A DNA stretch of 64,000 nucleotides, taken from Lysobacter lycopersici (GTDB lineage: Bacteria; Pseudomonadota; Gammaproteobacteria; Xanthomonadales; Xanthomonadaceae). The stretch lies in the NCBI RefSeq assembly GCF_007556775.1, contig NZ_CP041742.1, forward strand, positions 2,494,001 to 2,558,000, written 5' to 3'. The notes beneath the pieces were generated by a model. The model had not been told where the DNA came from. It did not search any database and saw nothing but the letters and a program-made list of their open reading frames with translations. The translations under genes and the position numbers were made by a program. Shown in pieces: positions 1 to 64,000 of the stretch. Position 1 is the first letter of the stretch, and the number at the start of each line of letters is the position of its first letter.

Positions 1-795
1 GATTACGGTGGCAGCACCAAGCCGGTGATCCTCGGCGACACCGTGCGCAAGGAACTGTTCGGCGACGACGACGGCATCGGCCAGACCATCCGCGTGGGCC
101 GGGTGCCGTTCACCGTGGTCGGCGTGCTTGCGGCCAAAGGGCAGGGCGGTTTCGGCCAGGACCAGGACGACGTCTTGGTCGTTCCGCTGGAAGTCGCGCG
201 CCGGCGCCTGTCGAGTTCGCAATCGCTGCCGCCCAGCGCGGTGCAGCAGATCTCAGTCGGCGTGGATAGTCCGAAGGACCTCGACAGCGCGCAGAGCGAG
301 ATCGAAAGCCTGCTGCGCCAGCGGCACAAGATCGAACCGGGTGCCGACGACGATTTCGCGGTGCGCAACATCAGCCAGATCGTCGCGACCCGCACTGCGA
401 CGACGAACCTGATGTCGAAACTGCTTGGCGCGGTCGCCGGCATCTGCCTGATCATCGGCGGCATCGGCATCATGAACATCATGCTGGTGTCGGTGACCGA
501 ACGCATCCGCGAGATCGGCCTGCGCATGGCGGTCGGCGCCGGCCCGTCGGACGTGCGCCGGCAATTCCTCGCCGAGGCGATGCTGATTTCGCTGATCGGT
601 GGCGTCATCGGCATCGCGATCGGCGTGGTCGGCGCCTTGATCGTCAGCAAGCTCGGCGACCTGCCGGTGCAACTCAATGCCAAGGTGGTGATGCTGGCCG
701 CGGCGTTCTCGATCTGCACCGGCCTGTTCTTCGGCTACTACCCGGCGCGCAAGGCCAGCCTGCTCGATCCGATCGAGGCGCTGCGGCAACAGTGA
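1..795 (+). CDS. ABC transporter permease, MacB/FtsX type (5' end outside window)
   Basis: This is the C-terminal 264 residues of an inner-membrane ABC permease; the reading frame is open from base 1, so the start lies upstream. It shows the MacB layout: an extracytoplasmic region (roughly residues 1-135 of the visible part) followed by an FtsX-type domain with three hydrophobic segments. The typical phrases GIGIMNIMLVSVTERIREIG and YYPARKASLLDPIEALR near the end are diagnostic for the family. Such permeases work with an ATPase and often a periplasmic adaptor to export macrolides, peptides or lipoproteins; the substrate cannot be read from this fragment. Confidence 0.9.
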   Translation, partial: DYGGSTKPVILGDTVRKELFGDDDGIGQTIRVGRVPFTVVGVLAAKGQGGFGQDQDDVLVVPLEVARRRLSSSQSLPPSAVQQISVGVDSPKDLDSAQSEIESLLRQRHKIEPGADDDFAVRNISQIVATRTATTNLMSKLLGAVAGICLIIGGIGIMNIMLVSVTERIREIGLRMAVGAGPSDVRRQFLAEAMLISLIGGVIGIAIGVVGALIVSKLGDLPVQLNAKVVMLAAAFSICTGLFFGYYPARKASLLDPIEALRQQ

Positions 796-848
796 ACCCG
801 CCGGGACGGGGCGGTATCCTTGCCGCCTCGACCGCCCCGGATTCCGCG

Positions 849-1802
849 ATGCCTGCTCCCCGACCGACTGCGCTCGTCCTCCACGGTGGTGCGGGCGTGA
901 TCGAACGCGCGGACCTGTCCGCCGACACCGAACGCGGCATCCGCGAGGCGCTTGCGCAGGCGCGCGAAGCCGGCGATGCGGTGCTGCGCGCAGGCGGCAG
1001 CGCGCTCGATGCGGTGCAGGCGACGGTCGTCGCGCTGGAGGAATCGCCGCACTTCAACGCCGGCAAGGGTGCGGTGTTCGATGCCGACGGCAGGCACGAA
1101 CTCGACGCCTCGATCATGGACGGCGCCACCCTGCGCGCCGGCGCGGTCGCGGGTGTCACCGACGTACGCAATCCCGTCGTGCTCGCGCGCCGGGTGATGG
1201 AGGATTCGCCGCACGTGATGCTGATTGGCGCGGGCGCGTCGCGTTTCGCCGACACGCAAGCCGACATCGAACGCGTCGCGAACGACTGGTACGACACGCC
1301 GCACCGACTGCAGCAACTGCATGAGGAACAGGCGCGCGAACGCGAAGCCGCCGAGGGTGAAGCGAACAACCTGAAAGGCAGATATTTCGGCACCGTCGGC
1401 GCGGTCGCGCTCGACGTGCACGGAAACATCGCGGCGGCGACCTCGACCGGCGGCATGACCAACAAGCGCTGGGGCCGCGTCGGCGATACGCCAGTGATCG
1501 GCGGCGGCACTTACGCCGATGCGCGTTGCGGTGTGTCCGCGACCGGCTGGGGCGAGTTCTTCCTGCGCCTCGCGGTGGCGCACGACATCTGCGCGCGCGT
1601 GGCCTATCGCGGCGATTCGCTCAAGCAAGCGGTGGACGACGTGATCCTGCGCGCGTTGCCGGCGCTCGGCGGCGACGGCGGTGCGATCGCGATCGACCGC
1701 GAGGGCAACATCGCGATGCCGTTCAATACCTCGGGCATGTACCGCGCGTGGGTGAAACCGGATGGCTCGCGCGGCGTGGCGATTTTCGGGGATGAGGGAT
1801 AG
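849..1802 (+). CDS. isoaspartyl peptidase / L-asparaginase (Ntn-hydrolase)
   Basis: This is a 317-residue plant-type asparaginase of the N-terminal nucleophile family, which hydrolyses isoaspartyl dipeptides and L-asparagine after self-cleavage. The N-terminal LHGGAG motif, the FNAGKGAVF segment and the autocleavage site GTVGAVALD are present, which makes Thr182 the predicted nucleophile after cleavage. The GGM and GTGWGE-like glycine-rich stretches of the beta subunit follow (here SATGWGEFF). I chose ATG 849; an in-frame GTG at 792 overlaps the preceding stop but would add 19 residues with no family counterpart. No signal peptide is evident, so it is probably cytoplasmic. Confidence 0.9.
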   Translation: MPAPRPTALVLHGGAGVIERADLSADTERGIREALAQAREAGDAVLRAGGSALDAVQATVVALEESPHFNAGKGAVFDADGRHELDASIMDGATLRAGAVAGVTDVRNPVVLARRVMEDSPHVMLIGAGASRFADTQADIERVANDWYDTPHRLQQLHEEQAREREAAEGEANNLKGRYFGTVGAVALDVHGNIAAATSTGGMTNKRWGRVGDTPVIGGGTYADARCGVSATGWGEFFLRLAVAHDICARVAYRGDSLKQAVDDVILRALPALGGDGGAIAIDREGNIAMPFNTSGMYRAWVKPDGSRGVAIFGDEG

Positions 1803-1811
1803 CCGGCTCTT

Positions 1812-1890
1812 GTAGGTTGGGGTGAGCGCAGCGAACCCCAACAACGTCGTATGGAATTTGTTGGGGTTCATTTCATTCACCCCAACCTAT
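1812..1890. repeat. REP-like palindromic repeat, GTAGGTTGGGGTGAGC family
   Basis: Two nested inverted arms are visible: 1813-1822 pairs with 1880-1889 (TAGGTTGGGG / CCCCAACCTA), and 1834-1844 pairs with 1858-1868 (AACCCCAACAA / TTGTTGGGGTT). The whole can fold into one long hairpin. Elements with this wording are common between genes in Xanthomonadaceae. The ATG of the next gene lies on the last bases of the repeat. Confidence 0.8.
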
Positions 1891-2206
1891 GCGGGCTGAC
1901 ACTGTGCGTAAAAACACCAAACTATTTTTGGAAGAAAATGGGCGGCCGCTGGCGGAGTTTTGGTCGGCAGACTATGGCTTGAATAAATCTGATTCAATTC
2001 GCTTCATAGATGTTGTGCGCCAGAACAATCTGAATGTACTTGGAGTAGAGGTGTGGCGGTGGAAGGGTAATCGATACAAGATGGATTCTTTGATGACGTG
2101 GTACGCCATCGAGACAGATGTGGCGAGAAATCTTGAGGAGGTGCAGGCCTTCGTCGAAACGGTTGACCTGGATGAAAGTGATTTGTTCGCTATCCAGACC
2201 TCGTAA
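1889..2206 (+). CDS. small AT-rich orphan protein, possibly immunity-protein-like
   Basis: This encodes 105 residues, acidic and rich in Trp, Asn and Asp, with no signal peptide or membrane segment. I do not recognise the family with certainty. Size, compact alpha/beta character and conserved-looking aromatic residues (FWSADYG, VEVWRWKG, WYAIET) resemble polymorphic-toxin immunity proteins (Imm40 is one candidate from memory). Base composition is far lower in GC than the neighbours and codon use is different, which suggests horizontal acquisition. The ATG at 1889 sits on the end of a REP hairpin; GTG 1904, five codons later, is a plausible alternative start. No toxin gene is visible nearby. 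Confidence 0.6.
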   Translation: MRADTVRKNTKLFLEENGRPLAEFWSADYGLNKSDSIRFIDVVRQNNLNVLGVEVWRWKGNRYKMDSLMTWYAIETDVARNLEEVQAFVETVDLDESDLFAIQTS

Positions 2207-2393
2207 AAAAGCCATTAGAAAACTGGGGTCGGAGTCTTAACCGGTCTAGCCCGCCACATGAACACGAACCCACTCAAAACGAGTTGAAACCCGCCCTAAG
2301 GCGGGTGTCCCTCGCGATTTGAATCGCCAAGTCAGCCTCACAAACAAAAACGGAGCCTTTCGGCTCCGTTTTAGCTTCCTGCAAACCTGACGT
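2207..2393. other. intergenic region with hairpins, no gene
   Basis: This spacer separates the AT-rich orphan gene from the convergent peptide symporter. It holds a GC-rich hairpin at 2289-2306 (ACCCGCC, loop CTAA, GGCGGGT) without a T tract and a proper terminator at 2350-2369. No open frame with coding character is seen. Confidence 0.6.
2350..2373. terminator. bidirectional rho-independent terminator
   Basis: An 8-bp stem ACGGAGCC / GGCTCCGT with loop TTTC is flanked by T-rich sequence on both strands (TTTT on plus; TTTTT reading on minus). It ends the minus-strand symporter gene and can also stop plus-strand transcripts from the orphan gene. Confidence 0.85.
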
Positions 2394-3908
2394 TCAACCC
2401 GCCGCGCGGTGCTCGTTGTGCGCCGCGGACAGGCGCTTCATCAGCGGCAGCACCGCGATCGCGATCACGGTGCAGAGCAGCGCCGCGAAGCCGAGCTTGT
2501 TGAACAGGCTGGCGTAGATCGGCAGGCTCGCGACCGGATCGGTGAGCTGGTCGCCGGAAATGCTCGCCCACGACGCGACCACGCCGCCGAGGTACTGCGA
2601 AATGCCCGAGGCCACGAAGTACGCGCCCATCATGAAACCGCCCATGCTCGCCGGCACGTAGCGCGCCACCATCGCCAGGCCGAGGCCGCTGACCAGCAAT
2701 TCGCCCAGCGAAATGCCGGCATAGCCCCAGACCATCAGCCACGACGACACGCGGCCGTCGGGGCCGGCGAAATGCGTCGCCGCGCCGTAGGTGAAGAAGC
2801 CGAGCGCGACGATGGCGAAACCGAGCGCGAACTTCGCGGCGATGGACAGATCCTTGCCGCGCTTGCCCGCGGCCGTGTAGATCCACGCCAGGATCGGGCT
2901 GAGGATGAAGATCCAGATCGGGTTGAACGCCTGGAACTGCGCCGGCGACCAGTCCCACAGGTGCACGCCGAACACGTTGAATGCCGGATCGACGTTGCGC
3001 AGCGCGAACAGGCTGAGCGAAGTCGACATCTGCTGGTAGAAGATGAAATAGAACATCGTCTGCACCACCAGCACCAGCGCCGCGATCAGGCCGGGACGAT
3101 CTTCCTTGCGGCCGATGGCGATCAGGTAGCCGAAGATGCCGAGCACCACCAGGCCCGCGATGTAGACGAAAAGACGCGCGACTTCGCGGTGGTCGAGGAT
3201 GAAGGCCGAAGCGAACACGACGGCGACGCCGCCAAGCGCGACCAGCGCGAACTTGCCCCAGTCGATGGGCTTGTCGTCCGGCGGCGAACCGATGTGCGCC
3301 ATCGACGCGCGCATCATCGCGTAGTTCAGCAGGCCGACCACCAGGCCGACCGCGCACACGGCGAAGGCCGCGTGCCAGCCAAAGTCGTTGTGGTAGAGGT
3401 TGTTGACGTAGTCCTTGATGACCGGCGTCGCGAGCTGGGAAATCATCGCGCCGAGGTTCACCGCCATGTAGTAGATGGTGAACGCGCTGTCGATCTTGGA
3501 ATCGTCGCCTTCGTAGATCTTGCGCACCAGGTTGCCGGCGTTGGCCTTGAACAGGCCGTTGCCGACCACGATCACGCCCAGCGCGAGGAACAGGAACCAG
3601 GTGTCCTGCCCGGGCACCACCATCAGCGCATAACCGGCGGCGAGCACCACCGCGCCCATCAGCATGGTCCGCCTGGTGCCGAGGATCTTGTCGCCGATCC
3701 AGCCGCCGATGGCCGGGGCCACGTAGATCAGGGCCGCGGCCGCGCCCCAGACCAGGGTCGCGCGTTCGTCGGGAAAACCGAGGCGCTGGACCATGTAGTA
3801 CACGATCAACGCCTGCATGCCGTAGTAGCCGAAGCGTTCCCACATCTCGATCAGGAACACGGTGCTGAACGACTTGGTCTGGCTGGGTCGTTGGATTTGC
3901 GTATTCAT
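2394..3908 (-). CDS. POT/PTR2-family peptide:H+ symporter
   Basis: This encodes 504 residues with about 14 hydrophobic segments, an inner-membrane proton-coupled di/tripeptide importer of the major facilitator superfamily. The signature ERFGYYG lies near residue 26 in the first membrane helix, as in the ExxERFxYYG motif of the family. The PTR2 region with KANAGNLV and GAMI follows. The start at 3908 (MNTQIQ) places the motif at the expected distance; the frame is open much further upstream, but that part has no membrane character. It is divergent from dgkA, with 178 bp between the two starts. It fits a proteolytic organism that takes up peptides released by its secreted proteases. Confidence 0.93.
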   Translation of the reverse strand: MNTQIQRPSQTKSFSTVFLIEMWERFGYYGMQALIVYYMVQRLGFPDERATLVWGAAAALIYVAPAIGGWIGDKILGTRRTMLMGAVVLAAGYALMVVPGQDTWFLFLALGVIVVGNGLFKANAGNLVRKIYEGDDSKIDSAFTIYYMAVNLGAMISQLATPVIKDYVNNLYHNDFGWHAAFAVCAVGLVVGLLNYAMMRASMAHIGSPPDDKPIDWGKFALVALGGVAVVFASAFILDHREVARLFVYIAGLVVLGIFGYLIAIGRKEDRPGLIAALVLVVQTMFYFIFYQQMSTSLSLFALRNVDPAFNVFGVHLWDWSPAQFQAFNPIWIFILSPILAWIYTAAGKRGKDLSIAAKFALGFAIVALGFFTYGAATHFAGPDGRVSSWLMVWGYAGISLGELLVSGLGLAMVARYVPASMGGFMMGAYFVASGISQYLGGVVASWASISGDQLTDPVASLPIYASLFNKLGFAALLCTVIAIAVLPLMKRLSAAHNEHRAAG

Positions 3909-4086
3909 CTGGTTTCCTGCATCCCCCGGGCACAAGTCGCCATCGATAGCACGGGGTGGCAGGCCTCCCCCCTGCCAGAAGTCACGACCCGTGGTTCGGT
4001 GGGAACGGAATGGGCGGACGTTCCGGGCCGATGAAGGCGGTCTCCACCGACCGGGAAAAGCGCCGGCGTATGGCAGAATCGCCGCA

Positions 4087-4470
4087 ATGGCCGACAGCAC
4101 CGGGCACCTCCCACGCCACCCCAGCCGCGTCCTGCTGGCGACCAAATGGTCGCTGCAGGGCTTGCGCGCGGCGTGGCTGCACGAATCCTCGTTCCGGCTC
4201 GAGGTCTACCTGCTCGTCGTCGCGGTTCCGCTCGCACTGTGGCTCGGGCAAACCGGGGTCGAACGCGCGTTGCTGATCGGCAGCTGCCTGCTGGTGCTGG
4301 CGATGGAACTGCTCAATTCGGCGGTGGAAGCAGTGATCGAACGCTACGGCCCCGAACACCACGAACTCGCGGGGCGCGCCAAGGACATGGGCTCGGCCGC
4401 GGTGTTCGTGACCATGATGAACGTATTGCTGGTGTGGGGACTGATCCTCGTGCCGCGCCTGATGGACTGA
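4087..4470 (+). CDS. dgkA: diacylglycerol kinase
   Basis: This is a 127-residue integral membrane enzyme that phosphorylates diacylglycerol with ATP, recycling the lipid left over from envelope glycan synthesis. Three hydrophobic segments and the family motif ELLNSAVEAVIER followed by KDMGSAAV are present. Length matches the prokaryotic DgkA family. The start ATG 4087 gives a short cytoplasmic N-terminus before the amphipathic region; the frame is open further upstream without similarity. It is followed after 8 bp by the TerC-type gene, so the two are probably cotranscribed. Confidence 0.95.
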   Translation: MADSTGHLPRHPSRVLLATKWSLQGLRAAWLHESSFRLEVYLLVVAVPLALWLGQTGVERALLIGSCLLVLAMELLNSAVEAVIERYGPEHHELAGRAKDMGSAAVFVTMMNVLLVWGLILVPRLMD

Positions 4471-4478
4471 ACGACCGC

Positions 4479-5225
4479 ATGGACCTGAGTTTCCTTTCCT
4501 CGCCCGATGCCTGGCTGACCCTGTTCACGCTCTCCGCGCTGGAGATCGTGCTCGGCATCGACAACCTGGTCTTCATTTCCATCGCGGTCGGGCGGCTTCC
4601 GGAAGCGCGGCGCCCGCTGGCGCGGCGCATCGGCATCGCGGTCGCCTGCATCACCCGCATCGGCCTGCTGGTGACGCTCGCCTACCTCGCGCGCATGGAG
4701 GCGCCGCTGTTCACCATCGCCGGCATGGGTATCTCCATCCGCGACCTGGTGCTGATCCTCGGCGGCGTGTTCCTGCTGGTGAAGGGCACGCTGGAGATCC
4801 GCGACCTCATCACCGGTGGCGAGGACCACGACCCGCGCACCGCGGGTTCCTCGGTGTTCGGCTTCGTCATCCTGCAGATCGCGATCATCGACATCGTGTT
4901 CTCGCTGGATTCGGTCATCACCGCGGTCGGCATCGCCAAGGACATCCCGATCATGGTGTTCGCCATCCTCTCGGCGGTGGCGATCATGCTGCTGGCGGCG
5001 AATCCCCTCGGCCGCTTCATCGACGCCAACCCGACGGTGAAGATGCTGGCGCTGGCCTTCATCCTGCTGATCGGCGCGGTGCTGATCCTCGACGGCCTGG
5101 AAGTGCACGTGCCGCGGCCGTACATCTACTTCGCGATGGGTTTCTCGGTGCTGGTCGAATGGCTGAACCTGCTGATGCGCAAGCGCGCTGCCGACAGCCA
5201 CGTGCCCGGCGCCGGCGAATGGTAG
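4479..5225 (+). CDS. TerC-family integral membrane protein
   Basis: This encodes 248 residues with seven or more hydrophobic segments. The hallmark acidic motifs inside membrane helices are present: EIVLGIDNLVFIS near residue 24 and DIVFSLDSVITAVG near residue 138. TerC/Alx relatives are implicated in tellurite resistance, manganese export and metalation of exported proteins; the substrate here is inferred from the family only. It lies 8 bp after dgkA. There is no CBS or CorC domain, so this is the short form. Confidence 0.9.
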   Translation: MDLSFLSSPDAWLTLFTLSALEIVLGIDNLVFISIAVGRLPEARRPLARRIGIAVACITRIGLLVTLAYLARMEAPLFTIAGMGISIRDLVLILGGVFLLVKGTLEIRDLITGGEDHDPRTAGSSVFGFVILQIAIIDIVFSLDSVITAVGIAKDIPIMVFAILSAVAIMLLAANPLGRFIDANPTVKMLALAFILLIGAVLILDGLEVHVPRPYIYFAMGFSVLVEWLNLLMRKRAADSHVPGAGEW

Positions 5226-5302
5226 TCGCCTGCACGCGGTCTTAACGCCGCTTGCCCGTCACAATTGGCCTCGTTCGTCGCCCACCACCCGAGGACACCC
5301 GA

Positions 5303-5971
5303 ATGCGCTTCCCCATCGCGATGCGACTCGTCGTCGCCGGCCTGCTGGCCCTGATGCTCTCGGGCTGCGGCTACAACCAGATCCAGACCAAGGACGAGGC
5401 GGTGAAGGCCGGCTGGTCCGAAGTGCTGAACCAGTACAAGCGCCGCGCCGACCTGATTCCCAACCTCGTCAACACGGTCAAGGGCTACGCCTCGCACGAG
5501 GAGCGCGTGCTGACCGAAGTCACCGAGGCGCGCGCCAAGGTCGGCCAGATCAACGTCAACGCCAACGACGCCGCTTCGCTGGCGCAGTTCCAGCAGGCGC
5601 AGGGCGAGCTGTCGAGTGCGCTGTCGCGGCTGATGGTCGTCACCGAAAACTATCCCAACCTCAAGGCCGACCAGTCCTTCATCGGCCTGCAGACGCAGCT
5701 GGAAGGCACCGAGAACCGCATCACCGTCGCGCGCGGCCGCTACATCCAGCTGGTGCAGGACTACAACACCACCATCCGCCAGTTCCCGGTGAACCTCACC
5801 GCGAAGGTGTTCGGTTACCAGCCCAAGCCGAACTTCACGGTGGAGAACGAGGCGCAGATCCAGGACGCGCCGAACGTGGACTTCAACCAGGCCACGCCTG
5901 CGCAGCCGCAACCGGCTCCGCAACCCGCGCAACCGGCCCAGCCCGCGCCGCAACCCGCGCCGGCGGGTTGA
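5303..5971 (+). CDS. LemA-family lipoprotein
   Basis: This encodes 222 residues. The N-terminus has a hydrophobic segment ending in the lipobox LSGC, so Cys22 should be lipidated by Lgt, which is encoded 1.6 kb downstream. The LemA core (coiled helical bundle) includes the family phrase LNQYKRRADLIPNLVNTVKGY. The last 35 residues are a Pro/Gln/Ala-rich tail. GTG 5252 is in frame, but ATG 5303 with GAGGACAC upstream fits the signal peptide better. It stands 24 bp before two TPM-domain genes, the usual lemA neighbours. The cellular role of LemA is not firmly known. Confidence 0.93.
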   Translation: MRFPIAMRLVVAGLLALMLSGCGYNQIQTKDEAVKAGWSEVLNQYKRRADLIPNLVNTVKGYASHEERVLTEVTEARAKVGQINVNANDAASLAQFQQAQGELSSALSRLMVVTENYPNLKADQSFIGLQTQLEGTENRITVARGRYIQLVQDYNTTIRQFPVNLTAKVFGYQPKPNFTVENEAQIQDAPNVDFNQATPAQPQPAPQPAQPAQPAPQPAPAG

Positions 5972-5995
5972 TCGCGGTTCCATAGCAGAACCGGC

Positions 5996-6877
5996 ATGCG
6001 CCGCACGCCGTTCGCGACGCTGCTGTTGCTGGCCCTGCTGTGCGTGGCGCCGTGGGCGCGCGCGCAGCCACTGGCGGCGATTCCCGCGCTCGATTCGCCG
6101 GTGGTCGATACCACCGGCACCCTCGATGCCGCGGCGAAGCAGCAATTGGAACAACAGGCGCTGGCGCTGCAGCAGCACAAGGGCAGCCAGTTGCAGGTGC
6201 TGATGGTCGCGAGCACGCAGCCGGAGAGCATCGAGCAATACACCCAGCGCGTGTTCGATGCGTGGAAGCTCGGGCGCAAGGGCGTCGACGACGCGGTGCT
6301 GGTCGTAGTCGCCAAGGACGATCGCAATGCGCGCATCCAGCCCGGCTACGGGCTGGAAGGCGCGATTCCCGACATCACCGCCGGGCGCGTGATCCGCGAA
6401 TACATGGCGCCGAAGTTCCGCACCGGCGACTACGCCGGCGGGCTCGCCGATGCGACCGCGCAGCTGGTGAAGCTGGTGGATGGCGAACCGCTGCCGGAAC
6501 CGATGAGCGACCAGGGCGATTCCGGCAATGGCGGCGGCGATTGGCTGTTCGCGCTGTTCATCGCCTTGGCCGTGGCCCAGATCTCTCGCGCCATCTTCGG
6601 CAAGCTGCCGGCCGGCGTGCGCGGCCTGCTCGGCGCGGGCATGTCCGGCGGCGCGGCGTGGTTGCTGTCGTCGCTGATCCCGGTCACCGGCATCGGCGCG
6701 TTCATCGGCCTGCTGGTCGGCCTCACCACCGCGCGCAGCGGTCGTTACGCGCGCGATGGCGGCTGGGGCGGCTTCGGTGGCGGTGGATTCGGCGGCGGCG
6801 GATTCGGCGGGGGAGGCGGCGGCTGGTCCGGTGGCGGCGGCATGAGCGGGGGCGGTGGCGCCTCGGGGAGCTGGTGA
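5996..6877 (+). CDS. TPM-domain membrane protein, YgcG type
   Basis: This encodes 293 residues: signal peptide (1-23, ending ARA), a periplasmic TPM domain (about 35-155), two or three hydrophobic segments (about 180-245), and a very Gly-rich C-terminus (about 255-293) made of GGGFGGGG repeats ending in GSW. TPM domains have been linked to acid phosphatase activity and to photosystem repair in plants; in bacteria paired with LemA the role is unclear, possibly envelope maintenance. The stop overlaps the start of the next TPM gene by one base (TGATG). Confidence 0.9.
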   Translation: MRRTPFATLLLLALLCVAPWARAQPLAAIPALDSPVVDTTGTLDAAAKQQLEQQALALQQHKGSQLQVLMVASTQPESIEQYTQRVFDAWKLGRKGVDDAVLVVVAKDDRNARIQPGYGLEGAIPDITAGRVIREYMAPKFRTGDYAGGLADATAQLVKLVDGEPLPEPMSDQGDSGNGGGDWLFALFIALAVAQISRAIFGKLPAGVRGLLGAGMSGGAAWLLSSLIPVTGIGAFIGLLVGLTTARSGRYARDGGWGGFGGGGFGGGGFGGGGGGWSGGGGMSGGGGASGSW

Positions 6878-7368
6878 TGCGGCTGCTGCGCCACCTGTTC
6901 GCGCGTTCGTCGCGTTCGGTCTATCCGGAGGACAGCCTGCAACGCATCGCGGCCGCGGTGCACGCAGCCGAACAGCGCCATACCGGCGAAATCTGCTTCG
7001 CGGTCGAAGCCTCGCTGCCTCCGCTGGCGGTGCTGCGCGGCATCGACGCGCGTACCCGCGCGGAGCAGGTGTTCGCGCAACTGCGGGTCTGGGACACGCA
7101 TGCGAACAATGGCGTGCTGGTCTACCTGCTGCTCGCCGACCGCCGGATCGAGATCGTCGCCGATCGCGGCCTGGCGGGCCTGGTCAGCGCCGAGCAGTGG
7201 CGCGGGGCCTGCCAGCTGATGGAGGAACGCCTCAAGGCCGGCGATCCCGAGGACGCGGCGCTGGGCGGCGTGGCCGCGATTTCCGACCTGCTGGCCGAAC
7301 ATTTCCCGCAGCAGCCGGGCGTCGCCGACGAAAACGAACTGCCGGACATGCCGCGTTTGCTGGATTGA
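6877..7368 (+). CDS. second TPM-domain protein
   Basis: This encodes 163 residues without signal peptide, covering one TPM domain with the phrase NNGVLVYLLLADRRIEIVADRG. It starts on the last base of the upstream TPM gene, implying translational coupling. The triad LemA, long TPM and short TPM recurs in proteobacteria. With no export signal it may act on the cytoplasmic face of the membrane beside its partner; this is inference. Confidence 0.88.
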   Translation: MRLLRHLFARSSRSVYPEDSLQRIAAAVHAAEQRHTGEICFAVEASLPPLAVLRGIDARTRAEQVFAQLRVWDTHANNGVLVYLLLADRRIEIVADRGLAGLVSAEQWRGACQLMEERLKAGDPEDAALGGVAAISDLLAEHFPQQPGVADENELPDMPRLLD

Positions 7369-7382
7369 AGGCATCTTGCTTT

Positions 7383-7494
7383 CCTTCTCCCCGCTTGCGG
7401 GGAGAAGGTCCCGAAGGGGGATGAGGGGCGGCGCGGTGTTGAAAATGCCCCTCACCCGGCTGCGCCACCCTCTCTCCGCTTGCGGGGAGAGGGA
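7383..7494. repeat. REP-like palindromic repeat, CCCTCTCC family
   Basis: Two hairpins, 7383-7408 (CCTTCTCCCCGC TT GCGGGGAGAAGG) and 7468-7493, are nested inside a wider inverted pair (GATGAGGGGC near 7420 with GCCCCTCACC near 7447). Related elements occur at 8416-8462 and 35061-35120. The region between the TPM gene and lgt holds nothing else. Confidence 0.8.
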
Positions 7495-7561
7495 ATATCC
7501 AGTCACAGCTATGCGCTAGTTACGGGCAAAATAAGCGCTCCGACGCCGAACGCGAGTGCCG

Positions 7562-8479
7562 ATGCGCTACCTGCACCAGATCGATCCCATCGCCTTCGGG
7601 CTCGGCCCGCTGCAGGTGCACTGGTACGGGATCATGTACCTGCTCGGTTTCCTCGCCGCATGGTGGCTTGGGCGCCGCCGCATTCGCGCCGGGCGATTGC
7701 CGGGCGTGGACGAGGCCGGCTTCGGCGACCTGATGTTCTACTGCATGCTCGGCGTCGTGCTCGGCGGCCGCATCGGCTACATCCTGTTCTACGACCTCAA
7801 GACCTACCTCGCTGATCCGTTGCAGGTGCTGCAGATCTGGAAGGGCGGCATGAGCTTCAACGGCGGCCTGCTCGGCGTGCTCGTCGCGGTCTGGTGGTGG
7901 GCGCGCAGGCATCGCCTGCACGTGTTCGACGTGGTCGATTTCATTTCGCCGCTGGTGCCGCCGGGACTCGGTTTCGGCCGCCTCGGCAATTTCATCAACG
8001 GCGAACTGTGGGGCAAGCCCACCGACGGCGATTGGGGCGTGGTGTTCCCGGCCTCGTTGCCGTCGCCGTTTTCGTCGATGGACGCAACCACGCTGCGCGC
8101 GCAGTTCGACGCGGGCGTGCTGGATCCCTTCCTGCGCCATCCGTCGCAGCTCTACCAGGCCGCGCTCGAAGGCCTCGTCCTGTTCGCGTTCCTGTGGTGG
8201 TACTCGGCCAAACCGCGTCCGCGTTATGCCGTCGCCGGTTGGTTCGCGCTGCTGTACGGGGTGTTCCGCTGCGCGGTGGAATTCGTGCGCGTGCCAGACG
8301 CGCAGCTCGGCTACCTCGCGTTCGGCTGGTTGACCATGGGCCAGCTGCTGCAATTGCCGCTGATCGCGTTCGGCCTGTTCTGGCTATGGCTGTCGCGGCG
8401 TTCGCCAACCTTGAACCCCTCTCCCGTCCCTGCGGGACACCCTCTCCCTCAAGGGGAGAGGGAAAACACGAAGCATTGA
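7562..8479 (+). CDS. lgt: prolipoprotein diacylglyceryl transferase
   Basis: This is a 305-residue inner-membrane enzyme that transfers diacylglycerol from phosphatidylglycerol to the lipobox cysteine of prolipoproteins. Family signatures are visible: [31 protein letters not shown] and [13 protein letters not shown] (the Lgt signature), plus [12 protein letters not shown] 7562 is chosen over GTG 7556. The last ~25 residues (about 280-305, [14 protein letters not shown]) are translated from a REP element and are not part of the enzyme fold. thyA starts 1 bp after the stop, as in the conserved lgt-thyA pair. Confidence 0.95.
8416..8462. repeat. REP-like repeat inside the 3' end of lgt
   Basis: The sequence CCCCTCTCCC, then CCCTGCGGGA, then CCTCTCCCTCAAGGGGAGAGG forms overlapping hairpins of the same CCCTCTCC family as 7383-7494. 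It is fully inside the lgt reading frame and encodes its C-terminal tail. Confidence 0.8.
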
Positions 8480-8480
8480 G

Positions 8481-9275
8481 ATGAGGCAATACCTCGAACT
8501 ACTGCAACACGTGCTGGAACACGGCGCGGAGAAGGGCGACCGCACCGGCACCGGCACGCGCAGCGTGTTCGGCTGGCAGATGCGCTTCGATTTGAACGAA
8601 GGCTTCCCGCTGGTCACGACCAAGAAACTGCACCTGCGCTCGATCGTGCACGAGTTGCTGTGGTTCCTGCAGGGCAGCACCAACATCGCCTACCTCAAGG
8701 ACAACAAGGTTTCGATCTGGGACGAATGGGCGGACGAACGCGGCGAGCTCGGTCCGGTCTACGGCAAGCAGTGGCGCAGTTGGGAGGGTGCGGGCGGCGA
8801 GACCATCGACCAGATCAAGTGGCTCGTCGACGAGATCAAGCGCAACCCGGATTCGCGGCGCCTGATCGTCAGCGCATGGAACGTGGCCGACCTGCCGAAG
8901 ATGGCGTTGATGCCCTGCCATTCGCTGTTCCAGTTCTACGTCGCCGACGGGAAGCTGAGCTGCCAGTTGTACCAGCGCAGCGGCGACATCTTCCTCGGCG
9001 TGCCGTTCAATATCGCCAGCTATGCGCTGCTCACGCACATGGTGGCGCAGGCCTGCGGGCTCGGCGTCGGCGATTTCGTACACACGCTCGGCGACGCGCA
9101 CCTGTATTCGAACCACGTCGAACAGGCGCGCGAACAGCTGTCGCGCACGCCGCGCAAGCTGCCGACGTTGAAGCTGGATCCCGGCGTGACCGACATCTTT
9201 GGCTTCAGCTACGACGACATCGCCATCGAAGGCTACGACCCGTGGCCGGCGATCAAGGCGCCGGTGGCGGTCTGA
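8481..9275 (+). CDS. thyA: thymidylate synthase
   Basis: This is a 264-residue cytoplasmic enzyme making dTMP from dUMP with methylene-tetrahydrofolate. Length equals that of E. coli ThyA. The catalytic cysteine lies in [12 protein letters not shown], and the dUMP-binding phrases [23 protein letters not shown] and HLYSNH are present. It is placed 1 bp after lgt and, with one gene between, before folA, which regenerates the tetrahydrofolate it oxidises. An operon lgt-thyA-unknown-folA is likely. Confidence 0.97.
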
Positions 9276-9289
9276 ACGGGAGAGGGGAC

Positions 9290-10387
9290 ATGGGTTCGTT
9301 GAAAGCGGTTTCGCTGGTCGTGCTGTGCCTGCTGCCGGGGTTGGTTCGCGCCGAAAATACGCGCGTCATGGGGACGAGCATCGACCTGCCGTTCGAGTAC
9401 GCGCTCGTCGGCACGGAGGACTCGTCAAGCAACAATGCCTTGTTCTCCGCGGTGCAGTGGAAGCGGATCGAGGTTACCGACAAGGACGGCACGAAGCACC
9501 GGTTGCAACTGGTCGCGAGCTATACCTCGTCGGATCGGTTGTCGAACACGGCGATGGAGGATGTCGCGGAGAAAGCCTCGGTCGAGCAGGCCGCAAAACC
9601 GGGCGTGCGTTCTTCGACGAGCCTGGAGGTCGACGGGTTCCCCTTCCATTTCATCGAAGGCCCGGCCGACAACAAGCAATATCCGCAACGGATGAGCATG
9701 TCCGGCGTCATCAACGGCGCGCTGTACCAGTTCTCGATCATGGCCGGGGACCAGGGCCTGCTTACCGAAGAACTTGCGAAACGGGTAAAGGCGATCAGCA
9801 TCGATTACGCGCAGCTCCTGAAGTTGCGCCCGGCCTTCGAGGAAGAATCCAAGGCCGCGGTGGTCGACGGTGTGCTCGACACCCCCTTGAACAGGATCCG
9901 GCTGGATGCAAGCACGCGTGCCCGGCTCTCGAGCAGCGTGAGGATGACCGATGCGGCGGGAACGCCGGTGTTCCGGGTTCGCGGTTTCTCCTTGTTCAAG
10001 GCCGGGTTCTGGACCATGCAGAACCTGATGGTGTACGTCGGCTGCGGTTCAGAAGAAGCCTATTCGCGCGTCAACGAAGGGAATTTCCTCGCGATGAACG
10101 ACGGCGGCGACGACGAAGACGACGAGCACTACGTCGATGTCTCCGTTCCCGAAAGCGCGATCCTCGCCGGCTTGCCGGCACGGACGGCAACCGCGAGGGG
10201 CGGCAAGGCGATCGGCTTGCGCCGTACGTCGATCCGCCGATGGGAGGCGAAGAAGGATGGCACGCTGTACCAGGCCGGCTTGATCCGGCTCAACGGTTCG
10301 CCCATCGAAAAACTGATCGGCACCCAGCTCGAAACAGGCCCCGCCACGTGCCAGCTGGGGTTGAATTACGGCGCCGGCAAGGATTGA
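9290..10387 (+). CDS. exported protein of unknown function between thyA and folA
   Basis: This encodes 365 residues with an N-terminal signal peptide (about 1-22, hydrophobic core VVLCLLPGL, cleavage near VRA). The mature part is mixed alpha/beta with an acidic cluster NDGGDDEDDEHY around residue 275. I recognise no domain. GGGAGAGGGG directly upstream is a strong ribosome site that decides ATG 9290. It lies 14 bp after thyA and 5 bp before folA, so it is cotranscribed, but its export argues against a role in folate metabolism. Confidence 0.8.
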   Translation: MGSLKAVSLVVLCLLPGLVRAENTRVMGTSIDLPFEYALVGTEDSSSNNALFSAVQWKRIEVTDKDGTKHRLQLVASYTSSDRLSNTAMEDVAEKASVEQAAKPGVRSSTSLEVDGFPFHFIEGPADNKQYPQRMSMSGVINGALYQFSIMAGDQGLLTEELAKRVKAISIDYAQLLKLRPAFEEESKAAVVDGVLDTPLNRIRLDASTRARLSSSVRMTDAAGTPVFRVRGFSLFKAGFWTMQNLMVYVGCGSEEAYSRVNEGNFLAMNDGGDDEDDEHYVDVSVPESAILAGLPARTATARGGKAIGLRRTSIRRWEAKKDGTLYQAGLIRLNGSPIEKLIGTQLETGPATCQLGLNYGAGKD

Positions 10388-10392
10388 TCGCG

Positions 10393-10896
10393 ATGCCTGC
10401 GGCGAAGATCGTCCTCATCGCTGCGCTGGATCGCAACTTCGCCATCGGCAAGGGCAATGCCTTGCCGTGGCATTTGTCCGACGACCTCAAGCGCTTCAAG
10501 GCGCTGACGCTGGGCAAGCCGCTGCTGATGGGACGCAAGACCGCGGAATCGCTCGGCCGCGCGTTGCCGGGCCGCACCAACCTCGTGCTCACGCGTTCGA
10601 ACCGCGTGCCGTTCGACGGCATGCAGGCGGTGGAAACGCTGGAGCAGGCGATGTGCGTCGCCGAACTGGAACAGGCCGAAGAACTCTGCGTGATCGGCGG
10701 CGGCGAGGTGTTCGCGCTGGTATTGCCGCAGGCGACGCGCATGCACCTGACCTGGGTCGATACCGTGGTCGAGGGTGCGGACGCGTTCTTCCCGCGCTTC
10801 GATCGGGACGAATGGCGCGAAACATCGCGCGAGGCGCATCCGGCCGATGCGCGCAACGCATTCGCGTTCGAATTCGCGGACTATTTGCGCGCCTGA
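10393..10896 (+). CDS. folA: dihydrofolate reductase
   Basis: This is a 167-residue cytoplasmic enzyme reducing dihydrofolate to tetrahydrofolate with NADPH. Motifs are typical: N-terminal IAALDRNFAIGKGNALPWHL, the catalytic acidic position in the following SDDLKRFK, LLMGRKTAESLGR, and the NADPH-binding IGGGEVF. It starts 5 bp after the preceding gene. Its 3' end overlaps the end of the convergent TPR gene by 16 bp. Confidence 0.97.
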   Translation: MPAAKIVLIAALDRNFAIGKGNALPWHLSDDLKRFKALTLGKPLLMGRKTAESLGRALPGRTNLVLTRSNRVPFDGMQAVETLEQAMCVAELEQAEELCVIGGGEVFALVLPQATRMHLTWVDTVVEGADAFFPRFDRDEWRETSREAHPADARNAFAFEFADYLRA

Positions 10897-12701
10897 CGAT
10901 TCGCCGGCAATGCGCGGATCTGGTCGAAGCTCAGGGTTTCGACTTCACCGGGCGGCGGTAGGCCGACCTTCTTGCAGAAGGCGATGAAACCCGGATCGTT
11001 GCGCAAGTTCAGGATGAGCGGGTCGGTCGGCAGGAAGACGAGGTCGTGGGTCGAAGCGCGCTGCAGCCATTCCACGGCATAGGCGGCATCCCCGCGCAGC
11101 GCGTAGATTTGCGCGACCGTGTACGGATCGGGATTGGCCATGCCCGCGAGAGCGTTCGCCAGCGCTGCGTCCGCAGTTTTGCGGTCCGGCCCGACCTGGG
11201 CTGCCAGCGCCGTGTACAGGACGCGATCCTTCGCGGGCATTTCCGCGGCGATGTCCATGGCCGCTTTCGCATCGCCGCGCATCATGGCGTCGACCATGCG
11301 CGAGAAAACGATCCTCTGCTGCCACTCCGGATTCGTTAGCGGCAGGCTTTCGGCCGTGCGGAGGTACTTCTCCGCCTCGTCCAGCCGGCCGGCCGCCATC
11401 AGCAATCTCGCATACTGCAAATAGTTGATGGTGTACAACGGCTCGGTCGAAAGCAGCCGCGCCCTCAGCGGGATCGCTTCACCCAGTTTTCCGACCTGGA
11501 AGAGCACATAGCCGCAACCATTGAGGACGGTGCCATCCTTCGGCGCCAATTGCACGGAACGCCGACACCCGGCCAAGGCGCCCTGGTGATCGAGGTGGTA
11601 GACCTTCAGGTAGGCGAGAGCCGCGTTGGCCGGGCCCAGTTCCGGCGCCAGTTGCAGCGCCTTGTCCGCCGCGAGGCGGGCGATGCGCATGTGTTCGCTG
11701 GCGACCTCGGGGGACGTGTCCCGGAACGCGGCAACGGTGCTCCACGATCCGGACAGGTGCGCCCAAGCCATCGCATAGCCCGGGTCGAGCTGTACGGCCC
11801 GGGTCATGTACTCGGCCGCATTGCGGAAATCCTCGTTGTGCCAATACGTCAGGCCTTGCAAGTAGGCGTTGTAGGCCTCGATGTTGCCGCTGGGTGGCCG
11901 GTCGTCTTGTCGCGCGGCCGCCTCGGGCGACAGCAGCCTTGCCTGCAGGGCGCCGGCCACGGCATTGGTGATTTCGTCCTGCAGCTTGAACAGATCCTTG
12001 TAGGGGCGGTCGTAGTGTTCGGCCCACAACGTGCTGCCGTCGGCGGCCCTGACCAGCGATGCGCTGATGCGCACCAGGTCGCCCGCGTGCTGCACGCTGC
12101 CGCTGAGCAGGTAGGCCGCGCCCAGCTTCGCGCCGATGGCCGCGCTGTCGCCCTTGTCGTCGCGGAACTGGAACGAGGACATGCGGCCGATCACTTTCAA
12201 TCCATCGAATCGCGACAGCGTGTCGATCAGGTTTTCGGAAAGGCCGTCGGAGAAGAATTGCTGCTCCGGGTCCTTGCTGGCGTTGACCAGCGGCAGCACC
12301 GCGATGGAACGTTCGTCCGCCGATGCCCGATCCGCTTGCGCGGATGCCGCAACCGCGGCGGGGGCTTGCGCGACATGCGGCTTCGGGAGCACGTGGCCAC
12401 GGAAGAACCATCCGAGCGCGATGGCCATGAGCACGGCCGCGATCGCGAGCATGCGTTTGCCGCCGGAGGTGCTCACGTCGAGCTTCACGCCTTCCGGCGT
12501 GAGTTCCAGCGCCCAGGCCATGAGCACGGCGACGGGAAACCCGAGGGCGAACAGCAGGACGACCAGGCGCAACGCCCAGACCGGCAGGTCGAACGCGGGG
12601 AGGATGGTGGCCGTGACCTGCACCAGCAGCCAGGCCACCGCGAGGTAGCCGATGGCCACCTGGAAGACCTTGCGCCTGCGCAATTCGGACAGGAACGCCA
12701 T
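10881..12701 (-). CDS. membrane-anchored TPR protein with TolB/FlgO-like domain
   Basis: This encodes 606 residues. The N-terminus (MAFLSELRRRKVFQVAIGYLAVAW) contains one hydrophobic segment, followed by two more hydrophobic stretches to about residue 110. A FlgO/TolB-N-like region (about 135-265, with SIAVLPLVNAS and GSVQHAGDLVRISASLV) precedes TPR-like repeats to the C-terminus. Such proteins are common in Xanthomonadaceae and often mis-annotated as adenylate cyclases because the same module follows cyclase domains elsewhere; no cyclase domain exists here. GGAGG precedes ATG 12701. It is convergent with folA, with a 16-bp overlap of the ends. Confidence 0.85.
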   Translation of the reverse strand: MAFLSELRRRKVFQVAIGYLAVAWLLVQVTATILPAFDLPVWALRLVVLLFALGFPVAVLMAWALELTPEGVKLDVSTSGGKRMLAIAAVLMAIALGWFFRGHVLPKPHVAQAPAAVAASAQADRASADERSIAVLPLVNASKDPEQQFFSDGLSENLIDTLSRFDGLKVIGRMSSFQFRDDKGDSAAIGAKLGAAYLLSGSVQHAGDLVRISASLVRAADGSTLWAEHYDRPYKDLFKLQDEITNAVAGALQARLLSPEAAARQDDRPPSGNIEAYNAYLQGLTYWHNEDFRNAAEYMTRAVQLDPGYAMAWAHLSGSWSTVAAFRDTSPEVASEHMRIARLAADKALQLAPELGPANAALAYLKVYHLDHQGALAGCRRSVQLAPKDGTVLNGCGYVLFQVGKLGEAIPLRARLLSTEPLYTINYLQYARLLMAAGRLDEAEKYLRTAESLPLTNPEWQQRIVFSRMVDAMMRGDAKAAMDIAAEMPAKDRVLYTALAAQVGPDRKTADAALANALAGMANPDPYTVAQIYALRGDAAYAVEWLQRASTHDLVFLPTDPLILNLRNDPGFIAFCKKVGLPPPGEVETLSFDQIRALPANRQARK

Positions 12702-12749
12702 CGAGCCTCCGCGTTGTCCCCCTGGCAGATGCTAACGCGATCCCGCGTC

Positions 12750-13649
12750 TCAGGCGGACGCCTTGCCGCGCTTGCGGCGCTGGTCGCGCCTGCGTGATTG
12801 CGACTTGCGCGGCTTCGGCGGTGCAGCCGGTACGTCGCGCCCCCGTACCTGCACCACGCGCAGTTCGTCGGTATCGAGGCGCAGCGCGGTGAGCTTGCCG
12901 CCCCAGACCGCGCCGGTGTCGATGGCGTGCACGCCGTGGGCGATCATCAGGCCGAGCGCGCTCCAGTGGCCGCAGACGATGCGCAGGTCGCGTTCGGCGC
13001 GGCCGGGCACTTCGTACCAGGGATAGAGCCCGGGCTGCTGCGCGCCTGGCGTGCCCTTCTCGTCGAAATCGATGCGTCCGCGCGGGCTGCAGTAACGCAT
13101 GCGCGTGAACACGTTGATGATCGCGCGGTCGCGTTCGTTGCCGGCGAGGCGCGGCGACCACATCGGCTCGTCGCCATACATGTTGCGCAGCAACTTGCGC
13201 CGGTCGTCGCCGCGCAGGCGCAACTCGACCTCGTGCGCATGGCGTTCGGCCATCGAAATGGTCCACTTCGGCGCGAGGCCGGCATGCACCATCGCCCAGC
13301 CGAGCGCACGGTCGACGTGCATCAGCGGCTGGCCGCGCAGCCAGTCGAGCAGTTCGTCGCGGTCGTCGGCGAACAGCACCGATTGCAGGTCCGGGTTGAC
13401 CTTGCGCTGCTCGTCCGGCTCGCGCTCGGCGATGGCCAGCAGCGAGAGGTCGTGGTTGCCGAGGGTGACCACGCAGCTGTCGCGCAGCGAATGCACCAGC
13501 CGCAGCGTTTCCAGCGATTCACCGCCGCGATTGACCAGGTCGCCGCAGAACCACAAGCGGTCCTGCGCCGGATCGAACCTGATCGCATCGAGCAGGCGCC
13601 GGGTGGGATCGAGGCAGCCCTGTAGGTCGCCGATGGCCCAGACGGTCAT
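12750..13649 (-). CDS. apaH: symmetrical bis(5'-nucleosyl)-tetraphosphatase
   Basis: This is a 299-residue cytoplasmic metallophosphoesterase splitting Ap4A into two ADP, limiting alarmone levels and removing nucleoside caps from RNA. The metal-binding motifs are GDLQGC at residue 8, GDLVNRG near 38 and GNHD near 65. The C-terminal 25 residues are a Lys/Arg-rich tail beyond the enzyme core. ATG 13649 puts the first motif at the usual position. It is the last gene of the lptD-to-apaH chain, 16 bp after apaG. Confidence 0.96.
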   Translation of the reverse strand: MTVWAIGDLQGCLDPTRRLLDAIRFDPAQDRLWFCGDLVNRGGESLETLRLVHSLRDSCVVTLGNHDLSLLAIAEREPDEQRKVNPDLQSVLFADDRDELLDWLRGQPLMHVDRALGWAMVHAGLAPKWTISMAERHAHEVELRLRGDDRRKLLRNMYGDEPMWSPRLAGNERDRAIINVFTRMRYCSPRGRIDFDEKGTPGAQQPGLYPWYEVPGRAERDLRIVCGHWSALGLMIAHGVHAIDTGAVWGGKLTALRLDTDELRVVQVRGRDVPAAPPKPRKSQSRRRDQRRKRGKASA

Positions 13650-13665
13650 GTCGCCCAAGTCGCCA

Positions 13666-14049
13666 TCAGTGCAGGGTGCGCGGCACGGCGAGGGTGAACG
13701 GCGGGATCGGCGCATCGAACTCGGTGCCGTCGTCGCCGCTCATGTGGTAGCTGCCCTGCATCGTCCCGACCGCGGTTTCCAGCACCGCGCCAGAGGTGTA
13801 GGTGAAGGCTTCGCCGGGTTCCAGCCGCGGCTGTTCGCCGACCACGCCTTCGCCGCGCACTTCCTCGACCTTGCCGTTGCCGTCGGTGATCACCCAGTGG
13901 CGGTCAAGCAACTGCGCCGGCAGGCGGCCGAGGTTGCGGATGCGGATGGTGTAGGCGAATACGTAGCGTTCGCCGTCCGGATCGGACTGTTCGTCGAGGA
14001 ATTGCGTGGCCACGCTGATTTCCAGCGCGTAATCGGAATGCTCGTCCAT
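13666..14049 (-). CDS. apaG: ApaG protein
   Basis: This encodes 127 residues, the usual length, forming one fibronectin-like ApaG/DUF525 domain. The family sequence [35 protein letters not shown] and the strongly conserved YTSGAVLET...MQGSYHM and VPRTLH end are present. The exact biochemical role is not settled; it is genetically associated with apaH and rsmA. ATG 14055, two codons upstream, is equally possible. It lies 37 bp after rsmA. Confidence 0.95.
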
Positions 14050-14086
14050 GCGCATAGTGTAAGCGCGGGGCGTGCGAAGGCGGGGT

Positions 14087-14905
14087 TCATGCGGCGCGGA
14101 AGCCAGCGAGGCGAACGAACTCGGCGACGGACAGCTGTTCCGCGCGCGCGCCGGGATCCAGCCCGGCTGCGGCGATGGTTTCGGCTTCCATCGTGCCGGC
14201 GAGCGCGTTGCGCAGGGTCTTGCGGCGCTGGCCGAAGGCGGCGCGGACGATGGCGGCGAAGCGCGCACGATCGTCGATGCCTATCGAATCGGCCGCGCGC
14301 GGCAGCAGCCGCACCACCGCCGAATCCACCTTGGGCGCGGGCCGGAACGCGCCCGGCGGAACGGTGAACAGAGGCGTGACCGTGCAATACGCCTGCAGCA
14401 TCACGCTCAGGCGGCCATAGACCTTGTTGCCGGGCGGCGCGGCCATGCGTTCCACCACTTCCTTCTGCAGCATGAAGTGCATGTCGCGAATGGCATTCGC
14501 GTGGTCCAGCGCATGGAACAGGATCGGCGAGCTGAGGTTGTAGGGCAGGTTGCCGGCCAGGCGGATCTTTTCGACGCCGAGTTCGGCCGCGAGCGCGGTG
14601 AAATCCACGCCGAGCACGTCGCCTTCGATCAGCTTCAAGTCGCCGTGTTCGCGCGCGGCGGCCTGCAGCGGCGCGTGCAGGTCGCGGTCGAATTCGATCG
14701 CGGTCAGCGCGCCGTGGCGATCCAGCAGCGGAAAGGTCAAAGCGCCCTGGCCCGGGCCGATCTCGACGATGGCGTCGCCCGGCTGCGGATCGATCGCCTG
14801 CACGATGCGTTCGATCACGCCGCGTTCGTGCAGGAAGTTCTGGCCGAGGTGCTTCTTGGCGTCGCGTTGGAAGCCGTCGGCGTCGCGGTCGGCGTGACGG
14901 TTCAC
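14087..14905 (-). CDS. rsmA: 16S rRNA (adenine1518/1519-N6)-dimethyltransferase
   Basis: This is a 272-residue SAM-dependent enzyme that dimethylates two adjacent adenines in helix 45 of 16S rRNA, a late 30S assembly step. Motifs: KKHLGQNFL near residue 16, SAM motif [12 protein letters not shown], acidic EFD, and the catalytic [11 protein letters not shown]. The start is a GTG at 14905 that overlaps the stop of the preceding gene as GTGA, indicating coupling. No ATG with suitable placement exists. Confidence 0.96.
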
Positions 14906-15240
14906 AGCAACTTCGTCCCGAGCGGCACGTCGCGGTCCGGCACGCACAGCGCCACCGCGCCGTCGGCATCGTGGAAGCCGGTGACGAGGCATTCGGACAT
15001 CAACGGGCCGATCTGTTTCTTCGGGAAATTCACCACGCCGACAACGAGCCGACCGACCAGTTCCTCCGGCCGGTAATGCACGGTGATCTGTGCGCTGGAC
15101 TTGAGCACGCCGAGTTCCGCGCCGAAATCCACTTGCAGCACATAGGCGGGCTTGCGTGCCGTGGCGAAAACTTCTGCGGACAGCACGCGGCCCACGCGCA
15201 GTTCCACTTTCAGGAAATCGTCGAAGCCGATGGTTTCCAT
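14902..15240 (-). CDS. tRNA-binding-domain protein, CsaA-like
   Basis: This encodes 112 residues consisting of one OB-fold tRNA-binding domain, as in the C-terminus of bacterial MetRS and in the stand-alone proteins CsaA and YgjH. Typical phrases are DFLKVELRVGRVLSAE, KPAYVLQVDFG and GVVNFPKKQIGPLMSECLVTGF. CsaA has been described as a secretion-related chaperone and tRNA binder. It is inserted between pdxA and rsmA and linked to both by overlaps (TGATG upstream, GTGA downstream). Cytoplasmic. Confidence 0.9.
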   Translation of the reverse strand: METIGFDDFLKVELRVGRVLSAEVFATARKPAYVLQVDFGAELGVLKSSAQITVHYRPEELVGRLVVGVVNFPKKQIGPLMSECLVTGFHDADGAVALCVPDRDVPLGTKLL

Positions 15241-16184
15241 CACGACGCGCTCTTGCGATGCGCGGCCATGCGCGCGCATTCGGCGATGGCGGCGAACAGG
15301 CTGGATGGATCGGCGATGCCCTTGCCTGCGATGTCGAGTGCGGTGCCATGGTCGACCGCGACGCGCGGGTAGGGCAGGCCGAGGGTGATGTTCACCGCGT
15401 GTTCGATGCCGGTCGATTTCAGCACCGGCAGGCCCTGGTCGTGGTACATCGCCAGCACCGCGTCGAATCCGGGCAGCTTGTCCGGCAGGAACGCGGTATC
15501 GGCCGGCAGCGGGCCGCGCAGGTCGAAACCTTCGTTGCGCAGTTTCGCGAGCATGGGGTGGATCGTTTCGATTTCCTCGCGGCCGAGCACGCCGTCTTCG
15601 CCCGCGTGCGGGTTCAGGCCGAGCACCGCGATCACCGGCGATGCGATGCCGAAGTCCGTCCGCAGCGAGGCATGCAGCACGCGCAAGGTCGTTTCCAGCG
15701 AGGCTTGCGAAATCGCGTCGGGAACCGCGCGCAGCGGCAAATGCGTCGTCGCGAGCGCGACGCGCAATCCCGGGCGCGCCAGCATCATCACCACGTCGCG
15801 CCTGGCTTGCTTCGCGAGCAATTCGGTGGTGCCGGTGTAGGCGATGCCGGCGGCGTTGATGTTGGCCTTGTGCACCGGGCCGGTGACGAGGCCGTCGATG
15901 CGGCCATCGAGGCAATCGCGCGCGGCCGCTTCGAGCGCGGCGATCACCGCGGCGGCGTTGCGCGGATCGGGCTGGCCGGGCGTGGCCGCAATCGCGTTCG
16001 GGAATTCGACCGCGGGGAATGCGGGCAGTGCGATGCCGAGCTTCGCCGCGGATTCGCGCAGTGCGCCTGCATCGCCGTAAACCACGAGTTCGGCGGGATG
16101 CGCGCCGGCGAGGATGCGCGCGCAGAGTTCGGGACCGACGCCGGCCGGCTCGCCCGGAACCAGCGCCAGCCTCGGGCGGAACAC
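15240..16184 (-). CDS. pdxA: 4-hydroxythreonine-4-phosphate dehydrogenase
   Basis: This is a 314-residue NAD-dependent cytoplasmic enzyme of pyridoxal phosphate synthesis, oxidising 4-phosphohydroxy-L-threonine before condensation by PdxJ. Family motifs: PGEPAGVGPEL at the N-terminus, GLVTGPVHKANIN, AVLGLNPHAGEDG, AMYHDQGLPVLK and the PRVAVDHGTALDIAGKG region with metal-binding histidines. The start is inferred as GTG 16184, which lies one base after the surA stop; no nearer ATG is available. Operon position after surA is the classic order. Confidence 0.95.
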   Translation of the reverse strand: MFRPRLALVPGEPAGVGPELCARILAGAHPAELVVYGDAGALRESAAKLGIALPAFPAVEFPNAIAATPGQPDPRNAAAVIAALEAAARDCLDGRIDGLVTGPVHKANINAAGIAYTGTTELLAKQARRDVVMMLARPGLRVALATTHLPLRAVPDAISQASLETTLRVLHASLRTDFGIASPVIAVLGLNPHAGEDGVLGREEIETIHPMLAKLRNEGFDLRGPLPADTAFLPDKLPGFDAVLAMYHDQGLPVLKSTGIEHAVNITLGLPYPRVAVDHGTALDIAGKGIADPSSLFAAIAECARMAAHRKSAS

Positions 16185-16185
16185 C

Positions 16186-17511
16186 TCAGCCGCCGTTGGG
16201 GCTTGCAGCGCCGTCGTCTGCGGGATGGATGTCGACGTAGGCCTCGCCGCGCAGCTGCTGCAGGTAGCGCGACCAGGATTCCTCGAGCTTGCGCTGGCCG
16301 ATCGACTCGCGGACCTGGGCGCGACGGTTCTCGTCGGTGGCATCCACCTGGCGCGAACCTTCGCGCTGGACGATGTGCCAGCCCGCCTGGGTCTTGAATG
16401 GCTGGGAGACCTGGCCGTCCTGCAAGCCCGACACCTGCGCGCCGAAATCCGGTCCGAAGGCGTCGGCATTGAACCAGCCGAGGTCGCCGCCGTTCGGCTT
16501 GGTGCTCAGGTCGTCGGAATTCTCGCGCGCCACCGTCGCGAAATCCGCTCCGCCGGCGATGCGCGCGCGCAGGGTGTCGATCCTGGCCTTGGCATCGGCA
16601 TCGCTGGTCTTGTCGTCCACGCGCACGAGGATGTGGCGGGCCTGGTATTGGGTCACCATCTGGGCGGCGCCGGCGGGCGCGTCCGCGGCGCTGCGCGTTT
16701 CGACCAGTTGGACCAGCTGGAATCCGCTGGCGCCGCGGATCGGACCGATCACCTGGCCGGCCTTCATGCCGCTGATCATGTTCGCGAATGCGGTCGGGAT
16801 CTCGTCGGCGCTGCGCCAGCCGAGGTCGCCGCCTTCCAGCGCATTCTGGCTGTCGGAGTAGCGCGCCGCGGCCGTGGCGAAATCCATCTCGCCGCGGTCG
16901 ATCAGGCCCTTCACGCCTTCGATCTTCTTCTGCGCGACGTCGATCTGTTCGGGCGTCGGGTTTTCCGGCAACGCCACGAGCAGGTGCGCGAGGTGGTACT
17001 GGGCGCTGTTGGCCTGGGTCGCCATCGCGGCGTCGACCTCGGCGTCGCTGACGCTGATGCTGGTCTGCGCATAGCGCTGGCGCAGGCGCTGGATCGCGAT
17101 TTCATCGCGGATCGAATCGCGGAAGGACGCGTAGTCGAGCCCCTCGGTGCCGAGGTTGGCGCGCAACTGGTCGACGCTCAGGTGGTTCTGGTTCGCCACG
17201 CCGGCGATGGCGGCGTCGACGTCCTGGTCGCTGACGCGGATGCCCTGTTGCGAGGCCTGCATCACCTGCAACCGGACCATGACTAGGCGCTCGAGCACCT
17301 GCTTGCGCAGTACGTCCGCCGGCGGAAGCTGCGCGTTCGGTTGCTTGGCGTACTGGTTCTGGATGTTCTGGATGGCGCGATCGAGTTCGCTCTGCAGGAC
17401 CACGTCGTCGTTGACAACGGCGACGATGCGGTCGATGGGCTGGACGGTTTGCGCGAACGCGTTCCCGGCGAGCAGGCAGGCGGCAAGCAGGCTGGCGAGC
17501 AGTGTCTTCAT
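16186..17511 (-). CDS. surA: periplasmic chaperone and peptidyl-prolyl isomerase SurA
   Basis: This is a 441-residue periplasmic chaperone that escorts outer-membrane proteins (including LptD) to the BAM complex. Signal peptide 1-21 (ending AFA), SurA N-terminal helical domain (about 25-165), then two parvulin domains (about 170-275 with AHLLVALPENP and 285-390 with ARHILVRVDDK), and a C-terminal helix. The start ATG overlaps the lptD stop as ATGA. Length agrees with the family. Confidence 0.97.
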   Translation of the reverse strand: MKTLLASLLAACLLAGNAFAQTVQPIDRIVAVVNDDVVLQSELDRAIQNIQNQYAKQPNAQLPPADVLRKQVLERLVMVRLQVMQASQQGIRVSDQDVDAAIAGVANQNHLSVDQLRANLGTEGLDYASFRDSIRDEIAIQRLRQRYAQTSISVSDAEVDAAMATQANSAQYHLAHLLVALPENPTPEQIDVAQKKIEGVKGLIDRGEMDFATAAARYSDSQNALEGGDLGWRSADEIPTAFANMISGMKAGQVIGPIRGASGFQLVQLVETRSAADAPAGAAQMVTQYQARHILVRVDDKTSDADAKARIDTLRARIAGGADFATVARENSDDLSTKPNGGDLGWFNADAFGPDFGAQVSGLQDGQVSQPFKTQAGWHIVQREGSRQVDATDENRRAQVRESIGQRKLEESWSRYLQQLRGEAYVDIHPADDGAASPNGG

Positions 17512-20012
17512 GGCAGGGTATCGGGGGCGTCGTCGTCGAGGGCGTCGTTGTCGACGCCGACGGATGCGGGCGGGATCAGGTAGAGGTCGTCCCGGTCGTA
17601 TCCGAGGATAGCACGGCGCAGGCGCGACCTCGTGTCGGCACCGCCCGAGCCCAGGCCTTTCAGTTCGACTTCGAACTGGATGGCATTGTTCATGTCGCCG
17701 CTGCGGTTCTGCACGTAGCGGCGGGCGACAACGCGCACCGCGAGGCAGCAGCTGTCCCATTGCACGCCGGCGATGCCTTCGAGCAGGCCGGGTTCGTCGC
17801 CCGTGCTCGGATTGCGGTAGAACGAGTAGTAATAGCGGCCGACCAGGCTCCAGGAAGCGTTGATCGGGTACAGGAACGAGAGATCGGCCTGTTCGAGCAC
17901 GTCGCGCCGATAGCGGTAACCCAGGTTGGCGACGCCATCCTCCCCGATCAGGTAACGGGTGCTGAAACTGGCGAGGTACTGGCGCTTGTCGGTCGGATCC
18001 CACTGGTAGGAACCGTTCATGCTCCAGCGGTCGTTGACCGCATACGTCGCGTCCGCGACCCACCGCGACTGGCTGCGTTCCGCCGGAATCGTGCTGTTCG
18101 TCGATACCTGCGGCGGATCGAAATAGCGGATCTGGCCGAGGTTGAGCACCAGTTTCTCGAAGCCGTCGGACTGCCGCAGGAATCGGCTCGAGAGCGCGAC
18201 GGTCACCTGGTTGGCATTGGTCTGCCGATCCGCGCCGGTGAAGCTGTTGTCGCGGAACAGCGAGCCCCAGCTGAAGGTCATTGCCCGCGTGTCGAACAGG
18301 GGCAGGTCGGTCTGGTCGCGGTACGGCGCGTAGAGGTAGAAAATCCTCGGCTCGAGGGTCTGTATGAACCCGTGCCCGCGCACGTCCATGTCGCGATCGA
18401 AATACATCCCGGCATCGAAGCTGGCGATCGGCAGGCTGCGGCTCGGGCTGGCATTGCCGCCGAGCTTGTTTGCGAGGTCGTCGTCGAGCCGGTAGCCGGT
18501 GTAGCGCCATGCAAGCGTCGGGGTCGCGAACCAGCTGTCGCCTTCGAACGGCATGCTGACGTAGGGCTTCAGGTCGAATCGCGACCCGCCCGGAAGGAGA
18601 TCGGAATCGTTGTGCTGGAAACGGACCAATTCGGTATCGACGCCGGCCACGAAGTGCTTGCCGAAGGGCTGTTCCCATTCGGCGAACAGGCGCGGCAAGC
18701 GGCCGTAGGGGAGGTTGCGCTCGGCGAGCGTGTAGTCCGCGAGGACCGGTCGTTCGGCGCTGATGCCGGCCTGCCAATAACGGCCGTTGCCGAAGATGCC
18801 GACGGTGCTCTTGAGGCGGAACGCAGTGAGCCCGTTGACGTTGTTGCTCGCGTCCTCGAGGTAACGCGGGTCGCTGATCCAGACCAGGCTGGAACGCGCC
18901 TGCCAGTGGTCCGACAGGTCCTGCGTGGCGTCGAAGCGGAACATGCCGCGGTTGTCGACGCGGCGGTTGTCCTCGGGGATGCCCTGGGCGATTTCCTCGT
19001 CGCGCTCGCGGTCGGTCAGCTTGTCCGAGGGCAGGTAGTCCATGTCCAGCGTGCCGCGGCCGTGCGGCAGCAGGTAGCGGAATTCGGTCCCGAGCTGCAG
19101 GCCGCGGTCGCTCATGTAGCGCGGGGTCAGGGTCAGGTCGTAGTTCGGCGCGAGGTTGAAATAGATCGGCTGGCGCCAGTCGAAGCCGTTGCGGCTGGAG
19201 GAACCGATCGTCGGGTAGAGCAGGCCGGTGCGCCGGCGGTTGTCGATCGGGAAGGTGAACCACGGCACGTAGAGCACCGGCACCTTGCCGACGCGCAGGG
19301 TGGCGTCGTGGGCCACGCCCATGCCACTGTCGGTATCGATGTCGATCTGCTTGGCGCGGAGTTCCCAGCGACGGTCGTCGGGCGGGCAGGTGGAGTAGGT
19401 CGAACCGTAGAGCTTGCCGTCGCTGCCGTGCATTTCCGCGCGCTCGGCGCCGCCGTTGCCGCGCCGCGAGATCAACTGGTAGCGCACGTCGTCGAGCTGG
19501 TGGGTGTCCTGGTCCTGGTTGCCTTCGGCGCTCTTCGCCACCAGGCGGATCCCGGAATCCTGGTAGCGGACGCTCCCGTCGGCGCTGTAATTGCCGGTCT
19601 CGCTGTTGGAGGTCAGGTGGTCGGTCGCGAGGAACTGGTCGCCGCGGGTCAGCACGACGTGGCCGCTGAACGTGGTATCGCTGCCTTCTATTCCGGAAAT
19701 CTGGTCGCCGGAAATATCGGTCGGCAATTGCAGGCGTTGCTCCGAGGTCAGCTTCGGCCCGGTTTTCGCCGGGGCCTGCGTCGCGCCGGCATTCGCGTCG
19801 ACGAGACCGGCATTGGCCGCGCCGGTATCGGTCGCCTGCGCGTCGGTGGCAGGCGCCGGGGCCGGCTGGGTTTCGGGGAAGGCGGGAACCGCGTCCCCGA
19901 CCGGGCACAAGCCCCAGTTCGGCTGCATGTCGTCGTCGGCCCAAGCGGGCAAGCAGGCTGCGATCAGCAGCGACAGGGGGAGCAGGCGAAGGCTTCGGCG
20001 CACGCGTTCCAT
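17508..20012 (-). CDS. lptD: LPS-assembly protein LptD
   Basis: This is an 834-residue outer-membrane beta-barrel that, with LptE, inserts lipopolysaccharide into the outer leaflet. Signal peptide 1-25, LptA-like jellyroll (about 95-270, with FSGHVVLTRGDQFLATDHL), then the barrel domain. The four-cysteine arrangement known from E. coli is kept: Cys36 (LCPV), one in STCPPDD, and a neighbouring pair in DSCC near the C-terminus, so the interlocked disulfides needed for function can form. It is the first gene of the seven-gene minus-strand chain and divergent from msrB, with 95 bp between the starts. Confidence 0.97.
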   Translation of the reverse strand: MERVRRSLRLLPLSLLIAACLPAWADDDMQPNWGLCPVGDAVPAFPETQPAPAPATDAQATDTGAANAGLVDANAGATQAPAKTGPKLTSEQRLQLPTDISGDQISGIEGSDTTFSGHVVLTRGDQFLATDHLTSNSETGNYSADGSVRYQDSGIRLVAKSAEGNQDQDTHQLDDVRYQLISRRGNGGAERAEMHGSDGKLYGSTYSTCPPDDRRWELRAKQIDIDTDSGMGVAHDATLRVGKVPVLYVPWFTFPIDNRRRTGLLYPTIGSSSRNGFDWRQPIYFNLAPNYDLTLTPRYMSDRGLQLGTEFRYLLPHGRGTLDMDYLPSDKLTDRERDEEIAQGIPEDNRRVDNRGMFRFDATQDLSDHWQARSSLVWISDPRYLEDASNNVNGLTAFRLKSTVGIFGNGRYWQAGISAERPVLADYTLAERNLPYGRLPRLFAEWEQPFGKHFVAGVDTELVRFQHNDSDLLPGGSRFDLKPYVSMPFEGDSWFATPTLAWRYTGYRLDDDLANKLGGNASPSRSLPIASFDAGMYFDRDMDVRGHGFIQTLEPRIFYLYAPYRDQTDLPLFDTRAMTFSWGSLFRDNSFTGADRQTNANQVTVALSSRFLRQSDGFEKLVLNLGQIRYFDPPQVSTNSTIPAERSQSRWVADATYAVNDRWSMNGSYQWDPTDKRQYLASFSTRYLIGEDGVANLGYRYRRDVLEQADLSFLYPINASWSLVGRYYYSFYRNPSTGDEPGLLEGIAGVQWDSCCLAVRVVARRYVQNRSGDMNNAIQFEVELKGLGSGGADTRSRLRRAILGYDRDDLYLIPPASVGVDNDALDDDAPDTLP

Positions 20013-20107
20013 CCGGCGGCGGAAAAACGACCGTTAGCTTGCCGGAACCCTTGCACCCGGGCAACGCGGCCGCCGCCTTGGGACACGGGCCCATTCAGGA
20101 GCACGCC

Positions 20108-20515
20108 GTGGCCAACGACCCGATCCGCCGCAGCGACGAGGAATGGCGCGGGCAACTTTCGCCTGAGCAATACACGGTTTGCCGCTGTTGCACGACCGAA
20201 TCCCCGTTCAGCGGGCGCTGGTGGAACCACAAACAGGCCGGGCAATGCCGTTGTGCCGCTTGCGGCTATCCGCTGTCCGATTCAGCGGACAAGTTCGATT
20301 CAGGCACCGGCTGGCCCAGTTGCACCCGGCCTGCCGGCGATGTCGCGGTCAGTGAGCACGCGGACGACAACCACGGCACGCATCGCGGCGAAGTATGGTG
20401 CGCGCGTTGCGAATCGCACCTCGGGCATCTGTTCCCCGACGGCCCGGCGCCGACCGGGCTGCGCTACTGCATCGATACCGCGACGCTGGATTTCCAAGCC
20501 GACGCCGCGCGCTGA
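20108..20515 (+). CDS. msrB: peptide-methionine (R)-S-oxide reductase
   Basis: This encodes 135 residues. It reduces R-methionine sulfoxide in oxidised proteins, using thioredoxin. Zinc-binding cysteine pairs are visible (CRCC and CAAC early, CARC later) and the catalytic cysteine lies in GLRYCIDTATL. At the position where many homologues have GCGWPS this protein has GTGWPSC, so the usual resolving cysteine is absent and a cysteine follows instead. The start is GTG 20108, decided by CAGGAG at 20095-20100. Its stop codon directly abuts that of the convergent gene (TGATCA). Confidence 0.93.
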   Translation: MANDPIRRSDEEWRGQLSPEQYTVCRCCTTESPFSGRWWNHKQAGQCRCAACGYPLSDSADKFDSGTGWPSCTRPAGDVAVSEHADDNHGTHRGEVWCARCESHLGHLFPDGPAPTGLRYCIDTATLDFQADAAR

Positions 20516-21451
20516 TCAGCCACGCAACGCGGCGACGTGGGCGACCGCGCTTGCGGCGAGCGCGGCGAGGTCGTAGCCGCCTTCGAGCGTGGACACGATG
20601 CGCCCGTTCGCGTGCCGATTCGCGATTTCGACCAGTTGTGCGGTGATCCAGCCGAAGTCGTCCGCGTCGAGCAGCCCCTGCGCCAATGGGTCGTCGCGGT
20701 GCGCGTCGAAGCCGGCGGACACGAACAGCACAGACGGCGCGAACGCATCCAGTCGCGGCAACAGCGCGTCCCGCCACAAGGCGCGCACGTCCGCGCCGCT
20801 GCTCAGCGGCGGATACGGCGCATTGGCGATGTTGCCGACGCCGGTTTCGGCCGCCGCGCCGGTGCCGGGATAGAGCGGCATCTGGTGGGTGTCGACGAAC
20901 AGCAGCCGCGGCTCGCGTTCGAAGATCGCCTGCGTGCCGTTGCCGTGGTGCACGTCGAAATCGGCGATGGCGATGCGTTCGACGCCATGCGCGGCGAAGG
21001 CGTGCGCGGCACCGACCGCGACGTTGTCGAACAGGCAGAAGCCCATCGCCGCCGCCGGTTCGGCGTGGTGGCCGGGAGGGCGCACCGCGCAGAACGCGCG
21101 CCGGTTTTCGCCGCCGAGCACCCAGTCGGTCGCCGCGACCACCGCGCCCGCGGCGCGCAACGCGGCTTCGGCGCTGCCGGGCGAAAGCGCGGTGTCGGCA
21201 TCCAGCCAGTGCAGGTCGGCGCCGGGTTGCGTTTCCAGCACTTGCGCGATGTAGTGCGGCGCATGCACGCGCGACAGTTCCTCGATCGATGCGCGCGGCG
21301 CATGGTCATCATGGCGTATGACGCCCGGAAACTGCGCCGCGAGCGCAGCCAATACTGTAATCAGGCGCGCGGGGCGTTCGGGGTGGCCTTCACCGGTATC
21401 GTGCGCAAGGCACGCGGGATGCGAGTACAGCCTGAATTCGGCCGCATTCAA
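20516..21451 (-). CDS. histone-deacetylase-family hydrolase
   Basis: This encodes 311 residues, a zinc-dependent amidohydrolase of the arginase/deacetylase superfamily (class II-like). Zinc and catalytic motifs are intact: HPERPARL, RPPGHHAE (catalytic His pair), FDVHHGNGTQ (Asp and His ligands), SAGFDAHRDDP and EGGYDL. Bacterial substrates are probably acetylpolyamines or other small acetyl-amides. No ATG exists; I take TTG 21451, which overlaps the upstream stop as TTGA. GTG 21472 is the alternative and would overlap by 25 bp. Confidence 0.92.
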   Translation of the reverse strand: MNAAEFRLYSHPACLAHDTGEGHPERPARLITVLAALAAQFPGVIRHDDHAPRASIEELSRVHAPHYIAQVLETQPGADLHWLDADTALSPGSAEAALRAAGAVVAATDWVLGGENRRAFCAVRPPGHHAEPAAAMGFCLFDNVAVGAAHAFAAHGVERIAIADFDVHHGNGTQAIFEREPRLLFVDTHQMPLYPGTGAAAETGVGNIANAPYPPLSSGADVRALWRDALLPRLDAFAPSVLFVSAGFDAHRDDPLAQGLLDADDFGWITAQLVEIANRHANGRIVSTLEGGYDLAALAASAVAHVAALRG

Positions 21452-21999
21452 CGCCGGCGCTCGTGGTTCCACAGGACTTCGCCGTGGCCGTCGGCGCGGC
21501 CGAGCACGCGGGCGAGCACGAACAGCAGGTCGGAAAGCCGGTTGAGGTAGCGAATCGCCTGCGGCCGCACCGCGTCGTGGTGCGATAGCGTCACCGCCTC
21601 GCGTTCGGCGCGGCGCACGATGGTGCGCGCGAGGTGGCAGCGCGCCGCGGCTTCGCCGCCGCCGGGCAGGATGAAATCCTTGAGCGCGGGCAGGTCGGCG
21701 TTGTGCGCGTCGAGCCATTGTTCCAGCCGCTCCACGTCGGCATCGTCGATCGCCGCGTAGCCGGGAATGCACAGTTCGCCGCCGAGGTCGAACATCTGGT
21801 GCTGGATCGACACGAGCTGGTCGCGGATCGCGTCAGGCAATGATGCGGCGAGCAGGACGCCGATCGCCGAATTCGCCTCGTCGACGGTTCCGTAGGCGGC
21901 GACGCGCGCGGAATCCTTGGCCACGCGCGTGCCGTCACCGAGGCCGGTCGTGCCGTCGTCGCCGGTCTTGGTGTAGATCTTGGAGAGGCGGTTTCCCAT
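21448..21999 (-). CDS. cob(I)alamin adenosyltransferase, PduO type
   Basis: This is a 183-residue cytoplasmic enzyme that transfers adenosyl from ATP to cob(I)alamin, making coenzyme B12. N-terminal ATP-binding motif KIYTKTGDDGTTGL and the active-site stretch GTVDEANSAIG, plus RRAERE and RYLNRLSDLLFVLAR, are the PduO signature. No cobalamin biosynthesis genes are in the window, so imported corrinoid is the probable substrate; the adjacent membrane gene could serve this. No B12-riboswitch features were seen upstream. Confidence 0.94.
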   Translation of the reverse strand: MGNRLSKIYTKTGDDGTTGLGDGTRVAKDSARVAAYGTVDEANSAIGVLLAASLPDAIRDQLVSIQHQMFDLGGELCIPGYAAIDDADVERLEQWLDAHNADLPALKDFILPGGGEAAARCHLARTIVRRAEREAVTLSHHDAVRPQAIRYLNRLSDLLFVLARVLGRADGHGEVLWNHERRR

Positions 22000-22000
22000 G

Positions 22001-22072
22001 CGGTTGGTGGTTGGTCGTTGGTGGTTCGTGAGAAAGCTTCTACCAACTACGAGCCACCAACTCCCAACTGCT
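22001..22072. repeat. palindromic repeat, GTTGGTGGTT family
   Basis: Arms GTTGGTGGTTGGTCGTTGGT and the later CCACCAACTCCCAAC can pair; TTGGTGGTTCGT at 22018-22029 faces ACGAGCCACCAA at 22049-22060 with one mismatch. It fills the gap between the DUF6580 gene and the adenosyltransferase gene. Confidence 0.65.
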
Positions 22073-22669
22073 TCAAACCGTCTGCGGACGCAGCGCCGGC
22101 AGCTTGCGCCGCAGCAGCGCGAAGCCGCCGAACAGCAGCGCCGAGTAGAACAGCGTGCCGAGCACGGTCCACTGGAAGAACGGGATGCCGGCGACGTAGC
22201 AGGCGCCGAGGCCGGCATTGCAGGCCGGATAGCCGGGCACGACGATCGCGGTGAGCCAGGTCGCGAAGTTGCTGAGCACGAAGAACAGCACCGAACCGGC
22301 GAGCGAATAGCCGAGCACGCGCGTGCCGTTGACGCGGCCGCGCAGGCCGAAGCCGAGCAGGCTGCACAACGCGACGCAGGCGTAGATCGCGAGCAGGCTG
22401 GGCAGGTAGGTCGCGGTGCTGAAGTACTGCAGGTAGGTGCCGCCGTTCAGCGCGCCGAGCGCGAGATCGGAGATCAGCAAACCGGCCAGCGGCACCAGCA
22501 CGGCCCACGCGCGATTCGCGAAATACGCGCCGCCGAACAGCGCGATGGCCTCGACCGGCGAGAAGTTCGGCGGATGCGGCAACAGGCGGGTCAGCGCAGC
22601 GACGAAGATCAGCACGGCCAGCAACAGCGGGCCCGGGGCGAAACTGGCGGTGGAGGCGGGGCGATTCAT
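22073..22669 (-). CDS. DUF6580-like integral membrane protein, putative transporter
   Basis: This encodes 198 residues with about six hydrophobic segments. The family phrase RLLPHPPNFSPVEAIALFGGAYF near residue 30 and DLALGALN match what I recall of DUF6580 putative transport proteins. Size and topology resemble S-components of ECF vitamin transporters. The next gene on the strand is the cob(I)alamin adenosyltransferase, 73 bp away across a REP element, which suggests corrinoid uptake; this is inference from context. Start ATG 22669 is used; the frame continues 15 codons upstream without hydrophobic character. Confidence 0.75.
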   Translation of the reverse strand: MNRPASTASFAPGPLLLAVLIFVAALTRLLPHPPNFSPVEAIALFGGAYFANRAWAVLVPLAGLLISDLALGALNGGTYLQYFSTATYLPSLLAIYACVALCSLLGFGLRGRVNGTRVLGYSLAGSVLFFVLSNFATWLTAIVVPGYPACNAGLGACYVAGIPFFQWTVLGTLFYSALLFGGFALLRRKLPALRPQTV

Positions 22670-22713
22670 CGTCGTGCGCGTCTGTTTTTCACGGGAACCG
22701 CTAGCATAACGCA

Positions 22714-23937
22714 ATGCCCCCCCACGACCTCGCCAACAGCGGCCATCACGACGTCGTCATCGTCGGCGGCGGGCTGGTCGGCGCCAGCCTCGCGCTGGCG
22801 CTGGAGCGCAGCGGCCTCGACGTGGTCATGGTCGAGGCCACGCCGGCCGCGCGCCTGCCGGAAGTGTTCGACCAGCGCAACCTCAGCCTGGCCGAAGCCA
22901 GCGTCAACGCGCTCGATGCGCTCGGCGTGTTGCCGGCGCTGCGCGCGCCCAGCGGCGAAATCCGCCGCATCCACGTCAGCCGGAACGGGGACTTCGGTCG
23001 CGTGCTGCTGCGCGCCGGAGACTACGGTCGCGAAGCATTCGGCCGGGTCGTGGTCGCCCGCGACCTCGGCGATGCGCTGGAAACGCGACTGCAGGCCTTG
23101 CCGAACCTGCAGCGTTATCGGCCTGCGCGTTTCCTCGGCCTCGGCGAATCTGATCCCGGATGGAGGCGCATCCGCATCTCGGATGAATCCGGTGAACGCA
23201 TGCTTTCCACGCGCCTGCTCGTCGCCGCTGACGGTGCGGACAGCGCAGTGCGCAATGCGCTCGGCATCGGTGCGCAGCGCCACGACTACGGCCAACGATT
23301 GTTCGTCGCGCGCCTGCGCAGCGAACGTGCGCCGGACGGCACCGCCTACGAACGCTTCGGCGAGCATGGACCGACCGCGCTGCTGCCGCGCGGGGATCGC
23401 CACTACGGCCTGGTGCATGCGGTCGCGGAAGACGAAGCCGGCGAAGTCGCCGCGCTCGACGACGCGGCCTTCCTCGCGCGCGTGCAGCGCGCCTTCGGCT
23501 GGCGCGCCGGGCGATTCCTCGAGGTCGGCCCGCGCAGCGCGTATCCGGCGCAACGCATCGTCGCCGATGCGCTGCATGCGCCGCGCGTGGTGCTGGTCGG
23601 CAATGCGGCGCAAAGCCTGCATCCGGTCGGCGCGCAGGGCTTCAACCTCGGCCTGCGCGATGCGCTGACGCTGGCGGAGATGCTCGAGGCCGAAGGCATC
23701 GAGGCTGCCGGGGACGGTCTGCTCGAACGCTACGCGGCACGCCGGCGCGAGGATCGCGAACGCACGCTCGCCTTCTCCGACGGGCTCGCGCGCTTCACTT
23801 CGAACGAAGACCTGTCGGCCCTGCGCGCATTCGGCTGGTTCGCGGTCGACCGTTCGCCTTCGCTGCAGGCGCGTCTGGTCGGCGGCGCGATGGGTTATCG
23901 CGGCGACGTACCGGAACTGTGCCGGGGTCGCGCATGA
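22714..23937 (+). CDS. ubiH: ubiquinone biosynthesis FAD monooxygenase, UbiH type
   Basis: This is a 407-residue flavoprotein hydroxylating the benzene ring in ubiquinone synthesis. N-terminal FAD site VVIVGGGLVGASLALAL, the second FAD motif GNAAQSLHPVGAQGFNLGLRD near residue 300, and the UbiH-like substrate region HVSRNGDFGRVLLRAGDYG are visible. The second motif reads NAAQSLHPVGAQG as in UbiH, while the downstream paralogue reads DAAHVVHPLAGQG. The stop overlaps the next start as ATGA. Cytoplasmic, membrane-associated complex is expected. Confidence 0.92.
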   Translation: MPPHDLANSGHHDVVIVGGGLVGASLALALERSGLDVVMVEATPAARLPEVFDQRNLSLAEASVNALDALGVLPALRAPSGEIRRIHVSRNGDFGRVLLRAGDYGREAFGRVVVARDLGDALETRLQALPNLQRYRPARFLGLGESDPGWRRIRISDESGERMLSTRLLVAADGADSAVRNALGIGAQRHDYGQRLFVARLRSERAPDGTAYERFGEHGPTALLPRGDRHYGLVHAVAEDEAGEVAALDDAAFLARVQRAFGWRAGRFLEVGPRSAYPAQRIVADALHAPRVVLVGNAAQSLHPVGAQGFNLGLRDALTLAEMLEAEGIEAAGDGLLERYAARRREDRERTLAFSDGLARFTSNEDLSALRAFGWFAVDRSPSLQARLVGGAMGYRGDVPELCRGRA

Positions 23938-25109
23938 AGCGCGGCATGCGCGACGCGGTGGTGGTCGGCGGCGGCGTGGTCGGCGCCGCCTGCGCGCTGG
24001 CGCTGGCCAAACTCGGCCTCGATGTCGCACTGGTCGAAGCACGCGAACCGTCGCGTTGGGACGCTTCGCAACGCGACCTGCGCGTGTATGCGTTCGCGCC
24101 GGACAACGCCGCGTTGCTTGATGCGCTCGGCATCTGGAAGTCGATTCGCGAATCGCGCATCGAACCTTACCGGCGCATGCGGGTGTGGGATGCCGCGGGC
24201 GGCGGCGAACTCGACATCGATGCCGATGCGCTGGGTCGGCGCGAACTCGGCTGGATCGTCGAATACGGCCTGCTCGTCGACACGTTATCGTCGGCGTTGC
24301 CGGCGGCCGGCGTCGAAGTACTGTGTCCGGCGAAAGTCGAATCGCTCATGCAGGATGAGCGCGGCGTCCGACTCGGACTGGATTCAGGGCGCGTGCTCGA
24401 AGCGCGCATCGCCATCGCCGCCGACGGTGGCGATTCCGCGGTGCGCGCGCTGGCCGGCATCGAAGTGGATGCGCACGACCATGCGCAACGCGGCGTGGTC
24501 GCCTATGTCGAAACTGCATTGCCGCACGAAGCCACGGCCTGGCAGCGCTTCCTGCCCGGCGGCCCGCTGGCGTTCCTTCCCTGCGGCGATGGCCTCAGTT
24601 CCATCGTGTGGAGCCTGCCCAACGACGAAGCCGCGCGCGTGCTGGCGCTGGACGATGCGGCGTTCGGCGAAGAACTGGCGCAAGCATTCGAAGCGCGCCT
24701 CGGCGCGGTGCGGGTCGCATCGAAGCGCGCGGCGTTCCCGTTGCGCCGGCAACTCGCGGATTCCCTGTGCGAAGGCCGCGTGCTGCTGGCCGGCGATGCC
24801 GCCCACGTGGTGCATCCGCTGGCGGGGCAGGGCGTGAACCTCGGCCTGCGCGATGTCGCCGCGCTGCGCGATTCGATCGCGGCCGCGCAATCGCGGCGGT
24901 TGGCGTGGGATTCGCCGCATCGCCTGCGACGTTGGGCACGACAACGACGCAGCGAGAATGCGCTCGCGGCGCACGCGTTCGATGCGATCAATCGCGTCTA
25001 CAGCAACGACGCCTTGTGGCCGACCCTGCTGCGTGGCCATGCGCTGGGCATCGCCGGGAAGTTGCCGCCGGTGGCATCGGCGCTTTGGCGCCACGCGTCC
25101 GGACTCTGA
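23934..25109 (+). CDS. second ubiquinone-type FAD monooxygenase (UbiH/UbiF/VisC family)
   Basis: This encodes 391 residues. FAD motifs VVVGGGVVGAACALAL near residue 7 and LLAGDAAHVVHPLAGQGVNLGLRD near residue 285 define the family. It overlaps ubiH by 4 bp, so both hydroxylation steps are probably coexpressed. Whether it acts as UbiF, UbiI or a broader-specificity enzyme cannot be decided from the sequence alone. A 12-bp GC-rich hairpin follows the stop. Confidence 0.9.
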   Translation: MKRGMRDAVVVGGGVVGAACALALAKLGLDVALVEAREPSRWDASQRDLRVYAFAPDNAALLDALGIWKSIRESRIEPYRRMRVWDAAGGGELDIDADALGRRELGWIVEYGLLVDTLSSALPAAGVEVLCPAKVESLMQDERGVRLGLDSGRVLEARIAIAADGGDSAVRALAGIEVDAHDHAQRGVVAYVETALPHEATAWQRFLPGGPLAFLPCGDGLSSIVWSLPNDEAARVLALDDAAFGEELAQAFEARLGAVRVASKRAAFPLRRQLADSLCEGRVLLAGDAAHVVHPLAGQGVNLGLRDVAALRDSIAAAQSRRLAWDSPHRLRRWARQRRSENALAAHAFDAINRVYSNDALWPTLLRGHALGIAGKLPPVASALWRHASGL

Positions 25110-25119
25110 GCCGCGAACA

Positions 25120-25147
25120 GGAACGCCCCGCGCGCGCGGGGCGTTCC
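25120..25147. terminator. GC-rich hairpin between convergent genes
   Basis: A perfect 12-bp stem (GGAACGCCCCGC / GCGGGGCGTTCC) with loop GCGC lies between the second ubiquinone hydroxylase and the convergent Ala-rich gene. There is no T tract, so it is a probable but not classical bidirectional terminator. Confidence 0.6.
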
Positions 25148-25166
25148 GATGCATCGCGTGACGGGA

Positions 25167-25769
25167 TCAGTTGCTGTTGGCGGGAACCGTCAGGGTCACG
25201 CTCTGGCCGCTCGGCACCGAATGGATCACCACGGTGCGCGTATTGGTGGCGGCGACTACCGGCTGGGGCGGCGGCGGGGTCATCGCGGCCTGCGCGGCGC
25301 TCGCCGCATCCTGCGCGGATGCCGCGGCGGCCTGCGCATCGCTTGCCGCCGAAGCGGCGGTGGCGGCGCCCATGCTGGCCTGCGCGGAGGCATCGCCCTT
25401 GTTCACTCCGTAGTTCGCGACGGCATTCGCGGCCTGGGCCTGCTCCGCGCCCGCCTGCGCATCCGTCGAGGCCTGTTGTGCCATGACGGCAGCGGCTTGC
25501 GCAGCCGAAGCCTGGTTCGCGGCGGTTGCCGCGGCATCGGCGGTCGGCGCCGGCGCCATGCTCGCCTTCACCGCTGCGTTCGCGGCGATCGATGCGTCCT
25601 GTGCCGACTGGTCGGCTTGCGTCGCGTCGTTGGTCGCGGCCTTGGACTGGGCGTCGGTCTGGGTCTCGACCTGCGCGTTGGTGCTTTGCGCGAACGCCGG
25701 CGCGCACGCCATTGCGGCAAGCAGGGCGATCGGGAGCAGGCGCTGCGTATTGCGGATGTGCGTCTTCAT
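25167..25769 (-). CDS. Ala-rich low-complexity exported protein
   Basis: This encodes 200 residues. Signal peptide about 1-25 (LLPIALLAAMACAPAFAQ). The mature part to about residue 165 is almost only Ala, Gln, Ser, Asp and Thr in a helical, coiled-coil-like pattern with repeated AAxxAxxA steps, followed by a short proline stretch PPPPQP and a beta-rich end (VVIHSVPSGQSVTLTVP). I know no function; a periplasmic or surface fibre-like protein is conceivable. GGAGG upstream supports ATG 25769. No Cys in the mature part. Confidence 0.7.
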   Translation of the reverse strand: MKTHIRNTQRLLPIALLAAMACAPAFAQSTNAQVETQTDAQSKAATNDATQADQSAQDASIAANAAVKASMAPAPTADAAATAANQASAAQAAAVMAQQASTDAQAGAEQAQAANAVANYGVNKGDASAQASMGAATAASAASDAQAAAASAQDAASAAQAAMTPPPPQPVVAATNTRTVVIHSVPSGQSVTLTVPANSN

Positions 25770-25880
25770 CGTGAGGCCTCCGTGGGCTGGGTGACCGCAC
25801 GCTACGACCGCGGCGATCAAGGCCGGGTTAAATCGGCGCAACCGCAACTGAACGCGAATTGGTTTGTCGAAAGCCGGCGT

Positions 25881-26458
25881 TCAGTAACGCGCGCCGCCGC
25901 TCTCGCCGTAGGCGCGCAGCACCGCGCGGGCCGCGTCGCGCTCGATGTCGCGCACGACCTCGATGCCGCGTGCGTTCAGTTCGCCGATCCAGTCCGCCGG
26001 CAACGGGCCTTCGTCGAACTCGGTGAGTTCCATCACGTCTTCCGCGCGCGCGCCGATCAGCAGTCGGTCGATGCCGGCCCAGACCGTCGCGCCATAGCAC
26101 TGGCAGCAGGGCTGCGACGAGGTCGCGAGCGTGATCGGGCCAATCGGTGAATCGTCGTCCGCATCGCGGTTCAGGCGCAGCCGTTGCGTGCGTCCCTGCG
26201 CAAGCATGTAGGCCATCATTTCCGCGTGCGCGACCGAGCAGGCGTGCGGCACCACGCGATTCACGCCGACGGCGATGATGCGGCCGTCCGGGCCGAACAC
26301 CGCGGAACCGAATGGGCCGCCGGTGTCATGCTCGATGTTGCGCTTCGACAACGCGATGGCAAGCGCGACCTTGTCCGCGTCGGACGGATAGGTGCGCATG
26401 GCGTCCACGGCCTCGTGCACCCAGGCCGGAAGCGTGAGGTGGACTTGCGCGTACAGCA

Positions 26459-26459
<1 letters not shown>
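25881..26459 (-). CDS. nucleoside/guanine deaminase, cytidine-deaminase fold
   Basis: This is a 192-residue zinc-dependent deaminase. Zinc motif HAEM (His ligand and catalytic Glu) near residue 79 and PCCQC near residue 117 (the PCxxC ligand pair) are intact. The layout resembles guanine deaminase and tRNA adenosine deaminase relatives; the substrate is uncertain. Its ATG overlaps the glnS stop by one base (TGATG), so it is translated after glnS. Confidence 0.87.
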
Positions 26460-28204
<1,745 letters not shown>

Positions 28205-28268
28205 GCGCGGGACATTCGTGGGAAGACGCGCAGTTTAGCGTCTGCGCGCCCGCGGTTATCCTTCCCGC

Positions 28269-29219
28269 ATGGGCATGGCGACGCCGGTCGACGAACTTCC
28301 CGGCGGCGCCGAGGCGCAGCGCCGGACCGCGCTGGTGCGCATGCTGCTCGGCGCCTGCCTGATCGGCAGCAACGGCCTGATGGTGCGGATCAGCGGCTTG
28401 CCGCCGACGGTGTCCGCGTTCTGGCGCATGGCCCTGGCGGGCGTGCTGTTCGCGGCGATGGTGACGTTCTACCGCGGCTGGAAGCCGATTCCTGCGCGGG
28501 CCTGGGCATGGCTGGCGCTGCCGGCCTGCGCCTTCGCCGCCGACCTGTGGCTCTGGCACCGCAGCATCCTGATCGTCGGTCCCGGGCTGGCGACATTGCT
28601 CGGCAACGCGCAGGTGTTCTTCATGGCGCTGGCCGGCGCGCTGCTGTTCGGCGAACGCATCGGTGCGGCCTTCGTCGCCGGGCTGGGGCTGACCGCGTTC
28701 GGCCTGTGGCTGCTGCTCGGCGGCGACTGGGCTTCGCTGCCGGCCGAATACCGTTGGGGCGTGTGGCTGGGGCTGGGCACCGGCGTCTGCTACGCGGTCT
28801 ACAACCTCACGCTCAAGCGCAGCCAGTCCGAAGCCGATTGCGACGCGCCCGGCGCGGCCTCGACCGAACAGGTGCTGTGCATCGCCGCGTTCGGCACCGC
28901 GCTGCTGCTCGGCATCGTCGTGCGCGCCGAAGGCCATTCCTTCGCCATCCCGGACCTGCGCACGCTCGCCATCCTGCTGGCGTTGGCCGGCATTGGCCAT
29001 TGCCTCGCGTGGAGCCTGATCTCGCGGGCGATGGCCAGGTTGCCGGTCACGCTGGTCGGCCTGTTGCTGCTGTTGCAGCCGCTGGTCGCGTTCCTGCTGG
29101 ACGTGCTGGTGCTGCACCACGATGCCAGTGGGCGGGAATGGCTGGGATTGGGCGTCGCGCTGGCCGGGATTTTCGTCGCGGGAATGAAAAAGCGACCGAT
29201 TTCCGAGCCGATCGCCTGA
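28269..29219 (+). CDS. EamA/DMT-family transporter
   Basis: This encodes 316 residues with about ten hydrophobic segments in two EamA repeats (about 25-155 and 170-305). Members export amino acids, metabolites or drugs across the inner membrane; no substrate can be assigned. FGERIG at the end of the first repeat and LLQPLVAFLLDVL in the second are typical. It lies 66 bp upstream of msrA on the same strand. Confidence 0.9.
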   Translation: MGMATPVDELPGGAEAQRRTALVRMLLGACLIGSNGLMVRISGLPPTVSAFWRMALAGVLFAAMVTFYRGWKPIPARAWAWLALPACAFAADLWLWHRSILIVGPGLATLLGNAQVFFMALAGALLFGERIGAAFVAGLGLTAFGLWLLLGGDWASLPAEYRWGVWLGLGTGVCYAVYNLTLKRSQSEADCDAPGAASTEQVLCIAAFGTALLLGIVVRAEGHSFAIPDLRTLAILLALAGIGHCLAWSLISRAMARLPVTLVGLLLLLQPLVAFLLDVLVLHHDASGREWLGLGVALAGIFVAGMKKRPISEPIA

Positions 29220-29285
29220 TTGGAGCGGCTTGATCGGCGAGCGGACCGCCCGCACATCGGCTGCATCACACGCGAGGAGAACGAC

Positions 29286-29942
<657 letters not shown>

Positions 29943-30333
29943 GCCGGCATTTCGCCGGCGAAATACTGGCACCAGTACTGGATTTCGCTGCTCTTGCTCG
30001 GTTCGTACACCGAGTGGAAACCGGTGAAACCGTAAGTCTCGCTGCGCGTATCGAAGGGCGGGTACCACGTGGCCTGGTGGATCGGCACCGGCGTACCGGT
30101 GGAGACGCCGTAGACATAGGCCTTGATCGATTCGCCTGTCACCGGCAACTTCGCGTACACCAGCTTGAATTCGAAATAGCGCCCGATCTTCACGTTTTCG
30201 CCGCGATACGGATCGCTGGTCGGCGTCGCGTCGACGGTGAAGTTCTCGCCGCCGTAGATGACGTGGCAGCGCACGCCCGTGGCCATTGCGTCGGTGCAGG
30301 CCAGCGCCAGCAATGCGAACGCGGTGATGCGTT

Positions 30334-31326
30334 TCATGGCGCGCCCTCGCATGTGCGGATGTCCTTGTCGCCGGCGCGACCGCAGGGGCTCGGCTTGTCG
30401 AACGCGGGATGCGGAACGCCGTCGCCGTCGAGTTTCGCCACGTAGGTGCGCCATGTGCGCACGCCGTCGCGGCCGATGCGCGCCGACAGCACCCAGCCGG
30501 TCGTGGTCGCCTCGGTGTCGAAGCTGTTGAACAGGAAATTGCCGAGGCTGTAGATGATCGGCTTGCCCTTGTACATTTCCGCGCCCTGGGTCACGTGCGG
30601 ATGGCCGCCGACCACCATGTCGGCGCCGGCATCGATCATCCGCCGCGCGAATTCGCGCAGGCGCGGGCTGGGGTTCGGTTCTTCCTCCCAGCCCCAGTGC
30701 ATGTACGGGATCACGATGTCCGCGTGGTAAACCCTGCGCGCGGCGGCGATGTCCTCGATCACCTGGTCGTCCTCGCCGCTCCAGGCCACGCCGGGCAGGT
30801 GCGCGCCGGCCTCGAACGAGCGCGGCTTGAACTCGACGTAACCGAGCAGGGCGATGCGAATGCCGTTGCGTTCGAGGATCACCGGCTTGTGCGCTTCGGC
30901 CAAGTCGTCGCCGCCGCCGAAGAAAGGCAGGCCGGCCTTGCGCATCAGCCCGAGTTCCTCGGCGAAGGCGGCCTTGCCGAAATCGCCGGAATGGTTGTTC
31001 GCCACCGACATCGCGTCGAAATGCTTCTTCAGCACCGGCAACACGTCCGGGTCGGCGCGGAAGGTGAAGGGCTTGATCTCGGCCGTGCCACCGGTGGCGA
31101 CCACGCATTCGAGGTTGCCGATGCGCAGGTCGTGCTTTTGCAGCAGCGCGTTGAACGGTTCGAACGGATCGACGCCTTTCGCGATGAGTTGTCCGGGGAT
31201 CTCGGCCACCATCACGTCGCCGACGAAGACGATGTCGACTTCGCCGTGCGCCGCGGAAACCGGCATCGCGGGGAGCGCCAGGGCCAGCGCGCACGGCAGC
31301 AGGAAGCGTTTCAAGGCCGGCATCAT
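30334..31326 (-). CDS. CapA/PgsA-family metallophosphatase-like exported protein
   Basis: This encodes 330 residues. Signal peptide about 1-25 (FLLPCALALALPAMPVSA) followed by a PGA_cap domain of the calcineurin-like fold. Motifs: DIVFVGDVMVAE near residue 30, GNLECVV, NNHSGDFG, GYVEFK, MHWGWEEEPN and GGHPHVTQGAEMY, in the order known for the CapA poly-gamma-glutamate family. No capsule genes are near, so the role is open; such proteins may act on cell-wall or polyanionic substrates. ATG 31323 is an equally valid start. Confidence 0.88.
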   Translation of the reverse strand: MMPALKRFLLPCALALALPAMPVSAAHGEVDIVFVGDVMVAEIPGQLIAKGVDPFEPFNALLQKHDLRIGNLECVVATGGTAEIKPFTFRADPDVLPVLKKHFDAMSVANNHSGDFGKAAFAEELGLMRKAGLPFFGGGDDLAEAHKPVILERNGIRIALLGYVEFKPRSFEAGAHLPGVAWSGEDDQVIEDIAAARRVYHADIVIPYMHWGWEEEPNPSPRLREFARRMIDAGADMVVGGHPHVTQGAEMYKGKPIIYSLGNFLFNSFDTEATTTGWVLSARIGRDGVRTWRTYVAKLDGDGVPHPAFDKPSPCGRAGDKDIRTCEGAP

Positions 31327-31357
31327 GGCGCGAACCCACCTGCGGCGCGCACCGCCG

Positions 31358-32005
31358 TCACTCGCGGGAAATGGAGCAGACGTAAACCACTTCGCAGGCA
31401 CCGCTGCCGGTGTCTTCGCGGGTCAGCGAGCTGCGCCAGTGCCAGCCATCGCTCGCATCGACCTGCACCAGCCAGCCATCGATGCGCACGCGCTGGCCCG
31501 GGCGGACCGCATGCAGCGCCGCGGCAACGGTCGGGTCGGCAGGAATCATGTGCATGTTCGCGCTTGATCGGATGATCTCCCGGGGTGGAATCGGCGGATC
31601 GCCGCGCCAGCGATAGCGGTACCAGCGCGAGGATTGCCTGATGTCGAGACGATCGAGCACGGCATCATCCCCCATGCGGCCCCAGCCGAGGGCGAGGTCG
31701 GTTGGCGAGAACTCGGCTTCGCGGCCGAAGCCGTAGTCCTTGCGCGACAGGACGCGCGCTTCCACGCTGAAGCCGGCCAGCGGTTGCAGGCTCGCATCCT
31801 CGAGCCGGAACGGCGCGAGCGAGGCGGGCACGTCGCTCTGCAGCGGTGGCGCGCCGCGTGCGACCAGCGGCGGCAACGGGCAACCGGCGTACGCCGTTCC
31901 GTCGACGTGTTTCGGCGGCGCGGGCACGCGCGGCGAATGCGGCGAAAACCACCAGCCGGCCAGGCCCAGCACGACCATGGCAATCAGGACGTTGCGCAGG
32001 TTCAT
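31358..32005 (-). CDS. membrane-anchored protein downstream of oxyR (orfX position)
   Basis: This encodes 215 residues with one N-terminal hydrophobic segment (about 4-20) and a periplasmic part. Composition is rich in Arg, Trp and Pro, with WYRYRWRGDPPIPP and two late cysteines. I know no biochemical function. It starts 9 bp after the oxyR stop, the place where Xanthomonas has orfX in its ahpF-oxyR-orfX operon; whether it is the same gene needs comparison. Confidence 0.75.
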   Translation of the reverse strand: MNLRNVLIAMVVLGLAGWWFSPHSPRVPAPPKHVDGTAYAGCPLPPLVARGAPPLQSDVPASLAPFRLEDASLQPLAGFSVEARVLSRKDYGFGREAEFSPTDLALGWGRMGDDAVLDRLDIRQSSRWYRYRWRGDPPIPPREIIRSSANMHMIPADPTVAAALHAVRPGQRVRIDGWLVQVDASDGWHWRSSLTREDTGSGACEVVYVCSISRE

Positions 32006-32014
32006 GCGCGCAGG

Positions 32015-32965
32015 CTAGATGCGCTTCGCCTTCGATGCACGCGCTTTCTTCGGCACCGGCAAGTCGACCGCGAGCAGTTCCCGCGGCAGGCGCTTGAACT
32101 CGGCGGCGAGTTGCATGAGGAACCCGGACATCGCCGAACTGCGGCGCCAGAGCATCGCGATGCGCCGGCTCGGTTGCGGGTCGCGGAACGGCAGCAGGCG
32201 GATCGCATCGGACTGCGCCACCGGCGGCTTCACCGCCAGCGAGGGCAGCAGGGTCACGCCGACGTTGGCCGCGACCATCTGCCGCAGCGTTTCCAGGCTG
32301 GTGGCGCGGAAGCCGCCGTTCTCGCCGGCGCCGGCCGTGCGGCAGACGTCCAGTGCCTGGTCGCGCAGGCAATGCCCGTCCTCGAGCAGCAGCAGGGTCT
32401 GCGACGACAGGTCGTCGAGCGCGAGCGGGCCGTGGCCCGCGAGCGGATGCGATTCCGGCACCGCGAGCAGGAAGGGTTCCTCGAACAGGAATTCCGCGTG
32501 CAACTGGTCGTCGTGGACCGGCAGCGCGAGCAACGCGGCATCGAGCGCGCCGTCACGCAGTCGCTGCAGCAGTACGTCGCTCTTTTCCTCGACCAGCAGC
32601 AATTCCAGTTGCGGGAAACGCTCGCGGATGCGCGGCACTACGTGGGGCAGCAAATACGGCCCGAGCGTGGGGAACAGGCCGAGGCGCACGGTGCCGGCTT
32701 CGGGATCGCGGCTGCGGCGCGCGACTTCGGACATCTGCTCGACCTCGGCGATGATCCGGCGCGCGCGTTCGACCACTTCGCGCCCGACCGGCGTCAGCAT
32801 CACCTTGCGCGGCGCGCGTTCGACCAGCGCCACGCCGAGTTCTTCTTCCAGTTTCTTGATTTGCGTCGACAGCGTCGGCTGGCTGACGAAACTGGCGTCG
32901 GCAGCCTTGCCGAAATGGCGGTGGTCGGCGAGCGCGACGAGGTATTTCAGGTCGCGCAGGTTCAC
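32015..32965 (-). CDS. oxyR: hydrogen-peroxide-sensing LysR-type regulator OxyR
   Basis: This encodes 316 residues: LysR winged-helix domain (1-60, SQPTLSTQIKKLEEELG) and sensor domain. The redox pair falls at Cys199 and Cys208 inside GHCLRDQALDVC, the same numbers as in E. coli OxyR, where they form the activating disulfide. It starts at GTG 32965, overlapping the VOC gene stop as GTGA. It sits in the same direction downstream of ahpC and ahpF, which it should activate, giving feedback on its own transcription if they share a message. Confidence 0.96.
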   Translation of the reverse strand: MNLRDLKYLVALADHRHFGKAADASFVSQPTLSTQIKKLEEELGVALVERAPRKVMLTPVGREVVERARRIIAEVEQMSEVARRSRDPEAGTVRLGLFPTLGPYLLPHVVPRIRERFPQLELLLVEEKSDVLLQRLRDGALDAALLALPVHDDQLHAEFLFEEPFLLAVPESHPLAGHGPLALDDLSSQTLLLLEDGHCLRDQALDVCRTAGAGENGGFRATSLETLRQMVAANVGVTLLPSLAVKPPVAQSDAIRLLPFRDPQPSRRIAMLWRRSSAMSGFLMQLAAEFKRLPRELLAVDLPVPKKARASKAKRI

Positions 32966-33387
32966 GTCGACGGGCCCTTGAGCTCGATGGTGTTGCCATC
33001 GGGGTCGTCGAAGTACAGCGAAGGGCCATCGCCTTCGGCGCCGAAGTTGTTCGAGGCCGGGCCGTGCGGCGCGAGTCCGTGCGCGGCGAGGTGGGCGACG
33101 ATCGCGGCTTCGTCGAAGGGTTCGATGCGCAGGCACAGGTGGTCGACGTTGCGCGCTTCCTTGCCTGCGGCTGCGCCGCCACGCGATCCGAGTTTCCCGT
33201 CCACCGACACCAGGTCGATCATCGATGCGCCCGCGCGCAGGTGGCGCAGGCCGAGGTCGTCGCGCCGACGCACGACTTCGCAGCCGAGCAGGTCGCGGTA
33301 GAACGCTTCGGCGCGATCGAGGTCGCGCACGCGCAGCACGATGTGGTCGATGCGCTGGACCGCGAACGGCGATGCAGACCGGTCCAT
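32962..33387 (-). CDS. VOC-superfamily protein (glyoxalase/dioxygenase fold)
   Basis: This encodes 141 residues with the two beta-alpha-beta-beta-beta modules of the vicinal oxygen chelate fold. DHIVLRVRDLDRAEAFYRDLLGCE begins module one, and VDHLCLRIE and LYFDDPDGNTIEL belong to module two, supplying likely metal ligands (His, His, Glu). It lies 3 bp after ahpF and overlaps oxyR by 4 bp. Its place inside a peroxide-stress operon suggests detoxification of a reactive carbonyl or thiol product; the substrate is unknown. Confidence 0.9.
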   Translation of the reverse strand: MDRSASPFAVQRIDHIVLRVRDLDRAEAFYRDLLGCEVVRRRDDLGLRHLRAGASMIDLVSVDGKLGSRGGAAAGKEARNVDHLCLRIEPFDEAAIVAHLAAHGLAPHGPASNNFGAEGDGPSLYFDDPDGNTIELKGPST

Positions 33388-33390
33388 GAC

Positions 33391-34989
33391 TCAGGCCGCC
33401 TTCGCCTCGGATTCGGCCGGCGCCGAATGCCGGATGAGGAAATCGAAGGCGGACAAGGCCGCGGTCGAGCCCGCGCCCATCGCAACGACAATTTGCTTGA
33501 ACGGTTCCGTGGTCGCATCGCCGGCGGCGAACACGCCCGGCACGCTGGTGTGGCCGCGGTCGTCGATGACGATTTCGCCGCGCGGCGAGAGTTCCACCGC
33601 GCCCTTCAACCATTCGGTATTCGGCAGCAGGCCGATCTGCACGAACACGCCGGCCAGGTCGACCGCGCGTGTTTCGCCGCTGCTGCGGTCGGTGAAATGC
33701 AGCGACTGCAGCTTGCTGCCGTCGCCGCGCATTTCCGTGGTTTGCGCGTTCACGTGCACGGTCGCGTTCGGAAGACTCTTGAGCTTGCGCTGCAGCACGT
33801 CGTCCGCGCGCAGCTTGCCGTCGAATTCGAGCAGGGTGACGTGCTCGACGATGCCGGCCAGGTCGATGGCCGCTTCCACGCCGGAATTGCCGCCGCCGAT
33901 CACCGCGACCTTCTTGCCCTTGAACAGCGGGCCGTCGCAGTGCGGGCAGTAGGTCACGCCCTTGTTGCGGTGTTCGCTTTCACCGGGCACGCCGGTCTGG
34001 CGCCAGCGCGCGCCGGGCGAGAGGATCACGGTCTTCGCCTGCAGCGTCGCGCCGCTGTCGAGTTCCACGCCGACCAGCCCGCCTTCGCGTGCCGCAGGAT
34101 GCAGCGCCTTCGCGCGCTGTGCGGTGATGATCTCGACGCCGTACTGGCGCACGTGCGCTTCCAGCGAGGCCGCGAGCTTCGGGCCTTCGGTGTATTCGAC
34201 CGAGGGAAAATTCTCGATCGCCATCGTGTCCAGCACCTGGCCGCCGAAACGTTCGGTGATGATGCCGGTGCGGATGCCCTTGCGCGCGGCGTAGATCGCC
34301 GCCGCCGCGCCGGACGGACCGCCGCCGACGATCAGCACGTCGAACGGCGCCGTGTCCTTCAATGCTTCGGCCGCACGTGCCGCCGCACCGTTGTCGAGCT
34401 TGGCGATGATCTGTTCGATGCTCAAACGTCCCGCATCGAATTCCGTGCCGTTCATGTAGATCGTCGGCACCGAGAGGATTTCCTTGGCCTCGACTTCGGC
34501 CTGGAACAGCGCGCCGTCGATGGCGACGTGTTTGATGCGCGGATTCAGCACGCTCATCGCGTTCAGCGCCTGCACCGTGTCCGGGCAGCTCTGGCAATGC
34601 AGCGACATGTAGGTTTCGAACGCGAGTTGCCCATTTGAAGCCGCGCCGTCCAGCGCGCGCACCTGTTCGGCCAGCGCCTCGTCGATCTTCACCGGATGCC
34701 CGCCGACCTGCAGCAGCGCCAGCACCAGCGAGGTGAATTCATGGCCGAGCGGCACCGCCGCGAAGCCGACTTCGATGTCCGTGCCGGCGCGGCGGATCAG
34801 GAACGAGGGCTTGCGCGCGTCGTCGCCGGTCGTGCGCGAAATCTTCGGCGACAGCGAGGCGATGTCGGCGAGCAGGCCATCGAGTTCGCGCGCGGCGTCG
34901 GAATCGTCGAGCGAGGCGACGAGTTCGATCGGCTGCTGCAGCTTCTCGAGGTAGGCGGCGAGTTGAGTCTTGAGGTCGGCGTCCAACAT
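33391..34989 (-). CDS. ahpF: alkyl hydroperoxide reductase subunit F
   Basis: This is a 532-residue cytoplasmic flavoenzyme passing electrons from NADH to AhpC. N-terminal double thioredoxin-like domain with CQSC at residues 132-135, then a thioredoxin-reductase-like part with FAD motif [11 protein letters not shown] near residue 221, redox centre CPHC at 348-351, and the NAD site [12 protein letters not shown]. All four redox cysteines are present. It lies 143 bp downstream of ahpC across a REP element. Confidence 0.97.
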
Positions 34990-35060
34990 GGTCTTGCTCC
35001 TGGTTGCGGACAGGCGTCGCCGCTCGGCAACGCGGGGCGCAGAGGTGGAGTGAGAAGGCT

Positions 35061-35120
35061 GGGGTCAGGGCGACGTCGCATCGCCCTCAACCCAACCCTC
35101 TCCCGCGGGGGGAGAGGGTC
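35061..35120. repeat. REP-like repeat between ahpC and ahpF
   Basis: Hairpin CCCTCTCCC GCG GGGGGAGAGGG at about 35097-35118, with an outer GGGTCAGGGCGA / TCGCCCTC pair. It is the same family as 7383-7494 and 8416-8462. It could attenuate or stabilise the ahpC part of the transcript relative to ahpF. Confidence 0.75.
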
Positions 35121-35132
35121 GAACGGGCGGGC

Positions 35133-35696
35133 TTAGATCTTGCCCACCAGGTCCAGCGAAGGCTTGATCGTCTTTTCGCCTTCCTTCCACTTCGCCGGGC
35201 ACACTTCGCCCGGATGGCTGGCGACGAACTGCGCGGCCTTGAGCTTGCGCACGGTTTCGGTGACGTCGCGGGCGATGGCGTTGTCGTGGATTTCCAGCGT
35301 CTTGATCGTGCCGCTCGGGTCGATGACGAAGGTGCCGCGCAGGGCCAGGCCTTCCTCGGGGATCAGCACGTCGAACGCCTTGGACAGCGCGTGGGTCGGG
35401 TCGCCGACCAGCGCGAACTTGGCCTTGCCCACCGCCGGAGAGGTCTCGTGCCAGACCTTGTGCGAGAAATGGGTGTCGGTGGTGACGATGTAGACCTCGG
35501 CGCCGGCCTTCTGGAATTCGCCGTAGTGTTCGGCGGCGTCCTCGATTTCGGTCGGGCAATTGAAGGTGAAGGCGGCCGGCATGAAGATCACCACGGACCA
35601 CTTGCCCTGCAGGTCCTTGTCGGTGACTTCGATGAACTTGCCGTCCTTGAACGCGTTGGCTTTGAACGGCTGGACCTGGGTATTGATCAGGGACAT
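35133..35696 (-). CDS. ahpC: alkyl hydroperoxide reductase subunit C (peroxiredoxin)
   Basis: This is a 187-residue typical 2-Cys peroxiredoxin reducing H2O2 and organic peroxides. The peroxidatic Cys47 is in FTFNCPTE and the resolving Cys166 in GEVCPAKW. Length is standard for the AhpC subfamily. GAGAGG lies 8 bases before the ATG. It is the first gene of the peroxide operon and lies immediately downstream of an OxyR-like operator at 35768-35804. Confidence 0.98.
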   Translation of the reverse strand: MSLINTQVQPFKANAFKDGKFIEVTDKDLQGKWSVVIFMPAAFTFNCPTEIEDAAEHYGEFQKAGAEVYIVTTDTHFSHKVWHETSPAVGKAKFALVGDPTHALSKAFDVLIPEEGLALRGTFVIDPSGTIKTLEIHDNAIARDVTETVRKLKAAQFVASHPGEVCPAKWKEGEKTIKPSLDLVGKI

Positions 35697-35767
35697 TTCG
35701 GAATCCTCTCGTGGGTGGGTGTGGATCGAACGAGCGCCAGCCTAGGCCGGTACCATCGATAATGAAA

Positions 35768-35804
35768 ATCGATTGTTAGAATATGATCGATAGCTTATGG
35801 CTAT
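35768..35804 (-). promoter_or_regulatory. predicted OxyR operator upstream of ahpC
   Basis: The 15-mer ATAGCTTATGGCTAT (35790-35804) matches the OxyR half-site ATAGntnnnanCTAT in 9 of 10 defined positions, and a weaker half-site ATCGATTGTTAGAAT (35768-35782, 6 of 10) lies exactly 7 bp away, the spacing expected for the OxyR tetramer. The whole 35755-35815 stretch is AT-rich against a GC-rich genome. It is about 75-110 bp from the ahpC start and also lies upstream of prmC, which is divergent. Confidence 0.75.
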
Positions 35805-35871
35805 CATAGTCTAGATGGTGGCCGGTTAGCCCGATGCCAAGCCCCGCGACCGCCGCCGCTACCATTTCCCC

Positions 35872-36705
35872 ATGACCCCGGCTCCTTCCAACGTGGCGGC
35901 CCTGTTGGTGCAGGCCCGCCAGCGCCTCGACGCCGCCGATGCCGACCTGCTGCTCGCGCACGTGCTGGGGCGTTCGCGCACCTGGCTGCTGGTCCACGCC
36001 GACGATGCGATCGCAGCGGACGATGCCGCGCGCTACGAAGCGCTGGTCGAACGCCGCATATCCGGCGAACCCGTGGCCTACCTGACCGGTTCGCGCGGGT
36101 TCTGGACGCTGGACCTCGCGGTCACGCCGGCGACCCTGGTTCCGCGCCCGGAAACCGAACTGCTGGTGGAACTCGCGCTGGCGCGGATTCCGGTCGATGT
36201 CGAATTGCGCATCGCCGACCTCGGCACCGGCAGCGGCGCCATCGCGCTGGCGATTGCGAAGGAACGGCCGCGCGCCCATCTCCTCGCCACCGATGCCAGC
36301 GAAGCTGCGCTCGAAGTCGCACGCGGAAACGCGAAGCGCAACGGCATCGGCAATGTCGAATTCCGCCAAGGCGACTGGTTCGCGCCGCTGTCCGGCGAAA
36401 CCTTCGACCTCATCGCCAGCAATCCGCCCTACATCGCGCTCGGCGATCCGCACCTGAGCGAAGGCGATCTGCGCTTCGAACCGCCGTCTGCGTTGTCGTC
36501 CGGCGTCGACGGACTCGACGCGATTCGCAGCATCGTTCGCCATGCGCCGGCGCATCTGTGTACAGGTGGATGGTTACTACTCGAACACGGGTGGGGGCAG
36601 GGCGAAGCGGTGCGCGTGCTGCTGCGCGAAGCGGGATTTGTCGAAATCGCGACCGAACGCGATCTCGAGGGTAGGGATCGGGTGACCTTGGGTCGTCAAC
36701 CATAA
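35872..36705 (+). CDS. prmC: peptide chain release factor N5-glutamine methyltransferase
   Basis: This is a 277-residue SAM-dependent enzyme methylating the glutamine of the GGQ motif in release factors RF1 and RF2. N-terminal helical domain with [43 protein letters not shown] motif [12 protein letters not shown] and the catalytic NPPYI starting at Asn184. It is divergent from ahpC; the shared 175-bp spacer carries the OxyR-like site. Confidence 0.95.
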
Positions 36706-36708
36706 AAC

Positions 36709-36788
36709 CGTCGTTCCGGCGAAAGCCGGAATCCAGTTTTGTATTCGAGAAAGCAAGAGCTGGGTCCCGGCTTTCGCCGGGATGACGG
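36709..36788. repeat. REP-like repeat, GTCGTTCCGGCGAAAGCCGG family
   Basis: Two facing hairpins, TTCCGGCGAAAGCCGGAA and TCCCGGCTTTCGCCGGGA, separated by a less conserved centre. The motif CGTCATTCCxGCGAAAGCxGG is frequent between Xanthomonadaceae genes. A degenerate copy lies at 38221-38296. Confidence 0.85.
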
Positions 36789-36830
36789 GCAAAAGCTAGA
36801 ATCCACGCATCCCCCAAATCTGGTTTCCTA

Positions 36831-37775
36831 ATGCGCACGCTCTACCCAGAAATCGCACCGAACCGAACCGGCACGCTGCAGGTCGACGACCGCCATTCGC
36901 TGTACTGGGAGGAGTGCGGCAATCCTGACGGCAAGCCGGTGGTGATGCTGCACGGCGGACCCGGCGCGGGCTGCAGCGACAACATGCGCCGTTTCCACGA
37001 TCCGGCGAAGTACCGCATCGTGCTGTTCGACCAGCGCGGCAGCGGGCGCAGCACGCCGCATGCGGATCTGGTCGACAACACCACCTGGAACCTCGTCGCC
37101 GATATCGAGAAGCTGCGCGAGCTGCTCGGCATCGAACGCTGGCAGGTGTTCGGCGGTTCGTGGGGTTCGACGCTCGCGCTCGCGTACGCGCAGACGCATC
37201 CGCAGCGCGTGACCGAACTGGTGCTGCGCGGCATCTTCATGCTGCGGCGCTGGGAACTGGAATGGTTCTACCAGGAAGGCACGTCCCGGCTTTTCCCGGA
37301 TGCGTGGAAGCATTACGTCGAGCAGATCCCGCCGGAAGAGCGCGGCGACATGATCGCGGCCTACCATCGCCGCCTCACCAGCAGCGACGAAGCGGTGCAG
37401 CTCGCCGCTGCGCAGGCCTGGAGCATCTGGGAAGGCGGCACGAGCTACCTGCGCATCCCGGCCGATTACGCGACCAGCCACGGCGATCCGCGTTTTGCGC
37501 TGGCGTTCGCGGGGATCGAGAACCATTACTTCGTCAACAAGGGTTTCTTCGACGCGGACGATCAGTTGCTGCGCGACGTGCCGAAGATGGCGCACATCCC
37601 CGGCGTGATCGTGCACGGCCGCTACGACGTGGTGTGCCCGGTGCAGAGCGCGTTCGACCTGCACGCGGCGTGGCCGAAGTCCGAACTCCACGTCAGCCCG
37701 GAAGCAGGCCACTCCGCGTTCGAGCCGCAGAACATCGATGCGCTGGTGCGTGCGACGGATGGGTTTGCGGGATAG
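36831..37775 (+). CDS. pip: proline iminopeptidase
   Basis: This is a 314-residue alpha/beta hydrolase removing N-terminal proline from peptides. MLHGGPGAGCSDNMRRFHDP oxyanion region near residue 42 and nucleophile motif GGSWGS with Ser110, the number known for the Xanthomonas enzyme; the final catalytic His is in SPEAGHSAFE. No signal peptide, so it works in the cytoplasm on peptides imported, for example, by the POT symporter. It is followed after 6 bp by a small membrane-protein gene. Confidence 0.96.
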   Translation: MRTLYPEIAPNRTGTLQVDDRHSLYWEECGNPDGKPVVMLHGGPGAGCSDNMRRFHDPAKYRIVLFDQRGSGRSTPHADLVDNTTWNLVADIEKLRELLGIERWQVFGGSWGSTLALAYAQTHPQRVTELVLRGIFMLRRWELEWFYQEGTSRLFPDAWKHYVEQIPPEERGDMIAAYHRRLTSSDEAVQLAAAQAWSIWEGGTSYLRIPADYATSHGDPRFALAFAGIENHYFVNKGFFDADDQLLRDVPKMAHIPGVIVHGRYDVVCPVQSAFDLHAAWPKSELHVSPEAGHSAFEPQNIDALVRATDGFAG

Positions 37776-37781
37776 CGCTGA

Positions 37782-38213
37782 ATGAAAAAGCGGACGTCAA
37801 GATGGCTTTTGGCGATAGCGGTTGTTCTGGCTATCCCGTTGGTTGCCATCGCCGCTTTCTGGTTTGTATCGTTTGGTTCGTGTGGCTCGAATGAAGAGGC
37901 CGTTTCAATGGCGCGTGGACTGTCGCAACAGCGATTGACGCGGCTTTTCGACGATATGCGGGCAATGAGTCGATCTCAAGGACTGGCCCCTCGTTTCCTG
38001 ATCTTCGAAGATGGAAGGAAGGTTCCACCTTCCATCGCCGATTTGCACCCACGCGGACTGACCCTGAGGGATGGAGTGGCGATCATTCATTTGTCTGGAT
38101 GCGTGGACGACAAGGTTTCCTTGCGCATCGGGCCCGATTCGAAGGGCAAGGGAGGGATTTCCCTTGAGCCGGCTGAGGCGAAGGATCCCGTCGTTCTGTG
38201 GACCGAGAAATGA
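37782..38213 (+). CDS. small membrane-anchored protein of unknown function
   Basis: This encodes 143 residues with an N-terminal hydrophobic segment (about 8-30, LLAIAVVLAIPLVAIAAFWFV) and a soluble part with three cysteines (two near the membrane, one in HLSGCVDD). I recognise no family. GC is lower than in the surrounding genes. It is placed 6 bp after pip on the same strand and followed by a REP element. Confidence 0.7.
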   Translation: MKKRTSRWLLAIAVVLAIPLVAIAAFWFVSFGSCGSNEEAVSMARGLSQQRLTRLFDDMRAMSRSQGLAPRFLIFEDGRKVPPSIADLHPRGLTLRDGVAIIHLSGCVDDKVSLRIGPDSKGKGGISLEPAEAKDPVVLWTEK

Positions 38214-38220
38214 TCGTGAT

Positions 38221-38296
38221 TCGTCAAAAAGCATTAGACGCGGGATTGGACAGCCATTCGGCTGTCGGAAGCGACCCGCTTTCGCGGGAATGACGG
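38221..38296. repeat. degenerate REP-like repeat, GTCGTTCCGGCG family
   Basis: The right part CCCGCTTTCGCGGGAATGACGG is a clear copy; the left part (ACGCGGGATTGG, ACAGCCATTCGGCTGT hairpin) is diverged. It lies between two convergent genes; the stop codon of the Nudix gene (38297-38299) directly follows. Confidence 0.7.
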
Positions 38297-38842
38297 CTAG
38301 TCGTCGAGCCGCGTTCCGTCCGGGTTGTGTTCCAGCATCCACAATCCCGCCCAGAGCTTGAGGTCGAGTTCGTAACCTTCCGCCTGCTTTCGCATCAGCC
38401 ACGCCGGCGCTTCTGCGCGCGGCACCGCGTGCACCACGATGTCCTCATTGTCCACGCCGCCGCCGTCGCCGACTTTCTTCAAGTTGCGCGCACGCACGAA
38501 GGCGATGCGCTCGTTGCTCATGCCCGATGACGTCGGGCCGACCAGCAGCACGTCGACTTCGCCCGGTTCCCAGCCGGTTTCCTCGATCAGTTCGCGCCGC
38601 GCCGCGGCTTCGAGCGTGTCGTGGGCGTGGTCGTCACCGACCAGCCCGGCCGGCATCTCGATCGTGCGCGCGCCCAGCGGCACGCGGTACTGCTCGACGA
38701 ACAGCACCTCGTCGGCGGGCGTGGCCGCGATCACGATCACCGCCATGCCCTGGCCATGGGTGCGCTCGCAAGATTCCCAGTGGCCGATGCGGACCAGCCG
38801 CAGCCAGTCGCCTTCGTACAGCGTGTGCTTTTCGTCGCCCAT
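38297..38842 (-). CDS. Nudix hydrolase, NudE-like
   Basis: This encodes 181 residues. Nudix box GLVGDDHAHDTLEAAARREL followed by IEETGW fits the ADP-ribose/ADP-compound hydrolase subgroup, with EQYRVPLGARTIEMPAGLV preceding it. Probable substrates are ADP-ribose, NADH or Ap3A. The frame ends right at a REP boundary. A second REP separates it from the exonuclease gene upstream. Confidence 0.9.
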   Translation of the reverse strand: MGDEKHTLYEGDWLRLVRIGHWESCERTHGQGMAVIVIAATPADEVLFVEQYRVPLGARTIEMPAGLVGDDHAHDTLEAAARRELIEETGWEPGEVDVLLVGPTSSGMSNERIAFVRARNLKKVGDGGGVDNEDIVVHAVPRAEAPAWLMRKQAEGYELDLKLWAGLWMLEHNPDGTRLDD

Positions 38843-38877
38843 GGTTGAATGCTAACGCAGGCGGATTGCAGTCGCCG

Positions 38878-38946
38878 CTTTTGTGGGAGGGGCTTCAGCC
38901 CCGAAACGCGATCTTTTGGTCGCGCCCAAATGGGCGCTCCTACGGG
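38878..38946. repeat. REP-like repeat, GTAGGAGCG/GTGGGAGGGGCTTCAGCC family
   Basis: The element contains TTTGTGGGAGGGGCTTCAGC, CCCCGAAACGCG and TTGGTCGCG, and ends with GGGCGCTCCTAC. The last triplet supplies the TAG stop (minus strand, 38940-38942) of the exonuclease gene. Same family as 39851-39954. Confidence 0.75.
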
Positions 38947-39842
38947 GGCGGTTTCGCCGCTTCGACGAGACGCTTGCGGGTCGTGTTGCCGAAGCCCACG
39001 CCCTCGACCAGCACGTCCAGCATCGCCGGGTCGGCTTTGCCGCGAGCGAACGGCGCCGCACCTTCGGGTAGCGGTGCGTCCAGCGCGATGGTAGTGAGCT
39101 GGCGCCAGAGCAGGGCGTGTTCGCGTTGTTCGCGCAGGCGCACGGCCATCTGCGCCGCGCCGCGGATGCGCAGGAACGCGACTTCCTCGTTGCGTTCGAG
39201 CAGGGCGTCCAGCGTGTCGAAATGCGCCAGCAGCACCGCCGCGGATTTCGCGCCAATGCCGGTGATGCCGGGGATGTTGTCGACCGCGTCGCCGCACAGC
39301 GCAAGGTAATCGGCGATCTGCTCGGCGCGCACGCCGTGTCGCGCCTTGACCCCGTCGCGTCCCCAGCGTCCGCGGCCCGGGTCGTACTGTTCGTCGTGCT
39401 CGCCGAGCAACTGCGACAGGTCCTTGTCGGCGGACACGATCACGCCGCGGAAACCATCGCCGCGCACCGCGTGCAGCGCGCTGCCGATCAGGTCGTCGGC
39501 TTCGTATTCGGAATGCGCCAGGGTCGCGAGGCCGAGCGCCTGGCACAGCGCCTTGCAGTAGCCGAACTGGCGCTTGAGCTCGTCCGGCGCCGGCGGGCGG
39601 TTGGCCTTGTACTGTGGATACAGCGCGTTGCGGAAGCAGGAATCGAGCGCTTCGTCGAAGGCGATGGCGATGTGCTTCGGGCGTTCGCGTTCGAGCAGTT
39701 CCAGCAGGAAGCGCGCGAAACCGTGCACCGCGTTGACCGGCCAGCCGTCGGCGTCGTGCCACTGGTCGGGCATGGAATGCCAAGCGCGGAACACGAACAG
39801 CGAGGCATCGACGAGATGGAGCGTTTTCGGAGCGGGGGTCAT
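38940..39842 (-). CDS. 5'-3' exonuclease, DNA polymerase I N-domain / Xni type
   Basis: This is a 300-residue stand-alone FEN-like nuclease. LVDASLFVFRAWHSMP (first metal site), YKANRPPAPDELKRQF, EADDLIGS, VSADKDLSQLL, and the helix-hairpin-helix GDAVDNIPGITGIGAKSAAVLL are all present. It probably acts on flap or RNA-primer ends. The C-terminal Pro-rich few residues and stop come from a REP element. A second REP is just upstream of its start. Confidence 0.92.
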   Translation of the reverse strand: MTPAPKTLHLVDASLFVFRAWHSMPDQWHDADGWPVNAVHGFARFLLELLERERPKHIAIAFDEALDSCFRNALYPQYKANRPPAPDELKRQFGYCKALCQALGLATLAHSEYEADDLIGSALHAVRGDGFRGVIVSADKDLSQLLGEHDEQYDPGRGRWGRDGVKARHGVRAEQIADYLALCGDAVDNIPGITGIGAKSAAVLLAHFDTLDALLERNEEVAFLRIRGAAQMAVRLREQREHALLWRQLTTIALDAPLPEGAAPFARGKADPAMLDVLVEGVGFGNTTRKRLVEAAKPPP

Positions 39843-39850
39843 GCGGGCAT

Positions 39851-39954
39851 TGTAGGAGCGGCTTTTGTGGGAGCGGTTTTAGCCGCGACAGAACTTGCGA
39901 ACAAGCGTCGCGGCTAAAGCCGCTCCCACAGTTGCGCTCGAGTGCGCTCCTACA
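39851..39954. repeat. REP-like long palindrome, GTAGGAGCG family
   Basis: Outer arms TGTAGGAGCG (39851-39860) and CGCTCCTACA (39945-39954), inner arms GTGGGAGCGGTTTTAGCC (from 39868) and GGCTAAAGCCGCTCCCAC (to 39929). It fills the gap between the exonuclease and nitroreductase genes, and its right end encodes the nitroreductase stop. Confidence 0.85.
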
Positions 39955-40519
39955 GTCGCAGGTCGCTGAGCAACGCGGCAGGATCGGGGCGGTCGCGTTC
40001 CGGAGCTTCGGCCTGCGCCGTGCCGATGTGGATGAAGCCGGCGACGCATTCGTCTTCGCCCACGCCGAGCGTGCGCAGGATTCCGCGATCGTAGGCCGGC
40101 CAGCCGGTCAGCCATTGCGCGCCGTAACCGAGGGCCTGCGCCGCCTGCAGCAGGGCGAAACAGACGCAGGACGCGGTGGAAAAGCGTTCCGAGGCCGGGA
40201 TCTTCGCGTCCTCGCCCTGCCGTGCGATCACCACGACGATCAGCGGCGCGCGCTGGAAGCGCATGCGGTCCTTTTCCAGCGCCGCTTCGCCGATGTCCGG
40301 GTGGATCTCCCGCGAGCGTTCGACGATGCGTGCGGACAGCGCGATGCGCGCCTCGCCTTCGATCCGCAGGAATCGGAACGGCACGCGCTTGCCGTGGTCG
40401 GGAACACGCGAGGCCGAGTGCAGCATGCGCAGCAGGGCATCGTGGCCGGGGGCGGGTCCGGCCAGTTGCGAGGCCGGGACCGAGCGGCGCGAATCGAGGA
40501 AGGCGAGGGGGGCGTCCAT
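39950..40519 (-). CDS. nitroreductase-family FMN oxidoreductase
   Basis: This is a 189-residue cytoplasmic flavoprotein of the small YdjA-like group. N-terminal FMN-binding SRRSVPA, helix SASRVPDHGKRVPFRFL, and C-terminal LGYGAQWLTGWPAYD with GFIHIGTAQAEAPERDRP are typical. The substrate is unknown. The TAG stop (39950-39952) is part of a REP. Divergent from the DUF1631 gene. Confidence 0.9.
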   Translation of the reverse strand: MDAPLAFLDSRRSVPASQLAGPAPGHDALLRMLHSASRVPDHGKRVPFRFLRIEGEARIALSARIVERSREIHPDIGEAALEKDRMRFQRAPLIVVVIARQGEDAKIPASERFSTASCVCFALLQAAQALGYGAQWLTGWPAYDRGILRTLGVGEDECVAGFIHIGTAQAEAPERDRPDPAALLSDLRL

Positions 40520-40622
40520 GGCTTGAGGATGGCACGGAAGCGTGGCCTGATCACGAAACGGGAGCGTAGTCACATATCGACGCGACAGGGCTGGACGTGA
40601 CGCAGGGCGGCACTATCCTGCC

Positions 40623-42779
40623 GTGAAGGCGCATTCCCCCACGTCTCCAAGGCGGACACCCGTGAGCAACCATCCGCTCGGTCTCGAACTGGTCGGCAAC
40701 CATGAGCGACTGCGTCTCCTCGACGAGTTGAAGCGCATCGCCGTGGAACAGCTCGGCAACCTGCCGGGCCAGTTGTTCGCGCCGATCGAAACCCGACTGC
40801 AGGAATCGATCCGCCAGGGCGGCGGCGCGCAGGAACGCGTGGACCTGGCTGCATTGCTCGCGCTGCGCGCGCGCGGCGCGGGTTTCGTGATGCGCTATCG
40901 CGAACTGCTGGCGCGCAACTTCGACGACCTGCGCAATCGCGCCGGACGCGACGCGCACGTGGCCGCGATGGGCCTGGTGGAGGAATCCGACCTCGATTTC
41001 CACGTCGCCGGGCAGCAGGTGGCCGATGCGGTCGCGCGCCAATTCTCGCGCCCGCTCGAGCTGCTGGAACAGCGCTTCGAATTGCTGTGCGTGAGCATCG
41101 GTGCGCCGAACCCGGCGAACCCGATCGGCGCGGTGCGCCTGGTCGGCGCCTTCCAGCAGGCCTTCGCCGGGACCGACCTGTCCGAGAGCCTGCGGCGCCT
41201 GCTGTTCGACGAATACCAGCGTGCGTTGCTCGACTATCTCGGCGATCTGTACGCCAGGCTCAACGGCCTGATGGCGCAGGACGGGCTGGTGCTCGATCCG
41301 CGCCGGCACGCGACGCAGCCGCAGTCGCAGCCGCCGAAGATCCCGGCCGACATCGAAACCTTCCGCGCGCCGGCGGAGACGCGGGTGGAATTCCAGCGCC
41401 TGCGCGAACTGCTGCATGCCTGGCGCGGCGAATCCTCCGCACCGCCGCCGCTGCTGCCGTTCGGCGTGCGCGAATTCCAGGTCGAGGAGCTGGTGGGCAT
41501 CGCGGCGATCGTGCAACGCGACGTGGTGCCGGGCTTCGCGCAATCGCTGTCGGGCCATGGCCGCCTCGACGAAGCGATCCGCGCGCACCTGTCCACCGCG
41601 GCGCTGAGCTTCGGCATCAACCCGGAATCGACGCGCTTCTCGCGCCGCGAACAGGACGCGATCGACCTGGTCTCGCTGCTGTTCACTTCGCTCGTCAGCA
41701 GCCATGCCTTGCCCGATCGCGGCCGGCAGTTGCTGTCGCGGCTGGTGATCGCCTACGTCCGGGTCGCGTTCCAGGACGAATTGCTGTTCATGCAGCCCGG
41801 GCACCCCGCGCGGCGCCTGCTCGATGCGCTCGCGCTCAGCTGCGAGAGCAACGACGGTGCCTCGCCGCAGGACCGCGCATTGCTCGATCGCGCCAGCGAG
41901 CTGGTGATGCGCGTGGTCGCGGACTACAACGAGGACCTCGCGGTGTTCTCGCTCGCCGCCGACGAACTCGAAGGCATGCTGCAACAGCAGCGCAGCCGCG
42001 CCGAAGTCGCCGAACGCCGCACCGCCGAGGCCATGCACGGCCGCGAACGCCTGCAACAGGCGCGCGGCCTGGCCGCCGAAGCGCTGGACTCCGCGATCGC
42101 CGGCCGGGCGCTCACGCGGGAAGTCGCCGGGTTCCTGTCCGAACCCTGGCTGCACCACGCGGTGCAGGTGTTGCTGCGCGATGGCCAGCAATCTTCGCGG
42201 CACGTGCAGGTGGTGGCGCTCGCGCGCACGCTGGTCGCGCTCGATGGCGCCGCGGGGCGCGGTGTCGGCGGCCCGGTCGCCAAGGGCCTCGTCAACCTCG
42301 AGGAAGCGCTGGCGCAGTGCGCGCACAGCTCCGGCCTCGATCCACGCGCGGCGGAGGAATGGCTGGCCGGGTTCGCCCGCGCCATGGCGTTCCCCGATGT
42401 CGCGCGCGCCCAGGCCGAAGTCCCGCAGGTTGCGGCCGAGGACGGCGACGACGACGGCACGCTGCGCCTGGTCGGCGGTACCGACACGCTGGCCTACGAC
42501 GCGGCCGTCGCGGCGATGATGCGCGAGCTCGAGCCGGGTGCCTGGCTGCGCCTGGTCGACGAGTCCGGCAAGGAAGCCTCGGTCAAGCTCGCGTGGATCT
42601 CGCCGCTCACGGGTCGCCGGTTGCTGGTGGATCGCCGCGGCTTGCGCCAGCTCGTCGCTTCGCCCGAACAGATGGCCGCGCTCGCCGCCGAAGGCCGCCT
42701 GGCGCTGACCGCCACGGCATCGCCGTTCGACGAGGCGATGCGCGCGGTGCGCCGGCAGCTTGCCGCCGCGGCAGCCTGA
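40623..42779 (+). CDS. DUF1631-family protein
   Basis: This encodes 718 residues, cytoplasmic, mostly helical, characteristic of the large DUF1631 family of beta- and gammaproteobacteria. The C-terminal part (about 625-715) is beta-rich with LEPGAWLRLVDESGK, KLAWISPLTGRRLLVDRRGLR, a pattern like the PilZ/SH3-type ends seen in proteins of c-di-GMP systems. Function unknown. Start codon GTG 40623; a second GTG at 40662 is possible. It lies 64 bp upstream of pntAA. Confidence 0.88.
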   Translation: MKAHSPTSPRRTPVSNHPLGLELVGNHERLRLLDELKRIAVEQLGNLPGQLFAPIETRLQESIRQGGGAQERVDLAALLALRARGAGFVMRYRELLARNFDDLRNRAGRDAHVAAMGLVEESDLDFHVAGQQVADAVARQFSRPLELLEQRFELLCVSIGAPNPANPIGAVRLVGAFQQAFAGTDLSESLRRLLFDEYQRALLDYLGDLYARLNGLMAQDGLVLDPRRHATQPQSQPPKIPADIETFRAPAETRVEFQRLRELLHAWRGESSAPPPLLPFGVREFQVEELVGIAAIVQRDVVPGFAQSLSGHGRLDEAIRAHLSTAALSFGINPESTRFSRREQDAIDLVSLLFTSLVSSHALPDRGRQLLSRLVIAYVRVAFQDELLFMQPGHPARRLLDALALSCESNDGASPQDRALLDRASELVMRVVADYNEDLAVFSLAADELEGMLQQQRSRAEVAERRTAEAMHGRERLQQARGLAAEALDSAIAGRALTREVAGFLSEPWLHHAVQVLLRDGQQSSRHVQVVALARTLVALDGAAGRGVGGPVAKGLVNLEEALAQCAHSSGLDPRAAEEWLAGFARAMAFPDVARAQAEVPQVAAEDGDDDGTLRLVGGTDTLAYDAAVAAMMRELEPGAWLRLVDESGKEASVKLAWISPLTGRRLLVDRRGLRQLVASPEQMAALAAEGRLALTATASPFDEAMRAVRRQLAAAAA

Positions 42780-42843
42780 CGCCGGCAGCGCAGCTTTCGC
42801 GCGCATTGGTTAGGATGCGGCGTACACCGCCGCGGAGCCGTGC

Positions 42844-43956
42844 ATGGCCTTCATCCTGGGAGTGGCGCGCGAACGCGCCGATGGCGAACGACGCCTGGCG
42901 TTGACGCCCGAGACCTGCAAGAAATTGGTCGCCGCCGGCGCGCAGGTGCGGGTCGAACGCGACGCCGGCACGGGCATCGGCGTCACCGACGAGGCCTTCG
43001 CCGAAGCTGGTGCGCAACTGGTGGGCGACGCGAACGCCGCGCTCGGCGATGCCGACGTGGTGCTGTGCGTGCAACCGCCTTCGGCCGAAGCCATCGCCGC
43101 GATGAAGCAGGGCGCGGTGCTGGTCGGTTCGCTGCAACCGGAAAGCGACCCGGCGCGCGCCGAAGCGCTGCGCGCACGCGGCATCGTCGCGTTCCCGCTG
43201 GAAAAACTGCCGCGCACCACCCGCGCGCAGGCGATGGACGTGCTGAGCTCGCAGGCCGGCATGGCCGGCTACAAGGCGATGCTGATCGCCGCGCAACTCG
43301 CGCCGCGTTTCTTCCCCATGCTCACCACCGCGGCCGGCACGATCCGTCCGTCGAAGGTGCTGGTGGTCGGCGCCGGCGTCGCCGGGCTGCAGGCGATCGC
43401 GACGGCGAAACGCCTCGGTGCGCAGGTCGAGGGCTTCGACGTGCGTCCGGAAACGCGCGAACAGATCGAATCGCTGGGCGGCAAGTTCCTCGACCTCGGC
43501 GTCAGCGCCGCGGGCGAGGGCGGCTACGCGCGCCAGCTCACCGACGAGGAACGCGCCGAACAGCAGCGCCGCCTCGGCGAACACCTGAAGAACGTCGACG
43601 TGATCGTTTGCACCGCGGCGGTACCGGGGCGTCCGGCGCCGAAGATCGTCAGCGCGGCGATGGTGGCCGGCATGAAGCCGGGCAGCACCATCGTCGACCT
43701 TGCCGCGGAGACCGGCGGCAATTGCGAATTGACGAAACCGGGCGAAACCATCAATGCGAACGGCGTCACCATCGCCGGGCCGCTGAACCTCGCCTCGATG
43801 GGCGCGTTCCACGCCAGCGAGATGTACGCGCGCAACGCGTTCAACTTCGTCTCGCTGTTGCTGAAGGACGGCGCGCTGGCATTCGACTGGGACGACGAAC
43901 TGCTGGCGAAGACGGTGTGGCCGCCGCGCCCACAGCCGGAAACCGCCGCGGCCTGA
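42844..43956 (+). CDS. pntAA: NAD(P) transhydrogenase subunit alpha part 1
   Basis: This is a 370-residue NAD(H)-binding soluble subunit of the proton-translocating transhydrogenase, which makes NADPH from NADH using proton motive force. ERADGERRLALTPETCKKL at the N-terminus, the mobile-loop region and the nucleotide site VLVVGAGVAGLQAIATAKRLGA near residue 175 are present, together with AQAMDVLSSQAGMAGY. It stands apart from pntAB because an opposite-strand gene set of 1.5 kb lies between them. Confidence 0.96.
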   Translation: MAFILGVARERADGERRLALTPETCKKLVAAGAQVRVERDAGTGIGVTDEAFAEAGAQLVGDANAALGDADVVLCVQPPSAEAIAAMKQGAVLVGSLQPESDPARAEALRARGIVAFPLEKLPRTTRAQAMDVLSSQAGMAGYKAMLIAAQLAPRFFPMLTTAAGTIRPSKVLVVGAGVAGLQAIATAKRLGAQVEGFDVRPETREQIESLGGKFLDLGVSAAGEGGYARQLTDEERAEQQRRLGEHLKNVDVIVCTAAVPGRPAPKIVSAAMVAGMKPGSTIVDLAAETGGNCELTKPGETINANGVTIAGPLNLASMGAFHASEMYARNAFNFVSLLLKDGALAFDWDDELLAKTVWPPRPQPETAAA

Positions 43957-43959
43957 ACC

Positions 43960-44490
43960 TCAGTCGTCGTCCGGCCCGTGGTCGTCGGGTCCTGGGCCCG
44001 GGCCATGCTTCGGACCGGGTCCGCGACGTGGCGGTTCGTGCGCATCCACCCAGGCATCGCGCTGCGCCGGCGTCATCGCCTTCCATTGCTGCAACAGCGC
44101 CTTGCGCCCGGCCGCATCCAGCGGCAGCAGGGCGCGGAACAGCGCGAACGTCTCGCGGCGTTGTTGCGGCGGCATGTCGCGGGTCTTTTCGAACAGCACC
44201 TGCATCTGCGCGCGTTTGGCCGGATCCATGCGTTCCCAGCGGCGCATCCCGCGTTCGGCGTCCTTGCGGTCGGCGGGCGACATCGAACGCCAGCGTTGCG
44301 CGCGTTCGAGCATGTGCGCGCGGTCTTCGGGCGAACGGTTCCAGCGGTCGCGCAGCGGCGCGACCAGTTCGGCGCGCTGGGCGTCGCTGAGCTGATCCCA
44401 TGCGGGCAGGTTGGCGGAGGGCGCTTGCTGCGCGTTCGCCGACAACGCGGCCGACAGCAGCACGATGGGGAGCAGGCGGATCGCGTTCAT
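43960..44490 (-). CDS. DUF3106-family exported protein
   Basis: This encodes 176 residues. Signal peptide about 1-22 (LLPIVLLSAALSANA). The mature part consists of repeated WxxLSxAQRxxL/MSPxDRKxxExRMxRW units (WDQLSDAQRAELV, RWRSMSPADRKD, QWKAMTPAQRDAWV) and a His/Pro/Asp-rich tail. DUF3106 proteins usually accompany ECF sigma factors in this family, as here. Function unknown; it could be a periplasmic sensor. Confidence 0.87.
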   Translation of the reverse strand: MNAIRLLPIVLLSAALSANAQQAPSANLPAWDQLSDAQRAELVAPLRDRWNRSPEDRAHMLERAQRWRSMSPADRKDAERGMRRWERMDPAKRAQMQVLFEKTRDMPPQQRRETFALFRALLPLDAAGRKALLQQWKAMTPAQRDAWVDAHEPPRRGPGPKHGPGPGPDDHGPDDD

Positions 44491-44494
44491 CGAT

Positions 44495-44839
44495 TCACTC
44501 CATCGCCAGTTGTTCGGCATCGGGCGATGCCAGCCAGGCGTAGAAATCGGGGCTGCGGTCGAGCGGCGCGGTCAGGGCGACGTCGCCGGTGGTCGCGATG
44601 GTGTTGTTCGTCGCAGCCGCGGACGTCGCGCCCGGCGTGCCCACGGCATGCGGGCGCAGGCCGATCGCGATCGCGAGCACGGCCGCAGCCGCGAACGCCG
44701 CGCCCAGCGGCCAGCGCGTGGTCGCGCGTCGTTCCGGTTTGACGGGGCGCAGGCGCCAGGCGAGCGCAGACGGCACGGCATCGACCGCGGTTCGCCAGGT
44801 TTCGCGCAGGCGGGTATCGAATGCGTCGTCGTGGTTCAT
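44495..44839 (-). CDS. putative anti-sigma-like single-pass membrane protein
   Basis: This encodes 114 residues: cytoplasmic part (1-45), one hydrophobic segment (about 46-64, LGAAFAAAAVLAIAIGL), then a periplasmic part ending FYAWLASPDAEQLAME. It is overlapped 4 bp by the sigma-factor stop (ATGA), so position and topology suggest an anti-sigma or accessory factor. No zinc-binding anti-sigma motif (HxxxCxxC) is present. Confidence 0.72.
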   Translation of the reverse strand: MNHDDAFDTRLRETWRTAVDAVPSALAWRLRPVKPERRATTRWPLGAAFAAAAVLAIAIGLRPHAVGTPGATSAAATNNTIATTGDVALTAPLDRSPDFYAWLASPDAEQLAME

Positions 44840-45417
44840 TGCCAGTCCTCCAGTTGCTTGCGCAGCGCCTCGCGGGCGCGCGACAGGTGCGTCTTCACCG
44901 AGCCTTCGCTGCAGTCCATGGCACGCGCGGTATCGGCCACGTCCAGTTCCTCGAGCACGCGCAGGGTGAAGGCCTCGCGCTGCCGCCGCGGCAGGGCACG
45001 CAGGGCGGCCGCGAGTTTCGTCCATGCTTCGCGCCCGTCGTGCTCGCGTTGCGGATCGGGCGAGGGATCCCTCCAGTCGCCGGCCTGCGCTTCGTCCTGC
45101 GGGTCGCAGTGGTCGAGCCAGCCGAAGCGGAAGGTCCGCCGCCGCTGCGCATCGATGATGCGGCTGCGCAGGATGCTCCAGAACAGCGGCGTCCATTCCC
45201 CGGCCGGGCGTTCGCGGTAGCCGAGCATCTTCAGCATCGCTTCCTGCACCACGTCCAGTGCGTCCTCGCGGTGGCGCAACCCGGCCTCCGCGAAGCGGAA
45301 GGCGCGCGGGCCGATGGCGGCCAGGAACGCGTCGAGCGTCTGCGGTTCGCGCAAGCGGGGCGGTTCCTGGCCGGGGTCGGGGTCCACGGGCGCAAGCTTA
45401 GCGGTGGCGAGCAGCAT
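44836..45417 (-). CDS. ECF-type RNA polymerase sigma factor
   Basis: This encodes 193 residues with sigma region 2 (about 30-105, EDALDVVQEAMLKML, WTPLFWSILRSRIIDAQRRR) and region 4 (about 130-185, LPRRQREAFTLRVLEELDVADTARAMDCSEGSVKTHLSRAREALRK). It should direct transcription of a small regulon, probably including its own operon. Start 45417; the first 10-15 residues may not be translated, since a GTG downstream is possible. Divergent from pntAB by 88 bp. Confidence 0.92.
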   Translation of the reverse strand: MLLATAKLAPVDPDPGQEPPRLREPQTLDAFLAAIGPRAFRFAEAGLRHREDALDVVQEAMLKMLGYRERPAGEWTPLFWSILRSRIIDAQRRRTFRFGWLDHCDPQDEAQAGDWRDPSPDPQREHDGREAWTKLAAALRALPRRQREAFTLRVLEELDVADTARAMDCSEGSVKTHLSRAREALRKQLEDWQ

Positions 45418-45505
45418 GTCGGGGTAACGCGCCGGCCGGCCGGCGGTTGACGCGGCCCGGCCGCGTCCGCGGCGCGGTTATGATGCGGACGACTCCGGGG
45501 AGGCG

Positions 45506-45808
45506 ATGGCGATGGGCGACGGTTTCGTGGCGCTGTACATCTTCATGCTGGCGGCCATCGCCGGCCACGTGATCATCTCGCGAGTGCCGGTGATCCTGCA
45601 CACGCCGCTGATGTCGGGTTCCAACTTCATCCACGGCATCGTCCTCATCGGCGCGATGGTCGTGCTCGGCCATGCCGACACCGTGCTGGAACAGGCCATC
45701 GGCTTCGTCGCGGTGCTGCTCGGCGCGGGCAACGCCGCCGGCGGCTATGTCGTGACCGAACGCATGCTGGAGATGTTCAAGTCCTCGAAGAAGGAGGGTG
45801 CGAAGTGA
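45506..45808 (+). CDS. pntAB: NAD(P) transhydrogenase subunit alpha part 2
   Basis: This is a 100-residue membrane subunit with three hydrophobic segments (MLAAIAGHVIISRVP, LHTPLMSGSNFIHGIVLIGAM, GFVAVLLGAGNAAGGYVV), corresponding to domain II helices of the alpha chain in split transhydrogenases. The stop overlaps the pntB start as GTGA. Two ATG codons (45506 and 45512) are possible starts. Confidence 0.96.
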   Translation: MAMGDGFVALYIFMLAAIAGHVIISRVPVILHTPLMSGSNFIHGIVLIGAMVVLGHADTVLEQAIGFVAVLLGAGNAAGGYVVTERMLEMFKSSKKEGAK

Positions 45809-47193
45809 GCATCCTCGCCCTGGTCAAGCTCAGCTACTTCGTCGCCGCGACGCTGTTCCTGCTCGGCCTGCAGCGCATGGCATCGCCCAAGACCGCGCGC
45901 AGCGGCATCCAGTGGGCCGGCGTCGGCATGCTGATCGCCACCGCGGCCACGTTCTTCCTGCCGGGCCTGCACAACATCGCGTTGATGCTGGTCGCCATCG
46001 TGATTGGCGTCGGCTTGAACTGGGCCTGGGGCCGCAAGGTCGCGATCACCGACATGCCGCAGATGGTGGCGCTGTTCAATGGCATGGGCGGCGGTTCCGC
46101 GGCGGCGATCGGCGCGGTGGAACTGGTGAAGTTCTCCGGCGGCGAACCGGTGCCGTCGCGACTCGCGCTCGTCCTCGCCGTCATCGGGGCATTGATCGGC
46201 GCAGTGTCGCTGACCGGCTCGATCATCGCCTGGGCCAAGCTCGACGGGCGCATGGACAAGCGCTACACCTTCCCGGGCCAGCAGTGGTTCAACGCGCTGG
46301 TGTTCGCCGCCGCCGTGGTCTGCGGCGCAATGGCGATTTACACGCTCGCGATGCCGTGGATCGTCGCGTTCTTCGTCATCGCGCTGCTGCTCGGCGTGCT
46401 CATGACCCTGCCCATCGGCGGCGCGGACATGCCCGTCGTCATCTCGCTGTACAACGCCTTCACCGGGCTCGCAGTCGCGTTCGAAGGCTACGTGCTCGGC
46501 AACGAGGCCCTGATCATCGCCGGCACCATGGTCGGCGCGGCCGGCATGTTGCTGACGCGCCTCATGGCCAAGGCGATGAACCGTTCGATCAAGAACGTGC
46601 TGTTCTCGAACTTCGGCGGCGGCGGCGCTGCGGCGCAGGACATCGCCGGTTCGATGAAGCCGATCGAGGCCGCCGACGTCGCGGCGATGATGGCCTACGC
46701 CGAACGCGTGGTGATCGTGCCCGGCTACGGCATGGCCGTGGCGCAGGCGCAGCACAAGATCTGGGAACTGACGCAGCGCTTGATGGATCGCGGGGTGAAG
46801 GTGAAGTTCGCCATCCACCCGGTCGCCGGGCGCATGCCCGGGCACATGAACGTGCTGCTGGCCGAAGCCGGCGTGCCCTATGACCTGATCGCCGACATGG
46901 ACGACATCAACCCGGAATTCCCCAACACCGACGTGTCGCTGGTGATCGGCGCGAACGACGTGGTGAATCCGGTGGCGAAGACCGATCCGGGTTCGCCGAT
47001 CTACGGCATGCCGATCCTCGACGTGGTCAATTCGAAGAACACCATCGTCATCAAGCGCGGCAAGGGCACCGGCTTCGCCGGCATCGAGAACGCGCTGTTT
47101 TACGCCGACAACACCCGCATGCTCTACGGCGACGGCGCCGAAATGGCGAGCGCGCTCGTCAGCGAACTGAAGGCACTCGACGGCGGGCATTGA
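45805..47193 (+). CDS. pntB: NAD(P) transhydrogenase subunit beta
   Basis: This is a 462-residue subunit: about eight hydrophobic segments (1-260) then the NADP(H)-binding domain III with VIVPGYGMAVAQAQH, VKFAIHPVAGRMPGHMNVLLAEAGVPYD, and VIGANDVVNPVAKTDPGSPIYGMPIL. Start GTG 45805. Together with PntAA and PntAB it forms a complete enzyme; NADPH made here supports thioredoxin-dependent Msr enzymes and biosynthesis. Confidence 0.97.
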   Translation: MSILALVKLSYFVAATLFLLGLQRMASPKTARSGIQWAGVGMLIATAATFFLPGLHNIALMLVAIVIGVGLNWAWGRKVAITDMPQMVALFNGMGGGSAAAIGAVELVKFSGGEPVPSRLALVLAVIGALIGAVSLTGSIIAWAKLDGRMDKRYTFPGQQWFNALVFAAAVVCGAMAIYTLAMPWIVAFFVIALLLGVLMTLPIGGADMPVVISLYNAFTGLAVAFEGYVLGNEALIIAGTMVGAAGMLLTRLMAKAMNRSIKNVLFSNFGGGGAAAQDIAGSMKPIEAADVAAMMAYAERVVIVPGYGMAVAQAQHKIWELTQRLMDRGVKVKFAIHPVAGRMPGHMNVLLAEAGVPYDLIADMDDINPEFPNTDVSLVIGANDVVNPVAKTDPGSPIYGMPILDVVNSKNTIVIKRGKGTGFAGIENALFYADNTRMLYGDGAEMASALVSELKALDGGH

Positions 47194-47274
47194 GGCTGGC
47201 CGATTCCCGCAGCAGCTCGCGTTCTGGCTTCCATGGCACGGGCAATCCGGTCCGTGCGATTCCAGGAGCAAACC

Positions 47275-47841
47275 ATGGATCGTGTTTCCACAGCCATCGC
47301 CGTCCTCGCGGCCGCGATCGGACTCGCGTTCAGCCAATCGGCTGGGGCAGAGACCCAAAATCGCACCCAGATCCGGACTGGCGCGGACATGTGCTCGCTG
47401 AGCATTCCGACCACGGATACCAAGGTGCGGCCAAAAGCCACCGGGTTCAGGAACGAAGGCACGACCAATGCCTTCGTCATCTGCACGTTCGATACCCCTC
47501 CCGGCGGATACAGCACCACCAACAATTTCACGTATGCCGGAGTAGTGCTCAAATCGATGGATGGCGCCGATCACGACGTGACGTGCACGGGCGTGAATTC
47601 AGTTGCGGATGCCGGGGGCGTGGGCGTGTCGGAGCCGCAGTACGTGGCGAAGACCGTCACCGTCAACGATGAGGGCGAAAGCGGGCCGCTCGGCGTTGGG
47701 GTTCAGTGGGAGCCGGAGGACTTCGGGTCAACGGGCACCATCCCCGATTCGAGCGGGTTGTTCTCGGTCACCTGCATCCTGCCGCCGCAGGTGTCGATCA
47801 AGTATGGCGGTGCCGGGAGCGAAGAGGACGTGGGCAACTGA
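47275..47841 (+). CDS. four-cysteine exported family, copy 1
   Basis: This encodes 188 residues: signal peptide (about 1-25, ending AGA) and one domain not known to me. The family block is DMCSLSIPTTDTKVRPKATG, FRNEGTTNAFVICTF, VTCTGVNS, W-x3-DFGSTGT and FSVTCILPPQVSI, ending EEDVGN. The four mature cysteines (MCSL, VICT, VTCTG, VTCIL) are invariant among five paralogues in the window, so two disulfides are likely. CAGGAG lies 8 bases before ATG 47275. Paired with copy 2, 109 bp downstream. Exported to periplasm, surface or medium; function unknown. Confidence 0.85.
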   Translation: MDRVSTAIAVLAAAIGLAFSQSAGAETQNRTQIRTGADMCSLSIPTTDTKVRPKATGFRNEGTTNAFVICTFDTPPGGYSTTNNFTYAGVVLKSMDGADHDVTCTGVNSVADAGGVGVSEPQYVAKTVTVNDEGESGPLGVGVQWEPEDFGSTGTIPDSSGLFSVTCILPPQVSIKYGGAGSEEDVGN

Positions 47842-47845
47842 CCGC

Positions 47846-47867
47846 CATGCCGGATCGTGCCGGCATG
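47846..47867. other. hairpin between copies 1 and 2
   Basis: A perfect 8-bp inverted repeat CATGCCGG / CCGGCATG with a 6-base spacer follows copy 1. There is no T tract; it may stabilise the 3' end of the first message or act as a weak terminator. Confidence 0.5.
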
Positions 47868-47950
47868 CGCGATTGGCCGGTTGGGGCGCAATTCTGCGTT
47901 CACCTTCGTCTGCATGGGCAATTTGGCCTTGCGAAACACAGGAGGCGCGG

Positions 47951-48496
47951 ATGAACCGGATGATGCCCTGCATTTTCCTGCTGGCGACTGCCGGCGGGTT
48001 CGCGATGGCGCCGCCGGCCGGCGCGGTCACCTCCACGCGGTACCAGGTCCAGACCGGCGCGAACATGTGCACGCTCAGCGTGCCCACCACGGACACCAAG
48101 GTCCGGCCGAGGGCGACCGGATACAACAACGAAGGCGCGACCAGCGCCTTCGTGATCTGTTCATTCGATCCACCCCCCGGCGCGCAGTACGGCGTCGCCA
48201 CCGAATTCAAGGATGCTTACCTGTACCTTGTGTCGCTCGATGGCATGGTGCGCGATGTCACCTGCACGGGGGTCAATTCGATAAAAACCAGCGGTCTCGT
48301 TCCGCAATTCGTGCCCAAGACGCTTTCCGTTTCGTCGACGACCACCGAGACGGCATTCGCCTGGCTTCCCGCGGATTTCGATGGAACGAGCACCATCCCG
48401 TATTCGGGAGGCGCATTCTCGGTGACCTGCATACTTCCGCCGCAAACCTCAATCGAGTTCGGCGGGGCGCACAGCGACGAGTACGTGGGCAGTTGA
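47951..48496 (+). CDS. four-cysteine exported family, copy 2
   Basis: This encodes 181 residues: signal peptide (about 1-25, FLLATAGGFAMAPPAGA). The domain has all family marks: MCTLSVPTTDTKVRPRATGY, SAFVICSF, VTCTGVNS, WLPADFDGT and FSVTCILPPQTSIEFGG, ending EYVGS. ATG 47951 has CAGGAGGCGCGG upstream. Closest relative in the window by the TTDTKVRP block is copy 1, so local tandem duplication is likely. Function unknown. Confidence 0.85.
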   Translation: MNRMMPCIFLLATAGGFAMAPPAGAVTSTRYQVQTGANMCTLSVPTTDTKVRPRATGYNNEGATSAFVICSFDPPPGAQYGVATEFKDAYLYLVSLDGMVRDVTCTGVNSIKTSGLVPQFVPKTLSVSSTTTETAFAWLPADFDGTSTIPYSGGAFSVTCILPPQTSIEFGGAHSDEYVGS

Positions 48497-48524
48497 CGGG
48501 CTGGCCTGGCCGACGATCCCGGCC

Positions 48525-48938
48525 TCAGCGCCCCGCGATCGCGGCGAGCAACAAAGCCGCCGCGATCCACGCAAGGTCGACGGGGCGGTTGGCGAGGCTT
48601 GCCAGCGTCCACGCGTAATCGGGACCGAGGCGCAGGCTCGAAGCCCAAGGCATCAACCCCAGGCTGCGGCCGACCTGGCCGGCGGCGATCCACCAGTTGG
48701 CGAGGGCGATGGCGAACGCGGTCGCCGCCATCGCCGCGCAGGCGCGCGACGTGCCCGCGCGGGCGCCGGTGATGCGGAGGACGATGGCCGCATCCAGCGC
48801 CGCGACCAGCGCCATCCAGCTGCATTGGCGCCCCGTGACCAACGCGACCAGCGCCCAGGCCGCGGCGATGCCCGCGCTTGCGAGCAGCAACAGGGCGATG
48901 GCGGGGAAGGGGAGTCGTCGCGCGGCGGGAACTGGCAT
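48525..48938 (-). CDS. small integral membrane protein of unknown function
   Basis: This encodes 137 residues with three or four hydrophobic segments (AIALLLLASAGIAAAWALVAL, WMALVAALDAAIVLRI, AAMAATAFAIALANWWIAAG, LAWIAAALLLAAIAG). No family recognised. It is convergent with copy 2 (28 bp apart) and divergent from sufT (78 bp between starts). Confidence 0.7.
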   Translation of the reverse strand: MPVPAARRLPFPAIALLLLASAGIAAAWALVALVTGRQCSWMALVAALDAAIVLRITGARAGTSRACAAMAATAFAIALANWWIAAGQVGRSLGLMPWASSLRLGPDYAWTLASLANRPVDLAWIAAALLLAAIAGR

Positions 48939-49016
48939 CGTCCGTACAGGATAGCGTCGGCGCGCGGCTAAAATACGCGCCTTGGCGTCGCGCACGCCCG
49001 TCCCCATCTTCCACGC

Positions 49017-49574
49017 ATGTATTCCCGCAGCAGCGAACCGGTGCGCTTCGAGCGCGACTGCACCGCAGTCATGGTGCCCCAGGGCGAAACCGTGACCTTG
49101 CCGGCCGGCAGCATCGGCTACATCACCCAGGCGCTGGGCGGAAGCTGGACCGTGTTCGTCGAAGGCAACCTGTTCCGCATCGCGGGCAAGGATGCCGATG
49201 CCATCGACAAGGAGCCGCCGGCTGAAATCGAATTGGCGGAGGGCGCCGGCGACGAAGACGTCGAGAAGCTGGTGTGGAAGCAGCTTCGCACCTGCTTCGA
49301 TCCCGAGATCCCGATCAACGTCGTCGACCTCGGCCTGGTATACGAAGCCGAGGTGAAGCCGCATCCGGAGCAAGCGGGGCAGCGACTGGTCGAAGTGCGC
49401 ATGACCCTCACCGCGCCCGGTTGCGGCATGGGCGAAATCCTCGTCGACGACGTGCGCAGCAAGCTGGAACTCATTCCCACCGTCGCCGAAGCCGATGTCG
49501 AACTCGTCTTCGACCCGCCGTGGACGCGCGACATGATGTCCGAGGCCGCGCGGTTGGAAACGGGGATGTTCTGA
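49017..49574 (+). CDS. sufT: putative Fe-S cluster assembly protein SufT
   Basis: This encodes 185 residues: N-terminal small beta domain (VMVPQGETVTLPAGSIGYITQALGG) and a C-terminal MIP18/DUF59 domain with EKLVWKQLRTCFDPEIPINVVDLGLVYE, the conserved cysteine in TAPGCGMGEILVDDV, and VFDPPWTRDMMSEAARLE. SufT is an accessory factor for iron-sulfur maturation; no other suf genes are in the window. Cytoplasmic. Confidence 0.94.
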   Translation: MYSRSSEPVRFERDCTAVMVPQGETVTLPAGSIGYITQALGGSWTVFVEGNLFRIAGKDADAIDKEPPAEIELAEGAGDEDVEKLVWKQLRTCFDPEIPINVVDLGLVYEAEVKPHPEQAGQRLVEVRMTLTAPGCGMGEILVDDVRSKLELIPTVAEADVELVFDPPWTRDMMSEAARLETGMF

Positions 49575-49708
49575 CGCCTTGGAGCGCCTGCACGGCGCCC
49601 TTTCCGGGATTCGCGCAGTTTCCCAACGCGAGGCATCCCGGATTTCGCCCCGGATGCCCGCCAAGCCATTGATTCGGCGGGCGTCCCGCCAATTTGCTGC
49701 ATCGCAGC

Positions 49709-49737
49709 TTGTGACTATCGGCCTAGCCCCATAGGGT
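49709..49737 (+). promoter_or_regulatory. predicted promoter of the first M4 peptidase gene
   Basis: TTGTGA (49709-49714), a 17-bp spacer, and TAGGGT (49732-49737) correspond position by position to TTGAGA-17-TAGCGT upstream of the second M4 gene. A small inverted repeat GCTGCATCGCAGC (49696-49708) sits directly before the -35, as TTGCAGTGCAA does in the paralogue. The 5' leader would be about 115 bases. Confidence 0.65.
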
Positions 49738-49790
49738 CAGGAACGGACGCTGTGCGTCAGGCGTTCACCCTCCGCTTTTCCCCGATACCG

Positions 49791-49804
49791 GACCCGTCTG
49801 GGTC
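49791..49804 (+). promoter_or_regulatory. leader palindrome GACCCGTCTGGGTC
   Basis: A 5-bp stem GACCC / GGGTC around TCTG lies 56 bases before the peptidase ATG. The paralogue has GACCCGCATGGGTC exactly 56 bases before its ATG. It may be an RNA hairpin or an operator. The rest of 49575-49860 has no gene. Confidence 0.6.
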
Positions 49805-49860
49805 AGGACAGGGAAGAGCGTTGCATACAACCCACCCATCACACTTCGGGGGAAGTCCAG

Positions 49861-52095
<2,235 letters not shown>

Positions 52096-52123
52096 TCGAT
52101 CCCTCCATCATTGCTGTACTTCG

Positions 52124-52151
52124 GACCCCGGCTTCGGCCGGGGTCTTTTTT
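52124..52151 (+). terminator. rho-independent terminator after first M4 gene
   Basis: A 9-bp stem GACCCCGGC / GCCGGGGTC with a UUCG tetraloop and six T residues. Almost identical terminators follow the second M4 gene and the gene at 54475-55122. Confidence 0.95.
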
Positions 52152-52299
52152 GCGGTGGCGGTAAAGTTAAGCGGAAAGAACCCGCCGGATCGATTCCGGA
52201 TTGGCGCACCCCGGGAAATGAATGCGCAGTAAACCGGAACCGTGATGATTCGCAAGTTATTGATTTGACGGACATCCCAAATTTTTGTTGCAGTGCAAC

Positions 52300-52328
52300 T
52301 TGAGACAGGGTGGGGCGCCCTTTAGCGT
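52300..52328 (+). promoter_or_regulatory. predicted promoter of the second M4 peptidase gene
   Basis: TTGAGA (52300-52305), a 17-bp spacer and TAGCGT (52323-52328), with the inverted repeat TTGCAGTGCAA (52288-52298) immediately upstream. Same arrangement and nearly the same distance to the ATG as in the first M4 gene, which supports a shared regulator. Confidence 0.65.
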
Positions 52329-52380
52329 CAGTTACGGACGTTCTAGGTCAGCGTTCACCCCGCATTTCCTTCGTGCTGTC

Positions 52381-52394
52381 GACCCGCATGGGTC
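52381..52394 (+). promoter_or_regulatory. leader palindrome GACCCGCATGGGTC
   Basis: Counterpart of 49791-49804; the stem is identical (GACCC / GGGTC) and only the middle four bases differ. It lies 56 bases before the ATG, the same distance as in the paralogue. Confidence 0.6.
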
Positions 52395-52449
52395 GTGGCG
52401 TGGGGGAACTCGTTTTCAAACAAACCACTTAATTCCGAGGGAAGTCCAG

Positions 52450-54291
52450 ATGTCGCATCACATGCTTACGGGCGCGCGTCCGCGTGCGCTGGCGGTTGCC
52501 GTGACCCTTGCCTGCCTTGCGCCGGCCGCGATGGCGGCTGGTCGCCAGGACCTGCACCAGGCGAACCTTGCGCAGTTGCAGTCGCACTACAACAGCCTGG
52601 TGGCCGCCAAGGGCGTGTCGTCGATGGCGCATACCCGCCATGAACAGCTGATCGGCGCTGACGCCGACAGCCGACTGGTGCTGATGTACCGCGATACCAG
52701 CCATGGCGTGCGCAACACGCGCTACCAGCAGACCTTCCGCGGGATCCCGGTCTACGGCGAGAGCATCGTGGTGAGCGAGGATGCGGCCAGCGGCAAGCTG
52801 CGGACGCTGTTCGGTCGGCAGGTGACGGGGCTTTCGGCGGAGATCGCCGATGCGCCGTCGAAGGTGTTCAAGGGCCAGGCCTTGGCGATCGCCAAGCAGG
52901 CGGCGCTGGGCGCCCGGTTGGGCGCGATGCGGACGAGCAACGAGAAGTCGGAGTTGATGATCTACGTGGACGACGCCGGGCATGCGCACAAGGCGTACGT
53001 GGTGAACTTCTTCGCCGACAGTGCGCTGGCGGGCAACAAGCCGACGCGTCCTTACGTGATCGTGGATGCGGACAGCGGCAAGGTGCTGAAGCAGTGGGAG
53101 GGCCTGACCACGGCGCTGATCGGCACCGGCCCCGGCGGAAACGAGAAGACCGGGCAGTACGAATACGGCACCGACTACGGCTTCATGGACGTGACCCAGT
53201 CGGGCAGCACCTGCACGATGAACAACAGCGAGGTCAAGACGGTCGACCTCAACCACGGTACGTCCGGCTCGACCGCGTTCTCCTACACCTGCCCACGCCA
53301 CACCGGCGACAGCGTGAACGGCGGCTACTCGCCGCTGAACGACGCGCACTACTTCGGCAGCGTGATCCAGAACATGTACAACGCCTACGTCGGCACCAAT
53401 GCGCTGACGTTCCAGTTGGTGATGCGCGTGCACTACAGCACCAACTACGAGAACGCGTTCTGGGACGGCTCGACGATGAACTTCGGCGACGGCAGGAACA
53501 CGTTCTACCCGCTGGTGAGCGTCGATGTCGCCGGCCACGAGGTCTCGCACGGATTCACCGAGCAGCATTCGGGCCTGTGCTACGCCAACGGCAGCGATTG
53601 CGGTGGCATGAACGAAGCTTATTCCGACATCGCGGGCGAGGCCGCCGAGTACTACTTCAAGGGCAGCAACGACTTCCTGGTGGGCGAGGAGATCTTCAAG
53701 GGCGCGTCGGGCCAGGCCCTGCGCTACATGTGCAACCCGCCGCAGGACGGCATTTCGATCGACAATGCCGCGGACATGACCCGCCGGATCAACCCGCACT
53801 ACTCGTCGGGCGTGTACAACAAGGCGTTCTGCACCCTGGCCAAGACCAGCGGCTGGGATACGCCGAAGGCGTTCAAGATCTTCGCGCGCGCGAACGCCAA
53901 CTACTGGACGGCGAGCAGTTCGTTCGACGATGGCGCCTGCGGCGTCAAGACCGCGGCCACCGACCTCGGTTACACCACCACCGACCAGGCCAATATCGAC
54001 GCGGCCTTCAACGTGGTGGGCGTGAGCTGCTCCGGTGGTGGTACCAACACTCCGCCGGTGGCGAGCTTCACGATCAAGACCCAGGGCAAGTTCGTGCAGG
54101 TCACCAGCACGTCCACCGATTCGGACGGAACCATCGTTTCGGTGAAGTGGGATTCGGGCGACGGCAGGACCTCGACCAAGACCCCGCTCACCTACAAGTA
54201 CGCCAGCTCCGGCACCTACACGGTGACGCTGACGGTGACCGACGACGACGGCGCGACCAACAGCACGAGCAAGTCGGTGACGATTCCGTAA
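52450..54291 (+). CDS. secreted M4 metallopeptidase with C-terminal PKD domain
   Basis: This is a 613-residue paralogue of the preceding peptidase. Signal peptide 1-30 and propeptide are almost the same (GRQDLHQANLAQLQ, RYQQTFRGIPVYGES). Zinc motif HEVSH at His363/Glu364/His367 and Glu389 in GGMNEAYSDIAGE are intact. An extra disulfide-capable insertion (CYANGSDC) lies between them. Instead of PPC domains it carries one PKD domain (about 533-613, NTPPVASFTIKT, SGTYTVTLTVTDDDGATN), often a substrate- or surface-binding module. The start ATG 52450 is fixed by the identical leader AAGTCCAG; the frame is open further upstream. Secreted. Confidence 0.96.
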   Translation: MSHHMLTGARPRALAVAVTLACLAPAAMAAGRQDLHQANLAQLQSHYNSLVAAKGVSSMAHTRHEQLIGADADSRLVLMYRDTSHGVRNTRYQQTFRGIPVYGESIVVSEDAASGKLRTLFGRQVTGLSAEIADAPSKVFKGQALAIAKQAALGARLGAMRTSNEKSELMIYVDDAGHAHKAYVVNFFADSALAGNKPTRPYVIVDADSGKVLKQWEGLTTALIGTGPGGNEKTGQYEYGTDYGFMDVTQSGSTCTMNNSEVKTVDLNHGTSGSTAFSYTCPRHTGDSVNGGYSPLNDAHYFGSVIQNMYNAYVGTNALTFQLVMRVHYSTNYENAFWDGSTMNFGDGRNTFYPLVSVDVAGHEVSHGFTEQHSGLCYANGSDCGGMNEAYSDIAGEAAEYYFKGSNDFLVGEEIFKGASGQALRYMCNPPQDGISIDNAADMTRRINPHYSSGVYNKAFCTLAKTSGWDTPKAFKIFARANANYWTASSSFDDGACGVKTAATDLGYTTTDQANIDAAFNVVGVSCSGGGTNTPPVASFTIKTQGKFVQVTSTSTDSDGTIVSVKWDSGDGRTSTKTPLTYKYASSGTYTVTLTVTDDDGATNSTSKSVTIP

Positions 54292-54297
54292 GGCGCT

Positions 54298-54325
54298 GGC
54301 GGCCGGCGATTCTTCGCCGGCCGCC
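54298..54325 (+). terminator. hairpin directly after the second M4 gene
   Basis: A 12-bp perfect stem GGCGGCCGGCGA / TCGCCGGCCGCC with loop TTCT, 6 bases after the stop. No T tract; it precedes the classical terminator at 54359. Confidence 0.7.
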
Positions 54326-54358
54326 GATCCGATCCAACTCGTTACTGCTCCGCTTCGG

Positions 54359-54385
54359 ACCCCGGCTTCGGCCGGGGTTCTTTTT
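54359..54385 (+). terminator. rho-independent terminator after second M4 gene
   Basis: Stem ACCCCGGC / GCCGGGGT, loop TTCG, then TCTTTTT. Nearly identical to 52124-52151, including flanking CTTCGGACC upstream. Confidence 0.93.
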
Positions 54386-54474
54386 CCGGGAATGACCGGT
54401 TCCGGTCGCGAATTGCGTAAAGTCGACATAGGATTCCCGCAATTCCCTTCTCCATCGCCACGATCGAGGCCGAC

Positions 54475-55122
54475 ATGCAAGAACCCAATGCTTCCCGTTC
54501 CTCCGTCCCCGCATCGTGGATCATCGCGGCCATCGCATGCGCGGTCGCGCTGGTGGCCATCACCTGGCTCGTCGCAGGCAGGAACAACGGCGGGCACGAT
54601 CCCGACATGCAACAGTTGATGTCGCGCCTGGATGCCCTCGAATCGCGCAACCAGGGATCGCGCCCCAACCCGGGCGGTGCGTTGCCGGGCGGTCCCGCGG
54701 GAACGGGCGGTGCGAATGGTCCGTTGGGATCCGCGCTGGGTGGACAGATGATGACGCCCGAGCAGGCCGAAGCGCAGAACAAGGAACGCCTTCGCACCTT
54801 CGAATCGCGCTTCTCGCAGGAGCCCGCCGATCCGGCCGCGGCCAAGGTCGAGGACGACATGCTCAAGGGCATGACCGACAAGCAGCTCGCCGCCGCCGAG
54901 ATCGTGCCGAAGGACCCCGACGTGCAGTGCCGGCAGGACACGTGCCGCATCGTCGCCAACTTCCGCAGCTCAAGCGATGCTTCCGACTGGGCGGTGCTGT
55001 ACGTGACCCTGATGGGCGCGAACTACGTCACCAGCTCGCAGCCGGTGTTCGTTCGCAATGCGGACGGCAGCACGCAGATGCGCCTGTTCGCCAGCCGCAA
55101 ACCGCCGCCGGGCAGCAAGTAA
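54475..55122 (+). CDS. membrane-anchored protein of unknown function
   Basis: This encodes 215 residues: short cytoplasmic N-terminus, one hydrophobic segment (about 14-34, WIIAAIACAVALVAITWLV), a Gly/Pro/Asn-rich linker (about 55-90) and a periplasmic part with DPDVQCRQDTCRIVANFRSSSDAS, whose two cysteines probably form a disulfide. I know no family function. It has its own terminator and lies between the proteases and the second Cys4 pair, so it may belong to the secretion island. Confidence 0.75.
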   Translation: MQEPNASRSSVPASWIIAAIACAVALVAITWLVAGRNNGGHDPDMQQLMSRLDALESRNQGSRPNPGGALPGGPAGTGGANGPLGSALGGQMMTPEQAEAQNKERLRTFESRFSQEPADPAAAKVEDDMLKGMTDKQLAAAEIVPKDPDVQCRQDTCRIVANFRSSSDASDWAVLYVTLMGANYVTSSQPVFVRNADGSTQMRLFASRKPPPGSK

Positions 55123-55145
55123 TCGCGTTTAGGGAAACGACACCG

Positions 55146-55173
55146 ACCCCGGCTCCGGCCGGGGTTTGTTTTT
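55146..55173 (+). terminator. rho-independent terminator, third copy of the same type
   Basis: Stem ACCCCGGC / GCCGGGGT, loop TCCG, followed by TTGTTTTT and then CCGGG as in the other two copies. Confidence 0.9.
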
Positions 55174-55279
55174 CCGGGCATCGGACGATTTGCGGCGATG
55201 GGTCCGACATGTCCGGTTTCGCCTTGGTTCTGCGCATAAGCGTATCGCTGGCGATCCGCCAGTCGCACGGGAAACCCAC

Positions 55280-55825
55280 ATGAAGGCGAGCAAACGAGCG
55301 ATCCGGGCAATGGCGGTGTCGGGGATCGCGGGACTATTCCTGTTGCCCGGAGCCCGGGCCGCCGTCAGCGAGCGCTGGAACAACGTGAACGCGGCGCAGG
55401 CCTGCCAGCTCAGCATCCCGACGATCGATACCGTGGTCTCTCCGCGCGCGACCGGATTCCGCAACCCCGGGCCCAATGGTGCCTTCGTCATCTGCGGTGT
55501 TTCCAAGGATGCCGGCATCAGCACGGGAGTGAGCATTGCCCGTCTCTGGCTCACATCGACAGATGGCGCACAGCATTCCGTCACATGCACCGGAGTTGCC
55601 GGTGCCTCGGGGATCGAACCGCTGGTCTACATCACCAAGACGCACTCTGCAGTCGGTGCCAGCTATAGCATCATCGACTGGACCAGCGCGGACTTCGGCG
55701 GAGGTGGAGGCGGAGTCGACCCGATGCCGGGTACGGGCAACACGTTCTCGATCACCTGCAACCTTCCGCCGCAGGTGCAGATCGTCTTGGCCAGCGCCAA
55801 GTACTACGTCGACGTCGGAAACTGA
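55280..55825 (+). CDS. four-cysteine exported family, copy 3
   Basis: This encodes 181 residues: signal peptide about 1-27 (IAGLFLLPGARA). Family domain: AQACQLSIPTIDTVVSPRAT, FRNPGPNGAFVICGV, VTCTGVAG, DWTSADFGGG and FSITCNLPPQVQIV, ending YVDVGN. The four cysteines are kept. It shares TIDxVVxPRATGFRNPG with copy 4, 82 bp downstream, marking a second subgroup. A (Gly)5 loop after DF is unique to this copy. Function unknown. Confidence 0.85.
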   Translation: MKASKRAIRAMAVSGIAGLFLLPGARAAVSERWNNVNAAQACQLSIPTIDTVVSPRATGFRNPGPNGAFVICGVSKDAGISTGVSIARLWLTSTDGAQHSVTCTGVAGASGIEPLVYITKTHSAVGASYSIIDWTSADFGGGGGGVDPMPGTGNTFSITCNLPPQVQIVLASAKYYVDVGN

Positions 55826-55907
55826 GCCGGAGTACCGTACGGATATGTCCGGGCGGTGGAATGTTCCGCGTTCCCCGTAACATCCGGCAATCCAACCGGG
55901 ACGGGAG

Positions 55908-56456
55908 ATGCCCAGGATGAACGTGTCGTCGCGAGCAATGTTCGGAGCAATGGCCGCTGTTCTCGGCATCGGGTTTCCGGTCGCGACGAAAGCCGCAATC
56001 AGCAATCACTGGATCTATGTGAACGCGGCACAAGCCTGCCAACTGAGCATTCCGACCATCGATAGCGTCGTGGCGCCGCGCGCCACCGGGTTCCGCAACC
56101 CGGGCACGACCGGGGCCTTCGTCATTTGCGGTTTGACCAAGGACACGGAAGCCGGTACCGGTTTCATCTACGTGAATGTGTGGCTCAACTCCATGGATGG
56201 CGCGACACATGCCATCTCGTGTACCGGCGTGGCCGGCGCCATGGGGGTAGACCATGCGTTGCAGTACGTAACGAAGAATCTCGACGTGGGTTCCGCGTCC
56301 GACAACGTCATCGCATGGACCGCCGCGGATTTCGGCGGAACATCCGGTACCGAAATGAAAGGCGGCGATTACACGTTCTCGATTACCTGCAACCTGCCGC
56401 CGCAGGTGCAGATCGTCTCCGCGAACGCCAGCTACAACGTCTACATCGGCAGCTGA
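55908..56456 (+). CDS. four-cysteine exported family, copy 4
   Basis: This encodes 182 residues: signal peptide about 1-29 (FGAMAAVLGIGFPVATKA). Family domain: AQACQLSIPTIDSVVAPRAT, FRNPGTTGAFVICGL, ISCTGVAG, WTAADFGGTSGT and FSITCNLPPQVQIVSA, ending VYIGS. ATG 55917, three codons on, is an alternative start. Tandem duplicate of copy 3. The GGCGGAxCATCC context differs from copies 1 and 2. Function unknown. Confidence 0.85.
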   Translation: MPRMNVSSRAMFGAMAAVLGIGFPVATKAAISNHWIYVNAAQACQLSIPTIDSVVAPRATGFRNPGTTGAFVICGLTKDTEAGTGFIYVNVWLNSMDGATHAISCTGVAGAMGVDHALQYVTKNLDVGSASDNVIAWTAADFGGTSGTEMKGGDYTFSITCNLPPQVQIVSANASYNVYIGS

Positions 56457-56615
56457 ATCATCCGGATTTGGCCCGGTCGATGCGCCTTGGCTTCGGCTGG
56501 GATTGCCTGAAACGGCAAAGGTCGTGGACAGGGTCGGCATGTTCCCGCATTCGGTATCTCCGCTCCGCGACTGGTGGTAACGTCGACTCGTGAGGCGCAC
56601 GGCGCGGGGTGGGGC

Positions 56616-58211
56616 ATGAAGCGATTGCTTGGTGCATTCATGGTGCTTGCGGCGAGCGTGCCGATGGCGATGCTCGCGCGGAGCAGCGTGCGCGGATTCG
56701 CCGTCGCCTTGCCGCCGATCGGGCCGGTAAGCGCTTCACCGATGCAGGCACGAGAGGGGAAGATCGCCACTCGACTCGCGCGTGCCGCTGCATCCGATCG
56801 CAACATGACAGGCGCGGACGGACTCCGAAAACGCATGCCACTGCAATCGGGTGGCGCATCGTTCCATGCACGATCCGGGATCGATCGGCAGCTTGCTGCC
56901 TTGGGCCAGCCGGAGGATCCGTTCGCGCCCGTCTACGTGGTCACGTCGCGCAAGACCTACGACGGCATCCGTCATCTGGCGCGCACCAGCGTCGTCCGTC
57001 GCGACAGCATCGGTAACCAACTGGTCTTGTCCGAGATCCCGGAGCATCAGCTCGACGCGCTGGTCGGATACATCCACGAGCGGGAACGGCGCTGCGGCGG
57101 TTATTTCGCCTTCGATACGCGCGAACGGGCCGAGGCCTTCATCCGCGCGGATCGCTCGCGACAGGCGATCCAGCAGTCCACGCTCGCCGGCTACAGCCTC
57201 GACAACCAGGACACGGTGGACGCGTGGTTGCCGCAGGTCAGTGAACAGAACATCTACGACACCATCAACCAGCTGCAGGCGTACCAGAATCGCTACTACG
57301 CCAGCGCCACCGGCAAGTCGTCCGCGGAATGGATCCGCCGCCACTGGCAGGCGCTCGCTGCGGGGCGCGCCGACGTCAGCACCGAGCTGTTCACGGCGTG
57401 CGCGAACTGCAGCACCCAGCCTTCCGTGATCCTGACCATCCGCGGGATCGAACTGCCGAACGAGGTCGTGGTGCTCGGAGGGCACCTGGATTCGATCAAC
57501 GCGAGCGATCGCAACAATCTCGCGCAGCGCGCGCCCGGGGCGGACGACGATGCTTCGGGCATCGCCACCCTGACCGAGGTGCTGCGCGTGGCCATGGCAA
57601 GCGGCTGGCACCCGAAGCGCACGGTGAAGTTCATGGGCTATGCAGCGGAGGAAGTCGGTCTGCGTGGCTCCGCGGCGATCGCGCAATCCTTCCGCAACGC
57701 CGGGACCAACGTGGTCGGCGTTCTGCAATTGGACATGACCAATTACAAGTCGGGTGCGGTCACGGACATGAAGCTGATCAGCGACTACTCCAACACCGAT
57801 CTGAAGGCATTCTTCGTGCAGTTGTTCGATGGTTATCTCGCGCCCAGGGGATTCACCCGCAGCGCGGTGGCCTGCGGATACGCCTGCTCCGACCATGCAT
57901 CATGGACTGCGGCGGGATATCCGGCGGCGATGATGTTCGAAGCCGGGGATCCGAACGGCGATTTCCCCTACATCCACACGACCCTGGACACGTTGTCGAC
58001 GATGGGCGAGTCGGCCCGGAACAGCGTCAAGTTCGCGCAGTTCGGCCTGGCGTTCCTGGGCGAGACGGCGAAGACTTCATTGTGGGCGACCGCCGACTGC
58101 AGATTGCCGCCAAGGGCTTCACTGGCCGCTTCGGCCAACCTGCAGGCGTCGCCGGGCCTGATCAGTCCGTTGCCTCGAACCGGTTCGCATCCACGTTCTT
58201 CCTTACCTTGA
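56616..58211 (+). CDS. secreted M28 aminopeptidase, leucyl-aminopeptidase type
   Basis: This is a 531-residue zinc exopeptidase resembling the Vibrio proteolyticus aminopeptidase. N-terminal hydrophobic signal (about 1-24), propeptide to about 210, then the M28 fold with zinc ligands in GGHLDS (near 290), GADDDASG (near 310), AAEEVGLRG (near 343), QLDMTNY and HTTLDT (near 455). A Cys pair CGYACSDHASW is near the active site. The last ~40 residues after GETAKT look unlike the family and run 50 bp into the convergent asparaginase gene. It probably trims peptides made by the M4 enzymes. Confidence 0.93.
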   Translation: MKRLLGAFMVLAASVPMAMLARSSVRGFAVALPPIGPVSASPMQAREGKIATRLARAAASDRNMTGADGLRKRMPLQSGGASFHARSGIDRQLAALGQPEDPFAPVYVVTSRKTYDGIRHLARTSVVRRDSIGNQLVLSEIPEHQLDALVGYIHERERRCGGYFAFDTRERAEAFIRADRSRQAIQQSTLAGYSLDNQDTVDAWLPQVSEQNIYDTINQLQAYQNRYYASATGKSSAEWIRRHWQALAAGRADVSTELFTACANCSTQPSVILTIRGIELPNEVVVLGGHLDSINASDRNNLAQRAPGADDDASGIATLTEVLRVAMASGWHPKRTVKFMGYAAEEVGLRGSAAIAQSFRNAGTNVVGVLQLDMTNYKSGAVTDMKLISDYSNTDLKAFFVQLFDGYLAPRGFTRSAVACGYACSDHASWTAAGYPAAMMFEAGDPNGDFPYIHTTLDTLSTMGESARNSVKFAQFGLAFLGETAKTSLWATADCRLPPRASLAASANLQASPGLISPLPRTGSHPRSSLP

Positions 58212-58650
58212 GCGGATCCCAGATGCGGCCGTTCATGGCGATGTAGACGCCGGGCGGCAGTGACTGCACCGCGCCGACCGCGGTGCCGATGTTGAACTCG
58301 GCATCGGAGCCGCGGAAGCGCGCGGGATTCAGCGCGCCGGTGAGCACGATGGTCTTGCCGGGAATGGTCGCGAGCACCTTCGCGGTCTCGACCATGGTGT
58401 CGGTGCCGTGGGTGATCAGCACGTGGCTTTCGTCCTGCGCGGCGATGGTCGCGCGCAGCAGTTCGCGGTCGGCGGCGCCGATGTGCAGCGAATCCTTGCG
58501 GATCAGCGGGATCACCCGGAAGCGGAACGCGACGCCGAGTTCCTCGAGAATGCGGCCGATCTGCGGCTCGCCGACCTGGTAGTCCGACTTGTCGTCGAAG
58601 TACACCTTGTCGATGGTGCCGCCGGTGGTGACGATGAGCAGGTTGTCCAT
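58162..58650 (-). CDS. one-domain asparaginase-like protein
   Basis: This encodes 162 residues equal to only the N-terminal domain of bacterial L-asparaginases. Both threonine motifs are present: VTTGGTIDK near residue 7 and THGTDTMVET near residue 75. The C-terminal half of a normal asparaginase (about 330 residues) is missing, and no remnant follows downstream. Similar short forms exist in Xanthomonadaceae, so it is probably a stable variant with unknown activity. An in-frame ATG at 58674 is possible. Confidence 0.85.
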   Translation of the reverse strand: MDNLLIVTTGGTIDKVYFDDKSDYQVGEPQIGRILEELGVAFRFRVIPLIRKDSLHIGAADRELLRATIAAQDESHVLITHGTDTMVETAKVLATIPGKTIVLTGALNPARFRGSDAEFNIGTAVGAVQSLPPGVYIAMNGRIWDPLKVRKNVDANRFEATD

Positions 58651-58670
58651 TCCCGCATTGTCGCGCGAAT

Positions 58671-60251
58671 TCAAGTCGGCGGCAGCCCCAATGCCACCCG
58701 CAACGGGTCGAGCCGCGTGCCGTAACGGGCGGCGCGGGCTGTGTCGCCACGCAGCGGTTGCCGCACCTGCGCCGCGCTGGCGGTGCGCACGCTACGCCCG
58801 GCGCGGTGGAAATCGAGGCAGGCCGGGTCGAAGGCGAGGCCGCAGGCCGAAAGCAGTTCGCGCACGCGGGTCTCCGGATCGGCGATCAGGTCCTCGTAGC
58901 TGAGCAGGCGCACGCGCGCCGGATCGCGGGCACGGATCGCGTCCATCGCCCGTTCGCTGCCGCGCAGGCAGGCGGCGATGTCGTCGAAGTCGCAGGAAAA
59001 GTGCGGCAGCTGGTAGAACGGCTGGCGGTAGCACGACCACGCGGTTTCCAGCGGATCGCGCCGGGTTTCGAGCACGGTTGCGCCGGGCAGCATCGCGCGC
59101 AGCACGCCGGCGAGCTTCCAGTTCTCCGGCATCTTGTCGGTGAAGCGCGGCTTGCTCGAACGCCAGCGCGCGGTGCGCTGCAGGTAGTCGCGGCCCATGC
59201 GTTCCCAGTCGTCGGCGTTCGCATCCGCGACCCATTGCGGGAACGGTTTTCCGCGCCGCTTCGATTCGGCCTGGACGACGTCACCGAGGTCGGGCAGTTC
59301 GCTCGCGCCTTCCACTTCCGGATGCGCGGCGAGGATCTGTTCGAACAGGGTCGAACCTGAGCGCGGTAGGCCGACGATGAAGATGGCTTCGCGCCCGAGG
59401 TCGGGATCGCGCGCAGCGGGCAGCGACGCCGTCGCGGCCAGCATGGCATCGACGAAGCCTTCGAACGCGGCGCGGCTCCACGGTGCGCGTTTGCGAAGTC
59501 GCGCGTTCGCATCGCCCAGCGCGGAAAACGCCTCGCCGTAATGGCCCAGCGCTTCCTCGCCCGCCCCGAGTGCATAGGCCATGGCGATGCGGTCTTCCTC
59601 GCCGATGTCGCCGCGCGCGAGGTGCGTGCGCAACGCCGCGCAATCCCCGGCTGAAAGCGGCTGGCTCTTGATGTTCGCCAGCCCGCGCCAGGCATCGCCG
59701 CAAGCGGGGTGGAAGCGCAGCGCGGAGCGATACGACGCCGCGGCTTCGTCGAAGCGACCGAGGTGCAGCAGCGCGTCGCCGGCGAGGATGTGCGCGGGCA
59801 GGAATTCCGGCGCCAGCGCGCGGCAGTGTTGCAGCGCATCGAGCGCGGCCTCGCTGTCGCCGGCGAGTTGCAGGTTGCGGCCGAGGTTGAACCACGGCAT
59901 CGGCTGGTCCGGCGCGAGCGTGCAGGCGCGGCGCCAGCTGGCGAAGGCGCCATCGCGATCGCCGTTCGCGATCGACGCATTGCCGAGGTCGGAGTGCAGC
60001 AGAGCGTCATCCGGATGCGCGGAAATCGCACCCCGCAGCATCGCCGTCGCTTCGCCCGCGCGCTGTTGGCGCAGGCGCAGGATCGCGCCGACGCGCAAGA
60101 CTTCCGCGTGGCGCGGGAAACGCGTTCGCAATCCGGCGAGCAGGCGTTCGGCTTCGTCGAGGCGACCGTCGCGGATTGCGCGCGCCGTGGCCTGCAACGC
60201 GGCCACGGCGTCCGGCGCAAGGCCGGCCATGCGCAGGTCGTTCGCGGACAT
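58671..60251 (-). CDS. TPR-containing sulfotransferase
   Basis: This encodes 526 residues: TPR region (about 1-250) and a sulfotransferase domain (about 285-510). PAPS 5'-phosphosulfate loop GLPRSGSTLFEQIL near residue 293 and the later ETRRDPLETAWSCYRQPF (3'-phosphate region) fit the family. The acceptor is unknown; TPRs may bind a protein or peptide acceptor. Cytoplasmic. It begins next to the DUF2069 stop, with no gap. Confidence 0.9.
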   Translation of the reverse strand: MSANDLRMAGLAPDAVAALQATARAIRDGRLDEAERLLAGLRTRFPRHAEVLRVGAILRLRQQRAGEATAMLRGAISAHPDDALLHSDLGNASIANGDRDGAFASWRRACTLAPDQPMPWFNLGRNLQLAGDSEAALDALQHCRALAPEFLPAHILAGDALLHLGRFDEAAASYRSALRFHPACGDAWRGLANIKSQPLSAGDCAALRTHLARGDIGEEDRIAMAYALGAGEEALGHYGEAFSALGDANARLRKRAPWSRAAFEGFVDAMLAATASLPAARDPDLGREAIFIVGLPRSGSTLFEQILAAHPEVEGASELPDLGDVVQAESKRRGKPFPQWVADANADDWERMGRDYLQRTARWRSSKPRFTDKMPENWKLAGVLRAMLPGATVLETRRDPLETAWSCYRQPFYQLPHFSCDFDDIAACLRGSERAMDAIRARDPARVRLLSYEDLIADPETRVRELLSACGLAFDPACLDFHRAGRSVRTASAAQVRQPLRGDTARAARYGTRLDPLRVALGLPPT

Positions 60252-60581
60252 TCAGCGCTTCTTCGCGAAGCGTGCACGCAAGCCGGGCAGGCTGGCCGCG
60301 AACACGACGGCGAGGGAGAGCGCGAGCGCCCACCACGCGAACATGCGTTCCGGCGGCCGCGTCCACGCGACCATCACCGCATGCGAGAACCAGGCGAGGG
60401 CGAGCACGCCGGACCAGAAGCCCGCGGTGCGCCGGCTGGTCGCGACCGCGACCGCGCACAGCGTCGGCGGCAATGCGAACACCAGCATCGCTGCGACTGG
60501 ATGCGCATCGCGCGCGAACCAGAATGCATACAGCGTGGCCAGCAGCAACAGTGCCACGATCAGGATGTTGCGCGCGTTCAT
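60252..60581 (-). CDS. DUF2069 membrane protein
   Basis: This encodes 109 residues with four hydrophobic segments (ILIVALLLLATLYAFWF, AMLVFALPPTLCAVAV, FWSGVLALAWFSHAVMVAW, WWALALSLAVVFAASL). DUF2069 genes usually follow wrbA in gammaproteobacteria; here the start overlaps the wrbA stop as ATGA. Function unknown. Confidence 0.88.
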   Translation of the reverse strand: MNARNILIVALLLLATLYAFWFARDAHPVAAMLVFALPPTLCAVAVATSRRTAGFWSGVLALAWFSHAVMVAWTRPPERMFAWWALALSLAVVFAASLPGLRARFAKKR

Positions 60582-61171
60582 GCCGAAAGCTTCGCCGCGA
60601 GCGTCGCCACGCGCCGGCCGAGCGAACGCGCGAGTTGCGCTTCCTCGTCCGTGGGTTGCGGTTCGTCGTGCACGCCGGCGACATGGCTGGCGCCATAGGG
60701 CGTGCCGCCGCTGCGGGTGGTGTTGAGCGCGGCTTCGGTGAACGGGATTCCCGCGACCACGCAACCGTGGTGCAGCAATGGCACGAGCATGGTGAGCAGG
60801 GTCGATTCCTGCCCGCCGTGCATGGTCGCGGTGGAAGTGAACACGCCGGCGGGCTTGCCGACCAGGGTGCCGCTTGCCCATTCGGCGCCGAGCGAATCGA
60901 TGAAGTGCTTCATCGGCGCGGCCATGTTGCCGAAGCGGGTGGGGCTGCCGAGCAGCAGGCCCGCGCATTCGGCGAGGTCGCGTTTTTCGACATACGGCGC
61001 ACCATCCTCGGGCTCGGGCGGCGCGGCGACCTCGGTGACGGGCGCCACCGGCGGCACCGTGCGCAGGCGCGCGGCCATGCCCTCCACCTCGCCGATGCCG
61101 CGCGCGATCTGCCGGGCCAGTTTCGCCACCGAACCGCCGCGGCTGTAGTAGAGCACCAGGATTTCGGGCAT
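60578..61171 (-). CDS. wrbA: NAD(P)H:quinone oxidoreductase, WrbA type
   Basis: This is a 197-residue flavodoxin-like FMN enzyme carrying out two-electron quinone reduction, avoiding semiquinone radicals. ILVLYYSRGGSVAKLARQI (FMN phosphate site), GSPTRFGNMAAPMKHFIDS and STATMHGGQESTLLTMLVPLLHHG are WrbA signatures. Cytoplasmic. First gene of a wrbA-DUF2069-sulfotransferase-asparaginase minus-strand group, divergent from yihY. Confidence 0.95.
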   Translation of the reverse strand: MPEILVLYYSRGGSVAKLARQIARGIGEVEGMAARLRTVPPVAPVTEVAAPPEPEDGAPYVEKRDLAECAGLLLGSPTRFGNMAAPMKHFIDSLGAEWASGTLVGKPAGVFTSTATMHGGQESTLLTMLVPLLHHGCVVAGIPFTEAALNTTRSGGTPYGASHVAGVHDEPQPTDEEAQLARSLGRRVATLAAKLSA

Positions 61172-61241
61172 CGCGTCCTCCGTCGCGCAAGCATAGGCGA
61201 TGCCGCGCCGCCATTGCGGGCCATGCGGTACCCTTCGGCCG

Positions 61242-62513
61242 ATGGAGCCACTGGATTCCCTCTACCGCTGGGGCGACCGGCTGCGCGATCCGGCGCGGGC
61301 GAAGGCCTTCTTCCGTTTCCTCGGACGGCGTTTCCTCGACGACCGTCTGTTCGAGGCCGCGGGTGCGCTTTCGTACACCACGGTATTTGCGCTGGTGCCG
61401 CTGTCGCTGGTGGTGTTCGGCGTTCTCTCGGCGTTCCCGGCGTTCAAGGAATGGACCGGCGCGCTCACCGATTACATCTTCGCCAACTTCGTGCCGAGCG
61501 CCGCGGAGAGCCTCAAGGGCAACCTCGCGAGCATCACCGACAGGACCAAGACGCTCACGACCGCCGGCGTGATCGCCCTGATCGTGTCGCTGCTGATCAC
61601 CCTGCACAGCGTCGAGGCCACCTTCAACCGCATCTGGCGGGTGAAGACCGCGCGGCCCAAGGTCGGGCGCTTCCTCGTGTACTGGACGGTACTCACGCTT
61701 GGCGGGTTGGTCGCGACCGCCAGCCTTGCCTTGTCCACGCGCTTCTTCGCGCTGGCGATTTTCGAGACCGCGCCGGGCCGCTGGCTGGAAGCCCTGATGC
61801 TGCGGCTCGCGCCGATGGCGATCGAACTGTTCGCCTTCGCCGCCATCTTCAAGGTCGTGCCGCACCGCACCGTGAAATGGCGGCATGCATTCGCCGGCGC
61901 GGCGCTGTCGGTGGTGCTGTTCGAACTCATGAAATGGGGCATCGGCCTGTACCTGGGCAGCTTCAACTCCTACCAGAAGATCTACGGCGCATTCGCCGCG
62001 GCGCCGGTCCTGCTGCTGTGGATCTACCTCGGCTGGAGCACGATTTTGTTCGGCGCTTCGTTCGCGTCCTCGATGTCGGCGTTCCGCTACCAGCCTGTGG
62101 CGATGCGCTTGCCGGTCGGCTACGAGTTGTACGGCCTGCTGCGCATGCTCGGGCGCTTCGCCGAGTTCCGCCAACGCGGGCGTGGCCTGCATAGCGACGA
62201 ACTGCAGCAGCTGGAACCGATGCTTACCGACGCGCTGGTGCAGGAATTCCTCGGCGAACTGTGCGAAATCGGCTTGCTGAGTCGCGCCGAATCCGGCGAA
62301 TGGCTGCTGTCGCGCGATCTCGACGACGTTTCCCTCGGCGAACTCTACGAAGCCTGCGGCTTGCGCGTGCCGGTGGCCGAGGCGCACCTGCCATGCCGCG
62401 ACGACGAGCTCGGCGTCGCCGCGAGCGAAGCACTGGACCGGTTGCGCATGCCCTTGCGCGAATTGTTGAAGCGCAAGGTGTCCACGCTTTACGAAGAGAA
62501 GGCCTCCCCATGA
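61242..62513 (+). CDS. YihY-family inner-membrane protein
   Basis: This encodes 423 residues with about six hydrophobic segments (45-275) followed by a cytoplasmic C-terminal region of about 145 residues. Typical YihY/virulence-factor-BrkB phrases: EAAGALSYTTVFALVPL, HSVEATFNRIWRV, KWRHAFAGAALSVVLFELMKWG and FNSYQKIYGAFAAAPVLLLWIYLGW. Earlier annotation as RNase BN is not supported. Transport function is suspected. The stop overlaps the next start (ATGA). Confidence 0.93.
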   Translation: MEPLDSLYRWGDRLRDPARAKAFFRFLGRRFLDDRLFEAAGALSYTTVFALVPLSLVVFGVLSAFPAFKEWTGALTDYIFANFVPSAAESLKGNLASITDRTKTLTTAGVIALIVSLLITLHSVEATFNRIWRVKTARPKVGRFLVYWTVLTLGGLVATASLALSTRFFALAIFETAPGRWLEALMLRLAPMAIELFAFAAIFKVVPHRTVKWRHAFAGAALSVVLFELMKWGIGLYLGSFNSYQKIYGAFAAAPVLLLWIYLGWSTILFGASFASSMSAFRYQPVAMRLPVGYELYGLLRMLGRFAEFRQRGRGLHSDELQQLEPMLTDALVQEFLGELCEIGLLSRAESGEWLLSRDLDDVSLGELYEACGLRVPVAEAHLPCRDDELGVAASEALDRLRMPLRELLKRKVSTLYEEKASP

Positions 62514-63085
62514 TCCGTTCCACCGCGTTGCGCCTGTGCTTGCCATTGCTGTTCGCCGTGATCGTCCTCCCCGGTTGCAAGCGCGAACAACCGCAGCCGG
62601 CACCGAAGCCAACGGCACCCGTCGCGAGCACGCCGAAACCGGCGGCACCCGCGAACGTGGATTTCCCCACGCTCAAGCTCACGACCGTCGACGGCAAGGC
62701 CTGGGACCTCGCCGCGCAACGCGGGCAGTGGGTGGTGGTGAACTTCTGGGCGACCTGGTGCGGGCCGTGCCTGAAGGAAATGCCGGAGCTGTCCGCGCTC
62801 GATGCGATGCGCGAACACGTCGAGGTGATCGGCCTCGACTACGAGGACATCGAGCCGGATGCGTTGAAGGCGTTCCTCAAGCAGCATCCAGTGGTGTATC
62901 CGATCGCGATCGTGGACGTGTACGACCCGCCCAAGGATTTCGAAGCGCCGCGCGGACTTCCCAACACGTACCTCATCGCGCCGGACGGCAAGGTCGCCAG
63001 GCGTTTCCTGGGCCCGATCACGGCGAAGGACATCGACGATGCCATCGCCAAGGCCGGTGGTCCGCCCTTGCCGAAAGCCGGTTGA
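62510..63085 (+). CDS. TlpA-like thiol-disulfide lipoprotein
   Basis: This encodes 191 residues. Lipobox LPGC with lipidation at Cys23, a Pro/Ala linker (about 27-50) and a thioredoxin fold of the TlpA/ResA type with active site WCGPC (Cys84, Cys87) preceded by VVVNFWAT. The late cis-Pro segment GLPNTYLIAPDG is typical. It probably reduces disulfides in the periplasm. Overlaps yihY by 4 bp and is followed after 4 bp by acylphosphatase. Confidence 0.93.
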   Translation: MIRSTALRLCLPLLFAVIVLPGCKREQPQPAPKPTAPVASTPKPAAPANVDFPTLKLTTVDGKAWDLAAQRGQWVVVNFWATWCGPCLKEMPELSALDAMREHVEVIGLDYEDIEPDALKAFLKQHPVVYPIAIVDVYDPPKDFEAPRGLPNTYLIAPDGKVARRFLGPITAKDIDDAIAKAGGPPLPKAG

Positions 63086-63089
63086 TGCG

Positions 63090-63359
63090 ATGCCCGCCGC
63101 GCGTTTCCTCGTCGGCGGCAAGGTGCAGGGCGTGTTCTTCCGTGCCTCGACCCGCGAGCAGGCGTTGAAGCTCGGTCTATCCGGTTACGCGAAGAATTTG
63201 CCGGATGGCCGGGTCGAAGTGCTGGCGGAAGGCGACGCCGCCGCGCTCGATGCGCTGGAACGCTGGCTGCACGTCGGTCCGCCGATGGCGAGGGTGGGTG
63301 CGGTCGAGCGCACAGATGCCGTGGAACGCGGGTCGGAGCAAGCGTTCGGGATCCGATAG
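63090..63359 (+). CDS. acylphosphatase
   Basis: This is an 89-residue cytoplasmic enzyme hydrolysing acyl phosphates. Motif GKVQGVFFRASTREQALKLGLSGYAKNLPDGRVEV contains the active-site Arg (phosphate loop, FFR) and Asn (KNLPDG). Length is the family standard. ATG 63090 gives the normal N-terminus MPAARFLVGG. Confidence 0.94.
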   Translation: MPAARFLVGGKVQGVFFRASTREQALKLGLSGYAKNLPDGRVEVLAEGDAAALDALERWLHVGPPMARVGAVERTDAVERGSEQAFGIR

Positions 63360-63467
63360 GGTCGCACGCTCAGGCAAGCATGAACTCGCCATGCGGTTTT
63401 TGGCCGGCGCCATCCGTTAACTGCGTTTTCCGAGGCAGGCACTGTTGCCTGACCGAGGAACCGTCCC

Positions 63468-63992
63468 ATGCGTTGTACAACTCTTCTGTCCGGAATCTCG
63501 ATTTTGGCGCTTGGCATAACCCTTAGCCTGCCGGCCGATGCCGTGACACAGGCACGCAGGATTCGAGCCCAAGCCGGGCAGGCGTGCCAGCTCAGCATTC
63601 CGACCACGGATACCAAGGTACGACCGAAAGCCACCGGGTTCCGCAACGAGGGGACCACGAACGCCTTCGTGATCTGCGGTTTCCCGACTCCTGACGGCGA
63701 TCTCACTGCATTCGTCTTGAATTTCCAGCCCCTGGATACTGTCGATCACCCGATAAGTTGCACGGGCGTGAACGGCAGTGCTTTCAGCAACCCTGTCTAT
63801 GTCACGAAGAACGCGTCCACCGGAGCGAACCCGAGCGGCGGCAGCAGCCTGACCTGGGATGCGTCGGATTTCGGTGGGACGGCCGGCAGCAACCTGCCGG
63901 GAAGCGGGTACTTTTCCGTGACATGCGTCTTGCCCGGCCAAGCCACAATTCCCAGCGGATACGCAGACTACAACGAAGACGTCGGCGCCTGA
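63468..63992 (+). CDS. four-cysteine exported family, copy 5
   Basis: This encodes 174 residues: signal peptide about 1-25 (ISILALGITLSLPADA). Family domain: GQACQLSIPTTDTKVRPKAT, FRNEGTTNAFVICGF, ISCTGVNG, WDASDFGGTAGS and FSVTCVLPGQATI, ending NEDVGA. In the ACQL-VIC block its DNA is almost the same as in copy 1, 16 kb away, with few base differences, pointing to recent duplication or gene conversion. It stands alone after acylphosphatase; the 108-bp spacer contains a GGCA-rich hairpin (AGGCA / TGCCT). The window ends 8 bp after the stop. Confidence 0.83.
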   Translation: MRCTTLLSGISILALGITLSLPADAVTQARRIRAQAGQACQLSIPTTDTKVRPKATGFRNEGTTNAFVICGFPTPDGDLTAFVLNFQPLDTVDHPISCTGVNGSAFSNPVYVTKNASTGANPSGGSSLTWDASDFGGTAGSNLPGSGYFSVTCVLPGQATIPSGYADYNEDVGA

Positions 63993-64000
63993 GCCATCTT

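Follow-up and report, generated by a model that had tools for sequence, protein, structure and literature searches.

The locus considered here raises a question of regulation. Two tandem genes for secreted M4 metalloproteases are each preceded by an inverted repeat, a promoter and a palindromic leader that closely resemble one another, and it is asked whether this resemblance is a relic of duplication or a retained control device and, in the latter case, which regulator would read it. The window, i.e. the whole stretch of DNA analysed, comprises 64,000 nucleotides of a 2.6-Mb genome assembled as a single contig, with Lysobacter, Thermomonas and Luteimonas as relatives by protein similarity. 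The first M4 gene (49861-52095, forward strand) encodes a thermolysin-type secreted metalloprotease of 744 amino acids with two PPC domains, and the second (52450-54291, forward strand) a secreted metalloprotease of 613 amino acids with a PKD domain. The two proteins are 78-79% identical across about residues 1-558, and the genome encodes a third M4 paralogue at another locus (C1:2444387), with 60-69% identity over the shared part. At the DNA level the pair is 84-89% identical in the first 750 coding bases (signal and propeptide) and 73% identical just after, a pattern for which gene conversion or a constrained propeptide may be responsible. The 200-bp regions upstream of the two genes are ~60% identical overall. 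Between the genes lies an intrinsic-terminator-like hairpin followed by a T run (52123-52146, forward strand), and the second gene therefore needs a promoter of its own. The neighborhood also contains members of a family of secreted proteins of ~180-200 amino acids with at least five copies (window positions 47233-47841, about 47950-48496, 55166-55825 and 55908-56456 and, immediately after the phasin gene, L004:2151-2711). This family displays the motif CxLSIPTT(D/N)TxVxPxATGFRNxG...VSCTGV...FS(V/I)TCxLPPQ, and neither Pfam (three copies tested) nor NCBIfam (two copies tested) yielded a match.

An inverted repeat is present directly upstream of the -35 element in both M4 genes, as the original prediction had stated. 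Box 1, TTGCTGCATCGCAGC (CTGC-N3-GCAG; 49694-49708, forward strand), is centered at about -43 from the predicted transcription start and adjoins the -35 element TTGTGA (49709-49714), which is followed after a 17-bp spacer by the -10 element TAGGGT (49732-49737). Box 2, TTGTTGCAGTGCAAC (52285-52299, forward strand), adjoins TTGAGA (52300-52305), again with a 17-bp spacer and TAGCGT (52323-52328) as the -10 element. All four hexamers are on the forward strand and their coordinates agree with the predicted arrangement of TTG(T/A)GA, exactly 17 bases and TAG(G/C)GT; the spacing in both promoters falls within the 16-18 bp of sigma-70 promoters. The hexamers are weak, because a strict sigma-70 consensus scan (9 of 12 positions) found no match at the M4 promoters. 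The promoter call is nevertheless backed by relatives, since KTGW-N19/20-TAGSG occurs in 33 of 93 non-redundant M4 upstream regions of the family versus 17 of 2010 control windows. A CRP/Clp-type site (TGTGA-N6-TCACA) at TTGTGA was rejected, being absent on inspection. The inverted repeat had also been proposed to serve sigma recognition, which does not fit, because it lies upstream of the -35 element and matches a transcription-factor operator.

Upstream of the third paralogue stands TTGTTGCGACGCAGC-TTGAGG-N17-TAGTTT, and its distance to the ATG is almost equal to that in the pair. When the whole 2.6-Mb genome was scanned for the combined motif YTGCRNYGCARCTTG-N20-TAG, three exact matches were recovered, which are the three M4 promoters, and no site with one mismatch exists in the whole genome; the recurrence predicted at this locus is thus not due to chance. 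A scan for the box alone (TTGYTGCANYGCARC) gave four distinct exact sites, namely the two M4 promoters, the phasin promoter and one site internal to an ORF. The phasin site, TTGTTGCATTGCAACAA, is located ~65 bases upstream of a gene with a Phasin_2-matching product, and an acetyl-CoA acetyltransferase gene has a site with one mismatch in front of it. These two sites point to PHA metabolism.

Both this type of operator and its regulator, PhaR, are already known. The PhaR site consensus of R. eutropha is YTKNTGCRNYGCANMAR (PMC12849132), those of S. meliloti are palindromes centered on YGCRNYGCR (PMC12542648), and the sites of R. sphaeroides and B. diazoefficiens are CTGCNNNGCAG (PMC12542648) and TGCRNYGCASMA (PMC6201568), respectively. 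Operators of this kind (R. eutropha phaP1 BS1, B. diazoefficiens phaP1 and phaP4, and the S. meliloti AniA/PhaR sites) have a palindrome with the YGCRNYGCR core in common. All three of the genome's own M4 boxes contain that core (TGCRNYGCA / YGCRNYGCR). Against the 17-bp R. eutropha consensus each has two mismatches, within the limit of three set by PMC12849132 for a PhaR operator, and the phasin site has none. Both M4-box mismatches, at the outer A/R of the consensus, fall on the -35 side, where TTG begins. The M4 boxes thus resemble published PhaR operators in lying immediately before the -35 element or overlapping it, and the genome resembles published PhaR systems in possessing phaR and in having its best site at its own phasin gene. 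They differ in having lost the outer consensus base on the -35 side and in serving secreted proteases rather than PHA or central-carbon genes. The phaR gene itself (PF07879, E 1.2e-30; PF05233; TIGR01848 above cut-off) sits between two phaB-like genes and occurs in 195 of 198 family genomes. A class III PhaC (PHA synthase) is encoded as well, and class I/II PhaC_N is absent from the genome. The shared regulator site that had been postulated upstream of both genes is therefore supported and can be assigned as PhaR-like; we estimate the probability that it is a PhaR operator at roughly 0.58.

How far this assignment extends beyond one genome was assessed with the R. eutropha consensus, which was taken from PMC12849132 and not fitted to family sequences. 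As a positive control, each of the 30 family phasin loci tested has the consensus with 0-2 mismatches in its upstream 250 bases (29 of the 30 with at most one mismatch), and the opposite orientation gave 3-6 mismatches. Family phasin promoters (L143-L172) also display a second PhaR-like site, TATGCTGCACCGCACAA, overlapping the -10 element, a two-site layout resembling that of R. eutropha phaP1. Among 130 M4 upstream regions, 10 have a PhaR site if up to one mismatch is allowed, where dinucleotide shuffles would give 0.45, and 29 if up to two are allowed (6.9 in shuffles), although the family sequences are related and p-values overstate their independence. YTGC-Nx-GCAR was enriched in M4 upstream regions at x=3 (32 versus 4.2 in shuffles) and x=4 (23 versus 4.75), with no enrichment at x=2 or 5; enrichment at x=6-7 may reflect leader hairpins. 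A composite of box and promoter, CTGC-N3/4-GCAGC-KTGA-N19/20-TAG, matched 20 times in the 198 family genomes, and 16 of these matches precede secreted hydrolases: nine M4 proteases, four S8 subtilases, one M28 peptidase and two secreted lipase-like hydrolases. The raw count is not over-represented (28 for the reversed control); it is the identity of the downstream genes for which chance does not account. The SufT-M4 neighborhood of the window recurs in Thermomonas, where the corresponding intergenic region, upstream of M4, holds a PhaR site with zero mismatches. No convincing box was seen at M4 genes of Shewanella, Pseudoalteromonas, Undibacterium or Rhodanobacteraceae. The window itself, not far from the M4 pair, also encodes an M28 peptidase (56574-58211), whose gene has no PhaR-like box upstream; a relative of this gene in another genome (L250) has a box promoter.

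M4 promoters in Lysobacter are of sigma-70 type (TTGACG-N17/18-TAGCGTC) and share with those described here the -10 element TAGSGT and its spacing, whereas the -35 element here is weaker and is adjoined by a PhaR-like box. Across 32 M4 promoters compared, those with a box never had TTGAC at -35 and box-less ones of the Lysobacter type always did (Fisher p ~4e-8), in a comparison where clade and promoter class are confounded. The weaker -35 element of the box promoters would suit an activator better than a repressor. At three loci with box-less M4 promoters (L120, L128 and L173) another dyad, TGACGnnnnnCGTCA, spans the -35 element and spacer and is possibly a different operator.

Downstream of the promoters, the palindrome GACCC-N4-GGGTC forms the tip of a stem-loop in both leaders. 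In stem-loop 1 (49773-49820, forward strand; -27.8 kcal/mol for the folded segment) the palindrome is GACCCGTCTGGGTC at 49791-49804, and in stem-loop 2 (52366-52408, forward strand; -25.8 kcal/mol) it is GACCCGCATGGGTC at 52381-52394; none of 200 shuffles was as stable in either case (z -3.4 and -2.9, respectively). The lower stems differ in sequence between the two and pair in both. The palindrome had been placed 56 bases before each ATG, which holds for the first gene (ATG at 49861) but is 55 for the second (ATG at 52450). It occurs four times in 2.6 Mb, twice before these M4 genes, against none for the reversed control. In the third paralogue GACC/GGGTC arms with a longer loop end 55 bases before the ATG, and its longer leader fold is not clearly better than shuffles. 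The leader end, GGGAAGTCCAG-ATG, is identical in the pair, and by inspection the ribosome-binding site of the first gene is GGGGGAAG (49848-49855, forward strand). The prediction that bases outside the shared elements have diverged holds in part: divergence is not uniform, and GTCAG..ACGGACG..GTCA(G)GCGTTCACCC, which is transcribed early, is retained just as well.

What the family keeps in this leader is the stem-loop, not the sequence. In 93 non-redundant M4 leaders a sharp folding-energy minimum is centered at -41 (-8.2 versus -4.3 kcal/mol for shuffles, z -12.6), and downstream of it, between about -31 and -13, the leaders are unstructured; the genome's own stem-loops lie ~20 bases further upstream. 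A control with flanking ORFs, itself contaminated by spurious ORFs, still differed significantly at -41, if less strongly (p ~7e-4). RNAalifold, run on alignments of 26 and of 18 leaders, returned a consensus stem of only four pairs, or none, since these hairpins cannot be aligned; the case for a leader stem-loop therefore rests on position-specific folding rather than formal covariation. Membership in a known RNA leader family was rejected, as Rfam covariance models gave no match in 49500-52600 at E up to 1. The exact palindrome is absent outside these two genes among 130 M4 upstream regions, and it was consequently rejected as a conserved operator. In orthologous promoters the inverted repeat and the spacing of the promoter are thus retained; neither the GACCC sequence nor its precise location is. 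Stem-loops that stabilize the mRNA or act as standby elements are exemplified by the 5'-UTR of E. coli ompA. The M4 leader is similar in having a stem-loop upstream of an unstructured ribosome-binding site and differs in lacking an Rfam match and in that its role is putative.

These observations bear on three other readings of the locus. Simple duplication, with the common elements being residual similarity whose function was not retained, would accord with the genes being tandem paralogues whose first 750 coding bases are, for the most part, ~85% identical in DNA, but the box, -35 and -10 elements are conserved together in other genera as well as in the third, more distant paralogue, and they recur before non-homologous hydrolases, so that this reading is very improbable. 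It is also improbable, if less so, that GACCC-N4-GGGTC serves as the DNA operator at which a repressor binds the leader, instead of forming the apex of an RNA stem-loop. Long lower stems of different sequence still pair around the palindrome in copies 1 and 2, the third paralogue keeps only the arms, with a longer loop at distance 55, all other M4 upstream regions examined lack the palindrome, and the stem-loop of relatives near -41 is of unrelated sequence; these points outweigh the perfect dyad in both copies, its distances of 56 and 55 bases and its mere four copies in the genome. Of the hairpin and operator originally suggested for the leader, it is thus the hairpin that persists, and an RNA role for the palindrome is more likely than one as a DNA operator.

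The box could, moreover, be the operator of another hydrolase regulator, probably an activator, that acts on CTGC-N3/4-GCAG and is PhaR-like in sequence only. Published PhaR sites are built around one central base (N3), as are the genome's own boxes and the family phasin boxes, whereas adjoining M4 boxes in relatives mostly have a 4-base spacer; either PhaR tolerates both spacers or there is a second regulator. That N4 dominates the M4, S8 and M28 boxes of relatives and not the phasin boxes in the same genomes would favor a second regulator, as would the weak -35 element of box promoters and the placing of the box, which at about -43 is close to where class II activators bind. Yet the genome studied here has N3 with the full PhaR core in a 15-mer pattern common to its own phasin promoter, and Thermomonas M4 genes have zero-mismatch PhaR consensus sites, which leaves a separate regulator possible but rather unlikely.

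In the most likely reading, the two M4 genes are transcribed separately, each from a weak sigma-70-type promoter (TTG(T/A)GA-N17-TAG(G/C)GT) that PhaR gates. Free PhaR would be expected on the box adjoining the -35 element, and accumulating PHA granules would bind PhaR and cause it to leave the box, thereby tuning secreted protease output to carbon storage. We infer both the binding of PhaR and the direction of its control from sequence features, and activation by PhaR is possible at these promoters, with repression not the sole option. The transcript would begin with a leader of ~115 nt that folds into a stem-loop of 43-48 nt with GACCC-N4-GGGTC at its tip; this stem-loop probably shields the mRNA or leaves the ribosome-binding site accessible. 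Somewhat more tentatively, at slightly less than even odds, a Lysobacteraceae-wide exoenzyme regulon may exist in which PhaR, set free from PHA granules or captured by them, directly controls M4, S8 and M28 proteases and lipases through the fused box, -35 and -10 elements, together with an M4 leader stem-loop conserved in structure only.

PhaR regulons in the cited papers comprise PHA, central carbon, exopolysaccharide and respiration genes. No link between PhaR and secreted proteases was found in the openly accessible literature, and extracellular proteases go unmentioned in a study of a Xanthomonas oryzae phaR mutant. Lysobacter-type bacteria are under study as biocontrol agents and enzyme producers, so a switch for protease output would be of practical use. 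If the present reading is true, having a direct PhaR box at the promoters of secreted proteases and lipases would amount to a simple rule linking storage and digestion, and cells that store carbon while short of another nutrient would switch protein digestion via the same sensor. The promoter box shared by the M4 pair and its recurrence in the family suggest a regulatory coupling of carbon storage to protein scavenging.
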